Below, in pieces: positions 1-64,000 of a stretch of 64,000 nt of DNA. A model generated the notes under the pieces. That model had not been told where the DNA came from and did not search any database. It was given only the letters and a program-made list of their open reading frames with translations. The first letter of the stretch is position 1. The number at the start of each line of letters is the position of its first letter. Source of the DNA: Candidatus Bathyarchaeia archaeon (GTDB taxonomy: Archaea > Thermoproteota > Bathyarchaeia > Bathyarchaeales > Bathyarchaeaceae); assembly GCA_035283685.1 (NCBI GenBank), contig DATETJ010000009.1:62001-126000 (forward strand), read 5' to 3'. The translations under genes and the position numbers were made by a program.

Positions 1-8670: not shown

Positions 8671-9480
8671 TTAGATGCTCATCCGCCTTCTCCATCTGAC
8701 CACAGTGGTTGTCACAAATATCGCTACGCCCACAACAACAACCAACGGACCGGGCGGAGGCGGCGTTTCCAAATAGCCAAGGAGGCTTGCTAGCAAGATT
8801 CCTATAGATGCGCTGATTGCTCCAAAAAGAGAACTCAAGACAGAATACTGCGACAAGTTGGCGCTCAAATTTTTCGCAGCTGCAGCGGGAACAACAACCA
8901 AGAAGCCCACCAACAATGTCCCGGTTATCTTTATCCCAATTGCCACAACAAGCGATACCAGTAATAGAAATAGAAGATTCACTCTGGGAACATTTACGCC
9001 CTTCGAGATCGCGAGTTCCTCAGAAATCATACTTAACACGATTTTGTTGTAGACAATCTTCGTTAAGTATATGGCTACGACGGCGATTACCACTGCTGCT
9101 ACTGCATCGGACAGGGTCACGGTGGCAATGTCGCCGAAAAGAGCTTCCTCCAACACTTCCAAATCTTGAATCATCAGTATCCCCACAGCCAGAGACAGAG
9201 TGAACGTGGCGCCCACAATGGTTTCAAAAGACAGCTTAGTGACTCTTCCGACTTGCCAAATGATGACTGATGACGCAAAGAGAAAGGCGAAGCCTCCCAG
9301 CAACGGGTTAAAGTTGAACAGGAGACCAAGGGCTAGACCTGGCAAAGCGACGTGTGAGAGGGCGTCACCGACAAGAGCCATCTTCTCAAGAACCATAATC
9401 GAACCTAGGTAGCCTGCCGACAGCCCAACAGAAGCCCCGATCAACATGCTTAACGCCAATTCTTCAACCATAATACTCAC
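8671..9480 (-). CDS. Zinc/manganese-type ABC transporter permease (ABC-3 family)
   Basis: The 269-residue integral membrane protein has seven or eight hydrophobic helices. The segment GDALSHVALPGLALGLLF (about 38-55) is the conserved signature of ZnuB/MntB/SitD permeases. It directly follows the ATPase gene: the ATPase stop ends at 9481 and the permease GTG start reads from 9480, with an alternative ATG at 9471. It should import Zn, Mn or Fe together with the ATPase. No substrate-binding protein gene is adjacent, so it must be elsewhere or replaced. Confidence 0.9.
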   Translation of the reverse strand: MSIMVEELALSMLIGASVGLSAGYLGSIMVLEKMALVGDALSHVALPGLALGLLFNFNPLLGGFAFLFASSVIIWQVGRVTKLSFETIVGATFTLSLAVGILMIQDLEVLEEALFGDIATVTLSDAVAAVVIAVVAIYLTKIVYNKIVLSMISEELAISKGVNVPRVNLLFLLLVSLVVAIGIKITGTLLVGFLVVVPAAAAKNLSANLSQYSVLSSLFGAISASIGILLASLLGYLETPPPPGPLVVVVGVAIFVTTTVVRWRRRMSI

Positions 9481-10164
9481 CTATTGTGGAATCACACACA
9501 CGGGCTCGCCGTAGATCACCTGTTGCAGTTCGGGCTCCATAATCCGCATAGACTCGCCAAAGAAAGTGACGCATTTGTTCAAGGCTAGCATATAGTCTGA
9601 ATAGTCTCGGATTATGTGAAGGTCATGCGAGATTAGTAACATCGTTATCTTGTACTTCTCCTCTAGGTCATTGAGCATCTTATAGATCGCTTCCTCGCTG
9701 TCCAAATCAACTCCAGTGGTGGGTTCATCAAACAACAAAACGTTCGGCTTGTCAATCGTCGCCCAAGCAATCAGAACTCTGCGCAGTTGTCCTCCGGATA
9801 AGGCGCCTAATCGCTTGTTCAACACTTCCTTGGAGTCCAAGCCAACTGACCTCAAGGCATCGTCCACGTTCAGAGTACCTTGGAACGCCATAAACTCCTT
9901 AACTGACACGGGGATGTCGCTTGCAGACAGGTATTGAGGCACGTAACCTATCTTGACTTTCGGCGTCCACTCGATTTCTCCCTTGAATGGAATCAGGTTG
10001 AGCAATGCTCTGAAAAGAATCGTCTTACCAGCGCCATTCGGTCCAACTATAGCTAGCGTCGTGCCTCTTTTCAACTTGAAACTCACATTATCAAGAACTG
10101 TTTGGTTGGGAAGTTCCACCGTTAAGTTTGACACTTTCAGTATGTACTCGTCAGCAGTCTCCAT
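9481..10164 (-). CDS. Zinc/manganese-type ABC transporter ATPase
   Basis: It powers the adjacent permease. Walker A is GPNGAGKT, the ABC signature is LSGGQLRRV, Walker B is LLFDEPTTGVD with the switch His in LLISHDLHI. Length is typical for ZnuC. The frame allows a start at 10185, but a TATA box at 10198-10206 places the transcript start near 10176, so the ATG at 10164 (METADEYILK) is chosen. Divergent from the nucleotidyltransferase paralogue at 10349. No metal-responsive operator was recognised. Confidence 0.92.
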   Translation of the reverse strand: METADEYILKVSNLTVELPNQTVLDNVSFKLKRGTTLAIVGPNGAGKTILFRALLNLIPFKGEIEWTPKVKIGYVPQYLSASDIPVSVKEFMAFQGTLNVDDALRSVGLDSKEVLNKRLGALSGGQLRRVLIAWATIDKPNVLLFDEPTTGVDLDSEEAIYKMLNDLEEKYKITMLLISHDLHIIRDYSDYMLALNKCVTFFGESMRIMEPELQQVIYGEPVCVIPQ

Positions 10165-10197
10165 AGTCAACGAGCTCACTTTCAACTAACCCCAGCG

Positions 10198-10206
10198 TTA
10201 ATATAG
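10198..10206 (-). promoter_or_regulatory. TATA box of the ABC transporter operon
   Basis: Read on the minus strand, CTATATTAA fits the archaeal TATA consensus. It predicts transcription from about 10176, downstream of the longest possible start codon (10185), and so decides for the ATG at 10164. Confidence 0.5.
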
Positions 10207-10285
10207 GCTTTCCCAACCGCGCTGAAACGCAAAGCAGTCAAAGAGAATCGACAATTTAAGCGACAGGTGGAGTCTGTCCAAAACA

Positions 10286-10294
10286 GTATATAAC
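10286..10294 (+). promoter_or_regulatory. TATA box of nucleotidyltransferase paralogue 2
   Basis: GTATATAAC is a strong TATA match. Transcription would start near 10316, leaving a leader of about 33 bases before the TTG start at 10349, in which AGAGG lies about eight bases ahead of the start. Confidence 0.55.
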
Positions 10295-10348
10295 ACGCTT
10301 TTACATTAACGCCACAAAACAGAGAGAAGCAATCTCAGAGGCTCATGC

Positions 10349-11443
10349 TTGGCTTTCCTCAAGCTCAGAGACCGCGACGCCATCGTCACTCAGGAAGGGA
10401 TAATCATGCGAGTGTATGGTTATTCGCATCCCTCAAACGCTTACGTATGCGATCCCGAATACGCTCCCGGCCGCATCTACGAATCAAGGGATTCCAGAGC
10501 TTACAGAGAAAAAGGCAGGCAAGTCTATTACAAGTTTTACACTGACGAAGGGCTGCGATTCGTTCGCCGTAATTATCCTCAACATGTTATCTGGGTTAAA
10601 CCGTTGAGACGGAAGCTCATCGGGGTTCACCACGAAAACGTTTGGAGGACAAGGCAGCCCCACGAGGCTCTTCAGTCTTTGTTTCAGAAGAGACCCAAAG
10701 ACTCACTTCTGAAAGCTCTGCATTCACTTCTCGATCGCGTGCTACGGAGATCAAGCTTGCCCATGTCTGACTTTGGCGTTTTCGGTTCGCTCCTTCATGA
10801 CTTCTACCACCCTGATTTCTCAGACTTAGATTTCATAATCTATGGCGACAAAGAGTTAGACCGCCTGAGAGAAACGCTAGACATCCTATATCGCGAAGCT
10901 GACTCGCCTCTACGTAACGAGTTCGTCGACATGAAATCCGTGCATGACAAGCAATGGAAGTTCCTGAACTACAGTCCAAAGGAGTATTTGTGGCACCAGA
11001 GAAGAAAGCGCATTTACGGCATCTTCAGTCCGCCCCAAAGGGGGAGAGCGATCAAAGCAGAGTTTGAACCAGTCAAACGCTGGAACGAAATTCACAACGA
11101 GTACGACCACATCACTAGCATCTCGCAAAAGGGCTGGATCAAATTACACGCCCACATCACCAATGCCCCAGACGCGGGGTTCATGCCATCAATCTATCAG
11201 ATTGAACCAGTCATGACTCTGAAAGGTGCTAGACCTGACAACTTGCAGCGTGTTGTCTCATTTGTGGAGGAGTTTCGACTTCAGGTTGAGCAAGACGAGC
11301 TGGTTGTTGTTGAGGGAAATTTGGAGCAAGTCTCTACACCTGAAGAGAGTTTTCAACAGGTGACTTTGACACACGGTCCAAGATACTACGAACAAACACT
11401 GAAGGTTAGACAATCGTTATTGGGCAAGAATCAAAAAGTCTGA
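10349..11443 (+). CDS. Archaeal nucleotidyltransferase-fold protein, paralogue 2
   Basis: The 364-residue protein carries GVFGS (143-147) and SDLDFIIYG (from 158), the same nucleotidyltransferase core as its two neighbours, plus GYSHPSNAY at the N-terminus and a C-terminal beta domain beginning VVSFVEEF. It is more basic than paralogue 1, with an insertion near residues 45-62. The start is TTG, with AGAGG upstream; an ATG four bases earlier is out of frame. Its last 27 bases overlap the end of paralogue 3 on the other strand. Substrate unknown. Confidence 0.8.
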   Translation: MAFLKLRDRDAIVTQEGIIMRVYGYSHPSNAYVCDPEYAPGRIYESRDSRAYREKGRQVYYKFYTDEGLRFVRRNYPQHVIWVKPLRRKLIGVHHENVWRTRQPHEALQSLFQKRPKDSLLKALHSLLDRVLRRSSLPMSDFGVFGSLLHDFYHPDFSDLDFIIYGDKELDRLRETLDILYREADSPLRNEFVDMKSVHDKQWKFLNYSPKEYLWHQRRKRIYGIFSPPQRGRAIKAEFEPVKRWNEIHNEYDHITSISQKGWIKLHAHITNAPDAGFMPSIYQIEPVMTLKGARPDNLQRVVSFVEEFRLQVEQDELVVVEGNLEQVSTPEESFQQVTLTHGPRYYEQTLKVRQSLLGKNQKV

Positions 11444-12463
11444 CTGCCTATTCCCAACAATGAGGCGAAAGCACTCCTCCTGATCTCCCTCCCTAACGCT
11501 TTCAACCGTGCCACAAGCAATGATTCTTTCACGCTTTCTGGCTTGCTCACAAAATCTCCCTCTGAAAGAGACAATCTCTCGGAGAACTCGAGGCGTCGTG
11601 CCATTGAGCCATTGCAAGCCATTTATCTGATATGTGCACGGTGTAAAAATCATATTGGAGTCATTGGTTACAGTCGCGCTGATCATCGCCTCTCCCATTG
11701 GTTCATACGTGATTGAACCATATGTCTCGGTTGTCTCGTCCCAATCTTTGACGCACCGAATGAAGTAGTCTCTTTGGTGAAACTTGCCCTGCAGAGCTTT
11801 GCGGGACTCGGTTCGAACAAAGTCTTCGAACTTCACAACAGTATCTTTCGAACGAAAATCGAATAATGGTTTCAAATCTTGCATGGTGTAAGGTCTTACG
11901 TTACCCGCCTCTTCTCGAACCAGCCGCGTCAAAGCAGCGTAAACTCTCTTGCAGTTAAGTGAGCCGTAAACCACAAGGTCCATGTCAGACTTTGAGGTGT
12001 TCAGGCCTGCAAGAAGCGAACCTGAAACGCCCAAAGCATTCCAATTGACTCCTGCTTCTCTGTGCAGTAATTCTGCCAACTCAACTGTTTGCTGTCCAAG
12101 TTTGTCAAGACTTTTTCTGTGGCGTAGTTGACTCAGAAATTCAGTTGGTTGATAGTGTTTCTTCACAATCCCAGTTGGGACTTCGCAGAGCCATTGGTGG
12201 AATACGGAGTCGAAGACCAAGTATTGTGGGAACTTTTCGCGTAGCAAGGTGTATCGTTCTTGCAGAGGGTAGATTTTCTTGTAGCGTGTACTGCCTCTTC
12301 GTCTTTCTCCCTTCAGGTCGGGCGTGAAGCGTATGAAGGCGATTATCTTGTCAGGCGGATGGACTAGCCCCTTTACGTCGAATATGTTGCCATCGAAGGT
12401 TTCGATCAGGTCGCCTTCACGTGCCTTCATGATATTCCCAAAGTCTTTAGAGATAACAGTCAT
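11417..12463 (-). CDS. Archaeal nucleotidyltransferase-fold protein, paralogue 3
   Basis: A 348-residue homologue of the proteins at 7451 and 10349: GLVHPPDKIIAFIRF (32-46), HYQPTEFL, GVSGS (145-149), SDMDLVVYG (from 159) and a C-terminal beta domain starting IVSFRG. GS and DxD residues are intact, so catalysis is possible. It is convergent with paralogue 2, sharing 27 bases at their 3' ends, and divergent from the luciferase-like gene at 12504 with only 40 bases between start codons. Confidence 0.8.
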   Translation of the reverse strand: MTVISKDFGNIMKAREGDLIETFDGNIFDVKGLVHPPDKIIAFIRFTPDLKGERRRGSTRYKKIYPLQERYTLLREKFPQYLVFDSVFHQWLCEVPTGIVKKHYQPTEFLSQLRHRKSLDKLGQQTVELAELLHREAGVNWNALGVSGSLLAGLNTSKSDMDLVVYGSLNCKRVYAALTRLVREEAGNVRPYTMQDLKPLFDFRSKDTVVKFEDFVRTESRKALQGKFHQRDYFIRCVKDWDETTETYGSITYEPMGEAMISATVTNDSNMIFTPCTYQINGLQWLNGTTPRVLREIVSFRGRFCEQARKRERIIACGTVESVREGDQEECFRLIVGNRQSDFLILAQ

Positions 12464-12503
12464 GTATTCTCTCTAAGATACATTTTTCGAGAGGTCGCCT
12501 CCA

Positions 12504-13490
12504 ATGCAATTAGTCCTTGGCTTAACAAGCGGCATGCAGCTACGTCAAATCCACGATCTGGTAAACATCGCTGGAAAAATGAACATCCGAAAGGTTTGGG
12601 TAGGCGACGACATTACAGGCGCCCACGAAATCTTCACCTTAGTATCTACAATCATGCTCAAACACAAGAACATTGTCGCCGGAATCGGTGTAACCAGCCC
12701 TTTGATCAGAAACATCACAACTATTGCGCGAGCGTCTGCTACACTGGCACAAATCGGAGGCGATAACCACTTCAGACTTGGGCTTGGGATCGGCGGACTT
12801 CAAGACCTAAGGAAGCTCGGGATGACTGCTCGAAATCCAGCTTGCGCGTTACGCAGTGCTTCGACCCTTCTGCGGGAGATTTGGAAGAGCGAGAAAGTGA
12901 CCTTTGAGGCTGACGACTTTAAGCTTAATCATTATCGCTCAAGCGTAAACGTGGACCGCCCGATTTCAATCTTCTTTGGAGTGAGGGGACCCAGACTGCT
13001 GAACTTGGCAGGTGAAATCGCTGATGGAATTGTCCTGAGCGGACCTACAACTTACTTGAGAAAGGCGATTACACTGGTGAGGAGCAGCATTGAAAGAAGC
13101 AGAAGATCGGTAGAAGATTTCACTTTTGTCATATGGGTTCCGACGATGCTGGTTCGACAGAGATCAGACTTGGGTCTAGTCAAGAAGATTGTTGCCTATG
13201 TCCTTTCAGATACTCCTAAGAGCGTTCTGGAAATGGCTCAACTTGATTTGGGAAAGGTCGAAATGGTGAAAAAAGCTGGCGAACGCCATGGGATAGCTTA
13301 CGCCGCAAGGCTAGTGGATAAAGCCTTACTACATGAGTCTGCAGTTCAGGGAGACGCTACGCAGGTCTGTGAAAGCTTGAAGGGATTTGAAAGAATGGGC
13401 GTTCAAGAGGTTGTTTTCGGACCGCCTTATGGTTCCAAGCCACGTGTTGCATTGACAGAAGTCGCGAATGCGTGGAGAGACTACGCATGA
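12504..13490 (+). CDS. Luciferase-like (LLM) F420- or flavin-dependent oxidoreductase
   Basis: The 328-residue protein is a TIM-barrel of the bacterial-luciferase superfamily: KVWVGDDITGAHEIFT near residue 30, GIGVTSPLIRN (about 66-76), RLGLGIGG, and the late ADGIVLSGPTTYL. In archaea most members use coenzyme F420, for example methylene-tetrahydromethanopterin reductase (Mer), and F420 use fits the cofE gene in this window. It is too divergent to be called Mer. The gene overlaps its neighbour by four bases (ATGA), so the two are an operon and perhaps a heterodimer. Confidence 0.82.
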   Translation: MQLVLGLTSGMQLRQIHDLVNIAGKMNIRKVWVGDDITGAHEIFTLVSTIMLKHKNIVAGIGVTSPLIRNITTIARASATLAQIGGDNHFRLGLGIGGLQDLRKLGMTARNPACALRSASTLLREIWKSEKVTFEADDFKLNHYRSSVNVDRPISIFFGVRGPRLLNLAGEIADGIVLSGPTTYLRKAITLVRSSIERSRRSVEDFTFVIWVPTMLVRQRSDLGLVKKIVAYVLSDTPKSVLEMAQLDLGKVEMVKKAGERHGIAYAARLVDKALLHESAVQGDATQVCESLKGFERMGVQEVVFGPPYGSKPRVALTEVANAWRDYA

Positions 13491-14401
13491 AGTTCGGCTT
13501 GGGAGTCAACGTCAACGAGACAACAACCGAGGTTGTAGAAAAATGCGTTGAAGCTGAGCGGCTGGGAATCGATTACGTATGGGTCTCTGATGTTCCAGTG
13601 CAGTTGTATGCTCCAGCTGTTGTAGCCGCTATCGCCGAGAATACTCGAAAAATTCGTATCGGCCTTGGCTTAATAAGCGCATATCTTCATACGCCGCGTC
13701 ACATAGCCCAAAGCCTCGTCACTTTGGTTGAGACGTACGGCGAAAGATTCGAACTGTGCATTGGGCCAGGGGACAGAGACTTGCTTAGAAGGGTGGGCGT
13801 TTCACTGAAACACCCTGAGGGTGTGCAACATTACTTCAAAGACGTAAAACACCAAATCAAAACAATGCTGAAAGAAAAAGGCATAGACTGTAGGCTCTGG
13901 CTTGGCGCACAAGGGCCAAAAATGCTTGAAGCCGCTGCAAACTTTGACGGCGTCTGGCTCAATTACGCGCACCCTGACCATGTGAAATGGGCTCTTGAAA
14001 CGGTAAAAATGCACTGCAAAAGGAGTCTGCAGTTTGGAGTCTACGCCCCTTCTTATGTTTATAGTGATTTTGATTCCGAAATAGGCAGGCTCCTGGAAAT
14101 TAACAGTGCTGTCGTGGCTCTTGGGGCGTCGGACGCTGTTCTTCGAAGGCTGAACCTCTACGACCTAGTTAAAGAGGGCAAGCATCGGCTCAGGGAAGGC
14201 GCCACGATGAAGTCCGTGATAAACTGCGTTCCATCCAAAGCCACGGAGTTGTTCTCCATCTCAAGACCGTCTGACAAGCTGAAGGGCTACTTGGCTCAGC
14301 TATCCGCCACTGGAGTTCAACATGTCGTGTTCAGTTATCCCCAAAACTACTCACTGAAGACTGTTAGGGAGCTAGCCCTAGCTTTGAAAAGACAACATTA
14401 A
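13487..14401 (+). CDS. Second LLM-class F420/flavin-dependent oxidoreductase
   Basis: Homologous in fold to the preceding gene: LGIDYVWVSDVPVQLYAP, RIGLGLISAYLHTPRHIAQSL, a catalytic-barrel strand FELCIGPGD, and GVWLNYAHPDH late. A longer frame begins at 13472, but the ATG at 13487 sits in an ATGA overlap with the stop of the previous gene and starts with the expected first strand MKFGLGVNVN. The pair probably arose by duplication. Substrate is unknown; an F420-linked redox step in cofactor or carbon metabolism is the best guess. Confidence 0.82.
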   Translation: MKFGLGVNVNETTTEVVEKCVEAERLGIDYVWVSDVPVQLYAPAVVAAIAENTRKIRIGLGLISAYLHTPRHIAQSLVTLVETYGERFELCIGPGDRDLLRRVGVSLKHPEGVQHYFKDVKHQIKTMLKEKGIDCRLWLGAQGPKMLEAAANFDGVWLNYAHPDHVKWALETVKMHCKRSLQFGVYAPSYVYSDFDSEIGRLLEINSAVVALGASDAVLRRLNLYDLVKEGKHRLREGATMKSVINCVPSKATELFSISRPSDKLKGYLAQLSATGVQHVVFSYPQNYSLKTVRELALALKRQH

Positions 14402-14427
14402 ACATAAAAGCAAACGGAAAGCAATGT

Positions 14428-14805
14428 TTGCGAAAACACGAGAGCGTGAATAGAACGGGCGGCACATCAGGAAAAGGAAAGCATGTTAACTTAGATGAGA
14501 TGATAGAGTTCGCGAAAGATGGCATAGTGAGCAAAACGCTGGTCAAGATGCCGGGAAGAGAAATCAGCCTGTTCTGCATGTCGCAGGGACAGTCCATGTC
14601 CACGCACAAGTCCAGTTTTCCTGCGATAATCCATGCGCTACAGGGTAGCGGAGAAGTAACCTTAGCTGACAAAACCTATCAAGCAAAGCCCAACGCATGG
14701 TTCTACATGCCAGCGCAACTTCCACACGCCATCGAAGCCACAGGCAACCTAGTCTTCCTGCTTACACTCTTCAAACAAACAGAAGAACAAACGCAAAAGC
14801 GTTGA
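14428..14805 (+). CDS. Cupin-domain protein
   Basis: A 125-residue single cupin. Motif 1 is partly kept (QSMSTHKSSFPAIIHALQGSG) and motif 2 is NAWFYMPAQLPHAIEA, with His ligands in both. The region before residue 25 is polar and may be disordered. The TTG at 14428 gives the longest frame; a GTG 18 bases later is also possible. It lies 26 bases after the LLM pair on the same strand and probably belongs to that operon. It converges with the winged-helix gene 12 bases downstream. Confidence 0.78.
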   Translation: MRKHESVNRTGGTSGKGKHVNLDEMIEFAKDGIVSKTLVKMPGREISLFCMSQGQSMSTHKSSFPAIIHALQGSGEVTLADKTYQAKPNAWFYMPAQLPHAIEATGNLVFLLTLFKQTEEQTQKR

Positions 14806-14817
14806 CACTGCAGAAGT

Positions 14818-15288
14818 TTATTTCATTTCTTGGTCAAAGATTTTCTTCAGGCTTTCCTTGTCGAGACTAAGATTTTCCGCGAGATTTCTGACCCATCCTA
14901 CATAACTCCTAAATATACTCTGCAATATCTCCACCTTCTCCGATCCCGAAAGATCCTTTTCCTCTGCAAGAAGCAAGGCAAACCATTTGCCTGCATCAGA
15001 CAGCTGATAAGCCTTGATCCACACGGTTCGTCCGCTCTTACTAGCCTTTTCCATGCTTTCGTTAAGAACACCAAAACGAGTCAGCGACTTCAGCGTCTCA
15101 ATGATTGTTTTGTTTGAAAAGGCAAGCTCCTTCATAAGAACCCTCTGATAAATGCGCCTTGAAACTCCCTGTTTCAGCGAGAACTTCAGTATGTCAACAG
15201 CTGCTTTAGAGCCAAAAATTGCATTTAGTATCCTGCTCTTCTGTTCTGCTGGGAGAAAGACTACATAAGGATGTAAATCCACATCCAA
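14818..15288 (-). CDS. Winged-helix DNA-binding protein
   Basis: The 156-residue protein has a winged-helix region near residues 20-100: AVDILKFSLKQGVSRRIYQR, a recognition helix SNKTIIETLKSLTRFGVL and a wing with AYQLSDAGKWFALLL. The C-terminal helix region may mediate dimerisation. It is likely a transcription regulator of the archaeal MarR/ArsR-like type. It lies 46 bases downstream of the ECF transporter gene on the same strand and may be cotranscribed with it; the 16053 palindrome is a possible target. Confidence 0.75.
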   Translation of the reverse strand: MDVDLHPYVVFLPAEQKSRILNAIFGSKAAVDILKFSLKQGVSRRIYQRVLMKELAFSNKTIIETLKSLTRFGVLNESMEKASKSGRTVWIKAYQLSDAGKWFALLLAEEKDLSGSEKVEILQSIFRSYVGWVRNLAENLSLDKESLKKIFDQEMK

Positions 15289-15333
15289 TCGTCTTGCCTC
15301 TGATGTCTATCTAATCCATTCCAGAATATGATT

Positions 15334-16023
15334 TTACCTATCTAGTTTGAGGAATCCTGTTCTTTTCAGGCTGGAGTAAACCGGTATAGCTATGACGGAT
15401 ATCACAACAAATGCAACGACCCTTTCAAGTGGGTAAATGGGCATGATGAAATACCATATTTCAGGACTTAGTGAAAGGTACCATGCTCCGATAGCACTTC
15501 CACTCGCGTGGTCAGTCAACACGCCGATGAAAGAGGCTAATACGATGCCTAATGGTAACTTAGTTGGTTCCGCGGAGTTGAAAGTTGAACCAGCGAGTTT
15601 AGCGATAGGTGAGAAGGCAACAATCATCGCAACAATGTGAAGCCAAGGGAACAGGTAAGCTTGACGACCGAAGGGGTTAGCGTAGAAGACTAGAAGTGAA
15701 ACAAGAATCGCCGCGCCAGCCAAATAGCCTCTATTGATTCTGATACAACCTGCGCCAAATGCCCCCGCTGATGGTGGAATTATTGTGAATATACCCAGAA
15801 TTGCCCCTTGAGGATTGAGGAAGACTCCCACAAGTGAGCCTATTAGAACAGCAGATCCGCCAATGACTGGGCCAAGCAAGACACCGATCAGAGAACCACC
15901 CACGACTCCAAGTGTTATAAAGCCGGAAACACCCACCGCAATTGTGAATGGAAGATACGATAAAAGAGCCTGTAGAGCAGCAAAAACTGCCATCAACGCT
16001 ACATCAACTGTCGACAGCTTCAT
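15334..16023 (-). CDS. ECF-transporter substrate-binding (S) subunit-like membrane protein
   Basis: A 229-residue protein with six hydrophobic helices. It starts KLSTVDVALMAVFAALQALL, and helices 2 and 3 are Gly-rich (GVVGGSLIGVLLGPVIGGSA), a layout typical of vitamin-type ECF S components. Such subunits bind a vitamin and need the shared EcfT/EcfA subunits, which are not in the window. It is divergent from the CitG-family gene with a palindromic site between them. The ligand is unknown. Confidence 0.7.
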   Translation of the reverse strand: MKLSTVDVALMAVFAALQALLSYLPFTIAVGVSGFITLGVVGGSLIGVLLGPVIGGSAVLIGSLVGVFLNPQGAILGIFTIIPPSAGAFGAGCIRINRGYLAGAAILVSLLVFYANPFGRQAYLFPWLHIVAMIVAFSPIAKLAGSTFNSAEPTKLPLGIVLASFIGVLTDHASGSAIGAWYLSLSPEIWYFIMPIYPLERVVAFVVISVIAIPVYSSLKRTGFLKLDR

Positions 16024-16052
16024 GCAGACACCCTGTGTAGATTTCTAGTTGC

Positions 16053-16072
16053 TTGTGTAACTTTTTACACAA
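16053..16072. promoter_or_regulatory. 20-bp palindromic operator candidate
   Basis: Perfect 8-bp arms TTGTGTAA and TTACACAA are separated by CTTT, with a further partial half-site TGTGTAG at 16035-16041. It lies between two divergent start codons (16023 minus, 16096 plus). A minus-strand TATA-like CTTATTAAG at 16075-16083 puts the site right at the predicted transcription start of the ECF gene, where a bound dimer would block it. The regulator is not known; the adjacent winged-helix protein is one candidate. Confidence 0.6.
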
Positions 16073-16095
16073 TCTTAATAAGACTTTCCATTTCA

Positions 16096-17091
16096 ATGCA
16101 ATATGCCATAACGACGAAAGGACTTGCTGTCATGGGTTCCAGACCCTTAACTGCCATCCCGACTTGTGTTTCCCAATGCCTTCAGCTTGCCATCCTCCTG
16201 GAGGTAAGCGCTTATCCGAAGCCTGGCAATGTCCACAGAACTGCAAACTTTGACGAGACGAGGTACGAGCATTTTCTAGCATCTGCGGTGGCAGTGTATC
16301 CGCATTTCACTCATATTGCCCAAAGAGGCGTGAATGTCGTCCAAGGGAAAATTGGGATAAATCAGATAGGCGTTGGTGACACAGTCAAGAGTGCAGTATC
16401 AGAGGTTGCCCTGTGGCAACGCGACAAAAACACGCTGCTGGGCTCCATCATACTGTTGTCCCCGATGGCTGCGGCTGCCGGACTAACCCTTGCCAAGAAC
16501 GGTCGAATCACAGTTGACGCTTTCAGAAACCATCTAGTCTCAGTAGTCGAATCCACCACCTCTAAAGACGCGGTCGATGTCTACGACGCAATAGAGATGG
16601 CTCGACCTGGTGGACTAGGCAAAGCTCCCATACTTGATGTCAAAGACTCAAAGTCTAGGCAGCGAATTCTTTCGCAAGACACAAGCTTGTACGAAGTGTT
16701 CAAGATTTCGTCGCCTTGGGATTCAATATCAGCAGAATGGGTGAATCGTTTCCATATCACCTTCGACATAGGCTACCCACATTTCAAGCATGAGATAAAG
16801 GAGACTGGAGACGTCAACACGGCGTCGGTTCATACTTTTCTCAAGATATTATCTGCAGTGCCAGATACTCTAATCGCGAGGAAAGCTGGAGAAGCCAAGG
16901 CTAAGTGGGCCTCGGAAGAAGCTCGAAAGGTGCTGGATGAAGGTGGACTGGCAACCGAAAAGGGGAGTAGGCGCCTCCTCAGGCTAGACCGACAGCTGCA
17001 TGACGCCAGTCACAGGCTGAATCCAGGGGCAACAGCTGACATAATATCGGCAGTCTTGGCGGTCGCCATTCTTGAAGGCTACAGACCGTAG
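16096..17091 (+). CDS. Triphosphoribosyl-dephospho-CoA synthase family (CitG-like)
   Basis: The 331-residue protein matches the CitG/MdcB family: LEVSAYPKPGNVHR (about 36-49), GVGDTVKSAV, LLSPMAAAAG and RPGGLGKA, followed by a long helical C-terminus with DINTAS-like and NPGATADIISA motifs. Bacterial members make the prosthetic-group precursor of citrate or malonate lyases from ATP and dephospho-CoA. Archaeal homologues without such lyases may act on another nucleotide substrate. An internal ATG at 16132, preceded by AAAGGA, is an alternative start. Confidence 0.85.
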   Translation: MQYAITTKGLAVMGSRPLTAIPTCVSQCLQLAILLEVSAYPKPGNVHRTANFDETRYEHFLASAVAVYPHFTHIAQRGVNVVQGKIGINQIGVGDTVKSAVSEVALWQRDKNTLLGSIILLSPMAAAAGLTLAKNGRITVDAFRNHLVSVVESTTSKDAVDVYDAIEMARPGGLGKAPILDVKDSKSRQRILSQDTSLYEVFKISSPWDSISAEWVNRFHITFDIGYPHFKHEIKETGDVNTASVHTFLKILSAVPDTLIARKAGEAKAKWASEEARKVLDEGGLATEKGSRRLLRLDRQLHDASHRLNPGATADIISAVLAVAILEGYRP

Positions 17092-17155
17092 CCCATTTGC
17101 CCTCGGACAGCGAGAGATTAAATAGCAATCAACCGTAATCTTGAGTGAAGCGCTT

Positions 17156-18406
17156 ATGTCACAGCCGCCACAGGTGCAGCTTTCTGAAGTCAAAGAATGG
17201 CTCAATAAGGAAACAGCGTCGCAGATTGAACCTTTGAAGAGCAAAGCAGCGAGCATGCTTAAAGAAGTCAAAGAACGAGTGGAAGACACCATGGACAGTG
17301 CCCAAAAAATCTCAGGCAACAGCCAAAACGAAATGGACAGGAGCAATCCAAAGACTTATCGCTTTGCGAGAAACGCCAACAAGTTTTCGGAAAGCCTGAT
17401 CGGCACATTGAAAACAGTCAAGTTCTCAGGCAACGTTCAACATGAAAGTCTTCGGACACTCTGCGATGAACTGGAGAAAACCTGTGCCAACATTGATCAG
17501 CTCAGGAGAAGCGCGTACCCATATATTTCACCATACTTCATTTTTGACCGCAGAAGACTAGACGTTTTCGTGAAACGATTATTTGACATGACCAAGGAAC
17601 TCCGCAGTTTCCTCACGTCGAAGTACGGAAACGTCAAAACTATCGACGAAGTGCATTCCAACGTAGACAAGCTCATTCAGACTCTTAATGATATGAGACA
17701 CAACGAAGACAACCTTGGACAAACAGAAGCAAGAATGCGAAACCTTGAAAGGGAAATCTCTGAAGCAAAGGAAAAGCTACTCCAGATCAGCTCAAACGCT
17801 GAACTTGATGAACTGGTTAAACTCGACCGAATTATTGAAGAATTGAGGACAGAGGTTAAACATAATCTTCGTTATCTACAGAAACCTTTCTACAAGCTTC
17901 AAAGCCTCTCACGAGCCTCGGAAGTTGCGGTGCCACCAGATGAGATCCGAAAACTGGATGATTACCTAGCCGACCCCCTGCTCACGCTTGTAAATGAAGA
18001 TGGCGGCACCCCTACTTTGAGAAGCATACTCATGAAGCTCGAAACTACTATAACCCAAGGCAAGTTGAAACTGAAAAGTACAAGACTTCGGAAAGCCCAG
18101 GATCAAATCAAGGCCGTTCTAAACGACTCGCTAACTCAACTGCAAAAACAAGGACAGGAAGCCCTAGATCAGAGAAAACAGATATTGTCATCGGACGCGG
18201 CAAAAGCACTTCAAAATGAGTCAGCGCGGCTTCAAACGCAGCTTGAATCAATGCAGAAAGACTACGAGCTAGTCACTTCACAAAGCAAAGCTCTGAAAAA
18301 CAATCAGATCAAGTTGAAGGAAAGAACCGAATATCTCAAGAGGGAGTTAGAAAGAAGAGTCTCTCAATTGACCCGAAAGAACGTGCAAATCAGTTTTCCA
18401 ACCTGA
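17156..18406 (+). CDS. Coiled-coil protein, 416 aa
   Basis: The protein is almost wholly helical, with long heptad-bearing runs near residues 60-100, 170-240 and 290-415, rich in Gln, Glu, Lys and Leu, and a short region with YPYISPYFIFDRRRLDVFVK near 125 that breaks the coil. There is no ATPase motif, signal or membrane helix, so it is not an SMC protein. A cytoplasmic scaffold or cell-division role is only a guess. The ATG at 17156 is preferred over TTG 17141, because a TATA-like GATTAAATA at 17116-17124 predicts a start site between them. Confidence 0.75.
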   Translation: MSQPPQVQLSEVKEWLNKETASQIEPLKSKAASMLKEVKERVEDTMDSAQKISGNSQNEMDRSNPKTYRFARNANKFSESLIGTLKTVKFSGNVQHESLRTLCDELEKTCANIDQLRRSAYPYISPYFIFDRRRLDVFVKRLFDMTKELRSFLTSKYGNVKTIDEVHSNVDKLIQTLNDMRHNEDNLGQTEARMRNLEREISEAKEKLLQISSNAELDELVKLDRIIEELRTEVKHNLRYLQKPFYKLQSLSRASEVAVPPDEIRKLDDYLADPLLTLVNEDGGTPTLRSILMKLETTITQGKLKLKSTRLRKAQDQIKAVLNDSLTQLQKQGQEALDQRKQILSSDAAKALQNESARLQTQLESMQKDYELVTSQSKALKNNQIKLKERTEYLKRELERRVSQLTRKNVQISFPT

Positions 18407-18418
18407 TGCGTGATCCTG

Positions 18419-19477
18419 TCAAGCAACCTTTCTTTTCTTCTTTGTAAGTTTAAGTAACAAGTCCAAGGCGAATTTTTCCTCCTCGACAGGTCGAGTTCGG
18501 ATTGTGGCAGCGTTTTCTGCGCCCTTGAAGATCTCCTCGCCCTTCCTTGTTCGTATCACAGTGAATGTCCATCCGTTCAGCCCAAGGCCGCCAGTTGAAA
18601 TGTCCGCAAGCTCTGCTGAGAAATCTCTGCATGGGAGGCAGCCTTTTCGAGTATATTGCTTCGCCTCTTGCAAAGGTATCGTTTTTGTTTCACCTGATTT
18701 GGTGGTTACTAGGACTTTGCCTTTGATGTTTATCTTTCTGACATCGTTGAGGTTAACGCCTAACACGCCTTCAATGTGTCTTCTCATCAATCCTTCATAA
18801 GTGAAGGCTTCCGTGCACATTAAGCCAACAGTGAACTTGATCATGCCCGAATACTTCCTTAGTGGAAATGCCTCGATTTTGCGTATGGATTGTATTTGAC
18901 ACGGCGTGCCCACAAAAGCAAGGCTCTTCTTCTTTTGTTGCACCGCCTCCTGCAAGGCCAGGAGATTCGGTGAATACGTGTACCTCGTTCCAGCGCATGC
19001 CAGAACTTCCTCTGGACTTGACGCTAATCGTGGCACGGGAAACCATGGCTTCTCGTGGCTAGTGTCTGAAATAATCGCCGAATCGATTATTCCGTTCTTG
19101 AACGCGTACGTCAGAAGAGCCGAGACCACGCCGCCATCTTGGCACGATTGAAGGATGTTGTTGTCCGTGGCTTGGGCAATGGCTAGCTGTCCATAGAATC
19201 CAAACTCCTCGCTAGGCTGACGCTCTCGCTCAAACACGAGTTTTTCTAGCAATGCTTCGGAAAACTCGAAGCGAGGACATACCTTGGGGCAGATTCCACA
19301 TATCTCACACTTCTTGGTCAGGCTAGGCTTTTCTTCAAAATACTCTAGGCAGTTGAATGGGCAGACAAGAACACATGCGGCGCATCCAGAGCAGAGTTCC
19401 TTCAGAACCACGCTTTCATGAAGACTTTCTTCAAAGCTGAGTTTCGTAGTGCTCACAGTCAATGTCGCCTCTCTCAC
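18419..19477 (-). CDS. Coenzyme F420 hydrogenase/dehydrogenase beta-subunit family protein
   Basis: An FrhB-family iron-sulfur flavoprotein. Residues 31-72 carry two ferredoxin clusters (CSGCAACVLVCPFNC and CEICGICPKVCPRF). The rest is the FrhB fold with CQDGGVVSALLTYA, FVGTPCQIQSIRK and a late GCLPCRDFSAELADIS cluster site. Family members reduce F420 or pass electrons between F420 and partners such as formate dehydrogenase, hydrogenase or sulfite reductase. The partner here is unclear. It overlaps the upstream alpha-barrel gene by four bases, so both are one operon. Confidence 0.9.
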   Translation of the reverse strand: MREATLTVSTTKLSFEESLHESVVLKELCSGCAACVLVCPFNCLEYFEEKPSLTKKCEICGICPKVCPRFEFSEALLEKLVFERERQPSEEFGFYGQLAIAQATDNNILQSCQDGGVVSALLTYAFKNGIIDSAIISDTSHEKPWFPVPRLASSPEEVLACAGTRYTYSPNLLALQEAVQQKKKSLAFVGTPCQIQSIRKIEAFPLRKYSGMIKFTVGLMCTEAFTYEGLMRRHIEGVLGVNLNDVRKINIKGKVLVTTKSGETKTIPLQEAKQYTRKGCLPCRDFSAELADISTGGLGLNGWTFTVIRTRKGEEIFKGAENAATIRTRPVEEEKFALDLLLKLTKKKRKVA

Positions 19478-20577
19478 TGAATTTTCGCTAACACGGCTCT
19501 CGGTTGTTTATTCTTGGTTTGGTGAAGCCGTTTTAGCACTTTCAGGGCGTTTAAGGTTATCCATTTGCTTGGCTTGCCGACGGGCTCTAGGCTTGCTTGC
19601 ATTCGCCCGACCGGGCTAGCTTCGAGCAACCATGTTCCGTCGGATCCTCTCTTTCGGACCAACAGTTCCACGGCGTCGACTAGGCGGTTGTCGTTCTCAT
19701 AGCCAAGTTTGGTCAAGACGGATAGTCCTCTCAGTATATCGTACCCGTAGAACCATGGGAAACCGAATCGTAACCAGTGTCTGTTTATGATTTTGAAGCC
19801 GTGGTGATCCGCCTTGTACAAATGGTGCATCAAAAGGAACTTAGCACCACGATCGATTGCTTGTTTCATTTCGTCTGAGCGCTCAGCCTCGGGGACTTCT
19901 GAAAAAGCTTCAAGCGGGCAGATTGTGCCGAAGAAGCAGCCATGCGTATCCTTGACATGTGCCTTCCAATAAGGGCAAAGCCAGCCGCCATCCGCGTTCT
20001 GAACGTTGACCAACCAATTCAACGCTTTCGCAAGCCTCGCATCTTTGTTGTATCCGACGCGTAGCATGGCGGCGCAAACATTGCCTGTCAGACACGAGTA
20101 CTGGTGTTCCCTTACGAGTGACTGAGCCCACGCGTTGGCTTCAGGTTGTAGTTTCTCCTTCAACGCGGTGCGAGTGCGCATCCACTCATATTCCTCAAGT
20201 GCTCTTTCTCGTGTGTGGGAAGAGAATCCGCCTTCGCCCAGCTGAAGGCTGAAAACGAACTCACAAGCTTTTAGAACTCTCTCGTCGGTTTTATCTGCTG
20301 CCAGCTGTCCCAACATCATTATTTGCCAATAAGTTGACTTATATTTGGGAAGGTAGGGGTTATCGCGGTCCTCCCAGAAGCCTTTCCTGTTCTGTTTGGA
20401 GAAAATCGTCGTGACAACTTTGGATGCGTGAACAGCCTTCTTTGCATCTTTGACTTCGGAATCTGTTGGATTTGTGTCCAGCAGCTCTGTGAGTGTCAAA
20501 TAGCGAATTGACGGGTTCTGTTTTTCGAGCAACCAGTCGATCGGACTCTGTGTCAAAAGGGACTGCCATGTACTCAT
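19474..20577 (-). CDS. Prenyltransferase/squalene-cyclase-like alpha-barrel repeat protein
   Basis: The 367-residue protein is built from helical repeats with QW-like motifs: QLGEGGFSSH, QNADGGWLCPYW, and a late KRGSDGTWLLEAS. These make an alpha/alpha barrel as in squalene-hopene cyclases and protein prenyltransferase beta subunits. It is about half the length of a triterpene cyclase and lacks a visible DxDD acid motif, so cyclase activity is doubtful. Its ATGA coupling to an FrhB-like gene is unusual and suggests a redox-linked lipid or cofactor role. Confidence 0.75.
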   Translation of the reverse strand: MSTWQSLLTQSPIDWLLEKQNPSIRYLTLTELLDTNPTDSEVKDAKKAVHASKVVTTIFSKQNRKGFWEDRDNPYLPKYKSTYWQIMMLGQLAADKTDERVLKACEFVFSLQLGEGGFSSHTRERALEEYEWMRTRTALKEKLQPEANAWAQSLVREHQYSCLTGNVCAAMLRVGYNKDARLAKALNWLVNVQNADGGWLCPYWKAHVKDTHGCFFGTICPLEAFSEVPEAERSDEMKQAIDRGAKFLLMHHLYKADHHGFKIINRHWLRFGFPWFYGYDILRGLSVLTKLGYENDNRLVDAVELLVRKRGSDGTWLLEASPVGRMQASLEPVGKPSKWITLNALKVLKRLHQTKNKQPRAVLAKIQ

Positions 20578-20657
20578 TTGTGGGTCGCCAAGCGGTGAGC
20601 GTGAAGAAGCATTAATACCATCATGGGGTTATAAAAACCATTTCACATGGTGTCTTG

Positions 20658-21596
20658 ATGACGAGTCGCACAGAAGATGTGAAGCAGTTAACGAAAAAAT
20701 CATTGAATGCAAGCCTCAAGGAGTTCGTAGAGTTGACCAGCAAAGTTGTTGACGTGTTGCGAGCTGAAGGAAACCATGTGGGAAACATGAAAGTTAAGGG
20801 TCGGTTGATCGAACTTCCCGCAGAGGGTGAAGCCATTGTGGTTGGGGATCTTCATGGCGATCTTGAGACCTTGGCGCAAATCCTGGAAACTAGCGAATTT
20901 CTGCAGAAGACAGAACGTGATGAAAGTGCTAGGATACTGTTCTTAGGCGACTACGGAGATCGAGGCATGCTTTCGCCCGAAACCTACTATGTTGTCTTAA
21001 AGCTAAAGGCGAGTCTTCCAGAACATGTTGTTCTGATGCGTGGAAACCATGAAGGCCCAGACGATCTTAGGGTTTCACCCCATGATCTGCCTGCGTATCT
21101 TCATAATCGGTTCGGCGAAGGATGGTCTGAAGCCTACGTTAAACTCAAGGAGCTTTTCAGCTATCTCAATACCGCTGTGCTAGTTGAAGACCATTACGTC
21201 TTGTTGCACGGAGGAGTGCCCAGCCAAGCGAAGTCAATTGACGACTTAGCTTATGCACACTCCAAGCATCCTCACGAGAGTCACTTGGAAGAGATTCTTT
21301 GGAGCGACCCCGAAGAGGGCTTGAAGGGCACGTATCCTTCACCTAGAGGAGCTGGCAAACTGTTTGGAGAGGATGTCACTGAAAGGTTCCTCAATATGCT
21401 GAAAGTCAAAGTCTTGATCAGAGGACATGAACCAGCTAACGCCGGGTTCAAAATAAATCACGGAGGCCGCATCTTGACCCTCTTCTCACGAAAAGGTGAG
21501 CCTTACTTCAACAGCCAAGGTGCTTTTCTACGTTTCAACCTTGCCGAAGGAATCACAGATGCTTTCCACCTCAAGCCCTTTGTGACGCAGTTGTGA
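20658..21596 (+). CDS. PPP-family serine/threonine protein phosphatase
   Basis: A metallophosphoesterase with all PPP signatures in order: GDLHGDLETL (near residue 62), GDYGDRGMLSPE, LRGNHE-type LMRGNHEGP, LLHGGVPS and the late IRGHEPA. The two-metal centre of Asp, His and Asn ligands is complete. It removes phosphate from Ser or Thr of proteins in the cytoplasm. The ATG at 20658 is preceded in frame by a TTG. It is divergent from the alpha-barrel gene, with the promoter region between 20578 and 20657. Confidence 0.92.
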   Translation: MTSRTEDVKQLTKKSLNASLKEFVELTSKVVDVLRAEGNHVGNMKVKGRLIELPAEGEAIVVGDLHGDLETLAQILETSEFLQKTERDESARILFLGDYGDRGMLSPETYYVVLKLKASLPEHVVLMRGNHEGPDDLRVSPHDLPAYLHNRFGEGWSEAYVKLKELFSYLNTAVLVEDHYVLLHGGVPSQAKSIDDLAYAHSKHPHESHLEEILWSDPEEGLKGTYPSPRGAGKLFGEDVTERFLNMLKVKVLIRGHEPANAGFKINHGGRILTLFSRKGEPYFNSQGAFLRFNLAEGITDAFHLKPFVTQL

Positions 21597-21755
21597 GAGA
21601 CTTGCTGCTCTGCTTGCGTTGACCATACATAACTCGGCATGTGACGCGGCTCCCGCAAACATTTCTTAATGCGTAGTCAACATGTTATGGAAATCAAACA
21701 ACTCAGCCACAACGAATAAACCCTAAAAGGGAAGGAGTTGCCACAATGAATTCGA

Positions 21756-22664
21756 TTGAATCAACAAAAAGGTAGTGAAAAACCGTTGAGGGTTGGCGTA
21801 ATCACAAGAGACAAAGACGCTTGGTGTTCGACACAACTACAGCGTGCATTGGAAAAACAAAGCGTTCCATCGGTGTTTCTAAACTTCCGAGACTTGGCGG
21901 CAAGAGTCAGAATGAAACCAGAGGTATCTATCGGAGAAAGCGACATAATCGCAGACTTAGATTCGTTGATCATTCGCCCTATTGGGCGGGGTTCTTTGGA
22001 AGAAATCATCTATCGCATGGATCTCCTGCATAAACTTCAGCGGCTAGGCATGTTTGTCGTCAATCCACCTTTGTCAATCGAGCGGTCGGTGGACAAATAC
22101 CATACTTTAGCGTTGTTTGAAGAACATGGCTTACCTGTGCCTCCAACAGTTGTGACAGAAAGCGTTGAGGAAGCTCTAACCGGTTTTCGCGATTTGGGCG
22201 GAGATGTCGTGATAAAACCTCTATTCGGTTCACGTGGAATAGGCTCCACCAGAGTCGCAGACCTGGATGTTGCCGAACGACTGTTTCGAGCTATAATCTT
22301 CTACCATGGCGTTCTATATCTGCAAAAGTTCATCCCGCACGGCGACTCCGACGTTCGGGCGTTTGTAGTGGATGACAAGATAGTAGCTGCTATGCATAGG
22401 GTGGCTGCTGGCTGGAAAACCAATGTGAGCTTAGGTGCCAAGCCCGTTGCTTTGAAGATGAGGGGAGACATGGAGCGTTTGGCGCTTGATGCGTCCAACG
22501 TCCTCGGCTGTAAGATAGCTGGCGTGGATTTGCTGGAAACTGCTGAAGGACCACTCATCATTGAACTTAACAGCCAACCTGGATGGAGAGGGCTTCAGAC
22601 TGTGTCTTCGACTAATATCGCTGAGGAGATCGTGAGGTTCGTCATTTCCGGTGCCAAAGCCTAA
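21756..22664 (+). CDS. RimK/MptN-family ATP-grasp alpha-L-glutamate ligase
   Basis: An ATP-grasp ligase: VDKYHTLALFEEHGLPVPPT (hinge and B domain), DVVIKPLFGSRGIGSTRV (phosphate loop), IELNSQPGWRGLQ (Mg ligands). The GWRGLQ ending is typical of tetrahydromethanopterin:L-glutamate ligase MptN and of CofF rather than ribosomal RimK or LysX, so pterin cofactor glutamylation is likely. The start is uncertain: the in-frame TTG at 21756 has no good ribosome site, while an ATG at 21746 in another frame lies nine bases behind GGAAGGAG. See findings. Confidence 0.82.
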   Translation: MNQQKGSEKPLRVGVITRDKDAWCSTQLQRALEKQSVPSVFLNFRDLAARVRMKPEVSIGESDIIADLDSLIIRPIGRGSLEEIIYRMDLLHKLQRLGMFVVNPPLSIERSVDKYHTLALFEEHGLPVPPTVVTESVEEALTGFRDLGGDVVIKPLFGSRGIGSTRVADLDVAERLFRAIIFYHGVLYLQKFIPHGDSDVRAFVVDDKIVAAMHRVAAGWKTNVSLGAKPVALKMRGDMERLALDASNVLGCKIAGVDLLETAEGPLIIELNSQPGWRGLQTVSSTNIAEEIVRFVISGAKA

Positions 22665-22688
22665 ACCTGTTGGAAGCGTGAGTTCGTA

Positions 22689-23504
22689 ATGGTTGAAGTT
22701 GGTGTGACGCGCATAGACGTGGCTGCTCATGCACGGGAGCATCGAGTGGATAACGTGGCTGAAGAGAAGCCGCTGCATTTGTTTCTGAATCAAATCCATT
22801 ATGTCACGATTCTCTGTTCTCCAACGCTGTTGAGGGAGTTGGCAGTTGGCTATTTGCTGTCGGAAGGCTTGCTGAAGTCTCTGGATGAGATTAAAGACAT
22901 CAAGTTTGAGGAGGGCGGGAAATGTCGAGTGCAGTTGCGAAGTGGTGTGGAAGCTGAGAAGAGAATTGCAGCTTCGCAACCCTTTGCGAGACTTGTGCTC
23001 ACTGCTTGTGGCTCGCCCGATTACTGGCCCTTATCCAAGCTAATTGACAGACTTGACCTGAGAAAAATACCTCTAGGTTTTGAAGTGCACGCCGAGGTCA
23101 TTCTGGAAGCTGTGAGAAGTTTGAATACACTTGCTGAAACTTTTAGGAAGACAGGAGGCGTTCATGTTGCGGCAGTTTTCTCCTTTTCCGGAGTGTTGAT
23201 TGCGTGTGCCGAGGATATCGGGCGTCATAATGCGGTAGACAAGGTTATCGGGCTCTGTGCCTTTAGAGAGCACGACTTCTCTCAGTGCTTTTTGGCATCG
23301 AGCGGTCGCTTGACCGGTGATATCGCTTTGAAGGCAGCTCGAATGAGGATTCCAGTTGTTGCTTCGTTGGCTGCTGCAATAGATTCGGGGATTGAGGTGG
23401 CTAGGCGGACAGGAGTGACTTTGGTCGGCTTTGTCCGAGGTCAGCGCATGAATGTTTTCACATTTCCAGATCGGGTTGTCGTAAGTAAGACTAAGCGAGC
23501 CTAG
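22689..23504 (+). CDS. fdhD: Formate dehydrogenase accessory sulfurtransferase FdhD
   Basis: FdhD moves sulfur from IscS-type desulfurases to the Mo/W-bis-MGD cofactor of formate dehydrogenase. Recognisable blocks are PLHLFLN, LRELAVGYLLSEGL, GGVHVAAVFS, CAEDIGRHNAVDKVIG (about 178-193) and SGRLTGDIALKAARMRIPVVAS. The sulfur-carrying loop usually has CxxC; here it reads LTACGSPDYW (near residue 101), with only one Cys. The start ATG is 24 bases after the ATP-grasp gene. mobA nearby supports Mo/W cofactor use; no formate dehydrogenase gene is in the window. Confidence 0.93.
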   Translation: MVEVGVTRIDVAAHAREHRVDNVAEEKPLHLFLNQIHYVTILCSPTLLRELAVGYLLSEGLLKSLDEIKDIKFEEGGKCRVQLRSGVEAEKRIAASQPFARLVLTACGSPDYWPLSKLIDRLDLRKIPLGFEVHAEVILEAVRSLNTLAETFRKTGGVHVAAVFSFSGVLIACAEDIGRHNAVDKVIGLCAFREHDFSQCFLASSGRLTGDIALKAARMRIPVVASLAAAIDSGIEVARRTGVTLVGFVRGQRMNVFTFPDRVVVSKTKRA

Positions 23505-23585
23505 GCAAGACTAAGCCACATGCGGATCGGTTGGCATTTTCAGAAGGTCGCGTACGTTGCTGGGTCTGGCTCGTCTCTGCGTCGG

Positions 23586-24104
23586 CTAGACTATCCGTCT
23601 TGTCATTGTACCCGCTAGGATGATGGCTCTGATGATTAGGCCTATGCCTATGAGCATCAGTATTGCTGCCCAGAAAACGAACCATGTTGTCAGCGCCGTC
23701 CATCTTGTTGGTTCCAGAAGCAGACTGCGGGTTAAGTAGCCGAGACCTAGCCAGAAAACGAGGTTTCCAGCAGTTTCTGCCTTCTTTTCTGTTGTAGAGC
23801 GAACTGCAAACCTCAGGGCTAATATGACTACTTGGAACACTCCGAAGGCAAAGCCAAATCGCTCTACGGCAGTATAGACAACTGAATGGATTAAGGGACG
23901 TGCAGGCGCCGGTAAGTAGATTGCAGTGTTGGTAACTCGAATCATATCGAAATCGTTGAAGAAGTCCATGATTCTGTTGAAAAGCGCAGGAGTCATGATG
24001 AATAAGGCGCCTACCAAGATTAGGAAAAATCCAGCAGAAACTCCTGTGATCAAGCTTTCTCTGTACTTGTAGGCGTATGCGAAGGTGCCGTAACTCTCAG
24101 CCAA
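23586..24104 (-). CDS. Four-helix membrane protein, 172 aa
   Basis: Unrecognised integral membrane protein. Hydrophobic helices lie near residues 20-42, 78-103, 113-128 and 142-165. The loop between helices 1 and 2 carries a short motif NDFDMIRVTNTAIYLPAPARP that may face outside. It ends in a short basic tail. It is transcribed divergently from the zinc-ribbon membrane protein at 24236 and convergent with fdhD. No function can be given. Confidence 0.7.
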   Translation of the reverse strand: MAESYGTFAYAYKYRESLITGVSAGFFLILVGALFIMTPALFNRIMDFFNDFDMIRVTNTAIYLPAPARPLIHSVVYTAVERFGFAFGVFQVVILALRFAVRSTTEKKAETAGNLVFWLGLGYLTRSLLLEPTRWTALTTWFVFWAAILMLIGIGLIIRAIILAGTMTRRIV

Positions 24105-24235
24105 GTTGATTCACCTTGGTTCCAGTATTTCATGGTTTGTGCATATAACGTTTCTTTTCACTCAGGGGTTTGGGGTAGATATCTTAAATACTTAGAATGT
24201 AAACTAAAACGGTCTATAGAGAAGGGCGGAGATAC

Positions 24236-24652
24236 ATGTTGTCTTGTCCCAAATGTGGCTCCAAAGTTCGAGAAGACATGAATTTTTGTCCGAAATGCGG
24301 TTCATCGCTTAAGGTGGAGCAAGCCGTGGCACCAGTGCCGGCGGCGCCCCAACCTCTGGCAGCGCCCATAAGAGTTGAGAAGCAAGAGAAACGTGAGAAG
24401 GAGGAGAAGGGTGAAAGGCAGGGAAGAATGGAGAAGGAGGAGCGGTATGAGAAACGTGAGTATGCTTTTGTGGGTCCATTGATTGGTGGGTCAGTTCTGG
24501 TTCTCTTAGGATTGGCTTTCTACTTGATGCTGACCTCTGCGATTCCATGGGAAGCTCTTGGGGCAATTTTCTTTGTTATCGTTGGAATCATTGTCATAGT
24601 TGGCGCGGTGTACGCCGCTACCATGGCAGCTAGACGACATCCGCAGACTTAG
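24236..24652 (+). CDS. Zinc-ribbon membrane protein
   Basis: The N-terminus is a zinc ribbon with two CxxC pairs (CPKCGSKVREDMNFCPKCGS, residues 4-23). A linker rich in Ala/Pro and then a highly charged Lys/Glu stretch (about 45-75) follow, and two membrane helices (about 81-99 and 106-130) end the protein. Zinc-ribbon-plus-membrane proteins of this layout are common in archaea and mostly uncharacterised. GGGCGGAG precedes the ATG. Its promoter TATA-like TATCTTAAATA lies just upstream near 24180. Confidence 0.7.
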   Translation: MLSCPKCGSKVREDMNFCPKCGSSLKVEQAVAPVPAAPQPLAAPIRVEKQEKREKEEKGERQGRMEKEERYEKREYAFVGPLIGGSVLVLLGLAFYLMLTSAIPWEALGAIFFVIVGIIVIVGAVYAATMAARRHPQT

Positions 24653-24705
24653 AGAGTGCTTTCATTTCTTTTGCGTTGTGTTCATGTCAGAGCTGAGGTG
24701 CGGGT

Positions 24706-25326
24706 TTGAAGAGAGCCGTGATTGTTCTGGCAGGTGGGTTTTCTCGTAGGTTTGGTCAGGACAAGTGTGTCAAGGATCTTGCTGGCAAGCCGTTAGTTGT
24801 TCATGTGCTGGATCGGGTCGCTTCTGTGGCTGATGAGAGAGTGATTGTGGTGGGTTCTGAGGCTCAGCGAAATGCGTTTTTAGGTCTGTCAGGGTTGAAG
24901 GCAAGAGTTGTTGTCGATAAGTACGGTGATCATAGTCCGTTGATAGGTGCGTTGACGGGTTTTGAAGCGGTGCAAGCTGAATGCGCTTTGCTGCTTCCGT
25001 GTGATGCGGCGTTTGTGTCTTCGGGAATTGCGGCTTTGCTCTTGGATTTGTGTGTTGGCAGGAGTGCTGTTATTCCGCGTTGGCCTGATGGTCGCGTTGA
25101 GCCCATTCAAGCTGCTTACAATGTGGAGCTCGCTGCGGACGCTGCGAAAACGGCGTTGAATGACGGGAAACGTGATATGTTGGCGATGATTGCGCATCTG
25201 CGTCAGATACGGTATGTTTCGACGATGGTTCTGCAGCAGTATGATGAAGGGTTGAAGACGTTTTTCAACATTAACACGGTCGAAGACTGGAAACGAGCTG
25301 AGTCTATGCTGAAGAAAACCCAGTAA
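24706..25326 (+). CDS. mobA: Molybdenum cofactor guanylyltransferase MobA
   Basis: MobA attaches GMP to molybdopterin, making the guanine dinucleotide form used by formate dehydrogenases. The N-terminal nucleotide loop reads VLAGGFSRRFGQDKCV (residues 7-22), with DKYGDHSPLIGALTG (about 73) and the metal site LLPCDAAFV (about 97-105). FNINTVEDW near the C-terminus is typical. The start is TTG at 24706. With fdhD 1.2 kb upstream this suggests a Mo/W enzyme elsewhere in the genome. Codons are unusually GTG/TTG-rich. Confidence 0.88.
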   Translation: MKRAVIVLAGGFSRRFGQDKCVKDLAGKPLVVHVLDRVASVADERVIVVGSEAQRNAFLGLSGLKARVVVDKYGDHSPLIGALTGFEAVQAECALLLPCDAAFVSSGIAALLLDLCVGRSAVIPRWPDGRVEPIQAAYNVELAADAAKTALNDGKRDMLAMIAHLRQIRYVSTMVLQQYDEGLKTFFNINTVEDWKRAESMLKKTQ

Positions 25327-25473
25327 TAGCCGAGTTTTGGCTGTTGCTGAGTGTGCGTGTTGATGACCAATCGCGCCATAGTGCCATCAACAAGTTTGTA
25401 GCTCTGTTGTGTGTGTTAGTGTTGACACATTCTTAGCATCACCATCATCTTATGTTGCCTGAGCGTGGTGGCT

Positions 25474-25690
25474 GGAAGTAATTTCAGAAGAAGAAGGTGA
25501 TGGTTCCCTTTAGCCATCTTCTACTATGTTATAGGTGCGTTGTGCGGCTGAAGCTGTGTGGACATCGTCATCAGAGTGTTCTCGCTGACATCAACGCCCA
25601 ACATGGGGCACTGGGAGAGCTTGGACAGTTGCAGTTGAGCATGCAATCGCAGAATGCTTGTAGCGGTCTGGAATTTCATGAGTCGTCAAC
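25474..25690 (+). repeat. Dispersed repeat, copy A
   Basis: This stretch is clearly related to 46869-47037. Shared blocks in order are GTAATTTCAGAAGAAGAAGG, an imperfect 10-bp stem at 25489-25498 and 25513-25522 with a 14-base loop, the block CTGAAGCTGT, and TGACATCAACGCCCA at 25587-25601, then a CAGAATG..TGT end. Copy A has an insertion of about 50 bases after CGCCCA. It has a reading frame with RCVVRLKLCGHRHQ...ADINAQ, also recognisable in copy B. It may be a decayed mobile-element end or a structured RNA. Confidence 0.65.
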
Positions 25691-25705
25691 TTTCGCTTTG
25701 AACAA

Positions 25706-25739
25706 GTAATAACACCGAGCTGGTGTTTGCTCAGAAGTA
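25706..25739 (+). repeat. Left imperfect direct repeat of the nuclease island
   Basis: This 34-base stretch matches 26964-26997 at 26 of 34 positions without gaps, mostly with transitions between them. The left copy folds into a 6-bp hairpin (AACACC and GGTGTT around GAGCT). The pair brackets the AT-rich genes at 25839 and 26548. Confidence 0.5.
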
Positions 25740-25824
25740 GTAGTCCGCGTCGCGTGTACGTTGACTACTACTTCCATGTTGCTGACACACGCATTGAGCA
25801 CAGCAAAACAGAGAACACAGAGCA

Positions 25825-25835
25825 CTTAGGCGAAA
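25825..25835 (+). repeat. 11-bp direct repeat CTTAGGCGAAA, left copy
   Basis: The identical 11-mer occurs at 26485-26495. The two copies sit directly at the 3' and 5' sides of the nuclease-like gene, 660 bases apart, as a duplicated target or recombination site would. Confidence 0.5.
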
Positions 25836-25838
25836 GAA

Positions 25839-26456
25839 CTACGCCTTACACAGCTCTTTGAATGGCTTGGGAATACTGTCTTTGAATCTAGAATCAATTT
25901 CAAGAATCATAAGACGCCTATCCGCATACTGTGCCCCCCAACGCTTCTCAGCGGCTTGAGCAATGATGACTTCTCCTCTGATATTCCTACCTAGACTCGT
26001 ATGCAACACAAATCTCTTTATTTCTTCGGGAATTTCCTTATATGATACGAGCAGACCGAATTTTGACCTAAAAACGTCTTGATAAAGTTTCGCCTGTAAG
26101 ATGTCCAGTAGGCTAATAGTTGTTCTTTTTACTTCAACGGTTATAAGCTCCTTCTGATTTGATTGTTTCCTCTTTACAAATCCCATTATATCGGGATATT
26201 TCCTTTCGTAACTTAATGTCCTAAATGTTTCATCATGAAATGCCTTTTTCAGCGTTTCAGTAAAAGTCTTTTTCGCTCCGACTATTTCTAAATAGACATT
26301 TTCCTCATGTTCGTTAGGAGCACGCTGAAACCGAGGACGCTTTTCATCAATGTAAAAGTGGAGAAATCTGTTCTGTAAACATTCCCTTAATGGTTCATAG
26401 AGCCTTTCTTCATCTCTTTTTGGCTTTTGCTTCTCAGAAGACATAGGTATCAGCAT
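25839..26456 (-). CDS. PD-(D/E)XK nuclease-fold protein, island gene 1
   Basis: I recognise the fold but not the family. The core motif is YPDIMGFV (Asp89) followed by ELITVEVKR (Glu108, Lys110) and a helix ILQAKLYQDVF, a classic PD-(D/E)XK layout with all catalytic residues. The N-terminal 80 residues are charged and helical. Sampled lines of the gene are about 36% G+C against roughly 50-55% in neighbouring genes, and Lys/Ile codons are AT-rich. It is divergent from the coiled-coil membrane gene and lies inside direct repeats, which suggests recent transfer and perhaps a defence role. Confidence 0.72.
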   Translation of the reverse strand: MLIPMSSEKQKPKRDEERLYEPLRECLQNRFLHFYIDEKRPRFQRAPNEHEENVYLEIVGAKKTFTETLKKAFHDETFRTLSYERKYPDIMGFVKRKQSNQKELITVEVKRTTISLLDILQAKLYQDVFRSKFGLLVSYKEIPEEIKRFVLHTSLGRNIRGEVIIAQAAEKRWGAQYADRRLMILEIDSRFKDSIPKPFKELCKA

Positions 26457-26484
26457 GCAATATCCTTAGGCTAAATATAAAACG

Positions 26485-26495
26485 CTTAGGCGAAA
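26485..26495 (+). repeat. 11-bp direct repeat CTTAGGCGAAA, right copy
   Basis: Partner of 25825-25835. It lies in the divergent promoter region, next to a second CTTAGGC at 26465-26471 and a TATA-like AAATATAAAA, so it may double as a regulator site. Confidence 0.5.
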
Positions 26496-26547
26496 ACGTT
26501 AAAGCATGAACTGAACGGTTAATTTCTCTTTTTGAGGAGACCTGGGC

Positions 26548-26943
26548 GTGTCAGAAGTTGCCTTGCCTATTGCTATGGCTTCGCCAACGGCGCTTTTAGA
26601 ATACGTTTTGTCTCGGAGACGAAAGAAACGAGAAGAACGGACAATAGAGAAAACAAGTCAGAGAATAGACCGTTTGTCTAATGTGTTAAAAGAGGCGAGT
26701 CTGGAAATCGAGAAATTAGAAAAAGAAGTTCAAACAAAAACCAGAAAGGTTCAAGAATTAGATGACCTTTCAAAAAGACTCGATTCATTAGCATCGTTGA
26801 GGGAAGAGCAAGCTAAAGCGATTAAGGAAGAACTGAGAGCGACTCTGAAAGAGAGCAACCGCATGAACAGAGTATGGACAATTCTAATTGGAGCATTATG
26901 GTTTATCATAGGGCTTGTTGTAAGAGGATTCTTAGGTTTCTGA
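26548..26943 (+). CDS. Coiled-coil protein with C-terminal membrane anchor, island gene 2
   Basis: The 131-residue protein has a basic patch (SRRRKKREER, about 22-31), then a coiled coil (about 35-105), then one membrane helix at the C-terminus (about 111-131). It would hang in the cytoplasm from a tail anchor and probably form dimers. The GTG start has GAGGAG eight bases upstream. It is divergent from the nuclease-like gene and shares its AT-rich composition. Nuclease plus membrane-anchored helical partner is a common plan in defence and toxin systems, but no named family is recognised. Confidence 0.68.
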   Translation: MSEVALPIAMASPTALLEYVLSRRRKKREERTIEKTSQRIDRLSNVLKEASLEIEKLEKEVQTKTRKVQELDDLSKRLDSLASLREEQAKAIKEELRATLKESNRMNRVWTILIGALWFIIGLVVRGFLGF

Positions 26944-26963
26944 GGAGTTTCCTCTTAGAGACC

Positions 26964-26997
26964 GTAATAATACCGACTTGGCGTGTGTTCAGAAATG
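26964..26997 (+). repeat. Right imperfect direct repeat of the nuclease island
   Basis: Partner of 25706-25739 (26 of 34 positions equal). It begins 20 bases after the stop codon of the coiled-coil gene. Confidence 0.5.
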
Positions 26998-27032
26998 TCC
27001 GAGCTAAGGTCTAAAAGAAAGGACTTGGTCCT

Positions 27033-27242
27033 TTGGCGAAGGACGCTGCTAAATGGGGTAAACCTTCACGACTTGAGAAAAAGCGAATACAGAAGAGCCG
27101 AAACCAGAAGCGCAGAGGATTTCAGGCGGCATCTGAGGTGGGCGTGACCTTCCAATGTGAGCAATCTAGGCTATCTTTGTTGGGTTTTTGTTTATATTTG
27201 AAGATAGCATTTTGGATAGTTGCATTCAAGGGTTGTGCATAG
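27033..27242 (+). CDS. Possible small basic protein, 69 aa
   Basis: A TTG frame with GAAAGGA upstream encodes a very basic N-terminal half (AKWGKPSRLEKKRIQKSRNQ and on), like a nucleic-acid-binding tail, followed by a hydrophobic C-terminal half that overlaps the likely cofE promoter. The stop lies two bases before the cofE ATG. The first half looks coding, the second may be read-through of a damaged frame. No family recognised. Confidence 0.35.
   Translation: MAKDAAKWGKPSRLEKKRIQKSRNQKRRGFQAASEVGVTFQCEQSRLSLLGFCLYLKIAFWIVAFKGCA
27191..27199 (+). promoter_or_regulatory. Likely TATA box of cofE
   Basis: TTTATATTT in a T-rich stretch would start transcription near 27222, about 23 bases ahead of the cofE ATG at 27245. 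It supports that start over a TTG at 27188. Confidence 0.45.
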
Positions 27243-27244
27243 GC

Positions 27245-28000
27245 ATGATTCAGGTCTTTGGCATCAAAGGCTTGCCAATAATCAAAAAAGGAGACGACTT
27301 AGCTGGGCTCATCTGCAGGGGAGCTGAAAAACAGCGGGATTCAATAAAAGACAATGATGTGGTAGTTGTTACTCATGTTGTCGCTTCCAGAGCCGAAGGG
27401 AATGTCGTCAACCTTGACGAGGTTGTTCCTTCAGAGTTCGCAAAAACTGTTGCCAAACAGCTCGACAAAGACCCAGCGTTAGTAGAGGTTATCCTGCGCG
27501 AGTCAAAGAGCATTAGGCGCATGGGCGACGGACACCTAATAGTTGAAACCAAACGCGGATTTGTGTGCGCCAACGCCGGAGTCGACCAGTCCAACGTGCC
27601 AGAAGGCGAGAGAACAGTTGCGCCTTTGCCTAAGAACCCTGACCGTTCAGCACAACGCATACGACGTAGGATAAGGCAATTGACTGGAAAAGACGTGGCG
27701 GTCATAATCTCTGACACGCACGGTCGCCCGTTTCGGGAAGGAGAAATAAACGTAGCCGTAGGCGTTGCAGGCTTAATTCCGATACGAGACAGAAGAGGGG
27801 AAACCGACCTCTTCGGGTATGTTCTGAGAGTGAAACAAACAGCTATCGCTGACGAATTGGCATCAGCAGCCGAACTCGTCATAGGACAAGCAAAAGAGGG
27901 AATACCCGTGGCAATAATCAGAGGATACGCTTACCCCAAGTCTGAAAAAGCAAGCGCAAAAATGCTCGTCAGAAAACGAAGAAAAGACCTGTTTATTTAA
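27245..28000 (+). CDS. cofE: Coenzyme F420-0:L-glutamate ligase CofE
   Basis: CofE adds one or two gamma-linked glutamates to F420-0 with GTP. The protein has the whole family pattern: FGIKGLPIIKKGDDLAGLI at the N-terminus, VTHVVASRAEGNVVNL (about 40-55), SNVPEGERTVAPLPKNPD, IISDTHGRPFREGEINVAVG (about 157-176) and the C-terminal GIPVAIIRG. Length (251 aa) is typical of the archaeal single-domain form. The ATG at 27245 gives the usual N-terminus. The stop overlaps the end of fprA on the other strand by four bases. It shows that the organism makes F420. Confidence 0.95.
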   Translation: MIQVFGIKGLPIIKKGDDLAGLICRGAEKQRDSIKDNDVVVVTHVVASRAEGNVVNLDEVVPSEFAKTVAKQLDKDPALVEVILRESKSIRRMGDGHLIVETKRGFVCANAGVDQSNVPEGERTVAPLPKNPDRSAQRIRRRIRQLTGKDVAVIISDTHGRPFREGEINVAVGVAGLIPIRDRRGETDLFGYVLRVKQTAIADELASAAELVIGQAKEGIPVAIIRGYAYPKSEKASAKMLVRKRRKDLFI

Positions 28001-29214
28001 TGCTCAGATTCAGCTTGAATCTTAAGGCTCTCTTTAACCCTCATCGCTACATGCTTGCCCAAGGTCACTGCTTTTTCCAAGTCCTCCTTCTTTGGTGGTC
28101 CGCGCACTTCAAGAGTCTCTATGATTTCGAAGCCTGACTGCCCAAGACGTTCCGCAATAACTCGAGCTGATGCACGACCCCAACCGAAAGATCCAAAGAC
28201 AGCAACTATTTTCGCTCTGGGTCTTAAGGCTCGGATGAATTCGACTGCCATTATCGCCAATGGATGAGGCTGGTTAAGCACTGTTGGTGCGCCTATGACT
28301 ATAGCGCTGGCGTCAACCAAGTCTGAGATTACGTGAGAGATATCTGTTAGAAGCAGATTGTGAGGAACAACCTCGACTCCCTCCTCGGAAATAGCTTTCA
28401 CAACTGTTTGCTCCAATGTTTCGGTGCTGCCCCACATGCTGACATAGATAACAACAGCTTTTGGAAGCAGAGGTCCGCGAGCCCAGTTTTCGTATGCGTC
28501 CAATATTCGGTTCGGGTTTCGATAGATTGGACCGTGGCTCGGTCCTATCACCTTCACATCGAGGCTCTTCAGCTTATCCAATGCCCTATGAATAGCGACA
28601 GAAAAGGGCATCATTATCTCTGCATAATACCTTTTAGCTTCAGGCAACAACCCTTCTCCAAATTCGTCATCGTAGAGCCTGCTCTTTGCGAAGTGTGCCC
28701 CAAAAAAGTCACATGAAAAAAGGATTCTGTCCTCAACGCAGTACGTAAACATGGTTTCAGGCCAATGTAGCCATGGTGCTTCTATGAACCTCAGTGTTTT
28801 TCCGCCCAAGTCGATGGTGTCGCCATCCTTGACAACCATTATTCTTTCAGCCGGAGGCTCGTAGAAGACATTTGCCATGTCAACTCCAACCTTGGTGACA
28901 ACGAGTTTGGCGTTTTTGGCAACTGATAAGATCCTCGGAATAGAACTTCCATGGTCTGGTTCAGCGTGATTCATGACAAGATAGTCGATTTTCTCTGGGT
29001 TCACGATATTTCCGATATTCTCAAGAAGCTGGTCTGAAAACGTCTTGTGAACCGTATCAACCAGAGCAACTTTCTCTTTTCCGACCACCAAATAAGAGTT
29101 GAAAGATGTTCCGCGAGGCAAGGGTATCAATGAATCGAAATAGCGGCGAGCCCAGTCTTCAACACCGACCCAAAAAACACCAGACCCAATCTCGTTCGTG
29201 TGCTTGACGCTCAT
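27997..29214 (-). CDS. fprA: F420H2 oxidase / flavodiiron protein FprA
   Basis: A 405-residue A-type flavodiiron protein. The N-terminal lactamase-like domain has the diiron ligands in MNHAEPDHGSS (His, Glu, Asp, His near residues 82-88), HWPETMFTYC, SCDFFGAHF and GPSHGPIYR. The C-terminal flavodoxin domain starts at VVIYVSMWGSTE and has APTVLNQPHP. Archaeal FprA reduces O2 to water with F420H2, and some members reduce NO. It sits 3'-to-3' with cofE and 21 bases downstream of the hemerythrin gene on the same strand, so both are likely one oxygen-response operon. Confidence 0.95.
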   Translation of the reverse strand: MSVKHTNEIGSGVFWVGVEDWARRYFDSLIPLPRGTSFNSYLVVGKEKVALVDTVHKTFSDQLLENIGNIVNPEKIDYLVMNHAEPDHGSSIPRILSVAKNAKLVVTKVGVDMANVFYEPPAERIMVVKDGDTIDLGGKTLRFIEAPWLHWPETMFTYCVEDRILFSCDFFGAHFAKSRLYDDEFGEGLLPEAKRYYAEIMMPFSVAIHRALDKLKSLDVKVIGPSHGPIYRNPNRILDAYENWARGPLLPKAVVIYVSMWGSTETLEQTVVKAISEEGVEVVPHNLLLTDISHVISDLVDASAIVIGAPTVLNQPHPLAIMAVEFIRALRPRAKIVAVFGSFGWGRASARVIAERLGQSGFEIIETLEVRGPPKKEDLEKAVTLGKHVAMRVKESLKIQAESEH

Positions 29215-29235
29215 AAGAAACGCCTACTCAACTAT

Positions 29236-29823
29236 TCATTCTATGCCTAACGTTTTCTCCAAGTCATGAACAAGATGAATGTATTCGTGGTGCTTGCCCT
29301 CGCCAATTCTTTCCTTCTCGATCTCTTCGAACTTCTCCAGCAACTCTTTTTGTTCATCTGGTCCGCACATTTGGTCTGCCAGCGGGTACAAGATATCGTC
29401 TTCCTTTGGAATGTGTTGGGACAACAAATTGACGTAGCCACGGGCATTATCTATGATGGCTTGTTTTACAGCATTATCTCCTTTCGCATATCTCTCCGCT
29501 GCGTCAGCGAGACCTCGAACATAGGCTCTACCCTGATCGTGTTCCATACGCATTACGCCAGTCGGTCCCCCTTGCCTAGGAACGCGGAGCTCTATTCTGG
29601 GAAACAGAGTATCCTCTTCCTTTCCATGGTGGCAACGGTCAGCGAAATTCCTTATGAAATCAACAGCCTTCGTAAAGACTTCAGGAGAAACTTCCTCGCC
29701 CCGTTTCAATCTTTCCGTGGCAACATTGAGTATGTTAAGCATACGTTCAATGATCCTGTGGTCTTCTTTCAAGCTTTCCGTGGGAGAAGTCCCATGTGAA
29801 TGATTCAAAACTGTCCCCTTCAA
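29236..29823 (-). CDS. Hemerythrin HHE-domain protein
   Basis: The 195-residue four-helix protein has the non-heme diiron ligand set: an early EDHRIIERML (residues 21-30), CHHGKEEDTLFP (about 66-77), MEHDQGRAYV (about 91-100) and LSQHIPKEDDILYPL (about 136-150). Such proteins bind or sense O2 or NO and are often made with RIC/YtfE-type repair factors. The TTG start gives a short leader; a TATA-like ATTTATTAA on the minus strand near 29860 is the probable promoter. Upstream of fprA in the same direction. Confidence 0.9.
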   Translation of the reverse strand: MKGTVLNHSHGTSPTESLKEDHRIIERMLNILNVATERLKRGEEVSPEVFTKAVDFIRNFADRCHHGKEEDTLFPRIELRVPRQGGPTGVMRMEHDQGRAYVRGLADAAERYAKGDNAVKQAIIDNARGYVNLLSQHIPKEDDILYPLADQMCGPDEQKELLEKFEEIEKERIGEGKHHEYIHLVHDLEKTLGIE

Positions 29824-30143
29824 ATCAGAGTGAAAGCGCTAATAAGTCTTGACGTTTAATAAATTTTTCGTCATGCATGTGTGCAATGAAAAAGTTTGGA
29901 AGGACAATGCGAACCTAAGACAATTCGGTGCTGCTGCTTTCAGTACCGCTCATCCGAGGAAAATAGGAGGGATCATGGACCAACTTGAGAAGTCTCAATA
30001 GGAAACCAGCAAGAGCCATTGAATACCCAGTTGCTCCGAAAGGAAACGAGTATTCACTTCGCCAAAGAAGAGCACGATGTACAAGCAACGTATTGTCCGA
30101 GGAATCCGTGGCGGCTAAAGCTTAATTAAAACCCGTCAGCTTT
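29824..30143. other. Divergent control region, 320 bases
   Basis: No convincing gene. It holds the likely promoter of the hemerythrin-fprA operon on the minus side and a TATA-like GCTTAATTAAAA at 30120-30131 right in front of the DUF59 start, implying a leaderless or nearly leaderless transcript. Three short frames have ribosome-like sites, for example behind GGAGGG at 29968-29973, but each stops within about ten codons. Confidence 0.5.
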
Positions 30144-30467
30144 ATGGATGACTCTCATAAGGAGGCGAGAAACAGGTTGGAAGACGAAAAGGATCCTAGG
30201 TTAATGGAGAAACTCAAGAGCGTGATTGATCCTGAGCTAGGTGCAAGCGTTGTTGACATGGGTCTGATCAAAACTGCGAAGCTTGATCAAGATGGAAATG
30301 CTGTTGTGGAATTTGTTCCTTCAAGCCCTGTGTGCCCAATAGCCTTCTACTTGGCATCTGAGATAAAGAAGAAGACTTTGGAAGCTGAAGGTGTACATAA
30401 AGCCAAGGTTTACTGTCGTGAACACGCTATGGAAGAAGCGATCAACAAACAAGTCAATACAGAATAA
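30144..30467 (+). CDS. MIP18/DUF59-family Fe-S assembly protein
   Basis: A 107-residue protein of the MIP18 (DUF59) family: LMEKLKSVIDPELGASVVDMGLI (about 20-42) and SSPVCPIAFYLASEIKK with the conserved Cys (about residue 59). Family members help put iron-sulfur clusters into target proteins. It precedes the membrane protein at 30490 by 22 bases and is surely cotranscribed. DUF59, hemerythrin and DUF2249 proteins often travel together in bacterial NO and denitrification loci, which fits the context. Confidence 0.88.
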   Translation: MDDSHKEARNRLEDEKDPRLMEKLKSVIDPELGASVVDMGLIKTAKLDQDGNAVVEFVPSSPVCPIAFYLASEIKKKTLEAEGVHKAKVYCREHAMEEAINKQVNTE

Positions 30468-30489
30468 AATACACGGAAGGCAAAGGACC

Positions 30490-31902
30490 GTGCCCAAACT
30501 TGCCCTGCATTTCAGGTTCTTCAGAATATCCGTCATCTATTTCATAATTAGCGGTGTCATGGGCATTCTCTTCTCCATACCGCAGGTTGAACCGTTCACG
30601 CATAAGTCGGCAATTGCCGCTGGCCACATAATCTTTGTCTTCTTCGGATGGGTCACGATGACCATAATGGGCGTTATGAGCAAGATGGTGCCCACAATGC
30701 TGGGAAAGGACTTGCACAGCGAACAGTGGGGCGAAGTTACATTTTGGCTAATGAATATCGGGATACTTGGATACTCTATCCTCTTGATTCTTGAAGGGGT
30801 TGCTGAGCGAGTTTATCATCTAGTCCTCCCAGCGTTCACAACAAATCTTGAATTCCTTCTTGCTCTATTCATTGTTGCAGGCGGCTTCTCGTTTGCCTAC
30901 AACTTCTACAAGACCGTTGGGCTAAGAACCGCTAAGGTCGCAGAGCCAAGCATTGGATTATCCTTGAAGTTCTTTAGAATGTCAATTGCCTACTTCCTCG
31001 CCTCTATCGTCATCGCCGCTTTTTCCATTCTCGGTTACACTGACGCCGTTTTCTTTGGGCTTAGCTTTGCAAGAGTCCTGTGGGTCGCACCTTTTACGAC
31101 TCTAGGGTGGATGACCTTGACCATTATGGGCGCCATGTATCATCTCTTGCCAATGTTCACAATCTCTAGAGTTCCAAACTTTAAACTCGCTAACGCTCAG
31201 TTCTATGCATTGAATATTGGAACCGTGCTCACTGGAGTCGCGGGGCTTCTTGGAGCCAAACGGATTATTTTGGAAGGCGTTGAAGTCAACCTGCTCAGCG
31301 TGCTGCAAACTGTCGGTGTTGTGGCTGCGGGAATCGGTTCTGCACTGTTCGTGTACATAATGGCGTGGATTGTGCTATCGAGGAAGAGGAAGGAACTCAA
31401 TATCTCCGTGAAATTTTATCTGGTCGCGCTATTCTACTTCACCCTGACAGGTCTCTTCGGCGTCGTCCTGAAGACTCAGCAGGGTTACGATTTTTCCGAA
31501 GGCACGAAAATAATTCTGGGTCATGGGCTGCTGTCCGTGATCGGGTTCGTGTCGCTAACTATCATGGGTTCAATTTACTCCATCATACCAATGCTGGCAG
31601 TGGTGGACCTTCACGCACGAAAGAAAAAGGTTCCGAGCATCCTAACAGAGATGTACAACGAGAGGCTTTCTCGACTCAGTTTTTGGCTGTCGAGCGTTGG
31701 GGTCGGGGGATACATCACGGGCTTGGTTGGCGAAGGCTATGTGACGGCAACGCTTACACAGCAGGGCGCATCTTTGGCGCAGCTTGACGCGTCGACGTTT
31801 CCGTTTACTTTACTGTCAATCGCATTTGTCCTTGTTCTGGGAGCTGGCGTGCTTCTCTTTGCCTACAACGTGCAGAAAATGTATGGATGGCTGAAAGACT
31901 AG
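30490..31902 (+). CDS. Heme-copper-oxidase-subunit-I-like membrane protein with three internal repeats
   Basis: About twelve membrane helices in three repeats of one unit. Repeat 1 starts at residue 8 (FRFFRISVIYF) and has AAGHIIFVFFGWVTMTIMG; repeat 2 starts at 160 (KFFRMSIAYF) with TTLGWMTLTIMGAMYHLLP; repeat 3 starts at 309 (FYLVALFYF) with ILGHGLLSVIGFVSLTIMG. The unit resembles the four-helix units of CcoN/NorB-type subunits, for example FGWVTMTIMGxxxxxxP. Only three repeat His stand out (46, 218, 345), and the full CuB ligand set is not seen, so it may be a heme quinol or NO-binding protein rather than an oxidase. The GTG at 30490 is chosen because the longer frame runs into the DUF59 gene. 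Confidence 0.75.
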   Translation: MPKLALHFRFFRISVIYFIISGVMGILFSIPQVEPFTHKSAIAAGHIIFVFFGWVTMTIMGVMSKMVPTMLGKDLHSEQWGEVTFWLMNIGILGYSILLILEGVAERVYHLVLPAFTTNLEFLLALFIVAGGFSFAYNFYKTVGLRTAKVAEPSIGLSLKFFRMSIAYFLASIVIAAFSILGYTDAVFFGLSFARVLWVAPFTTLGWMTLTIMGAMYHLLPMFTISRVPNFKLANAQFYALNIGTVLTGVAGLLGAKRIILEGVEVNLLSVLQTVGVVAAGIGSALFVYIMAWIVLSRKRKELNISVKFYLVALFYFTLTGLFGVVLKTQQGYDFSEGTKIILGHGLLSVIGFVSLTIMGSIYSIIPMLAVVDLHARKKKVPSILTEMYNERLSRLSFWLSSVGVGGYITGLVGEGYVTATLTQQGASLAQLDASTFPFTLLSIAFVLVLGAGVLLFAYNVQKMYGWLKD

Positions 31903-31911
31903 ATCAATTGG

Positions 31912-32043
31912 CTACTTCTTGTACATTTCGATGTAGCCGCATCCCTTACAGATGTATGATTTGACCATTTCTTCTATAGGGAAGCCTGCGAATGGATGTC
32001 CTTCAGCCATTTCGCCTGCACACTTCGGACACTTCTTTTCTAT
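31912..32043 (-). CDS. 43-aa zinc-ribbon protein with probable ATA start
   Basis: The minus strand encodes EKKCPKCAGEMAEGHPF, then ..SYICKGCGYIEMYKK: two CxxC pairs (residues 5-8 and 32-35) spaced as in a zinc ribbon, with a clean stop. An in-frame TGA lies just upstream and no ATG, GTG or TTG exists between it and the first Cys. The motif GGAGGG at 32051-32056 sits seven bases before an ATA codon, which is therefore the best start. It lies between the HCO-like gene and the ArsR operon and may be a small metal-binding accessory protein. Confidence 0.65.
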   Translation of the reverse strand: MEKKCPKCAGEMAEGHPFAGFPIEEMVKSYICKGCGYIEMYKK

Positions 32044-32142
32044 ATGTGAGCCCTCCTTTGAAATTCACTCTCGGAATAGAATCCGCGTTATTAGTAAATA
32101 AATCTTGTACGCCGAAGCACCGCAAGGCTTATCTGCCTGTTA

Positions 32143-32162
32143 ATATGAATCATTCTTCATAT
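32143..32162. promoter_or_regulatory. Palindromic operator candidate of the arsR operon
   Basis: Arms ATATGAA (32143-32149) and TTCATAT (32156-32162) are separated by six bases, 24 bases ahead of the arsR ATG. The size and AT-rich symmetry suit a dimeric winged-helix repressor that regulates itself. Confidence 0.55.
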
Positions 32163-32185
32163 GATACGACGGGCATAGTGATTGG

Positions 32186-32515
32186 ATGAAGCGAGGCTTA
32201 AGCGAGACGTGTCACCAGTTCTTTTCAACGCTTGCGAATCCAACACGATTAGCCATTTTGGAAATCCTCAGAAATGGATCTATGAATGTTAGTGAGATAG
32301 CCGATGTTCTCAAGCAAGAACAGAGCATGATTTCCCACAATCTGAAGCCTTTGATAAGATGCGGTTTTGTCCTCGTGGAAAGACAATGGAAGGAACGCAT
32401 ATACACTCTCAACGAGAAAATTATGAAACCCGTGTTTCAACTCATCGACCAACACACAGGCACATACTGCCCCGGAATGAAGTGCCCGAAAAACGAAATT
32501 TGTGAGGGAGACTAA
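32186..32515 (+). CDS. ArsR-family winged-helix regulator
   Basis: The 109-residue protein has the ArsR fold: FFSTLANPTRLAILEILRNG, the recognition helix region VLKQEQSMISHNLKPLIRCGFV and the wing RQWKERIYTLNE. The C-terminus has a Cys cluster (YCPGMKCPKNEIC, about 92-104) that could bind metal, heme or an Fe-S cluster and so sense redox, O2 or NO. It starts an operon of three overlapping genes, behind a palindrome. It is the natural candidate to control the HCO-like/hemerythrin locus. Confidence 0.88.
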   Translation: MKRGLSETCHQFFSTLANPTRLAILEILRNGSMNVSEIADVLKQEQSMISHNLKPLIRCGFVLVERQWKERIYTLNEKIMKPVFQLIDQHTGTYCPGMKCPKNEICEGD

Positions 32516-32822
32516 GCAATTGCCTTCTTTTACTGAACACGTTAGACGAAGCGTGGAGCGAACTGGCGACGAATACATCGAACTAAACAGATGGCTAGAT
32601 GGAGATCAAGTATCACTTTCCCAGCGGCTTCCAAGGCACTTTCGACTCAGGAAATACTCAAAATACGTTCAAAACAATTGGGGCGAAAACGGCTTGACCG
32701 AATACAGAAGACACATTAAGGACGATTTCAAACTGCCCTTCATCACCGTCTTGTCTATTATCCGAAGAAAACTGTCACTCCTAACAACTCGAACCGTTGA
32801 GGGAGGTGAAGGAAAGAAATGA
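32502..32822 (+). CDS. Hypothetical basic protein, 106 aa
   Basis: No family recognised. It begins with GTG inside the 3' end of arsR (14-base overlap) and ends in an ATGA overlap with the next gene, so it is translated as part of the operon. It is rich in Arg/Lys (SLSQRLPRHFRLRKYSKYVQ) with Trp and Tyr but no Cys pairs or membrane segment, so binding of nucleic acid or a protein partner is possible. A short hydrophobic run lies near residues 78-88. Confidence 0.6.
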   Translation: MRETKQLPSFTEHVRRSVERTGDEYIELNRWLDGDQVSLSQRLPRHFRLRKYSKYVQNNWGENGLTEYRRHIKDDFKLPFITVLSIIRRKLSLLTTRTVEGGEGKK

Positions 32823-33064
32823 GCGGCAAGAGCCCCGACACATGCCCTGGCATATCGAAATTCATCCGACCCGTTCCAGAATTTTTCCCATGCCCATTCT
32901 GCGGTGGAAAAGTAGAAATCTGGAGCGACGAAGACATGGGAATCTGCACCAACTGCGAAAAAGAGTCACCGAGACCAGTTAAGGAAAAATCATGTTTAGA
33001 CTGGTGCGAATTCTCTGACAAATGCAAAGGCATAATTGACAGCAAAAAAAGCGCACTCGGTTAA
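32819..33064 (+). CDS. Small double-cluster Cys-rich protein
   Basis: The 81-residue protein has a zinc-ribbon pair (CPFCGGKVEIW ... CTNCEKES, about 25-47) and then a second Cys set CLDWCEFSDKC (about 58-68), similar to the Cys tail of the ArsR protein two genes upstream. It may bind zinc or an Fe-S cluster. ATG overlaps the preceding stop (ATGA). Third gene of the arsR operon. No name can be given. Confidence 0.7.
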   Translation: MSGKSPDTCPGISKFIRPVPEFFPCPFCGGKVEIWSDEDMGICTNCEKESPRPVKEKSCLDWCEFSDKCKGIIDSKKSALG

Positions 33065-33121
33065 CTTCACGGTGATATTAGCCTTGACAACTATAAAGAA
33101 AAGGGAATAGGAGGGATGCAA

Positions 33122-33340
33122 ATGACTGAACCGGTCGACTTGAGAACAGTGAGTATTTTTGAGCGACACAACGTGCTCTTTGCCAAATTAATGAAGCTGA
33201 ACACGGGAGAAAGCTTCACGTTCATAAATGACCATGAGCCTCGCCCATTGTACCCCGAGCTAGCAAAAAGAGGGTTCCAGTACCAGGTCAAGAAAGAAGC
33301 CGAAGACAAGTGGGTAGTAACCGTGAAGAAAGGAGAATAG
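33122..33340 (+). CDS. DUF2249-domain protein
   Basis: A TusA-like two-layer fold of 72 residues: PVDLRTVSIFERHNVLFAKL, GESFTFINDHEPRPLYPELA and a last strand DKWVVTVKK, all in the DUF2249 pattern. Family members sit in NO and denitrification loci, often fused to hemerythrin domains, with unknown chemistry. GGAGGG directly abuts a first ATG at 33116, so the ATG at 33122, six bases behind the site, is the better start. It closes the presumed O2/NO locus. Confidence 0.85.
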   Translation: MTEPVDLRTVSIFERHNVLFAKLMKLNTGESFTFINDHEPRPLYPELAKRGFQYQVKKEAEDKWVVTVKKGE

Positions 33341-33477
33341 AAGAAGAAAGTACCATGTCTGAGACGGAAGCTGGAAAAGACGGTCAGGCGAAACACACTT
33401 GAACACTCAGATCTGACTGATGTGCACCTTGAGCAGGGAAACTAAGGAAATCGAGCAGTTCCTGTCCCAGACGCTAT

Positions 33478-34761
33478 TCATCTGAAGTTGAAGTTTTCTG
33501 TTTCTGACAATAGTTTTTCAATATCAGCCTTCGTATGCGCCGTGCTTAATGCGCCGCCTTTTCCTGGGAACATGAAGACTCCGCTTTCGAGCAGATGCAT
33601 ATGATATCTTCGCAGCTTTTCTTTGTCCGCTTTTGCCGCGTCATTTGCATCAGTGATCTTTTCCTTCGTGAAATGCGTGTGCCATAGAGAGCTTAAGCCA
33701 GTCACCTGAGCCTCTAGACCCTTTTTCTCAAGGATCCCTCGAAGTTGTCGCCGCAGATAATCGCCTTGCTTGTTCAGCTTGTTGATCAGCTGTCCGTTCT
33801 CGAGTTTTCTCACGGTTGCCAAGCCCGCGGTCATTGCTATTGGATTAGCGGTGAAAGTCCCGCCGTGAAAGGCATACTTAGGTCGTTCGTACACTAATGG
33901 GTTCATGTGTTCCATGATTTCGCGTGAGCCTGCAATAGCCCCAATCGGGAAACCTCCCCCGAGAATCTTTCCAAAGAGGGTGATATCAGGTTTTATCCCG
34001 AAGAGCTGTTGCGCTCCCCCAGGAGCCAATCTGAAGCCAGTTATTATCTCGTCATAAACCAGTAGTGTGCCGTTCTGAGTGCAAAGCTCTCTGAGTTCCC
34101 TCATAAAGTCTAACTCTGCTGGAATGCATCCTCCGGATACCATTATTGGCTCGATGAATACAGCTGCAATGCTCCCGGTTTTGAGTATCTTTCTCAGTGG
34201 TTCAATCTTGTTATAGGGCAGTACAACTGTATCCTGCAATGCACCTTCAGTCAAGCCGCTGGATTCTCGAAGATCAAAGGGTTGCTTCACTGCAACATGA
34301 AGGGGGTCATACCCACCATGCCATCCGCCTTCAAACTTGCCGATTTTATCTTGTTCAGTGACGGCTCTTGCCAATCGAGTGGCATACATGGCAGCCTCTG
34401 TTCCTGAGTTTGAGAAACGAATCATCTGGGCGCATGGAACCACCTTAGCAACCTGCTCAGCTAGGGCAATTTCCAACTCATGGGCTGTGCCAAAGTGTGT
34501 ACCTTTATCAATTTGCCGTTTGACTTCGCGCATGACTTGGGGCTGACTGTGCCCTAGAATAAGTGCGTAATGTCCAAGCCAGAAATCTATGTATTCGTTT
34601 CCATCAACATCGAAAAGTCTGCTTCCTCTCGCTCGGGCAGTGTAGAAAGGGTAGGGTTCAATGTAGCGCAGAAAGTAGGAAACACCTGCAGGGAGAACCC
34701 GTCTGGCTTGTTGGTATAATCTTCGCGACTTCCGCGTTCTTGATAGATAGCGGCGAGACAA
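33478..34761 (-). CDS. Class III aminotransferase, glutamate-1-semialdehyde aminomutase-like
   Basis: A 427-residue PLP enzyme close to HemL: NEYIDFWLGHYALILGHSQP, FSNSGTEAAMYATRLAR, FEGGWHGGYDPLHVA, VYDEIITGFRL and the PLP-lysine segment LFGKILGGGFPIGAIAGS (Lys near residue 266). HemL makes 5-aminolevulinate from glutamate semialdehyde, but no other heme genes are near. It could instead be a related mutase or aminotransferase, so hemL is not assigned. TTG start. Confidence 0.82.
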   Translation of the reverse strand: MSRRYLSRTRKSRRLYQQARRVLPAGVSYFLRYIEPYPFYTARARGSRLFDVDGNEYIDFWLGHYALILGHSQPQVMREVKRQIDKGTHFGTAHELEIALAEQVAKVVPCAQMIRFSNSGTEAAMYATRLARAVTEQDKIGKFEGGWHGGYDPLHVAVKQPFDLRESSGLTEGALQDTVVLPYNKIEPLRKILKTGSIAAVFIEPIMVSGGCIPAELDFMRELRELCTQNGTLLVYDEIITGFRLAPGGAQQLFGIKPDITLFGKILGGGFPIGAIAGSREIMEHMNPLVYERPKYAFHGGTFTANPIAMTAGLATVRKLENGQLINKLNKQGDYLRRQLRGILEKKGLEAQVTGLSSLWHTHFTKEKITDANDAAKADKEKLRRYHMHLLESGVFMFPGKGGALSTAHTKADIEKLLSETENFNFR

Positions 34762-34871
34762 ACGCCTTCAAGCCTCACCTAGCTTGGTTTGAGATCAGGT
34801 GTTTTAAAGTTTAACGGCTCAGGGAAATGAGAAAGACATTCTGTTGAGCATGGTTTCTAATTCTGTGTCTT

Positions 34872-35102
34872 CTACCTTGATGGCGCTTCCGGCTTCGTCG
34901 CTTTCTGAAGTCTCCACTTGCCGATAATGTCCTTCCTGTACAAGTGCAACATGCCGCAACGCGTACACTTCATAATCTTCGCGCTTTTTCTGAAATCGAG
35001 TTCGTAGAGCTCCACTGCCGACCCACAAGCTTTGCATTTGCCCTTCTGAATCTTTGGAGGCCCAATTAAAGAATCGTGTATCGACTTGCCCACTTCGCTC
35101 AT
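34872..35102 (-). CDS. Zinc-ribbon protein, 76 aa
   Basis: A single four-Cys zinc site: CKACGSAVELYELDF then KCTRCGMLHLYRKD, with basic residues around it. The C-terminus is polar. A longer frame begins with GTG at 35117, but the ATG at 35102 has GGAG eight bases upstream. It may bind nucleic acid or a protein. It lies upstream of the aminotransferase on the same strand, 110 bases away, and has its own likely promoter near 35160. Confidence 0.65.
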   Translation of the reverse strand: MSEVGKSIHDSLIGPPKIQKGKCKACGSAVELYELDFRKSAKIMKCTRCGMLHLYRKDIIGKWRLQKATKPEAPSR

Positions 35103-35339
35103 ATCGGCGAACTCCACTAACTTAGACTCAAACTTCAGAGGTCAGCTAGCACTGTGTTTAAGACTTCATAATATCACCATATATCCCAGCACATCATTAG
35201 AACGGAAATCCAGCTTCCATTTTGCCATTAACGTTGCAAGTTTTGGGATTCCTCAGCGCGTAATTGCCCCTTTTATCCACATCTGGACAACCGGAAACAG
35301 CTTTAAGAAGGTAATTTCCATGTAGACTCCTGACATAAG

Positions 35340-36098
35340 ATGACAGCCGAGAAAGATGTTCTTTTATCCTTGCTGCGATTGACAAGAGCAGGCCCAGTTA
35401 ACAGATCACTGCTCATGAAAGCTACACGAATCCCAACACGGACAGCGAAGAAGGCGCTTGCAGAATTCTCACGAGCTGCATTGTTCAAAGAGTATCGTGG
35501 TGTGATTGAGGCAACCCCTGTTCAACGGGTGACGATGTTAATTGCGGCTCTGAAGCTAGGCTCTGACCTTGAGCGCGTGTGCAGCCTACTCTCTTGGGCA
35601 GAATTTGAAGGAGTTGCTGTTCAAGCATTCGAGGCTAATGGCTTTCGAGTTATCAGGAACTTCCATTTCAAAAGCTTAGATAAGAGATGGGAAATCGACG
35701 TAATAGGCTTGCGAAAACCACTAATTTTGTGTGTTGACTGCAAACACTGGAGGCGCGGATGGCAAAGCGCGGCTACGGCGAAAGCCGCCGAAGCTCAGGA
35801 GAAACGAACCGTGGCTCTTACCAAAACCTTGCCCACGTATAAGAAGATGCTCGGACTCGAAGGTTGGCAAACCGCAAAACTTGCCCCACTAATTCTGTCG
35901 CTAACTCAGGGACCATACAAGTTCTATAACAGAGTGCCAGTCGTCCCAATCCTACAGATACAGGACTTTATTAATGAAGGTCCCTTGGGAGCCGACTTCT
36001 TGCTCCAATTCAGTAGAGAACTGGACAGCAGTGACTCAAAATTGACAGGTTTAGCTAAAAGAAGACCTGAGCCTCCCAAGCAAACGACTTTGATTTAA
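35340..36098 (+). CDS. Winged-helix plus Mrr-like nuclease-fold protein
   Basis: The 252-residue protein starts with a helix-turn-helix region (about 1-55, NRSLLMKATRIPTRTAKKAL). The C-terminal two thirds form a PD-(D/E)XK endonuclease-like fold: FEGVAVQAFEANGFRVIRNF, then RWEIDVIGL (Asp near 118) and LILCVDCKHW (Asp-Cys-Lys near 130-133). The usual E-x-K is D-x-K here, still able to bind metal. It resembles archaeal Mrr-like stand-alone nucleases of unknown role in repair or defence. Single gene. Confidence 0.75.
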   Translation: MTAEKDVLLSLLRLTRAGPVNRSLLMKATRIPTRTAKKALAEFSRAALFKEYRGVIEATPVQRVTMLIAALKLGSDLERVCSLLSWAEFEGVAVQAFEANGFRVIRNFHFKSLDKRWEIDVIGLRKPLILCVDCKHWRRGWQSAATAKAAEAQEKRTVALTKTLPTYKKMLGLEGWQTAKLAPLILSLTQGPYKFYNRVPVVPILQIQDFINEGPLGADFLLQFSRELDSSDSKLTGLAKRRPEPPKQTTLI

Positions 36099-36298
36099 AC
36101 GAGAATGTTAAGAACACAGACACGCTCTCCAAGTTCATTGCCCAATTTGACATTTTCGCGCTTATGCTGATTGAGACCATTTTAACATGTTGTGCTGGAA
36201 GAGTTCCGGCTCGTTCTGGGCTCGATTAGCCGACTCATGCATCTAGGCGGCTTAAGGCCTCAATGGTTTGGCTGTCTGAGCTTTCCGTCTCACGGTGA

Positions 36299-37063
36299 CT
36301 ATGCCAGTTTGTGGGCGACGACTATCATTCGTGAGGCTTCAAGCGTGAATTCCTGTTTGTCGTATCCGCCGCGGATGTCTTTGATTCTTAATCCAGCCTC
36401 GTTTAGCAATTGCTTTATTCGAGTGGGCGTGTACAAGCGGACGGTGTGCTGAATAGTTTTCACTTTGCATGAGTGTTTCTTTATGATCGTCCATTGGCTT
36501 GACAGCTTGGAATTCTTGAGGTCAAACGAGCGCTTCTCAAACATATAGAACGGTTCAAATTCAGCCCAATCCCTCTCTCTGAAGCTTTTGACAATGTGGT
36601 CTCGGTTGGCAAGGTCGAGCAGGAACCTGCCTCTTTTTTTGAGAGTTCTATTAATCTCCAATAAGCTCATTACATCTTCGCTTTCTGAAGGCAAGTAACC
36701 AAAGCTGGTGAACATGCTTAGGATAGCACTGAATGTGCCCTCTCGAAACGGGAAGAATCGCATGTCAGCCCTAACCAGAGGAAATCTGAGGACAACTCTC
36801 TTCATCTTTGACTTGGCTATTTCGAGGAGGTTCCTAGACAGATCAATTCCGACAACGTTCCATCCACGCTTGACAAGAGCAATAGAGTGTCGCCCTGTTC
36901 CGCAGCATAGATCAAGGACAACGCCTTTCTTGGGTATCGTGTCTTCGAGAGAATCAACTTCATGTTCAGTGTCACGTGCGTTAGCGATGGCTTCCCAATC
37001 CGTGTTCATGTCATTGAATATGTTTACATACAATTGACGTGTTGTAGATTTCCGTCGGCCCAA
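36299..37063 (-). CDS. Class I SAM-dependent methyltransferase
   Basis: Motif I is VVLDLCCGTGRHSIALVKRG (about 49-68), followed by VVGIDLSRNLLEIAK, then LVRADMRFFPF (motif III region) and a late FLLDLANRD. This is a seven-strand small-molecule or protein methyltransferase core, with a variable C-terminal beta domain. The substrate cannot be told. TTG start. It has no operon partner: both neighbours are on the plus strand. Confidence 0.85.
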   Translation of the reverse strand: MGRRKSTTRQLYVNIFNDMNTDWEAIANARDTEHEVDSLEDTIPKKGVVLDLCCGTGRHSIALVKRGWNVVGIDLSRNLLEIAKSKMKRVVLRFPLVRADMRFFPFREGTFSAILSMFTSFGYLPSESEDVMSLLEINRTLKKRGRFLLDLANRDHIVKSFRERDWAEFEPFYMFEKRSFDLKNSKLSSQWTIIKKHSCKVKTIQHTVRLYTPTRIKQLLNEAGLRIKDIRGGYDKQEFTLEASRMIVVAHKLA

Positions 37064-37301
37064 CGGTCAAACCTCAAATCTCTTAAAAACGTGCCTTGTG
37101 ATTTAAGCAATACTAGCTATTTCTTGTTTGAGGTTTGTCTCAAGGTTCAAGTAGGCGATGATGGCGCGGCACATTCAACTAGAAGTAGTCGTCACGATCT
37201 TCTCGGCAACACCTTCTGAGCAGCTGCGTATTCGGATTCCCCTAGTCTTTTAAGAGTGGTTTTCTCTATTGATGTGCGTCGTGTTCAGCTTTGGTGTTGA
37301 C

Positions 37302-37766
37302 ATGAAGAGGGAAGATGCAGAAAGACTCCGCCGATGGCGAAGACGCGGCTTTTACAGTGAAATCTCCCTTGTCAAACTCCTGCAGAAGCACAGCTACTTC
37401 TCTGTGCGGGTTCCGGTAAGCAATCCGAGTCTCAACCCGCTACCCGACATCATTGCTAGACGTGATAAACATGTTTACGCATTCGAGGTCAAAAACGCCA
37501 GCTACTACGCTTACTTCCCGAAGCAGCAAATTCAGAAACTGTTCGAGTTCCTGAATCAATTCATTCCTGCGGAAGAGCAGTATAAACATCCAATCCTAGC
37601 CGCACACATGGGCAAGCGATGGATCTTTCATGAAGTTGACTGGCAACTGTGGAAGGAAGGAAAGCTGCCTGAACAGGCACGCATCCTGAAGCGTGATATT
37701 GGCAACTTCAAGTTGAAAGTGGACGAAGAGAGCACGACAACTAGACCGGTACAAGACGGACAGTAA
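37302..37766 (+). CDS. Hjc-type Holliday-junction resolvase-like nuclease
   Basis: The archaeal Hjc motifs are in order: GFYSEISLVKLL (Glu20), the substrate strand YFSVRVPVSNPS, PLPDIIA (Asp49) and VYAFEVKNA (Glu62, Lys64). Hjc cuts four-way junctions in recombination. This protein is a little longer (154 aa) and more divergent than standard Hjc. A TATA-like CTTTTAAGA at 37247-37255 predicts transcription from about 37277, so the ATG at 37302 is favoured over ATG 37272. Confidence 0.78.
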   Translation: MKREDAERLRRWRRRGFYSEISLVKLLQKHSYFSVRVPVSNPSLNPLPDIIARRDKHVYAFEVKNASYYAYFPKQQIQKLFEFLNQFIPAEEQYKHPILAAHMGKRWIFHEVDWQLWKEGKLPEQARILKRDIGNFKLKVDEESTTTRPVQDGQ

Positions 37767-37806
37767 GGTAGGAATGCGAAGAGATGTTTCCCAGGCAAGT
37801 CCGAGT

Positions 37807-38238
37807 CTAGGCAGTTACTGTTTCCGGCCAAGTCCAGGCATGGCACCACAGGTCTTGGAGTTCGGCTATGCGATCTCCGACGACGGTATGCAATCTGTTC
37901 CTCATGGTTGAATCGCTTTTCCATGTTGCTTTAAGAGTCTTTGTCTTGCTTATTCGTTCAGCGAGTTCAAGGTCACCTATGACTTCTCTCACCCAGTTTT
38001 CGAAGTCCCCACGTTTGAGGTGATAAATCAAAGACTTCGGTGCAACGACGTTGATCTTTCCGCGAAAGTCCGACAAGCTAACTGCGAAGTCGCCTGTGGG
38101 CTTGCCAACGTCCAAGTAGAAAAAGAACGCCCTGTCATTGGCAACAGTTCCGAGAACTCGAGTGATCAAGTCGCGGCTTAAGACCTCAAATGTAAAACCT
38201 TTTCGCCTCTCCCGATTGAGCGTTGATTTCTGAGTCAT
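37807..38238 (-). CDS. DUF5752-like protein
   Basis: The 143-residue protein has the run TGDFAVSLSDFRGKINVVAP followed by SLIYHLKRGDFENWVREVIG and DLELAERI, the pattern of DUF5752 proteins, which are small soluble archaeal and bacterial proteins of unknown function. The N-terminus FFFYLDVGKPTG is also typical. It is convergent with the Hjc-like gene and divergent from the small protein at 38403. Confidence 0.68.
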   Translation of the reverse strand: MTQKSTLNRERRKGFTFEVLSRDLITRVLGTVANDRAFFFYLDVGKPTGDFAVSLSDFRGKINVVAPKSLIYHLKRGDFENWVREVIGDLELAERISKTKTLKATWKSDSTMRNRLHTVVGDRIAELQDLWCHAWTWPETVTA

Positions 38239-38402
38239 GGTTGGTCAAATGCATTGGCGTTAGTGAATCTTCTAAATAGTTTTATGAATTCTGGATTCAA
38301 ATTTCCGATCTGTCCATTTTCACTCTTGATACATCGGTTTCCGATATATTGTCACCGGTGAAGCATCTTACTTATAGAGACAAATACACCGTATGCAGGT
38401 AG

Positions 38403-38618
38403 GTGCACGAGTTGGACCCGAATGAATGGCTCTCGCGAGCCGGAGACGCAACACAGGCTAAGTGTCAAGACTCGTATGGCAAACTTCTCGAAATGATGAG
38501 CCACTTGGAAGAAGACGTTGACCCCAAATTCACTCTAGAACAATCTGAGTTCTTCAAATCACTTATCACAAGTCTAATCGATAACATAAGGTCCTTCAAG
38601 CACGAGAAGAAGCCGTGA
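38403..38618 (+). CDS. Small acidic helical protein, 71 aa
   Basis: Unrecognised. It reads as two or three amphipathic helices (AKCQDSYGKLLEMMSHLEED and SEFFKSLITSLIDNIRSF). GTG start with GGTAGGTG upstream and a TATA-like TTACTTATAG near 38365. It ends 13 bases before the stop of the convergent ribbon-helix-helix gene. Confidence 0.5.
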   Translation: MHELDPNEWLSRAGDATQAKCQDSYGKLLEMMSHLEEDVDPKFTLEQSEFFKSLITSLIDNIRSFKHEKKP

Positions 38619-38631
38619 GACCAGGGCGCTT

Positions 38632-38805
38632 CTATCTTCTTCGTTTCTCAAGCAATCTTCTGACAATATCATCGTAGGATTCGCCTTTGCGCCCTCTCTC
38701 TTTCAGCTGTTCAACTGTCTCTTTACGAAGCCTGATGCTAGTAAGACGCCGTCCCTCAGTTGAGTTCTCGTGAGCTGATTTTTCCTCAGTTGCGTCCAGA
38801 ATCAT
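38632..38805 (-). CDS. Ribbon-helix-helix DNA-binding protein, 57 aa
   Basis: The minus strand encodes a basic strand RRLTSIRLRKETVEQLKERG followed by GESYDDIVRRLLEKRRR. This strand-helix-helix order, with alternating T-S-I-R-L strand residues, is the RHH/CopG fold used by repressors and antitoxins. The first 18 residues are acidic and probably disordered. A TATA box at 38834-38843 lies about 30 bases ahead of the ATG, so the transcript is nearly leaderless. No toxin gene is evident beside it; the acidic 71-residue protein at 38403 is convergent. Confidence 0.75.
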   Translation of the reverse strand: MILDATEEKSAHENSTEGRRLTSIRLRKETVEQLKERGRKGESYDDIVRRLLEKRRR

Positions 38806-38833
38806 CACCGTGCAGCACGATTACGCACACTGC

Positions 38834-38843
38834 ATATAAAAGC
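38834..38843 (-). promoter_or_regulatory. TATA box of the RHH gene
   Basis: On the minus strand this reads TTTTATATGC. It predicts a start near 38812, seven bases before the ATG at 38805. Confidence 0.5.
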
Positions 38844-38991
38844 TTGATTGTGCAGCAAACGCTTAGATTATGGGGGCCTCATTAAATAGAGTCTACCAAA
38901 ATCGATGGAAACTGTGAATTCGACGCAAAAGAGCACCTTCCGCGACAAAACGCACCAACGCCGTGTTTGTGTGCATTCAGCACACACTCTG

Positions 38992-39216
38992 CTAGTTTTC
39001 GGCGTCTTCCGACAAAAGCACGTGAAGAACGAGCGCTCTGCAAGTCGGTGGACGATATCTTATCTTGTCGTTTAGGTCAATGGGGAAACTGTCGGTTCCG
39101 TCAACGAGTGGATGTTTTTTGCTGTTTAGCCTAGTCCATTCCACTTCAAAAGTGCCTATCCTTTCCATGAGACCTGCTAACATACATTGGGCCTTAGCAT
39201 GTGAATAAGACCTCAC
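38992..39216 (-). CDS. Doubtful 74-aa protein
   Basis: A GTG frame of 74 residues with a plausible mix of charged and hydrophobic residues (RIGTFEVEWTRLN, FPIDLNDKIRYRP, ALVLHVLLSEDAEN). It starts 13 bases after the stop of the upstream CBS gene on the same strand, which supports cotranscription. No family or ribosome site was recognised, so it may be a chance frame. Confidence 0.4.
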   Translation of the reverse strand: MRSYSHAKAQCMLAGLMERIGTFEVEWTRLNSKKHPLVDGTDSFPIDLNDKIRYRPPTCRALVLHVLLSEDAEN

Positions 39217-39229
39217 GTCCGAAAGAGTA

Positions 39230-39688
39230 CTAGACTACGTAGTAGTCGACGACTTTTTGCATTCTTTTGGGCGTCTGCGCTTTAATATACTCTTTCTTCA
39301 GCATCTTTATGATTTGAGGTTGAAAACGAGCAATGTCTGTCAAAGTGATCAAGCCAACTAGTTCTCCTTTTGAAACAACTGGCAGTTTTTTTACTTTCAT
39401 CTTGAACATCTGCCGAGCCGCTTCCTCTAGATCCATTTCTCGATCGGCCACAACTAGGGGAGAGGTCATTATTTCAGACACTTTGGTTCTATCGGGGTTG
39501 CGATACTGAGCCAATACGCGGTTGAGCATGTCACGTTCGGTCACAATGCCAATGGCCTTGCCATTTCTCACGACAATGAGGCAGCCTATCTCATGTTTGT
39601 TCATTAGGTCCACAGCCTTCTTTACTGTGGCGTCAGCGTCAATTGTCACAACATCCTCGACCATGGTGTCTTCAACTTTTAGCGACAT
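39230..39688 (-). CDS. Two-CBS-domain protein
   Basis: The 152 residues are a CBS pair: the first domain from MVEDVVTIDADATVKKAVDL to GIVTERDMLNRVLA, the second from VSEIMTSPLVVADREMDLEE to LVGLITLTDIARF. CBS pairs bind adenine nucleotides or SAM and regulate partner proteins. The C-terminal basic tail (KKEYIKAQTPKRMQK) may reach a partner. It is the first gene of a minus-strand group. The partner is unknown. Confidence 0.9.
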   Translation of the reverse strand: MSLKVEDTMVEDVVTIDADATVKKAVDLMNKHEIGCLIVVRNGKAIGIVTERDMLNRVLAQYRNPDRTKVSEIMTSPLVVADREMDLEEAARQMFKMKVKKLPVVSKGELVGLITLTDIARFQPQIIKMLKKEYIKAQTPKRMQKVVDYYVV

Positions 39689-40051
39689 TCTAGCTTGTTC
39701 CTCGGCTTCAACTCTGTGTGTCCAAGGTTAAAAGATTAACCGGGGGAGACTAAGAGCTGTCTATGCTTTTGTATCCACTTTTGGTGACTAGACCATTAGC
39801 TGGCTCCAGAAAATAAGCTCAAATCAGGCTTATCTGTTGCGTTAGAATACTTCTTGACCACTTAATGCCGACCTAGCCGTCGATTCTTGACCAGAGTGGA
39901 CATTGTCAGAGGAGCGTTAGGTGATGTTAGTGTACCAGTAATACTCGTGCAGCTTCCCATCACCACTAGCCACCGAACTCCCTGCGTGAGGAATACAAAA
40001 GCATAAACACGCGCCTCAGTCTTACAATCAAGAGAAAGTGGCGAGACAGAG
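39689..40051. other. Intergenic region, 363 bases
   Basis: No convincing gene. It contains the promoters of the divergent CBS and UPF0047 genes and a weak inverted repeat, GGTGATG at 39920-39926 and CATCACC at 39958-39964. A 74-codon minus frame overlapping the UPF0047 start is a shadow. Confidence 0.4.
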
Positions 40052-40456
40052 ATGAAGGTGTTCAATGAAAATCTGAGGTTGTCCACAAGAGGCGAGGTTG
40101 ATTTCTTTGATATCTCTGACAGGGTTCAAGATGTTGTTGACAGGTCGGGCGTTAGAAACGGCATTGCCCATGTTTTCGCGCCTCATGCCACTGGAGTTCT
40201 GATACTAACTGAATACGAGCCGAGCCTGCTCACAGACATCAAGAATACCTTAGAGAAGCTCGTTCCAAAACGCGGAGATTACGCGCATCCATCCAACGCT
40301 CACTCGCACTTAAGATCAATGTTGTTCAGTCCAGACAAAACCCTGCCAGTTCTAGATGGGCGGATCATGTTCGGTACATGGCAGTCACTTGTTTTCGTTG
40401 AGACAGATGTGCATCCTCGCCAAAGGACGATTATTGTGCAAGTCTTAGGGGAATGA
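40052..40456 (+). CDS. UPF0047/YjbQ family protein
   Basis: A 134-residue single-domain protein with the family signature GIAHVFAPHATGVLILTEYE (about 45-64), AHSHLRSMLFS (about 88-98), LGTWQ-type FGTWQSLVFVETD and RTIIVQVLGE at the end. The conserved His and Glu suggest a metal-dependent enzyme; members have been linked to thiamine phosphate synthesis activity. The ATG is preceded by GAGACAGAG. Single gene, converging with the NAD-kinase-like gene. Confidence 0.9.
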   Translation: MKVFNENLRLSTRGEVDFFDISDRVQDVVDRSGVRNGIAHVFAPHATGVLILTEYEPSLLTDIKNTLEKLVPKRGDYAHPSNAHSHLRSMLFSPDKTLPVLDGRIMFGTWQSLVFVETDVHPRQRTIIVQVLGE

Positions 40457-40471
40457 TGATCGAGAGATCGG

Positions 40472-41590
40472 CTAGACAATCTCGATTAGGCGCCACTCGC
40501 GGTAGTCAACAGCCACTTTGAGGAAGCCCTTAAGCAACCTGTCAGCCTCGGCATCGCCAGTGTCCACTCTGAACACGCCGCCCTCGATTCCCTGAAGCTT
40601 GTGCTGTGTAGCAGCCACGATCAAGTGGTTTTTTCCAACTCGCTTAACGATTTCGGGGCTTATCTGCTGGTTGCCTCTGCCTAGTAGCACGCCTTGTCGC
40701 CCAATAGGTGACAAGATGATCCACGCGTTGTCCCAGTCTTTGATTTCTTTGAGGATTGCCCTTTCGTTAACATCGTTGGTTATTTTTCCATTTCGGTAGA
40801 CGTCAACTCCCAATAGCGTTTTTTCAACGCCTAGCCGGTCTGCTATGCATTTGATTGTGGTGCCTGGTCCGAGAATATATGACCCTTCAGGTTTCATATC
40901 CTCGACGACAAATCGTGCGATTGCCATCTGGCTTTCGTGTTCATCCATTGTCTCGGGGCTGACTTGCTTGGTGCCCAGGAGCCGCATAGGCACAAATGGT
41001 CCCATTAGCAAACCGTAGAGGCGCACATTGAAGCGATCGCTTCGAATAGCTTCCTCGTCAGCGTCCATCACTTCGAAGTCCACAAGCTGCGTTGCACCCT
41101 CAATGAAATCGCCTACAATATCGGCAGCGTCTTTCGGACTGGCTGCAAAAACACCGCTGTACATTTTCACTCCTGATGGGACGCCTAACACTGGCATTTT
41201 GTTCAAGCCTTGCATAGCGTCGAGAATGTCTTTCGCTGTGCCGTCTCCGCCCACAAAAACGGTCAAGTCCACTTTCGACTTTGCCATCAGTTGTACGGCT
41301 AGCTTCGTGTCCTCAGCCGTTGTCTCTTGCTTAACTGTCATCGAGAGAACTTGTGCTGTCAAACCGGCGTCTCTGACTTCTTTCTCGCCCATGATGCTTG
41401 GGCATGCTATCAGGTTGATTCTTGAGGCTAGTTCAAGCGTTTTCAGCCTCTTGAGAAAGTCCGCAGCTCTTGAGGGCGCGACCGGTTTGGCTCCCAGCCT
41501 GGCGGCGTCCCGTGATTTGTGGTCGGTTCCTTTCAGTCCAACTCGCCCGCCCATGCCCGCAATGGGATTAACCAGAAAACCTATTTTCAA
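40472..41590 (-). CDS. ATP-NAD kinase-family protein
   Basis: The N-terminus has KIGFLVNPIAGMGGRVGLKG (residues 2-21) and the nucleotide loop VFVGGDGTAKDILDAM (about 111-126), with GVPSGVKMYSGVFA after it, the pattern of the ATP-NAD kinase-like COG3199 family. It is longer (372 aa) than classical NAD kinase, and members are predicted to phosphorylate NAD or a lipid or polyol. The late GPGTTIKCIADRLG stretch is characteristic. Its promoter region holds the hairpin at 41710. Confidence 0.88.
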   Translation of the reverse strand: MKIGFLVNPIAGMGGRVGLKGTDHKSRDAARLGAKPVAPSRAADFLKRLKTLELASRINLIACPSIMGEKEVRDAGLTAQVLSMTVKQETTAEDTKLAVQLMAKSKVDLTVFVGGDGTAKDILDAMQGLNKMPVLGVPSGVKMYSGVFAASPKDAADIVGDFIEGATQLVDFEVMDADEEAIRSDRFNVRLYGLLMGPFVPMRLLGTKQVSPETMDEHESQMAIARFVVEDMKPEGSYILGPGTTIKCIADRLGVEKTLLGVDVYRNGKITNDVNERAILKEIKDWDNAWIILSPIGRQGVLLGRGNQQISPEIVKRVGKNHLIVAATQHKLQGIEGGVFRVDTGDAEADRLLKGFLKVAVDYREWRLIEIV

Positions 41591-41709
41591 TCTGCTTTCT
41601 CACGCCGGAAGGGCTATTTGGTTTAATTATCTATTTGTGTGAACGGAAAAACAATTCCTTTTTCATTGATCTGTGCAATAAGTAGGTGTTGCCCCTGAAA
41701 CTGTGTGGA

Positions 41710-41743
41710 AGAAGAAGGCGACTTACCGTTAAGGCCTTCTTCT
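41710..41743. repeat. Hairpin of the dispersed repeat family, copy C (short)
   Basis: A perfect 10-bp stem, AGAAGAAGGC at 41710-41719 and GCCTTCTTCT at 41734-41743, with a 14-base loop. The same stem and the same loop length occur at 46887-46920, and with two changes at 25489-25522. Only the stem and a little sequence after it are kept here. It sits between divergent genes, 120 bases from each start. Confidence 0.6.
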
Positions 41744-41855
41744 GATGTTGTCTTGGTAGGCATTACGCGCGCTATGAAAAACCTAATCTATCAGCCTTGC
41801 CAAGTTAAGCACTTCACAACCGGGCAACAATGGGCAGAGACCCAGGACGATTAAG

Positions 41856-42932
41856 TTGGAGAAAATGAACGCAATAGTCAAGGCTAAGAGGCAGCCTGGA
41901 GCCGAAATGACAAAGGTAGAACGGCCCAAAATCAAGGATAATGAGGTGCTTGTTCAGGTTGAAGCCGCGTCTGTGTGCGGCACCGATGTGCATATTTGGG
42001 AATGGAATGAGTGGGCTCAGCGCCGCATGAAGAGGATTCCCGTTGTTTTTGGTCATGAGGTTGCTGGCAAAGTGATCGAGGTCGGTAAGAACGTCATGAG
42101 TCTTCAGGTTGGCGATCGGGTGTCGGCTGAGACTCACATCGTAGACAACACATGCTACCAGTGCAAAACCGACAGAAAACATGTGTGCAAGAACATGGAG
42201 ATCTTGGGCGTAGACAGAGACGGCGTTTTCGCAGAGCAGTTCACACTACCAGAAGAAAATGCGTGGAAAAATGATCCCCAACTCGATCTCGGTGTGGCTT
42301 CTGTCCAAGAACCGTTAGGAAATGCTGTGCAAGCAGTTTTGCCAAAAGAGCATGTTGAAGACATTGCTGGTAGAAACGCAGCAGTCTTGGGCGCTGGTCC
42401 AATCGGCTTAATGGCCATTGCTGTATTGAAAGAGTTGGGCGCCGCCAAGGTTTTTGCCACCGCAGGAGGTTTGAACAAGACCCGCATGGAATTGGCTAGG
42501 ATAATGGGAGCGGACATGGTCCTAAGCGCGAAGGAAGAAGGCGATAAACTGGTCGAGAGCATAATTAACGCAACTGACGGCGATGGAGTGGACATTGCCC
42601 TAGAAATGTCTGGCGATCCGAACGCTTTAAGACAAGCTTTTGAAATGTTGACGCCAGGTGGCAGGGTATCACTTTTGGGGATTTTTGAGAACCCCGTTGA
42701 CTTCGATCTAAATAGCGCCGTGATTTTCAGGTCTGCAACAGTGTTTGGCATTACGGGTCGGAGAATGTTCGAAACGTGGTATCAAGTGCGTGGCTTGCTT
42801 GCTAAACCTAGCTTTAGGGAGAAGATTTCCGCTGTGATAACGCATAGATTGCCCATTCATGATATAGGCAAGGCTTTGGATTTGATAAATTCAAAGCAGG
42901 CTGGAAAAATCGTTTTGGAGCCGAAGTGGTGA
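41856..42932 (+). CDS. tdh: L-threonine 3-dehydrogenase
   Basis: A zinc medium-chain dehydrogenase of 358 residues. Zinc site: VCGTDVHIWEWNEWAQRR (Cys42-type ligand and the TDH-specific loop), GHEVAGKV, and the structural CYQCKTDRKHVCKNM. The NAD site is AVLGAGPIGLMAIAVLKELG. It oxidises threonine to 2-amino-3-oxobutyrate with NAD. The TTG at 41856 gives the longest frame and ATG 41865 follows GGAGAAA. It is 52 bases ahead of kbl, which uses its product. Confidence 0.95.
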   Translation: MEKMNAIVKAKRQPGAEMTKVERPKIKDNEVLVQVEAASVCGTDVHIWEWNEWAQRRMKRIPVVFGHEVAGKVIEVGKNVMSLQVGDRVSAETHIVDNTCYQCKTDRKHVCKNMEILGVDRDGVFAEQFTLPEENAWKNDPQLDLGVASVQEPLGNAVQAVLPKEHVEDIAGRNAAVLGAGPIGLMAIAVLKELGAAKVFATAGGLNKTRMELARIMGADMVLSAKEEGDKLVESIINATDGDGVDIALEMSGDPNALRQAFEMLTPGGRVSLLGIFENPVDFDLNSAVIFRSATVFGITGRRMFETWYQVRGLLAKPSFREKISAVITHRLPIHDIGKALDLINSKQAGKIVLEPKW

Positions 42933-42984
42933 AAAGGTTAAGAGAAATGCGGGAGTGAGACTAACTTCTCAAGGTGAAGATGCC

Positions 42985-44178
42985 ATGCGTGACCCAACCA
43001 AGTTCTTAGCACAGGAATATCAAGAGCTGGTGAAGAACCAACTTGACTGGAAAATCAGAGTACTTGAAGGACCGAGCACGGCTTGGTGCAAGGTTGACGG
43101 CAAGAAAGTGCTGATGCTCTGCTCGAACAATTACTTGAGCTTGAGCACACATCCAAAGGTCAAAGAGGCTGCGTTGAAGGCTATTGAGACGCATGGAGCA
43201 GGCTCCGGTTCGGTTAGACCAATCGCAGGAACCATGGACATGCACATCGAACTGGAAAAACGACTTGCCAAGTTCAAACACGCGGAAGCCTCACTGGTTT
43301 ATCAAACTGGGTTTGCCGCGAACGCCGGACTCATCCCGCAACTAGCTGGAAAGGAAGACTTGATGATCAGTGATGAACTCAACCATGGCAGTATAATCGA
43401 CGGCGTGAGACTGAGCCATTCGGAGAGGGCAGTGTACAAACACAGCAACATGAAAGATTTAGAAATGGTTTTGAACGAGGCTGAAAAACACACGCCGTCT
43501 TACAGGAGAATTCTGATAATGACAGACGGAGTGTTTTCAATGGACGGTGACATCACGCCACTTGACCAAATCGCAAAACTGGGTGCAGAACACGGTGCTA
43601 TGGTTTACGTTGACGACGCCCACGGCGAAGGAGTCTTAGGGGATGGCGGAAGAGGCATAGTCTCTCACTTCAAACTCAGCCGCAGCAATGTGCACGTTGA
43701 GATGGGAACATTCTCTAAAGCTTTCGGCGTTGTAGGTGGTCACATCTCGGGAAGCCAAGACCTTGTAAACTTCGCCTTCAACAAGTCTCGAACGTGGCTG
43801 CTAAGCGGTTCGCATCCACCACCCGTAGCGGCTGCTTGCATAGCCGCAATCGATGTACTTGAGAAAGAGCCTCAACATGTGAAAAATCTGTGGGACAACA
43901 CACGATACTTTAAGAAGACCATGAAGGACTTGGGCTTTAACATTGGTAATAGTCAGACACCCATAACACCAGTTATTGTGGGTGAAAGCGGGGTGGCCAA
44001 GAAATTGAGTTCGCGGTTGTTTGAAGAGGGCATTTTCGCTCTGCCGATTGTCTTTCCTATGGTGGCGAGGGACAAGGCCCGCATAAGAACCATGATGAAC
44101 GCTCAACTAACAACTGAAGACTTGGACTTCGCAATAAGGGCATTTGAAAAGATCGGCAAAGAACTGCACATCATATAA
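42985..44178 (+). CDS. kbl: Glycine C-acetyltransferase (2-amino-3-ketobutyrate CoA ligase)
   Basis: An alpha-oxoamine synthase of 397 residues: CSNNYLSLSTHPKVKEAA, GSGSVRPIAGT, DELNHGSIIDG, VYVDDAHGEGVLGDGGRG and the PLP-lysine MGTFSKAFGVVGGH (Lys near 242). It splits 2-amino-3-oxobutyrate with CoA into glycine and acetyl-CoA. An in-frame upstream start at 42955 exists, but ATG 42985 behind AAGGTGAAG gives the usual N-terminus. With tdh it forms the threonine-to-glycine pathway. Confidence 0.95.
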   Translation: MRDPTKFLAQEYQELVKNQLDWKIRVLEGPSTAWCKVDGKKVLMLCSNNYLSLSTHPKVKEAALKAIETHGAGSGSVRPIAGTMDMHIELEKRLAKFKHAEASLVYQTGFAANAGLIPQLAGKEDLMISDELNHGSIIDGVRLSHSERAVYKHSNMKDLEMVLNEAEKHTPSYRRILIMTDGVFSMDGDITPLDQIAKLGAEHGAMVYVDDAHGEGVLGDGGRGIVSHFKLSRSNVHVEMGTFSKAFGVVGGHISGSQDLVNFAFNKSRTWLLSGSHPPPVAAACIAAIDVLEKEPQHVKNLWDNTRYFKKTMKDLGFNIGNSQTPITPVIVGESGVAKKLSSRLFEEGIFALPIVFPMVARDKARIRTMMNAQLTTEDLDFAIRAFEKIGKELHII

Positions 44179-44618
44179 GTCTCCATCTCCCCAGCCTCAG
44201 TTCAAGACCGATCCCCACCAGAGACTCTTAGAACCGCAATTCGACAGTCTTTTCTACTGCTGGCGCCAAAGCCAAAGCAAAATTAACGCAATTTTCAACA
44301 AGGAAGAAACGTGTCCGAATTGAATCTTGCGCCTTTCGTTTAAACTGTGAACGATTCGCGTAGATTCGGGACCCATTTTTGACGCGTTTGGTGCTAGCTC
44401 CAATGGCTCCGTGTTCCCGGCTCTTGATTTGGTGAGTAGTTTATGCCACCTGCAGTTTTCGGGTAGCCTTGACTATGGGCTTCGAACAGGTAATGATCCG
44501 TCTAGATTTGCCTATTTAAGCTTCGTTTTGAATCGCTTTTCTAGTCTGAGTGTTAGCAATCACGAAAACGTTTATGTTGTTTGAGGGCGACACGGTTGAC
44601 ACGTAAGGAAAGGCGCAT
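44179..44618. other. Intergenic region, 440 bases
   Basis: I see no gene, tRNA-like fold or repeat. A TATA-like CTATTTAAG near 44510 may drive DNA ligase with a leader of about 80 bases, and GGAAAGG precedes its start. Confidence 0.4.
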
Positions 44619-46307
44619 ATGCACACTGTATTCCGCGACCTGTGCGAACTTGGCGAGAAGCTGGGATCTACAACCAAGCGTCTCGCGAAGATTAGTTTGG
44701 CTGCGGTTTTTTTGAGAAGCCTTCAGCCTGAAGAGGTTGAGCCAGCGGTTTCTATGCTTTTGGGGCGTCCTTTTCCAAGGTGGGATCAGCGCGTGCTCGA
44801 TATCAGTTGGGCAACGTTGAGTGGCGTAGTCAAACGTATCACGGATCTTGATTGGAGTAGTTTTCGAGTTGCGTATGGTCAGTCTGGTGACCTTGGATCA
44901 GCCATCAAAGTTGTGTTTGATTCTAGTAAGATTAGAAAGCAGGCTACGCTGTTTGATAAGCCATTGACCATTATGGAAGTGAGGCGCACCTTTGAGAACA
45001 TTGCAGAGGCATCAGGTTCTGGTTCGAGAGAACGCAAAGAGCGCTTGATGATAACATTGTTTGGTCAAGTCTCATCTCTTGAGGCAAAGTATCTCGTCAA
45101 GATTTTGATTGGAGAAGTGCGGACAGGGTTCAATGAAGGATTAATGGAGATGGCCGTGGCTAAAGCCTTCGAGGTTCCGCTCGAAGAGGTTCAAACCTCA
45201 AGCATGTTGACAGGCGACATAGGCGAAACAGCGTCAATCTTAAGGACAAAAGGCAGAGAGGGAATAGCGCAGCTGGGGTTTCGGATTTTCCGACCTGTCA
45301 AGCCGATGATGGCGCAGATGGCCGAAAACGTTGAGGAAGCACTGAAAGAGGCAGGCGGATCTGTAGCTTTTGAATACAAGCTAGATGGTGCACGGATACA
45401 GGTTCACAAGTCGGACAATGAGGTTCGAGTTTACAGTCGCCGCCTTACGGATGTAACTGGAAGCCTTCCGGAGGTTGTTGAACTCATTCGTGAGGAAATT
45501 AAAGCGCGCCATGCCATTCTTGAAGGTGAAGTTATAGCTGTAGGCAAAGATCGTGGCAGTCCGCTTCTGTTTCAGCATTTGATGCGCAGGTTTCGCCGAG
45601 TGCATGAGGTAGATGAGATGACTAAGGAGATTCCCGTTGAGCTTCAATTGTTCGACGTTATCTTTCTTGATGGTGAGAGTTTGGTGAACATGCCCTATGC
45701 CGAGCGGAGGAAAAGGCTGGTCAACATTGCCGGGGCAATACAGCTGACAAAGCAGATCGTAACCGATAATGAAAGGCAGGCTGAAGAGTTCTTGCGTGAA
45801 GCCTTAAACAGTGGTCATGAGGGCTTGGTTGCCAAAAAGCTCGACAGTCCTTACACACCTGGCATAAGGGGCAAGCGTTGGTTCAAGATTAAACAAGTGC
45901 TTGAGCCCTTAGATCTTGTAATCGTGGCAGCTGAGTGGGGTTACGGCAGGAGGCACAATTGGCTCAGCGATTATTACCTAGCTGCTCGGGACACTCAAAC
46001 AGGAGAATTCATGAGTGTGGGCAAGACGTTTAAGGGCTTGACCGATCAGGAAATAATCGATATGACTGGGCGACTGAAGGCTTTGATAGTCCGCGAAGAG
46101 CCGCATCGGGTCATTGTTGCACCTAAAGTTGTGGTTGAAGTAGCCTACAATGAGATTCAGAAAAGCCCTAAATATGAATGCGGCATGGCTCTACGGTTCG
46201 CCCGTATAATGCGTATTAGGGATGATAAAGCTCCTGAAGACGCCGATACCATACAACATATTCGAGAAATATATGAGAAACAATACGAGAAGAAGGCGAG
46301 ACTGTAA
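44619..46307 (+). CDS. lig: ATP-dependent DNA ligase
   Basis: The replicative archaeal ligase, 562 residues. An N-terminal helical DNA-binding domain (1-210) is followed by the adenylation domain with motif I EYKLDGARIQ (Lys254), motif III QLFDVIFLDGE, motif IV EGLVAKKLDSPY and motif V KRWFKIKQ, then an OB domain with GRRHNWLSDYYLA. It seals nicks with ATP. The ATG at 44619 follows GGAAAGGCG. The last base of its TAA stop overlaps the ATG of the following membrane gene (TAATG). Confidence 0.96.
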   Translation: MHTVFRDLCELGEKLGSTTKRLAKISLAAVFLRSLQPEEVEPAVSMLLGRPFPRWDQRVLDISWATLSGVVKRITDLDWSSFRVAYGQSGDLGSAIKVVFDSSKIRKQATLFDKPLTIMEVRRTFENIAEASGSGSRERKERLMITLFGQVSSLEAKYLVKILIGEVRTGFNEGLMEMAVAKAFEVPLEEVQTSSMLTGDIGETASILRTKGREGIAQLGFRIFRPVKPMMAQMAENVEEALKEAGGSVAFEYKLDGARIQVHKSDNEVRVYSRRLTDVTGSLPEVVELIREEIKARHAILEGEVIAVGKDRGSPLLFQHLMRRFRRVHEVDEMTKEIPVELQLFDVIFLDGESLVNMPYAERRKRLVNIAGAIQLTKQIVTDNERQAEEFLREALNSGHEGLVAKKLDSPYTPGIRGKRWFKIKQVLEPLDLVIVAAEWGYGRRHNWLSDYYLAARDTQTGEFMSVGKTFKGLTDQEIIDMTGRLKALIVREEPHRVIVAPKVVVEVAYNEIQKSPKYECGMALRFARIMRIRDDKAPEDADTIQHIREIYEKQYEKKARL

Positions 46308-46780
46308 TGCAGCAGAGTAAAATGGCTCAACTCGGAGTGGTGCTTTTTTTTGTTGGTGTTGGGTCCACTTTCGTTTGGTGGTATTCGATTGGATACTTAT
46401 TCCTTGGTTGGTACTGGGCGTATCAAATTTCCGCCCTGACTTTTGCAGCACTGATGGTTAGTCCCTCGGTCGTGTTGACTATTGCAGGACTCGTTTTGTA
46501 CATCACCGGGCGTAAGACGTTCTGGAAGTCCGAGCGTCCGAAGGGTTTGCTTGCTTTCCTCGGGCTCGTTCTTATGGTCATAGGTGGGTTCTTTGGTGCA
46601 TGGTACTGGGCTTTCGCAGATTACGCTGCTCGTAAGCTTCTGCCCCCTTATAACGAGCCTCTGGTTTATTACCTGGGAACAAACTCGCCGTATTTCGTAT
46701 TGTTTGCGCTGTGGATTTTCTCCGGTTTATTGATTTTTGCTGACTCTATCGAGGCTATGTTGGCGAAAAGGAAGAATTAG
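46307..46780 (+). CDS. Four-helix membrane protein, 157 aa
   Basis: Four hydrophobic helices (about 8-27, 40-62, 78-101 and 124-148), aromatic-rich with repeated FxxxWYW motifs (STFVWWYSIGYLFLGWYWAY and GGFFGAWYWAFADYAARKLL), as if from an internal duplication. Coupled by TAATG to the DNA ligase gene. No family recognised; the link to ligase is probably only transcriptional. Confidence 0.7.
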   Translation: MQQSKMAQLGVVLFFVGVGSTFVWWYSIGYLFLGWYWAYQISALTFAALMVSPSVVLTIAGLVLYITGRKTFWKSERPKGLLAFLGLVLMVIGGFFGAWYWAFADYAARKLLPPYNEPLVYYLGTNSPYFVLFALWIFSGLLIFADSIEAMLAKRKN

Positions 46781-46868
46781 GTTCAAGGATGAATGTTGGT
46801 TAAGCGAGCGATGCGGTTTGTAGAATTAAAGGTAATAGCGAGTGTTGGTTGTGCATGTTGGAGGCTGC

Positions 46869-47037
46869 GGGAAAGTAAATTTCAGAAGAAGAAGGCGCCT
46901 TTTCCCTTTAGCCTTCTTCTACCATGTTGAGATGCGTTTTGCAGCTGAAGCTGTATGGATGTCGTCGTCAGCGTGTTCCGGGTGACATCAACGCCCAGAA
47001 TGTTTGTGGCTGCGGGCAGTGGCTTGAACAGTCGTAG
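46869..47037 (+). repeat. Dispersed repeat, copy B
   Basis: It is related to 25474-25690 over its full length: AGTAAATTTCAGAAGAAGAA, a perfect 10-bp stem (46887-46896 and 46911-46920, 14-base loop), CAGCTGAAGCTGTATGGATG, TGACATCAACGCCCAGAATG and an end GAACAGTCGTAG. One frame reads RCVLQLKLYGCRRQRVPGDI then NAQNVCGCGQWLEQS and a stop. The GDINAQN phrase with flanking Cys recalls the zinc-finger/RuvC end of TnpB transposon proteins, but this is weak. The gap holds no intact gene. Confidence 0.65.
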
Positions 47038-47147
47038 ATGAACGCACAAAAGCAGGCTATCTTCGGCGTTGATGGGACTAAGCTGTTTCAAAGTTGTTAT
47101 TGCCTCAGGCTAATTTGTCATAACAACAACTTCTTGAATGTTGATTC

Positions 47148-48362
47148 CTACCTAGGACTCAGAGCCTTTCTGAAATCAAAAGTATCTTCCAGTATGTCGT
47201 CTTTGTGCTCTGTGATGTCTCTTCCTAGCTCCATGAGTTTTGTTATCGCCGTAGCTGCCCTTCTGTCTCCAAGCAGTATGGCGCCAACTATTCTGCCTTG
47301 ATCCAAGACAACTTTCTTATAAACCCCTCTTTCCTTCTCGATTTTCTTAACCTCTTCAAACCGCGAACCCTCTGGATTCGCCAAACCGATCGAAGTTAGG
47401 TCTATGCCAACAATCTTTAACGTGTTAGATGAAACCGTACCGCGGTACTCCTGGTTTTTATCCAGCATGTTCAAAGCTGCAGTTCTAGCCTGTTCCTCAG
47501 CAGCCGGAATAATGCCGTAGACCTTGCCCTCAAACTCGGCTACATCACCTGCTGCATACACGTTTGGAGCACTGGTCTGCAAATATTGGTCGACCACTAC
47601 CCCTTTGCTCACTTTAATTCCAGTATCCGCCGCAAGCTCTACGTTGGGCCTGACTCCTGCGGAAAACAATACAAGACCTCCTTGAAGTTCAGTGCCATTG
47701 TCCAACACGACGCCAGAAACTTCCTGATCTCCACTGACTTCCTGCGTCTTAACACCCAAAACAACATTGACGCCCAATTTCTCGATCTGGCTTCTTAGAA
47801 CCTCTGCGCCATCAATGTCCAACTGATTTGGCAGCAACCGTGGGAAAATTTCTACTACATCGACGTCTTGGCCCAATCTGCGTAGAGATGCGGCAAACTC
47901 TAAGCCTAGAAGCCCTCCGCCAATTACAATAGCTTTGCCCCCTTTCTTGGCATATTCTCTGATTGCAATGGCATCTTCCATTGAACGAAGAGAAAAGACG
48001 CCTTCTCTGTCCGTGCCTTTTATCGGAGGAATGAAAGGGTGGGCGCCGTTGGCCAAAAGAAGTTTATCGTAGTTTGTCCTAGCACCGTCCTTGAGCAGAA
48101 GCTCGTTTCTAGCTATATCAATGCTTATCGCCTTTCTTCGCGTGTAAATCCTGATGCCTCGATTTTCAAACCATTCTTTCTGGAAAGCGTATATTTCTTC
48201 AGGCTGAGCTTCTCCTGAAAGAATGTTGTACAGTTTGGGGCGTGGATAGTAGAGGTAATTCTCGTCAGTGTATATTGTCACATTAGCTTCTGGGTTGTTC
48301 TGTTTCAATGTGGTCGCCGCAGTTACACCCGCGACTCCGCATCCTATGATTACCAAGTTCAA
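47148..48362 (-). CDS. NAD(P)H:rubredoxin-oxidoreductase-like flavoprotein
   Basis: A two-dinucleotide-domain flavoprotein of 404 residues: FAD site VIIGCGVAGVTAATTL (3-18), NAD site AIVIGGGLLGLEFAASLRRLG (about 144-164) and the second FAD motif NVYAAGDVAEF (about 268). This pattern fits NADH:rubredoxin oxidoreductases and the N-terminal part of nitrite reductases. It lies 51 bases downstream of rubrerythrin on the same strand, so it probably feeds electrons to it during peroxide removal. Confidence 0.88.
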   Translation of the reverse strand: MNLVIIGCGVAGVTAATTLKQNNPEANVTIYTDENYLYYPRPKLYNILSGEAQPEEIYAFQKEWFENRGIRIYTRRKAISIDIARNELLLKDGARTNYDKLLLANGAHPFIPPIKGTDREGVFSLRSMEDAIAIREYAKKGGKAIVIGGGLLGLEFAASLRRLGQDVDVVEIFPRLLPNQLDIDGAEVLRSQIEKLGVNVVLGVKTQEVSGDQEVSGVVLDNGTELQGGLVLFSAGVRPNVELAADTGIKVSKGVVVDQYLQTSAPNVYAAGDVAEFEGKVYGIIPAAEEQARTAALNMLDKNQEYRGTVSSNTLKIVGIDLTSIGLANPEGSRFEEVKKIEKERGVYKKVVLDQGRIVGAILLGDRRAATAITKLMELGRDITEHKDDILEDTFDFRKALSPR

Positions 48363-48413
48363 TATTGCGTTTCCAGCCTAGATATTCCGGATGATCGACT
48401 AGAAACTGCGATG

Positions 48414-48917
48414 CTAAGTTATCTTGCTGAATTTGTTCTTAGGCGCGCCGCAGATCGAACATATTTCAGGCGGACTGCCCTCAACCGTGTTGCCACAGAC
48501 GCCACACACGTAGTAATCGACTTTCGACAAGTCTTTCTTGGTTTTCACGGCTTCAATAGCCTTGGAGTACAAGCCTGCGTGAATTTGCTCCACTTTGTTG
48601 GCTACTTCGAAACTCCAGGCCGCTTGCTTGTCTCCTTCTTCCTTGGCAACCCTCAAGTATTCAGGGTACATTTTTTGAAACTCAAAGGTCTCGCCAGACA
48701 AGGCCGCCTCCAAATTTTCAGCGGACGATCTTATCTCACCTATTATTCTGAGGTGGTTCAAGGCGTGAACCGTCTCAGCCTCGGCTGCTGCTCTGAAAAG
48801 TTTTGCTACTTGCGGAAAGCCTTCTTCGTCTGCTTTTCGAGCGAATGCTGTGTAACGTCTATTTGCCTGAGACTCGCCTGCGAACGCGTTTTTAAGGTTT
48901 TCAACTGTCTTGGGCAT
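48414..48917 (-). CDS. rbr: Rubrerythrin
   Basis: The N-terminal ferritin-like diiron domain has AFAGESQANRRYTAFA (about 11-26), AAEAETVHALNHL (about 46-58) and a second ligand set in EIRSSAEN and EVANKVEQIHAGLY. The C-terminal rubredoxin-like domain has CGVCGNTVEGSPPEICSICG (from about 139). It reduces hydrogen peroxide in anaerobes. The ATG at 48917 is chosen because GGGTG lies about nine bases upstream; a GTG at 48929 is the alternative. First gene of a two-gene unit with its reductase. Confidence 0.93.
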   Translation of the reverse strand: MPKTVENLKNAFAGESQANRRYTAFARKADEEGFPQVAKLFRAAAEAETVHALNHLRIIGEIRSSAENLEAALSGETFEFQKMYPEYLRVAKEEGDKQAAWSFEVANKVEQIHAGLYSKAIEAVKTKKDLSKVDYYVCGVCGNTVEGSPPEICSICGAPKNKFSKIT

Positions 48918-49018
48918 AATTAGTTTCACCCTTAACGCTAAATATCACATTCGAAGCGATATAGGTTCTCCTTACACAAGTAGAAATCAAGGCATTGCCT
49001 GAAGAATGAGGAGATTCG

Positions 49019-49840
49019 ATGGGCTTAGTATATGCTTGTGTTGCTCCACACGGAGCTGAGATAATTCCTCAACTGGCTGGGGAAAAGCTAGACGCTTTCA
49101 GCAAGACAAGGCGCGGAATGGAAACATTAGCTAGTGAAATGAAAGACCACAAGGTCAGCACAATAGTTGTTGCGACTCCGCACAACCTGCGACTGAGGGG
49201 CAACATCGGAGTTGTGGTCACGGAGTTTGCTGAGGGGTCGTTGAAGACTGAAGGTGGCTCGGTTCAAATTCGTTTCAAGTGTGACCGTGCTCTCGCTGAA
49301 GTGATTCTGCAAGGGACTCAGAAAGCCAAGCTTCCCGTTGTGGCAGTCAATTATGGCACGGCTGATGGCGAAGCGTCCTGCATGCCTCTGGATTGGGGAG
49401 CGCTGATTCCTCTATGGTTCTTCGGATGTCAGAAAAAGAAGACAAAAGTGGTAATTGTGACACCATCCAGAGAAATCCCGCTCAATGATCTCGTAAGATT
49501 CGGACGCGTGATAGCTAAAGCCGCAGAAAAGTCTAGGACAAGAGTGGCTTTAGTCGCAAGTGCTGACCAAGCACACACTCACAACAAGAGAGGCCCCTAC
49601 GGTTTCCACGCTGACGCCACAAAATTCGACAAGCTAGTTGTAGACGCAGTCAAGGAAGGCAACCTTAAGAGGTTGCTCAGCTTGGACCGGCAGCTTGTTG
49701 AGAACGCCAAGCCTGATAGCCTGTGGCAGATAGCCACTCTTATAGGCGTGTCTGAGCACGTGCCGATGAAAGGAAGACTTGTCTCGTACGAAGCGCCCAC
49801 ATACTTTGGCATGCTGTGCGCAGCTTACACAACTTTGTAA
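49019..49840 (+). CDS. LigB-type class III extradiol dioxygenase-fold protein
   Basis: The 273-residue protein has the LigB/MEMO-type fold: CVAPHGAEIIPQLAG (His10-type metal ligand), STIVVATPHNLRL (His near 55), MPLDWGALIPLWFF and VALVASADQAHTHNKRGPYG with GFHADATKFD. Class III extradiol enzymes open catechols with Fe(II); archaeal members also serve other roles, so the reaction is open. GAGGAG precedes the ATG by six bases. Its 3' end runs antisense into the MFS remnant. Confidence 0.85.
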   Translation: MGLVYACVAPHGAEIIPQLAGEKLDAFSKTRRGMETLASEMKDHKVSTIVVATPHNLRLRGNIGVVVTEFAEGSLKTEGGSVQIRFKCDRALAEVILQGTQKAKLPVVAVNYGTADGEASCMPLDWGALIPLWFFGCQKKKTKVVIVTPSREIPLNDLVRFGRVIAKAAEKSRTRVALVASADQAHTHNKRGPYGFHADATKFDKLVVDAVKEGNLKRLLSLDRQLVENAKPDSLWQIATLIGVSEHVPMKGRLVSYEAPTYFGMLCAAYTTL

Positions 49841-50387
49841 TACCCGTATTCCTTCTGTTCTTTTCAGTTTTTCTGAAGAATAGATAGAACTGTGAGCTTG
49901 CGCTAAAGTACGTGGCGGTCGTGAAGAGAAAAGGCGAGTAGAAATCGTTGCCAGTCATTAATACGCCTGAGATTGACGCCGTAATTGCTTGGGGAATGTT
50001 ATCAACTATGATCATTAAGCCGCTGGTTGTGGCGCGCTCGTTTTCGGAAACCATCTCCATCTGTAAAGTAGTGTTAATTGGTCCCGCCATCTTCATAAGC
50101 GCTCCACGAACGAGGTAGGCGAATGTTGCCAGAGGCAAGTTTGGCGCCAATGCCACTCCCATGATGAAGGGCATCGAGAGATACTGACAGGTAACCACGG
50201 CCTTAACCTTGCCAAGTTTATTCGCAATCGCTGGAGCCAGAAAGGTGCCGATGGCTAGTGTGACGCTTCCCAAGGCGAAGATTGTGCCGATCTGTTCAGG
50301 TGTGACGGCTAGTTTAAGCTTGAAGAATATACTGAACAAAGGGACGATGAATCCCCTTTGCCAAAACAGATTTTCACTTTCAGCCAA
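49841..50387 (-). pseudogene. C-terminal half of an MFS transporter (truncated)
   Basis: The reading frame shows GFIVPLFSIFFKLKLAVTPE, GTIFALGSVTLAIGTFLAPA, LVRGALMKMAGPINTTLQME and GVLMTGNDFYSPFLF, which match helices 7-12 of a major facilitator protein. The N-terminal six helices are absent: upstream lies only a 60-base gap and then the divergent gene at 50448. The frame runs on past 49841 to a stop at 49740, inside the dioxygenase gene on the other strand, so the original C-terminus was also lost. A half-transporter of about 180 residues is not expected to work. Confidence 0.7.
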
Positions 50388-50447
50388 GTCTGTCTGAGCA
50401 TTCGTTGTTTGCTGCTTCGCTTATCTTTTAAACTTAGTCCGAAAAGC

Positions 50448-50615
50448 ATGCCAAATGGTGAGTGGTTGGAACGAGTGAGCAATAAGAAGGGTCTTGAAGA
50501 CGTTCTGCTGCAATGCCACAAGATAATGAAGACATTTCAAGGTTCAGAAGAAACGCTCAGGCACATTCAACGCGTAGAGGAGTCGTTGAAAAGGCTAATC
50601 GTCGAGATAGATTAG
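50448..50615 (+). CDS. Small helical protein, 55 aa
   Basis: ATG 50448 begins MPNGEWLERVSNKKGLEDVL and continues as one amphipathic helix pair (CHKIMKTFQGSEETLRHIQR, SLKRLIVEID). A TATA-like CTTTTAAAC at 50426-50434 lies about 20 bases upstream, so the transcript could be leaderless. Longer in-frame sequence upstream is antisense to the MFS remnant and is not part of it. No family recognised. Confidence 0.5.
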   Translation: MPNGEWLERVSNKKGLEDVLLQCHKIMKTFQGSEETLRHIQRVEESLKRLIVEID

Positions 50616-50634
50616 AGACTTCGCCGTTATCCAG

Positions 50635-51024
50635 TCAGAACGCTTGAGCTTCGAGTTTCTTCTTAACTTCGCCTATTCGTTTCTGTAGGTCTGCGAACTC
50701 TTTGCTTTTCTCTTTGCCCACAGCCTTGTAGCAATCGCGTGCATACTCCAACCCGCCCAACCCGAAGCGATCAAACCCTTTACCTAAAGCAATATCCGCC
50801 GACTTCAAGAAGCGTTCAATCGCTGTTTCGTAATCTTTGAGCAGGAAGCTGCACTCAGCCGCCTTGAACAACATGTAAGAACCATCAAAGAAGTTCCCCA
50901 GCTTTTCATACAGCTGCGAAGCCAGCAGAAACTTGTCGATCGCTTCCTTGTATTTCGTGCTGTCGTACAGTGCTAGTCCTTCACGATGAATCTTAAGTGG
51001 ATCCTCTTTGACTGGCTGACTCAT
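50635..51024 (-). CDS. TPR-type repeat protein, 129 aa
   Basis: Helical hairpins of TPR type are visible: REGLALYDSTKYKEAIDKFL, then ASQLYEKLGNFFDGSYMLFK, ECSFLLKDYETAIERFLKSA and a final YARDCYKAVGKEKSKEFADL. TPRs bind peptide partners; there is no catalytic domain. The ATG at 51024 is preferred to a start at 51066, which would add 14 residues that overlap the promoter region. It is divergent from the nitroreductase. Confidence 0.75.
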   Translation of the reverse strand: MSQPVKEDPLKIHREGLALYDSTKYKEAIDKFLLASQLYEKLGNFFDGSYMLFKAAECSFLLKDYETAIERFLKSADIALGKGFDRFGLGGLEYARDCYKAVGKEKSKEFADLQKRIGEVKKKLEAQAF

Positions 51025-51150
51025 TTCACCCTTCACCAACGTTGTTTCAGTATGATAGTTGCACAAGCGTTTTTATGGTTTTCCGAACACCAATCCGCAA
51101 AGGCATTTAGGCTCCACGTCGTTAGCAATAGACACAGGAAGTTAAACAAA

Positions 51151-51660
51151 ATGGATGTGTTTGAAGCCATTAGAACTCGACGAAGCATAAGACGCTATGA
51201 AAACCGAACAGTTGAAAAGGATAGGCTTACGAGAGTTCTTGAAGCCGCAAGATTGGCGCCGTCGGCATCAAATCGTCAACCATGGAGCTTCATAGTTGTC
51301 ACCGAACCAGAAATGAGGGAAAAACTGAGAGCGGCATACAATCGTGACTGGTTTGTAACCGCGCCAGTTATTATAGTTGCATGCGTGGCTCCAGGCATGG
51401 CTTGGTCTAAAGAGGGCGAGGAATACAGTAAGGTGGATGTCTCAATAGCCATGGAACACCTTATACTCACGGCTTGGGAGCTGGGCCTAGGAACATGCTG
51501 GATAGCAGCATTCAAAGAGCAAGAAGTCAAAAACGTGCTAGGTATCCCAGACAGTGTTCGTGTTATTGCGATGACGCCGCTTGGTTACCCCGCTGAACAA
51601 AAGGATCCAGTGACGGATCGAAAACCTCTCGACACAATAGTCCGCTATGAACACTGGTAG
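51151..51660 (+). CDS. Nitroreductase-family flavoprotein
   Basis: The 169-residue FMN protein has the short nitroreductase pattern: AIRTRRSIRRYENRTVEKD at the N-terminus, APSASNRQPWSFIVV (about 41-55), IAMEHLILTAWELGLGTCWI (about 96-115) and IAMTPLGYPAE. It probably reduces nitro groups, quinones or a flavin with NAD(P)H or F420H2. The ATG at 51151 is chosen; a longer frame begins at 50986 but overlaps the divergent TPR gene. Confidence 0.9.
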   Translation: MDVFEAIRTRRSIRRYENRTVEKDRLTRVLEAARLAPSASNRQPWSFIVVTEPEMREKLRAAYNRDWFVTAPVIIVACVAPGMAWSKEGEEYSKVDVSIAMEHLILTAWELGLGTCWIAAFKEQEVKNVLGIPDSVRVIAMTPLGYPAEQKDPVTDRKPLDTIVRYEHW

Positions 51661-51769
51661 GAACACATGAAACGCTGGGGCCAAGACTTGACTTCAAGGA
51701 GTTGTTATCAATTGTGCGTGCAGGAAATTAACCACTGCTACAGCCGAAACGCGAGGCGGGGGCTAGATC

Positions 51770-52504
51770 ATGAAAGTCTGTGATGCCCATGTGCACTTGG
51801 GCGAATCTGGACCCTGGCAGCCATACGGAGACCCAACAATCTACATCGAGAGCTTGATGCCTATCCTCGATAAACACAAGATCGCTAGAGCACTAGTTTT
51901 CCCAAATCCAAACGTGGGCGACAAATATCCCGAAACCAACGACTATATTGCGCAATGCGTTAGGAAATACTCAAAAAGGCTCGTGGGCTTTGGACGCATC
52001 GACCCAAGAAGAGGCGCCGATGCGGTCAAGGAGCTAGAGAGGATCAAAAGCAAGCTCAAGCTATCTGGAATAAAACTACATCCCATGGTTGAATGCTTCC
52101 GCCCAGACCACCCATTCTTTGCAAAGTTCTTCAAACAAGCCGAGGAGCTGAGGCTGCCAGTCCTCATTCATACTGGCGATGGCTTCTCCGCCGCAGGCTT
52201 AGCTGCAAAAGTGGCGAAGAAACATCCACACATGGTCATGATTCTTGCACATCTGAGAGAAGGCTGTGTCAGCGCGTTGAAGGACTCTCACAACATCCAT
52301 GTGGAAACTTCTGGAACGCTACCTGAATTCGTTGAAATGGCAACAGATGTAGACGAGAACCGAGTGCTATTCGGCTCCGACATCCCATACTACCGATTTC
52401 CAACACAAGCAGCAATCATCGAGGCAGCAGAAATCTCAAACAAAGCCAAGAGAAAAGCGTACTTCGAGAACTTCAACAAACTGTTCAAAGAGCAAAAAGA
52501 ATGA
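51770..52504 (+). CDS. Amidohydrolase-family metal-dependent hydrolase
   Basis: A TIM-barrel hydrolase with the N-terminal metal site CDAHVHLGE (His7, His9), the strand GIKLHPMVECFRPDHP, LPVLIHTGDGF (His near 125), MVMILAHLREG (His near 153) and the late Asp in VLFGSDIPYYRF. This is the amidohydrolase-2/TatD-like arrangement with all ligands present. The substrate is unknown. It is coupled to the GIY-YIG gene by a four-base overlap, so it could act in a nucleic-acid-linked process. Confidence 0.85.
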   Translation: MKVCDAHVHLGESGPWQPYGDPTIYIESLMPILDKHKIARALVFPNPNVGDKYPETNDYIAQCVRKYSKRLVGFGRIDPRRGADAVKELERIKSKLKLSGIKLHPMVECFRPDHPFFAKFFKQAEELRLPVLIHTGDGFSAAGLAAKVAKKHPHMVMILAHLREGCVSALKDSHNIHVETSGTLPEFVEMATDVDENRVLFGSDIPYYRFPTQAAIIEAAEISNKAKRKAYFENFNKLFKEQKE

Positions 52505-53013
52505 GCATCAGCGTCCCAAGGCTTGAAGCGCTACCCGCCAAGGGAAACTACACTCTGATAATATTCTTGAAGGCTTCAACCGATATAAAGATGGCAGGGC
52601 GCCGTTATGTCAGCCTGAAGAAAGGCTACTATTCATATACTGGTTCGGCTTTGGGCAGCGGCGCGACAAGCCTCAGAAAAAGAGTTGCCAGACACCTTCG
52701 AAAGAAAAAGAATCAACACTGGCACATTGACCATCTTCTTGCAAGCAAGAGATCAAAAGTGATAGCAGTTGTAGCCGCAGCGAGCGAAATGAACAAGGAG
52801 TGTGAAATCGCCAGCCTTCTCCAACGCTTGGAGGGAGCGACTGTTCCAATCACGGGTTTCGGAGCATCTGACTGCAAAGGAAGATGCCGAAGCCACTTGA
52901 TGTACTTCGAAAAAGACATAAAGCCAGAAGCAGTCGCCGACGTGTACAAGAGCATATTCACGGATGTCCGAACGCTTGTGGCATCCTCGCCGCAACCCCA
53001 ATTGAAAGTGTGA
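52501..53013 (+). CDS. DUF123 GIY-YIG-type nuclease
   Basis: The protein has the archaeal DUF123 pattern of a GIY-YIG fold: KGNYTLIIFLKAS, KGYYSYTGSALGSGATSLRKRVARHLRKKK (about 45-74 with the Y-Y-G and Arg residues), HWHIDHLLA and the late CKGRCRSHLMYF. It is thought to be a DNA endonuclease, and in some archaea is fused to endonuclease III. The ATG overlaps the preceding stop (ATGA), and the acetyltransferase follows within five bases. Confidence 0.9.
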   Translation: MSISVPRLEALPAKGNYTLIIFLKASTDIKMAGRRYVSLKKGYYSYTGSALGSGATSLRKRVARHLRKKKNQHWHIDHLLASKRSKVIAVVAAASEMNKECEIASLLQRLEGATVPITGFGASDCKGRCRSHLMYFEKDIKPEAVADVYKSIFTDVRTLVASSPQPQLKV

Positions 53014-53017
53014 AGAG

Positions 53018-53470
53018 ATGCACGTAACGATTGAGACCGCAACGCCACGGAATCTGGAAGAGCTGTTGAAAATAGAGCGTGAATGCTTTGAAGCTGAAGC
53101 CTACACCAGAGAACACGTATTAGATTTGCTGAACAACCGGAATGCTTTCACGCAAATAGCAAGAGTCAACGGTGACGCAGCGGGGTTCGTGACAGGACTT
53201 GTCGACAGTGGAGAAGACGTCAAAGCAGGCCACATTGTGACAATTGATGTAGCAGTTGCATACCGAAGAAAAGGATTAGGTCTGACTCTCCTTAAAGAAA
53301 TGGAGAACGTGCTCAAGAAAAGGGGTGTCAAAACCATTTACCTAGAAGTTCGCGTTGACAACCAAGCAGCTTTGAAGCTCTATCACAAGCAAGGCTACGT
53401 AAGAACCAAGTCGTTGAAACACTATTACTCAGCTGGAGTTCACGGACTAAGAATGGTTAAACAGCTTTGA
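53018..53470 (+). CDS. GNAT-family N-acetyltransferase (RimI-like)
   Basis: The 150-residue protein shows the GNAT core: HIVTIDVAVAYRRKGLGLTLLKEMENVLKK (acetyl-CoA loop RRKGLG near 89) and VRVDNQAALKLYHKQGYVRTK at the C-terminus, as in RimI/Ard1 protein N-terminal acetyltransferases. It is probably the archaeal N-terminal acetyltransferase or a homologue. It closes the three-gene operon starting at 51770. Confidence 0.9.
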   Translation: MHVTIETATPRNLEELLKIERECFEAEAYTREHVLDLLNNRNAFTQIARVNGDAAGFVTGLVDSGEDVKAGHIVTIDVAVAYRRKGLGLTLLKEMENVLKKRGVKTIYLEVRVDNQAALKLYHKQGYVRTKSLKHYYSAGVHGLRMVKQL

Positions 53471-53471
53471 C

Positions 53472-53936
53472 CTAAGCGGAGCACCTTTTCTTAGCCTCAG
53501 AAGCCGACTTGGAAAAAGACAGGAAGGAGAGCTTTGTTCTTTCATCAAGCTTTCTGAACAACTCGATGCCACTGGCCGCAACCAAGACGAGTTCGCCTGT
53601 AACGCCAATGTGGCAGCCAGGCATCACATGACCGCCGAAAACTCTGCTTTTCTCATCGGAAACAGTAGCGTGTCCATGCGCGAACACTTTGCCCTCTTTT
53701 GCTGAAACATTGCCGAGGCAAGAGACAATCTCCAAGGGCTGTCGAAATTCAACTGTCTCGTATTTGCCCTTGCGGAAAAATCCAAGCCTTGCAGTTTTCA
53801 AGGTTCCTATGAGCATGAAGAAACCTGACGTAACTCCTGCTTTCACCGCAACCTGAATTATCGTCCCCAACAGGTCTTCATTCTCAGATAGTCGAGCGAA
53901 AACCATCTTTCCAACCTTTGATTCAACGTACTCCAT
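53472..53936 (-). CDS. PPC (DUF296) domain protein
   Basis: A 154-residue single PPC domain: the N-terminal FARLSENEDLLGTIIQVAVK, SGFFMLIGTLKTARLGFF, and the metal-site strand GKVFAHGHATVSDEKSRVFG with GGHVMPGCHIGV (His residues near 106-127). Plant AT-hook proteins carry this domain; stand-alone archaeal ones form trimers and their role is unclear. It starts three bases after the end of the acyltransferase gene on the same strand. Confidence 0.88.
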   Translation of the reverse strand: MEYVESKVGKMVFARLSENEDLLGTIIQVAVKAGVTSGFFMLIGTLKTARLGFFRKGKYETVEFRQPLEIVSCLGNVSAKEGKVFAHGHATVSDEKSRVFGGHVMPGCHIGVTGELVLVAASGIELFRKLDERTKLSFLSFSKSASEAKKRCSA

Positions 53937-53939
53937 TAT

Positions 53940-54647
53940 TCATCTGGCTCCTTCTTCCCATTTGTCCGTCTTTCGGTCGTACTCATCTCTTGTGATGTAC
54001 GGCTTTGCTGGAGCGCCGAGCACAACCATGCCCGATGGCACATCCTTGGTTACCAAAGCGCCCGCGCACACAACTGATCTTGCCCCGATCTTCGCTGGCA
54101 CTACGATGCATGCATTTGCTCCTATCACTGCACCTTTCTCGACAAGAATACCCATACGGCGACGACTTGGAGGATAGGGATCGTTTGTCAAGACAACGTT
54201 AGGACCAAGGAATACGTCGTTCTCAATTTCAGTCAAGTGCGGAAGGTACACATTTGATTGTACGCTCACGTTCTTACCCACCTTGACCACGCCGTCAAGT
54301 TTGACAGAGGTGCCGATACGTGTCTTGTCGCCTATTGTGCTTCCCTCTCGGATTAGCACATTGTGCCCAGTCTCAACCCAGTTGCCTATGACCACGTCTT
54401 CGTAAATTATTGTGCCAGACCTTATAATGCAGTTGTCACCGATCTTGGCGCCAGCGCTTATTCTGTCAAACTTGTCTAACGCGAAGTTCTCTGAGAAAGG
54501 AAAAGCCTGAACCTTTTTTCTAACCGGATAGCCAACTATCACGTTCAAACCAATTAAGGACTTGTTTCCTATTGAGCAAGGACCGAGAATAACGCTTTCT
54601 CCTTCGAGGATGCCTTTTACGCGCGCTTTCCGAGATATGAACCGCAT
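53940..54647 (-). CDS. Hexapeptide-repeat acyltransferase
   Basis: The 235-residue protein is a left-handed beta-helix from about residue 10 to 205 with runs of I-x-G-x-x hexapeptides: AKIGDNCIIRSGTIIYEDV, VIGNWVETGHNVLIREGS, NDVFLGPNVVLTNDPYPPSR and AVIGANACIVVPAKIGARS, where the NDPYPPSR loop is typical of sugar O- or N-acetyltransferases such as WbpD. It probably acetylates a nucleotide sugar for surface glycans. It is the upstream partner of the PPC gene. Confidence 0.85.
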   Translation of the reverse strand: MRFISRKARVKGILEGESVILGPCSIGNKSLIGLNVIVGYPVRKKVQAFPFSENFALDKFDRISAGAKIGDNCIIRSGTIIYEDVVIGNWVETGHNVLIREGSTIGDKTRIGTSVKLDGVVKVGKNVSVQSNVYLPHLTEIENDVFLGPNVVLTNDPYPPSRRRMGILVEKGAVIGANACIVVPAKIGARSVVCAGALVTKDVPSGMVVLGAPAKPYITRDEYDRKTDKWEEGAR

Positions 54648-54722
54648 GTTTGTGTACCTCCCCTCTTAGTGAGTTACGTTCAAGTTCACATTTCAAAATT
54701 GTGGTTGAATGGAGATGGGTTG

Positions 54723-55205
54723 TCAGATCATTCCTGCGTCAATCATCTCAAAAAGGGCAGAGTCAGCAATCATAGCTGCGAACTTCGCACCAACGATTTC
54801 CCCGTTTCTGACGTTCAAACCGTTGCAGCATGGAATCACCCTAAGCACGCAGAGGTTCCCGGTCGAATTCTCAAACCGAAAAGGGTACAGTTGGCACAGA
54901 ATCGGTCTGAAGTCATGTACAGCACATTTGTAGAATCTGGATGTTTCCTCTGCAGACAAAAAGATGCATGAGCCGTCCTCTTTGCTCTTGATTGATCCAC
55001 GTTCACGGTCAAGGAAATCACCCGCACGATGCCCTGCCTGTTCAAGCCGTTCGATATCTTTTCGTAGAAGTTTCGGAGCGCCAAGTCTACAGCAGAAAAC
55101 TGCGCATCTCTGGCATTTGAACGTCACCGGGATGTCAGAACGCCTAACATTTACAACTCGTCTGACCTTCGGATCGATCGTGATTTCAGCGACGACATCG
55201 TTCAT
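54723..55205 (-). CDS. YkgJ-type Cys-cluster protein
   Basis: A zinc- or iron-binding protein of the YkgJ/CxxCxxxCC family: CQRCAVFCCRLGAP (30-43) and FYKCAVHDFRPILCQLYPFR (about 91-110), with a third pair VIPCCNGL. All Cys of the family signature appear. Function is not established. It is divergent from the small winged-helix gene at 55323, with about 115 bases of shared control region. Confidence 0.85.
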   Translation of the reverse strand: MNDVVAEITIDPKVRRVVNVRRSDIPVTFKCQRCAVFCCRLGAPKLLRKDIERLEQAGHRAGDFLDRERGSIKSKEDGSCIFLSAEETSRFYKCAVHDFRPILCQLYPFRFENSTGNLCVLRVIPCCNGLNVRNGEIVGAKFAAMIADSALFEMIDAGMI

Positions 55206-55322
55206 TTTGGCATCCCACGGGAATTCGAAGTTCTAGGTGTCAGTGTCTTTTGATCGGGGTAAACTCTAAATGTTGCGGTTGCAGTGATGTAAATGTTGAA
55301 TGAGCGAAGGATGATATGAGTC

Positions 55323-55586
55323 ATGGGGAAAAACTCCAAGGTTGAAGCCCAGAGCATGATCTCCGCGCTCGCTGTGCTGCTTCGCAACACGACTTGGAAG
55401 TGCGGCCGCGTAGAACGCCTAGTTGTCAACTACCTCCGAGATCAAGTGCACAGGTTTGGACGGGCGCGTACTCCTGTCAAGGAGATGCTTCAACACTTCA
55501 AGCTCAAAGGCAAACAGAAAAGCGAGTTCTTCGACGCCATAAAGCGCTTGGAAAGAAGACGCATAATCAAGATCGAGGCCTTCTAA
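55323..55586 (+). CDS. Small winged-helix-like protein, 87 aa
   Basis: Basic protein with three helices and a final strand pair: MISALAVLLRNTTWKCGRVE, LVVNYLRDQVHRFGRARTPV, MLQHFKLKGKQKSEFFDAIK and RLERRRIIKIEAF. This helix-turn-helix-wing order suggests DNA or RNA binding. No named family recognised. ATG start. It precedes the Fap7-like kinase by 116 bases. Confidence 0.62.
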   Translation: MGKNSKVEAQSMISALAVLLRNTTWKCGRVERLVVNYLRDQVHRFGRARTPVKEMLQHFKLKGKQKSEFFDAIKRLERRRIIKIEAF

Positions 55587-55702
55587 ACATCTTGTCGGCT
55601 CGGCCCCTGCAACATTAAAACATATAACCAGCCTCGCCACGAGAATTGGAAGCAAAGGGACTCGTACAACGATAGGAGCAAAGCGAATTCAGACACATAA
55701 TT

Positions 55703-56272
55703 TTGGTCACTGGAACGCCCGGAATCGGCAAAACGACCATCTCGGAAAAGTTGGCAGCTAGACTTGAGGCTTTACATATTGACATTGGGGAACTGGTCAA
55801 AAAAGAAAGACTAACCAGCGGATATGACGCCAAAAGACAAACTCTCATCTCAGACCCGGCAAGACTTGCAGGGAGAGTCAATGAGACAATGGCAAAGACT
55901 CGAAAGACAATAATTATTGATGGACATTATGGCACGGAGTTGGTGCCCAAAGACCAAGTGACCAAAGTATTCGTCCTGCGATGTCACCCAGAGCAACTCA
56001 AAAAAAGAATGCAGGAAAAGGGGTTTCAGGGCTCAAAACTGAAGGAAAACCTCGCCGCAGAGATACTCGATGTCTGCCTAACTAGTGCAATAACGAATGT
56101 TGGGCCGAACAAAGTCTGCGAGCTGAACACCACCGACAAGACGTCAGATGCGGTTGTCAGCGAGATCATATCGATCTTGAAGAAAAAAAGGCATTGCGCG
56201 CTTGGAATCGTGGATTGGCTGGGCCAGCTTGAAATGGAAAAGAGTTTGGGCCAGTATTTGCAGGAGTTTTAA
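55703..56272 (+). CDS. Fap7/AK6-type adenylate kinase
   Basis: A P-loop kinase: VTGTPGIGKTTISEKLAARL (Walker A), LHIDIGELVKKERL, and TIIIDGHYGTELVP with VFVLRCHPEQLKKRMQEKGF, the order found in archaeal and eukaryotic AK6/Fap7. The family phosphorylates AMP and helps small-subunit ribosome maturation (with uS11). The first strand is short with the TTG at 55703; the in-frame codons before it (RHII) look homologous to the family but offer only ATA or ATT as earlier starts behind TAGGAG. Confidence 0.85.
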   Translation: MVTGTPGIGKTTISEKLAARLEALHIDIGELVKKERLTSGYDAKRQTLISDPARLAGRVNETMAKTRKTIIIDGHYGTELVPKDQVTKVFVLRCHPEQLKKRMQEKGFQGSKLKENLAAEILDVCLTSAITNVGPNKVCELNTTDKTSDAVVSEIISILKKKRHCALGIVDWLGQLEMEKSLGQYLQEF

Positions 56273-56610
56273 CCTAGGCGTTGAAGAATCTCTCTTTTGG
56301 TTAAGAGCGTGATGCCGCGTCTGTTTGCGTAAGCCTTGGCGTGACCGCTGAACTGCGGTGAAATCATGATAGGTCCCGGGATGCCCACGTCTTCAGCCGC
56401 TTTGTCCATGTTTATCACCATGTTCACCCCTACTGTGCGCTTCCAGGCTCTGATCCAAACAAGACGTTGTTCGTTGCTTTTTCGAATTATGAGGTCGAAC
56501 TTGTGGGAAAGCCCAGATTTCTTGCCTTCCCAAAGGGTGTCACGTTCTATTTTGTAGCCTTTCTGGCGGAAATAGGTCACTACGTTGTCCATCAGCGACG
56601 TGGTGCTCAT
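56269..56610 (-). CDS. Degenerate Mrr-like restriction-endonuclease-fold protein
   Basis: The 113-residue protein matches archaeal Mrr-like folds: HKFDLIIRK (Asp near 38), then RLVWIRAWKRTVGVNMVINM, and the C-terminal FSGHAKAYANRRGITLLTKR. The strand where homologues carry E-x-K reads V-W-I-R-A-W-K-R, so the metal-binding Glu and Lys seem replaced. It may bind DNA without cutting it. The last base pairs overlap the kinase gene end by four bases (convergent). Confidence 0.7.
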   Translation of the reverse strand: MSTTSLMDNVVTYFRQKGYKIERDTLWEGKKSGLSHKFDLIIRKSNEQRLVWIRAWKRTVGVNMVINMDKAAEDVGIPGPIMISPQFSGHAKAYANRRGITLLTKREILQRLG

Positions 56611-56685
56611 TTAATTAGCAACCTCTTTCAGAACAGTTCTGCGCATTGGAAAGAAAAGACTTGTGTTAGAACTGAGGCGCACCTG

Positions 56686-56871
56686 ATGTACAGCATAATC
56701 GTATGCCATAAGTGCGGACGCTTAATCTTGGCGAAAAAAAGTCAGAGGTCGAGACGGTGCCCACACTGTGAGGCACGGATCAACACTGAACGGGTGAGGT
56801 TAGTGGCCTCTGCAGCAACCGCAAGGGAAGCATCAGAATTGCTTCGAACGTTGAAGCAGAAGAGTGAGTGA
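56686..56871 (+). CDS. Zinc-ribbon protein, DUF1922-like, 61 aa
   Basis: The 61-residue protein begins MYSIIVCHKCGRLILAKKSQ and has the second pair CPHCEARI, then a helical tail AATAREASELLRTLKQKSE. This is the layout of DUF1922 zinc ribbons: a CxxC-CxxC finger with a C-terminal helix. The ATG at 56686 is chosen; upstream frame sequence is antisense to the Mrr-like gene. Likely binds nucleic acid. It is 106 bases upstream of the membrane-protein operon at 56978. Confidence 0.7.
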   Translation: MYSIIVCHKCGRLILAKKSQRSRRCPHCEARINTERVRLVASAATAREASELLRTLKQKSE

Positions 56872-56977
56872 CACCATTGTTAGTTGATCAGCATAATTCT
56901 TTTAAATATGGAGTCTTGATTCACTTGTTTTTTATAGCGCTTGGTTTGAAACAAGGAACGTAAATGGAGGTAAAACA

Positions 56978-57445
56978 TTGAGATTTGAGAAGATTGAAGT
57001 TTCAGGATTGATAGTGTTGTTTATCGGCGTGGTTCTCTTGGCTGCAACTTTCTATAGCGCCTACGTCTTTCTTGTAGCAGACGTAACCATTCTGACCTCA
57101 GTTGATCTCTCAGAACTCTTTGGCAATGCGCTTGCACCGTTGATAGAAGCTGTCATTCACATATTGTACCTAGGCGTCATGGGATGGATCGGTTCTATCT
57201 TGACAATAAGAGCTGTGCAGCTGCTGAAAAAAGAAAAGGAGACGACAACAATCTCGCCCCAACCCAAAGCGGATACAAAGCCAAACGTAGGCTCACAAGC
57301 CCAGCCAACCCAACCGAAACCTGAAGCCCAGAAAGAGACGAAAGACACCAAGAAAACAGAGACTCAGTCGACTAGTTTGGCTGTGCAACAGCCCACGGAA
57401 CCTCAAAAGCAGGCATTAGAGGAGCAGAAACCTGAAAAGCCGTAG
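56978..57445 (+). CDS. Two-helix membrane protein with Pro/Gln/Lys-rich tail
   Basis: Two membrane helices (about 9-33 and 56-82) precede a charged stretch and then a low-complexity tail of about 65 residues of Gln, Pro, Lys, Glu and Thr, probably disordered and cytoplasmic or extracellular. TTG start with GGAGG eight bases upstream, and a TATA-like TTTTAAATA near 56903. First gene of a three-gene membrane operon. No family recognised. Confidence 0.72.
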   Translation: MRFEKIEVSGLIVLFIGVVLLAATFYSAYVFLVADVTILTSVDLSELFGNALAPLIEAVIHILYLGVMGWIGSILTIRAVQLLKKEKETTTISPQPKADTKPNVGSQAQPTQPKPEAQKETKDTKKTETQSTSLAVQQPTEPQKQALEEQKPEKP

Positions 57446-57486
57446 TCCGTTGTTCCCCAGTTCTCATCGCTCATAAGTGGTTCCTG

Positions 57487-58266
57487 ATGAAGCAAACGAT
57501 TAGGGCGCTCGGTTGGGCAAATATAATATTTTGGATAATCTTGTTGCTTTTCACTGTTACCGCCGTGTATTCGGCATTCCAAATTAGACCAGGGTTCGGT
57601 AAAGGGCCTTCAGTAACTAACATTGGGGGAACCTTTGTCGTGTCCTTGCCAATTAGCATCTACAATGGGGGGTTTTACGACATATCGAAGTTCAACATAA
57701 CGACACAGGTCCAAGACAACCGAGGCTCACCCATAGCTCGATCATCAACCTTTGTACCAATGGTACCAAAAGGCGAGAACACCACAATCGACCATCGAAT
57801 ATCTCTAAGCATTGCGCAAGCAGCAAGCAGCAACCTAACACACTTGCTATTCAACGACAGCGAACTAAACGTCGAAGCCATCGTGGGACTCACCTACGCC
57901 AACGCATTTCCAATCGAAATCTCAGCGAACTTCACCACCCCATGGGGTGCACCATTAGCCAATCTAACTCTGGGAGACATGACGATAACCGGATTCAATC
58001 TGACACACGTCAGGGCGTCCATACCCTTCAGCTTTGAAAACCATTCTTTTCTTGAAATGAGCGGAACAGCCCGCATCGAGATCGTGGACAATGCAGGCAA
58101 CGTGGTTGGAGGAAATGCGATAGATTTTGATGCGCCTCCTGGAAGCCGATTTGACAGAAATGTTGAAATCTTCGTAACAGGGAACCCAGCAAGCATTAGA
58201 GAAGCCCGCCTTTATTTCCAAACGCCTTTCTTCAACTACGGCCCAGTGGTGTTTCCTCTTGTTTGA
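57487..58266 (+). CDS. Membrane-anchored extracellular beta-rich protein
   Basis: One N-terminal membrane anchor (about 10-32) is followed by about 225 residues of beta-strand pattern with Asn-x-Thr/Ser sequons and no Cys, ending in FNYGPVVFPLV. Two similar stretches (FVVSLPISIYNGGFYDISKF and ITGFNLTHVRASIPFSFEN) suggest two tandem Ig-like or LEA-type domains. It is likely outside the membrane and glycosylated. ATG start; its stop overlaps the next gene by eight bases. Confidence 0.72.
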   Translation: MKQTIRALGWANIIFWIILLLFTVTAVYSAFQIRPGFGKGPSVTNIGGTFVVSLPISIYNGGFYDISKFNITTQVQDNRGSPIARSSTFVPMVPKGENTTIDHRISLSIAQAASSNLTHLLFNDSELNVEAIVGLTYANAFPIEISANFTTPWGAPLANLTLGDMTITGFNLTHVRASIPFSFENHSFLEMSGTARIEIVDNAGNVVGGNAIDFDAPPGSRFDRNVEIFVTGNPASIREARLYFQTPFFNYGPVVFPLV

Positions 58267-58759
58267 AAACGAATCGGGCAAATCGTTTCTGAAGAGGATG
58301 TTACCTCGGGTCATCAAGGCTGTGATCAAGGGCATACTTTATTTCGCCATTTTTTACTTATTGCCTATGCTTTTCGTTTCGCAAATGTCTGAATTCGCGC
58401 CGCAATTGTTTGGCGAGTATAGGCAGACTGTGACGGTTTTTGCAGCCATCATAATCTTCTTTGTCGTGGCCAGTGAACTGACCTCTGGCACCATATTTCA
58501 GCACGCCCTAAACATTGGGAAAGCCCTAATTCTGATAATATTCTTCGTTCTCGCACTAAACGGAGGCATCTTGAAGCTGGATCTTGATGTTATGGAGTTG
58601 GCGCGCCTACGCATTGTAGCAGACTTGAGAGTTTACCTGCTGATGCTAATTGCCATTGACTTGTTAGGGCTGGCCAGAAGCGTAATGCAGGCGGTCAACT
58701 TCCTGTCGGAAAGAACGGAAAAGCAGGGTCCCCAACTGCAGCCAACAGAAAACCCCTGA
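58259..58759 (+). CDS. Four-helix membrane protein
   Basis: Hydrophobic helices near residues 18-40, 54-73, 82-104 and 124-145 with a polar tail. The TTG start overlaps the preceding stop codon by eight bases, so it is translationally coupled. With the two upstream genes it may form a surface or secretion complex, but no partner family is recognised. Confidence 0.68.
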   Translation: MFENESGKSFLKRMLPRVIKAVIKGILYFAIFYLLPMLFVSQMSEFAPQLFGEYRQTVTVFAAIIIFFVVASELTSGTIFQHALNIGKALILIIFFVLALNGGILKLDLDVMELARLRIVADLRVYLLMLIAIDLLGLARSVMQAVNFLSERTEKQGPQLQPTENP

Positions 58760-58835
58760 GAGATCTTTGACTTTTTCAATCATTATTCCTGTTTCATAAT
58801 CGTTAAGGATTACCTACCATTGAGCTGCTTAATGA

Positions 58836-59081
58836 GTGAACCATATCTTGGTCACGAAAACCTGCGACTGGTGCAAAAAGGAAGACAAAGCCTTCCTCGT
58901 TTTCTTCAAGCCCAAGGGATGGATAAAACACCGCACTTTAGACAAAATGGATATGCTGTTTTGCAGCTTGGCGTGTTTCCGAGCATTCTCAGGCCTCGAG
59001 ATCCTCCCTAAAACCTCAGAGACCAAGAAGCCTTTTGAGATCGCCAGGGAAAAACAAGTAATCGTTTCACCGGCTCAATGA
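58836..59081 (+). CDS. Small zinc-finger-like protein, 81 aa
   Basis: The protein has CDWCKKEDKAFLVFFKPKGW and then DMLFCSLACFRAFSG, so two Cys pairs about 30 residues apart as in TRASH- or MYM-type treble-clef fingers. It may bind metal and act as a regulator or metallochaperone. GTG start. Convergent with cysS 23 bases downstream. Confidence 0.65.
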   Translation: MNHILVTKTCDWCKKEDKAFLVFFKPKGWIKHRTLDKMDMLFCSLACFRAFSGLEILPKTSETKKPFEIAREKQVIVSPAQ

Positions 59082-59103
59082 GCCTTGAGAACAGCGCAGA
59101 TGC

Positions 59104-60528
59104 CTAACCTTTAACTCTTCTGACTCTTGATCCTTCAGCAGTGTCTTCAACTATGTAGCCCAGTTTCCTGACTTGGTCTCTTATCGCGTCGGCTTGCGTC
59201 CAGTTTTTCCTTCTTCGAGCTTCCTCTCTTTTCTCAACCAGATCTGAGACTTCGCTTGACGCTTTTTCCTCTTTCACTTCTGGGATGATCTGAAAGAATT
59301 CTCCGAGTTTTTGGATCGTTTTCTCTGCTTTTTCGAGGTCTGCTTTTGAGAACTCCCTCTTGTCTATTTGTTTGTTGGTCAGTGTTATTATCTCGAATAA
59401 GCGAGTCAGGGCAAGAGGCGTATTCACGTCGTCTTTCAAGGCTTTGAGAAATTGTCTTTCTAATATGACTATTTGTCGGGAGAACTTAGCTTCGCCTGTT
59501 TTTGCCTTTTCAATGTTTCCTTCTATTCTCTGCAATGTCGAGATGATTCTGTCAACTTTAGCCTTGGCTACATCCAAGTCTTTCTCGTTGTAGTCCAGGG
59601 GTTTCCTATAATGAGTCGATGCTATCCACATCCTCAAGGTTTCAGCCGTGTGCTTGGTAAGAGCATCCATAACTGTGACCATATTGCCCATAGATCTGCC
59701 CATCCTCTGCCCATTGATAGTTAACAAACCCGCATGCACCCAGTATTTCACGTAAGGCTTGATTCCAGTTGTAGCCTCAGCCTGAGCAATCTCGGCTTCG
59801 TGGTGTGGAAAGGCCAGCTCTATAGCGCCGCCGTGTATATCGTACTGAGGACCAAAGTACTTCATGGCTATGGCTGTGTCTTCGATATGCCATCCAGGGT
59901 AGCCTTGAGACCATGGTGAAGGCCATTTCATTATATGTTCTGGTGGAGCCTTTATCCACAGTGCGAAGTCAGCGGGGCTTTGTTTCTCTTCTCTAACATC
60001 AACTCGGGCGCCAGGGATGAGTTCTTCTGTTTTTCTCCTAGACAGTTTTCCGTAGTCTTCGAATTTTGAGACATCGTAGTAGACCGAGCCATCGACGACG
60101 TAGGCGTAGCCATTTCTCAAGATTGTTTTGACTTGTTCTATGATCTCTTCAGTGTGTTCAGTGGCGCGTGGCATAAGGTCTGGCCTCTGGATTCTCAGCT
60201 TCTCAAACATCTCCAATTCGTGTTTGTAGTAGAAGTCTGCGATCTGGAGCGGGTGCTTCTTTTCTTCTCGGGCTTTCTTGATCATTCTGTCTTCACCCGA
60301 GTCGAGTAGGTGACCTATGTCGGTTACGTTCTGCAGATAGGTGACTTTGTAACCCGCGTATCTAAGGAGTCTGGCAAGCGTGTCATAGAATGAGTAGGTT
60401 CGAGCGTGACCCAGGTGCAAATAGTCGTAGACAGTTAAGCCACAGACAAACATTTTCACTTCTTTGTCTTTCAAAGGTTTGAAGATCTCGCGCTTTCGGG
60501 TCAACGTATTATAGAGCCTGATCGACAA
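59104..60528 (-). CDS. cysS: Cysteinyl-tRNA synthetase
   Basis: Class I synthetase of 474 residues. Zinc Cys in MFVCGLTVYDYLHLGHA (Cys29, HIGH-type HLGH at 38-41), GWHIEDTAIAMKYFGPQYDI with IELAFPHHEAEIAQ (zinc His and Glu), and a KMSKS-like RMGRSMGN near residue 272. One of the usual four zinc ligands (Cys in WHIEC) is Asp here. The C-terminal helical domain is complete. TTG start after a promoter gap of 200 bases. Presence of cysS means Cys-tRNA is made directly. Confidence 0.94.
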   Translation of the reverse strand: MSIRLYNTLTRKREIFKPLKDKEVKMFVCGLTVYDYLHLGHARTYSFYDTLARLLRYAGYKVTYLQNVTDIGHLLDSGEDRMIKKAREEKKHPLQIADFYYKHELEMFEKLRIQRPDLMPRATEHTEEIIEQVKTILRNGYAYVVDGSVYYDVSKFEDYGKLSRRKTEELIPGARVDVREEKQSPADFALWIKAPPEHIMKWPSPWSQGYPGWHIEDTAIAMKYFGPQYDIHGGAIELAFPHHEAEIAQAEATTGIKPYVKYWVHAGLLTINGQRMGRSMGNMVTVMDALTKHTAETLRMWIASTHYRKPLDYNEKDLDVAKAKVDRIISTLQRIEGNIEKAKTGEAKFSRQIVILERQFLKALKDDVNTPLALTRLFEIITLTNKQIDKREFSKADLEKAEKTIQKLGEFFQIIPEVKEEKASSEVSDLVEKREEARRRKNWTQADAIRDQVRKLGYIVEDTAEGSRVRRVKG

Positions 60529-60729
60529 CTACAGCATCAGCTCCTCATGATTGTATGTTGTCTTCGCTAAAAAGCTCACTGCAAGATCGTCAGCAATTGT
60601 CGAGGCAAAGACTAACCCTCTTAATCGAGCCCGGCACCGTCCGATCGTAGGACAATGAGCTATGTGCTTATAAGGATTTCAAGACAAGTCAAACCTGAAA
60701 AAATACGGTTCTGGTAGGGTGGGAGATAG

Positions 60730-61518
60730 ATGGATCTAGGGCTCAAAGGACGAGCCGCAATCGTAACTGGGTCAAGCCAGGGATTGGGAAAGCAATTGCC
60801 CTCGGCTTGTCACAAGAAGGCGCGAAAGTTGTAATCTGCGCCAGAAACCAGAATGCACTCAAAAGGGCTGCAAAGGAAATTGAGGCTCAAGCGGGAAATG
60901 AGATCTTGCCAGTTAAAGCCGATCTAATGAAGCCAGAGGAAATCAAGGTACTGGTTAACAACGCTGCCAAACACTTCAACAAAATTGACATCCTCATAAA
61001 CAACACTGGAGGACCGCCCCGACAACCTTCGTGGAGTCTTCAGATCAGCAGTGGCAAGACATCTCCAACTCGCTATTCATAAGTGTAGTCCAAGCGTGCC
61101 GAGCGGTCATTCCACATAGGCAGAAAGCAAATTGGGGAAGAATAATAAACATGTTCTCATTTGTGGCGAAGCAACCAGCGGAAAGACTAATACTCTCAAT
61201 GCAATTCGAGCCGGCATATTCGGCCTGTCAAAATCATTGGCAAACGAGTTGGCACTCTATGGCATACTGGTCAACGCCGTCTGCCCAGGATGGACATTGA
61301 CAAGACGGGTGGAAGAATTGGCCAAAAACCGCGCGAAGGCGGAAGGCACAACTTCCAAGGAAATTATCAATGGCTGGAAAGACCAGGTTCCGCTGAAACG
61401 TCTGGCTCAGCCGAGCGAAATAGCAGATCTGGTTGTCTTCTCAGCATCCACGCGAGCAAGTTACATAACTGGAACTGCCATCCAAGTGGACGGCGGTGTC
61501 ATGAAGGGTCTTCTCTAG
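60730..61518 (+). pseudogene. Short-chain dehydrogenase broken by three single-base frameshifts
   Basis: The gene starts at ATG 60730 (GRAAIVTGSSQGLGK) and should read on as AIALGLSQEGAKVVICARN, but one base is missing near 60793. The second frame runs through ILINNTGGPP to about 61018, where another base is missing; the third gives TFVESSDQQWQDISNSLF and on to about 61197, where a third is missing; the last reads NAIRAGIFGLSKSLANELAL to QVDGGVMKGLL. Each piece matches the SDR fold including TGSSQGLG and a late FxxASTRASYITGT. The catalytic Ser-Tyr-Lys step is partly blurred. It is a decayed SDR or poor assembly; see findings. Confidence 0.75.
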
Positions 61519-61647
61519 CCACGGGATTTAGGGAGTTTTGGGTCCGGAAGAGCGTCCTTCAGCCGGATGTAAAGAGAAAGGTACTGGCGCGATAACCTTC
61601 TGCTCTCGCAAACCTTCGCAAACCCATTCACTCTTGAGAAACTTCAG

Positions 61648-61974
61648 CTATCTGACTGCCAGTACACTAGTTGCAGGCGTGCTTTGTCTAGCTGAGACAA
61701 GTAAACCGTTGCCAGCAATTCGACCCGGGACGTCTTCAAGCGTGCTTTGAAGCTGATTAAAGGCATGGACAAACCTGTGGCCCTTTTCAGTTGTCATGAA
61801 TCTGCCTCCCTCTCGAGCAAGCAGGCCTTGGGATGAGAGCAATATCTCATAAGTTTCAAACTGTCGAAAGGTGATGTTGGTATTGTACATGACTTGTGTT
61901 TTTAATCTAGCTTGAACACAGAACGACAGTATATGCGCCATGATTTCGATTCGTCCACGGTTCATCATATCCAA
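61648..61974 (-). CDS. Archaeal winged-helix transcription regulator
   Basis: The 108-residue protein has the PadR-like archaeal winged helix (COG3432 type): RGRIEIMAHILSFCVQARLK, then the recognition region ITFRQFETYEILLSSQGLLA and the wing GGRFMTTEKGHRFVHAF. It is probably a homodimeric regulator. It is convergent with the broken SDR gene. Starts at ATG 61974 and 61965 are both possible. Confidence 0.75.
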   Translation of the reverse strand: MDMMNRGRIEIMAHILSFCVQARLKTQVMYNTNITFRQFETYEILLSSQGLLAREGGRFMTTEKGHRFVHAFNQLQSTLEDVPGRIAGNGLLVSARQSTPATSVLAVR

Positions 61975-62301
61975 ATCCTCTCTCCCGACCTCGCGTCTTT
62001 CTGTTTCTTTATGTTATGATGTAAATTTCATATGACGACTAGGTCATGACAGACTCACTTAAACTTTGCGGTGCAATTTTCTGCAAACCCTCTACTCATG
62101 TCAGCTCGCCTTCGTTCAACTGTGCAGGCAAGGTTGCCCGGATTAGTCGCGTGAAAGGCATACTCCTCAGCCTGACACGATATCATCGCAGTTCTTGAAG
62201 CAGTGTGACTGCGCCACACAACGACAAGCGGATACATTTAATGTCCACGAAAGCGGTTGTGGTCCGTTCAAAAGAAACCATGAAAAAGGAATTATCTCAG
62301 C
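61975..62301. other. Intergenic region, 327 bases
   Basis: No gene that I can support. It contains the promoter of the regulator (TTTATGTTATGATGT near 62010) and an ATGAC/GTCAT half-palindrome near 62032. A 60-codon minus frame at 62055 looks like chance. Confidence 0.4.
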
Positions 62302-62703
62302 GTGACGCGAGGTAGAAATCTTCTGAATCAGAATTTTGTGTGCATAATGATTATAGTGCTCATTGGACATAGTTCACACCTGAGCGGAGAAGGTTGCGGG
62401 TTGGCGTTTAGTTTGGGCAAAATGCTTAGGAAAACTGCATCCAGATTCGTGTTCAAGTCGGGGCAATGGCTTGCTGAAGGCGTGTGTCAGATCAAGACAC
62501 TAGTGGGAGTTTTAGGATCCGAAGATGAGACTGTAGAGTCGGCGAAAATTCTTTACCTTCTAAGCATTGTATTTCTAGTCTCGTTGGCTTTCCTTTCACC
62601 TGATAAGATGTCGCAGTTGTTTGCACCTTCTCAACCAGGCTTTGGGATTATTGAGAAAGTGCAGGACACTGCTAAGGTGATTAGAAAACTCATTCAAATC
62701 TGA
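62302..62703 (+). CDS. Doubtful 133-aa protein
   Basis: An open frame with an N-terminal half of low confidence, a helix run (FSLGKMLRKTASRFVFKSGQ) and a hydrophobic helix SAKILYLLSIVFLVSLAFLS that could be a membrane anchor. No good ribosome site; ATG 62347 is another start. The region is sparse and next to a decayed gene, so it may be a remnant. Confidence 0.3.
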   Translation: MTRGRNLLNQNFVCIMIIVLIGHSSHLSGEGCGLAFSLGKMLRKTASRFVFKSGQWLAEGVCQIKTLVGVLGSEDETVESAKILYLLSIVFLVSLAFLSPDKMSQLFAPSQPGFGIIEKVQDTAKVIRKLIQI

Positions 62704-63188
62704 ATGTTCTGACCGTATTTTCTGTGTCGTGCAAATGATGTTAAGGGTAATGTGCGAGGTTGATCTGGCAAACCTGAATGGAAGCACGAATCAGCTTGAG
62801 GCATCTACACACTCTCTTCTGATGTAGATTGTGGCTAATCCTGTGCGATGGGGTCAAATCTCGGTGTCACCATGCACCCTCCTTAGGACTCCTCAATCCA
62901 GAACCAGTTGAGTTCACTCCATTTTCGACAACAAAGAGTTGAAGATAATCATCAACTACTGCTCGACAGGGCTACCTCTTCTCGGTTCACGAAATTGAAG
63001 GCGCCTCAACGTGCAGCCGTGTGGGTTTCAAACATTCTCCATTGCATTGAGTATGCGACGTTGGACCGAAAATCCATATCAGACGACAACAGACTTAATA
63101 TATACGATACACTTCCCATATACGCAAGGAGCATCGAGCAGGGTCTCCTTCCGCAACATAGAGGTTGATTGGAGGTGAACAAAAAGAA
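62704..63188. other. Intergenic region, 485 bases
   Basis: No gene seen. It has TGATGT and CTGA-like short motifs but no ordered C/D sRNA, and an 86-codon plus frame from 62908 that looks random. A TATA-like TTAATATATACG at 63096-63107 is the likely promoter of the surface-protein gene at 63189. Confidence 0.45.
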
Positions 63189-63653
63189 ATGAGCGCAACG
63201 AAGAAGAGTCAGAGAACATTCCTAACAGTGACTTTACTTACTGTGATGGCCGTGACAACGGTTTTCGTGGTCTACGCCGCCGTGCTACTAACGCTGACAG
63301 GTACAACTGTGACCGTCATCCAAGAAGGTGGTTCAGTGGAATACAACCTTGACAACGCAAGCAATAGCTCGTGGGTCGGTAGCCTCCCATCCATAAACAC
63401 CGGCACTGAGTGGTATGCCAGAATCAACATCACAAACGCGGCGGCTCAGGACGTGACAGTCAATTGGACCCTGGAGCAGAACACGGGTTCATGGGTACCG
63501 GTCTCTACACCAGTGAATACAACTATAACGCTGTCAGCAGGTGACAACACGATCTATGCAACTGCAACTGGTGTGTTCACGGGCAACTACAACTGGGGCG
63601 GGCTTACAACAAGCGACGGAAGCTACAGAGTCAAAGCAACGGTCAACGGATAA
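63189..63653 (+). CDS. Small secreted or anchored surface protein, 154 aa
   Basis: A basic N-terminus (SATKKSQRTF) and one hydrophobic helix (about 10-36) form a signal or anchor. The mature part has about 115 residues of beta-strand pattern with Asn-x-Thr/Ser sequons (NASNSS, NITNAA, VNWTLEQ, VNTTITL) and no Cys, like an Ig-type surface domain. GGAGGTGA at 63171-63178 stands 10 bases ahead of the ATG. It heads an operon with the zinc-ribbon membrane gene 12 bases downstream and may form cell-surface layers or appendages. Confidence 0.7.
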   Translation: MSATKKSQRTFLTVTLLTVMAVTTVFVVYAAVLLTLTGTTVTVIQEGGSVEYNLDNASNSSWVGSLPSINTGTEWYARINITNAAAQDVTVNWTLEQNTGSWVPVSTPVNTTITLSAGDNTIYATATGVFTGNYNWGGLTTSDGSYRVKATVNG

Positions 63654-63665
63654 GAGTGATTTTCA

Positions 63666-64000
63666 ATGGCTCTTTCCTTTGACATGTTGACAGGACTGAC
63701 GATATCGATCATACTGGGAATCCTCACAGTCTACGTAATAGTCGTCTACAAAAAAGGCTGGCTCAGAAGAGAATCAAGAGAAGACCAAGCATACTATCTG
63801 TGCCCCAGCCAAAAGTGTAGAAGAGTCTTCAAAAAACCCGTGTGGCTTACCGACCTATCGAAGACACCGCCGGAGTCTTATCAGGCCTGTCCCCATTGCG
63901 GCGTGAGCATCCAGACATTCAATTCCGCTAGCCTTCAAGCGAAGCCCGTACCTGAAGTCTCAGCTAAGCCAGCGTCTTTTCCACGCCAAGGCCAAAGCCA
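63666..64000 (+). CDS. Membrane-anchored zinc-ribbon protein (partial at window end)
   Basis: The frame begins MALSFDMLTGLTISIILGIL with one membrane helix (about 10-28), then a basic stretch and a zinc-binding pair CPSQKCRRVFKKPVWL ... CPHCGVSI. The rest is a proline- and alanine-rich linker cut by the window edge. It follows the surface-protein gene and may be its membrane partner or processing factor. Only the N-terminal 111 residues are visible. Confidence 0.65.
   Translation, partial: MALSFDMLTGLTISIILGILTVYVIVVYKKGWLRRESREDQAYYLCPSQKCRRVFKKPVWLTDLSKTPPESYQACPHCGVSIQTFNSASLQAKPVPEVSAKPASFPRQGQS

Follow-up and report, generated by a model that had tools for sequence, protein, structure and literature searches.

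Aerobic respiration and denitrification both depend centrally on the catalytic subunit I of the heme–copper oxidases (HCO). Because this subunit has an internal threefold symmetry, triplication of a smaller unit has been suggested as its origin. In 2014, Pei, Li, Kinch and Grishin reportedly described HCO-homology (HCOH) proteins with either one or three four-helix units. Most of the three-unit forms are said to keep two His able to hold one heme, and many HCO-homology proteins are said to be tied to denitrification and NO detoxification. NnrS is a further membrane protein of the HCO superfamily that is linked to NO. Here we describe a gene of this kind in a stretch of 64,000 nucleotides from a Candidatus Bathyarchaeia archaeon, which we call the window.

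Family, fold and repeat architecture

The frame at 30490-31902 on the + strand is open throughout, starts with GTG and encodes 470 residues. In the list below, p1 and p2 denote the first and second His of a unit's H-x-H.

30490..31902, + strand: three-unit, 12-helix HCO-homology (HCOH-type) membrane protein, 470 aa (COX1, AlphaFold, Foldseek)
30490..30945, + strand: unit 1, helices 1-4, residues 1-152; H46 at p1, I48 instead of the p2 His
30625-30627, + strand: H46, unit-1 p1, first His of the helix-X HxH position
30946..31395, + strand: unit 2, helices 5-8, residues 153-302; V199 and P201 instead of the p1 and p2 His
31396..31899, + strand: unit 3, helices 9-12, residues 303-470; H345 at p1, L347 instead of the p2 His
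31522-31524, + strand: H345, unit-3 p1, first His of the helix-X HxH position

Each unit of about 150 residues has four helices. The units are 26-31% identical to one another, with an invariant TIMG core and, in all three, a Pro a few residues past it. Aligned locally in pairs with BLOSUM62, they score 113, 163, and 92, while 500 hydropathy-preserving local shuffles gave means of 37-39 and a maximum of 64-77. Unit 3 contains an insertion (K..VP.I.E.Y.ERL) that is common to the archaeal relatives. A circular permutation of the units was considered, because a YH motif typical of unit 3 is found here in unit 2, and was rejected, since the position of the insertion shows that the unit order is unchanged.

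The Pfam family COX1 matches the protein with E = 1.9e-32, passing the curated cut-off, in three stretches, the best of which aligns with the closing portion of that profile. No other Pfam family, the NnrS profile included, was reported for it at E ≤ 10. In a phmmer search of the PDB, the best match was a cbb3 catalytic subunit (E = 2.2e-6), and the closest PDB sequences are these CcoN subunits, matched over their last third. An AlphaFold2 model, built from a shallow alignment of seven natural sequences, has 12 long helices, with a pLDDT of 75.7 and a pTM of 0.77. When it was compared with the PDB by Foldseek, every one of the 50 matches listed was either an NO reductase or a subunit I of HCO, with alignments that spanned the protein from end to end and TM-scores of 0.66 for CcoN (8smr) and 0.68 for the Pseudomonas cNOR. 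The model of a relative from another archaeon (P0002; pLDDT 83, pTM 0.84) reaches a TM-score of 0.80-0.81 to CcoN. These fold matches put the three units in the HCO order, with helices I-IV, V-VIII, and IX-XII.

Three features of HCOH proteins are found in this protein: significant similarity to an HCO/NOR catalytic subunit, three homologous four-helix units giving 12 helices, and a reduced ligand set without all six canonical HCO His. It almost certainly belongs to the HCO-homology group. Hydrophobic repeats can in general give spurious matches, and the protein could on that ground be taken for a 12-helix transporter with no relation to HCO, its COX1 match being an artefact of composition. 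However, this reading is already contradicted, and we regard it as scarcely credible, given the strength of the COX1 match with no second Pfam family, the confinement of the listed PDB fold matches to the HCO superfamily, and the HxH ligand motif of the relatives, which is in register with CcoN.

The first-pass annotation of this DNA had described three tandem repeats and a protein resembling HCO subunit I rather than a plain transporter, and had proposed a structure prediction as a check. The unit scores, the COX1 matches in all three units and the predicted 12-helix fold of HCO subunit I agree with that description. It had also treated the three repeated units as peculiar, which they are not, because HCO subunit I has the same construction and HCO-homology proteins with 12 helices had been reported by 2014.

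Relatives and the heme ligand positions

Single-sequence scans of genome and viral collections gave no relatives, but an alignment of the repeat units, used as the query, recovered them. Full-length relatives were found in a Euryarchaeota groundwater MAG (L017/P0002, 33% identity), in Archaeoglobi JdFR-42 (L018/P0003, 29% identity), and in several bacteria. A three-sequence profile matched 18 of the 23 genomes of the small archaeal phylum of L017 and 58/345 genomes of the phylum of L018, the latter including a few long canonical oxidases or single-unit forms. Relatives in the L018 phylum are called Archaeoglobi-like or haloarchaeal here from protein length and from long-form plasmid matches, all of which are haloarchaeal.

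Half of the aligned sequences (33 of 66) have an H-x-H in every unit, at the position of the oxidase helix-X HxH, as do most of the non-haloarchaeal archaeal relatives. The triple-HxH archaeal proteins are L017, L018, L041-L049, L070-L083, and L087-L094. At the same positions, CcoN reads H- in unit 1, -H in unit 2, and HH in unit 3. In established HCO structures, the unit-1 His is the low-spin heme ligand of helix II, the unit-2 His binds CuB from helix VI, and the two unit-3 His are the high-spin and low-spin heme ligands of helix X. The CcoN pattern predicts three sites, each shared by two units. Site A (unit-1 p1 with unit-3 p2) would be that of the low-spin heme, site B (unit-3 p1 with unit-2 p2) that of the high-spin heme and the CuB side, and site C (unit-2 p1 with unit-1 p2) would be empty in HCO.

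His are lost in pairs that fit this geometry. Among 65 sequences, with the window protein left out, the HCO-geometry pairing gives 10 mismatches in 195, the lowest of the six pairings (the others give 30, 40, 58, 66, and 68), in counts that ignore kinship in the tree. After thinning to <50% identity, it gives 4/63 mismatches, compared with 8 to 20 for the others. Both site-B His are gone in L050/L051 and L084; sites A and B are gone and C is kept in L036 and the Thermus relatives; and site C alone is lost in CcoN and L096. In the family, conservation of the site-C His stands at 98%, and the window protein is the one case where they are missing. The paired loss suggests up to three heme sites in the relatives, of which, judging from the alignment, the only putative site that is nearly universal is site C, the one that is empty in oxidases. 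The HxH in each unit and the paired loss may be new here, relative to the HCOH proteins that Pei et al. (2014) reportedly described.

Single-unit, four-helix HxH proteins of about 135-185 aa (L122-L128) are also present in the phylum of the Archaeoglobi locus L018, and are candidates for homotrimers; one of them, L126, lies directly after a Cys-rich/DUF2249-like gene. Elsewhere in the window genome, a 167-aa membrane protein (P0007; G000:C8:45845-46042, L004:1336-1839) beside a prenyl diphosphate synthase-like gene was considered as a single-unit relative. It was left out of the argument because it has no HxH and its COX1 match is below the cut-off.

The His of the window protein are at residues 7, 38, 46, 76, 110, 218, 345, and 375. 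The first-pass annotation had singled out H46, H218, and H345 in the repeats. H46 and H345 do occupy the same repeat position, but H218 is at the opposite end of the helix that contains V199, the true unit-2 equivalent. The ligand positions of units 1-3 read H I / V P / H L. Both site-C His are missing, with I48 and V199 in their place, and the protein is the sole site-C exception among 61 family rows. Sites A and B are left with one His each, H46 and H345, so that, of the six p1/p2 His seen in the HxH relatives, four are gone. Other conserved residues are lost as well, the His of the unit-3 YH (S364) and a Gln of unit 1 (K65). On this alignment, what really sets the protein apart is that it lacks two paired His conserved in 98% of its relatives.

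In terms of oxidase chemistry, the bis-His pair of the low-spin heme is incomplete, since H46 is kept but L347 is at the position of the second helix X His. The helix VI His position (CuB/FeB) is P201, and there is no His between residues 218 and 345, hence no helix VII His. With no His at the helix VI/VII positions, the CuB/FeB site is absent. The ligand position of the high-spin heme, the first helix X His, is filled by H345. By HCO geometry, H46 and H345 are at different heme sites, and therefore they would not form a bis-His heme together.

The gene cassette, its origin and heme supply

The neighbors of the gene in the window are as follows.

27997..29214, - strand: flavodiiron protein (FprA/NorV family; ODP, E = 6.6e-31)
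29236..29823, - strand: hemerythrin (HHE) domain protein, weakly RIC/YtfE-like (Pfam, NCBIfam)
30144..30467, + strand: DUF59 / FeS_assembly_P (MIP18/PaaD-like; Pfam, E = 1e-9)
32186..32515, + strand: ArsR-family regulator (NCBIfam NF033788, over cut-off)
32819..33064, + strand: small Cys-rich protein (CPG...CPxCG...C..C...SCxxWCxxxxxC; cassette alignment)
33116..33340, + strand: DUF2249 (TusA-like; Pfam, E = 1.6e-19)

The DUF59 gene is 22 bp upstream of the 470-aa gene on the same strand, and its product aligns with the DUF59 proteins of the relatives' cassettes (DMGL and PSSP.CP motifs). The ArsR gene lies between the 470-aa gene and the Cys-rich and DUF2249 genes. The Cys-rich protein matches no Pfam or NCBIfam model at threshold, and it aligns with those of the relatives through CPG, CPxCG, C..C, and C..WC....C; homologs occur at L017, L018, L103, L104, L106, L113, L118, and L126, sometimes as DUF2249 fusions. 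The cassette copy of DUF2249 is the one DUF2249 gene detected in the genome. The hemerythrin gene, on the opposite strand, and the flavodiiron gene, whose NorV-type NCBIfam matches are under the cut-off, may be linked to the cassette. Just past the 470-aa gene, a possible small zinc-ribbon ORF (CPKC...CKGC) is seen on the minus strand at 31912-32055, with no start codon identified. Sigma-70-like and terminator-like signals were not above chance.

The cassette, whole or partial, is found in Archaeoglobi, the small archaeal phylum, haloarchaea, Thermus, and Ensifer. DUF59 adjoins the HCOH gene in 14 of the loci compared, most of them with DUF2249 and/or the Cys-rich protein between, and Archaeoglobi and the small archaeal phylum have one DUF59-DUF2249/Cys-rich-HCOH operon. 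In Thermus brockianus, the order is DUF2249, DUF1858-DUF2249, a small gene, a protoglobin-like gene, HCOH, and DUF59; in Natronococcus, three DUF2249 genes surround the HCOH gene. Ensifer canadensis (pT173d) has norECBQD, hemN, DUF2249, HCOH, DUF2249, DUF59, NnrS, and nirK. Beyond this core, no other strongly recurring neighbor family was seen among the loci. The second-largest neighbor cluster was discounted, because its members are ORFs that overlie those genes in the opposite frame.

The DUF59 and DUF2249 genes of the window, together with the cassettes of the relatives, supply the DUF2249/DUF59 and NO/denitrification neighborhood of HCOH proteins. DUF2249 genes of Haloferax mediterranei are up under denitrification, according to a paper that credits Pei et al. 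(2014) with associating them with the HCO superfamily (PMC11218638). The DUF2249 protein DrpA of Thermus participates in nitrate-dependent regulation (PMC6282519). From the gene neighborhood in other organisms, we consider it fairly likely that the function of the cassette is linked to NO or O2.

One could suppose that the protein is a working but highly divergent subunit of an NO reductase or oxidase with unusual ligands. The predicted HCO fold, the FprA, hemerythrin, and DUF2249 neighbors, and the place of the Ensifer cassette among nor and nir genes are in keeping with this. However, the helix VI/VII His needed for a CuB/FeB site and the partner His of the low-spin heme are missing, and NorC, CoxB, CcoO, and cytochrome c had no match among the neighboring genes tested. 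This makes the proposal very improbable, and the protein is neither an oxidase nor an NO reductase.

Much of the first-pass interpretation stands: the HCO relation, the shortage of His for an oxidase or NO reductase (those of CuB/FeB and the low-spin partner), and a gene setting for O2, NO, and Fe–S chemistry (DUF59, DUF2249, flavodiiron protein, hemerythrin). Its proposed comparison of neighbors in other archaea showed the DUF59/DUF2249/Cys-rich cassette recurring with the HCOH gene. The peculiarity of the repeats and the equivalence of H218 fall away.

Within the order of the window genome, the gene is present in 1/163 genomes, the window genome alone. The remaining matches in a sample of 398 genomes of the phylum are oxidases of canonical length, aligned over one unit. 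In the tree, the window protein is on a long branch (2.04) with weak placement (80/66). Lateral acquisition is the simplest reading of this distribution and tree, and this cassette member was probably acquired horizontally and has diverged strongly.

The window genome is 98% complete, and it contains no AhbC/AhbD-like heme synthase at E ≤ 1e-30 and no ferrochelatase that we could find, so heme is perhaps unavailable. However, the haloarchaeal genome G702 and the control Sulfolobus also fail the AhbD threshold, which makes this test weak. Absent heme synthesis was examined as the cause of the ligand loss and was not decisive. A HemL-like glutamate-1-semialdehyde aminomutase gene lies beside the cassette (33478-34761, minus strand).

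These data bear on a serious rival to a heme protein, namely that a heme-less archaeon acquired the gene and its ligands decayed, leaving a degenerate, heme-free protein that serves the DUF59/DUF2249 proteins as a structural partner or as a channel for small molecules. The loss of four of six p1/p2 His together with the unit-1 Gln and the unit-3 His, the undetected AhbC/D-like and ferrochelatase genes, and the long branch fit such decay. Yet the reading frame is intact, the Gly/Pro residues that determine the fold and the TIMG core are retained, as are the cassette partners, and it would have to be coincidental that the two surviving His are exactly those at p1 in unit 1 and unit 3. We regard the heme-free state as less likely than the reading given below, while taking it seriously.

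Proposed function and comparison with known systems

Our best reading, to which we give about an even chance, is that the window protein is an HCOH member of a DUF59/Cys-rich/DUF2249 cassette that was probably acquired, has diverged, is linked to NO/O2 stress, and has no more than two heme sites, each with a single His. In the relatives, the cassette would hold a membrane heme between the second helices of neighboring units, and would handle NO or other reactive gases and protect Fe–S proteins rather than conserve energy by respiration. The window copy, after lateral transfer and strong divergence, would have lost site C wholly and one His from each of sites A and B. At most, two five-coordinate hemes would then be present, one with H46 and the other with H345 as its only proximal ligand. 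Their open gas-binding face, with no second metal, would make the protein a gas binder, sensor, or sink, not a reductase. That the window protein itself binds heme or gas seems to us somewhat less likely than not. No experiments on any member of exactly this family were found in the literature.

A bolder proposal would make the triple-HxH proteins of archaea cytochromes of pseudo-C3 symmetry, with three equivalent bis-His heme sites, near the state ancestral to HCO, in which one site was emptied and another opened. The window protein would be a derivative in which two of these sites have become open hemes that bind gas, each held by a single His and coupled to Fe–S repair by DUF59/DUF2249. We offer this as a long shot. 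The triple-HxH and single-unit HxH archaeal proteins are concrete objects on which the triplication idea can be tested. The relatives point to a conserved archaeal DUF59/DUF2249/Cys-rich/HCO-like cassette, and the window protein is a natural variant showing which ligands the cassette can dispense with.

Compared with CcoN and HCO subunit I, the window protein is alike in its predicted fold (TM 0.66), with H46 aligned to the helix II ligand and H345 to the first helix X ligand. CcoN, however, has the helix VI/VII CuB His, the second helix X His, and partner genes, none of which was found for the window protein. It differs from NnrS in matching COX1 and not the NnrS profile (Pfam, E ≤ 10), and in the Ensifer cluster NnrS is a gene separate from HCOH. 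With the archaeal triple-HxH relatives (L017/P0002, L018/P0003, and the Archaeoglobi loci), it has in common the unit-3 insertion and the DUF59 and Cys-rich partners, but they have six ligand-type His and it has two. In kind, it resembles the three-unit HCOH proteins reportedly described by Pei et al. (2014), in the 12 helices and three units, the reduced His, and the DUF2249/denitrification neighborhood. In the relatives gathered here, the usual pair of such proteins is unit-1 p2 with unit-2 p1, a pair that is typical and not strictly defining. Neither His of this pair is present in the window protein, whose two remaining His are at other positions and are not paired. It is of the HCOH type by fold, units, and neighborhood, and departs from that type in its ligand pair.
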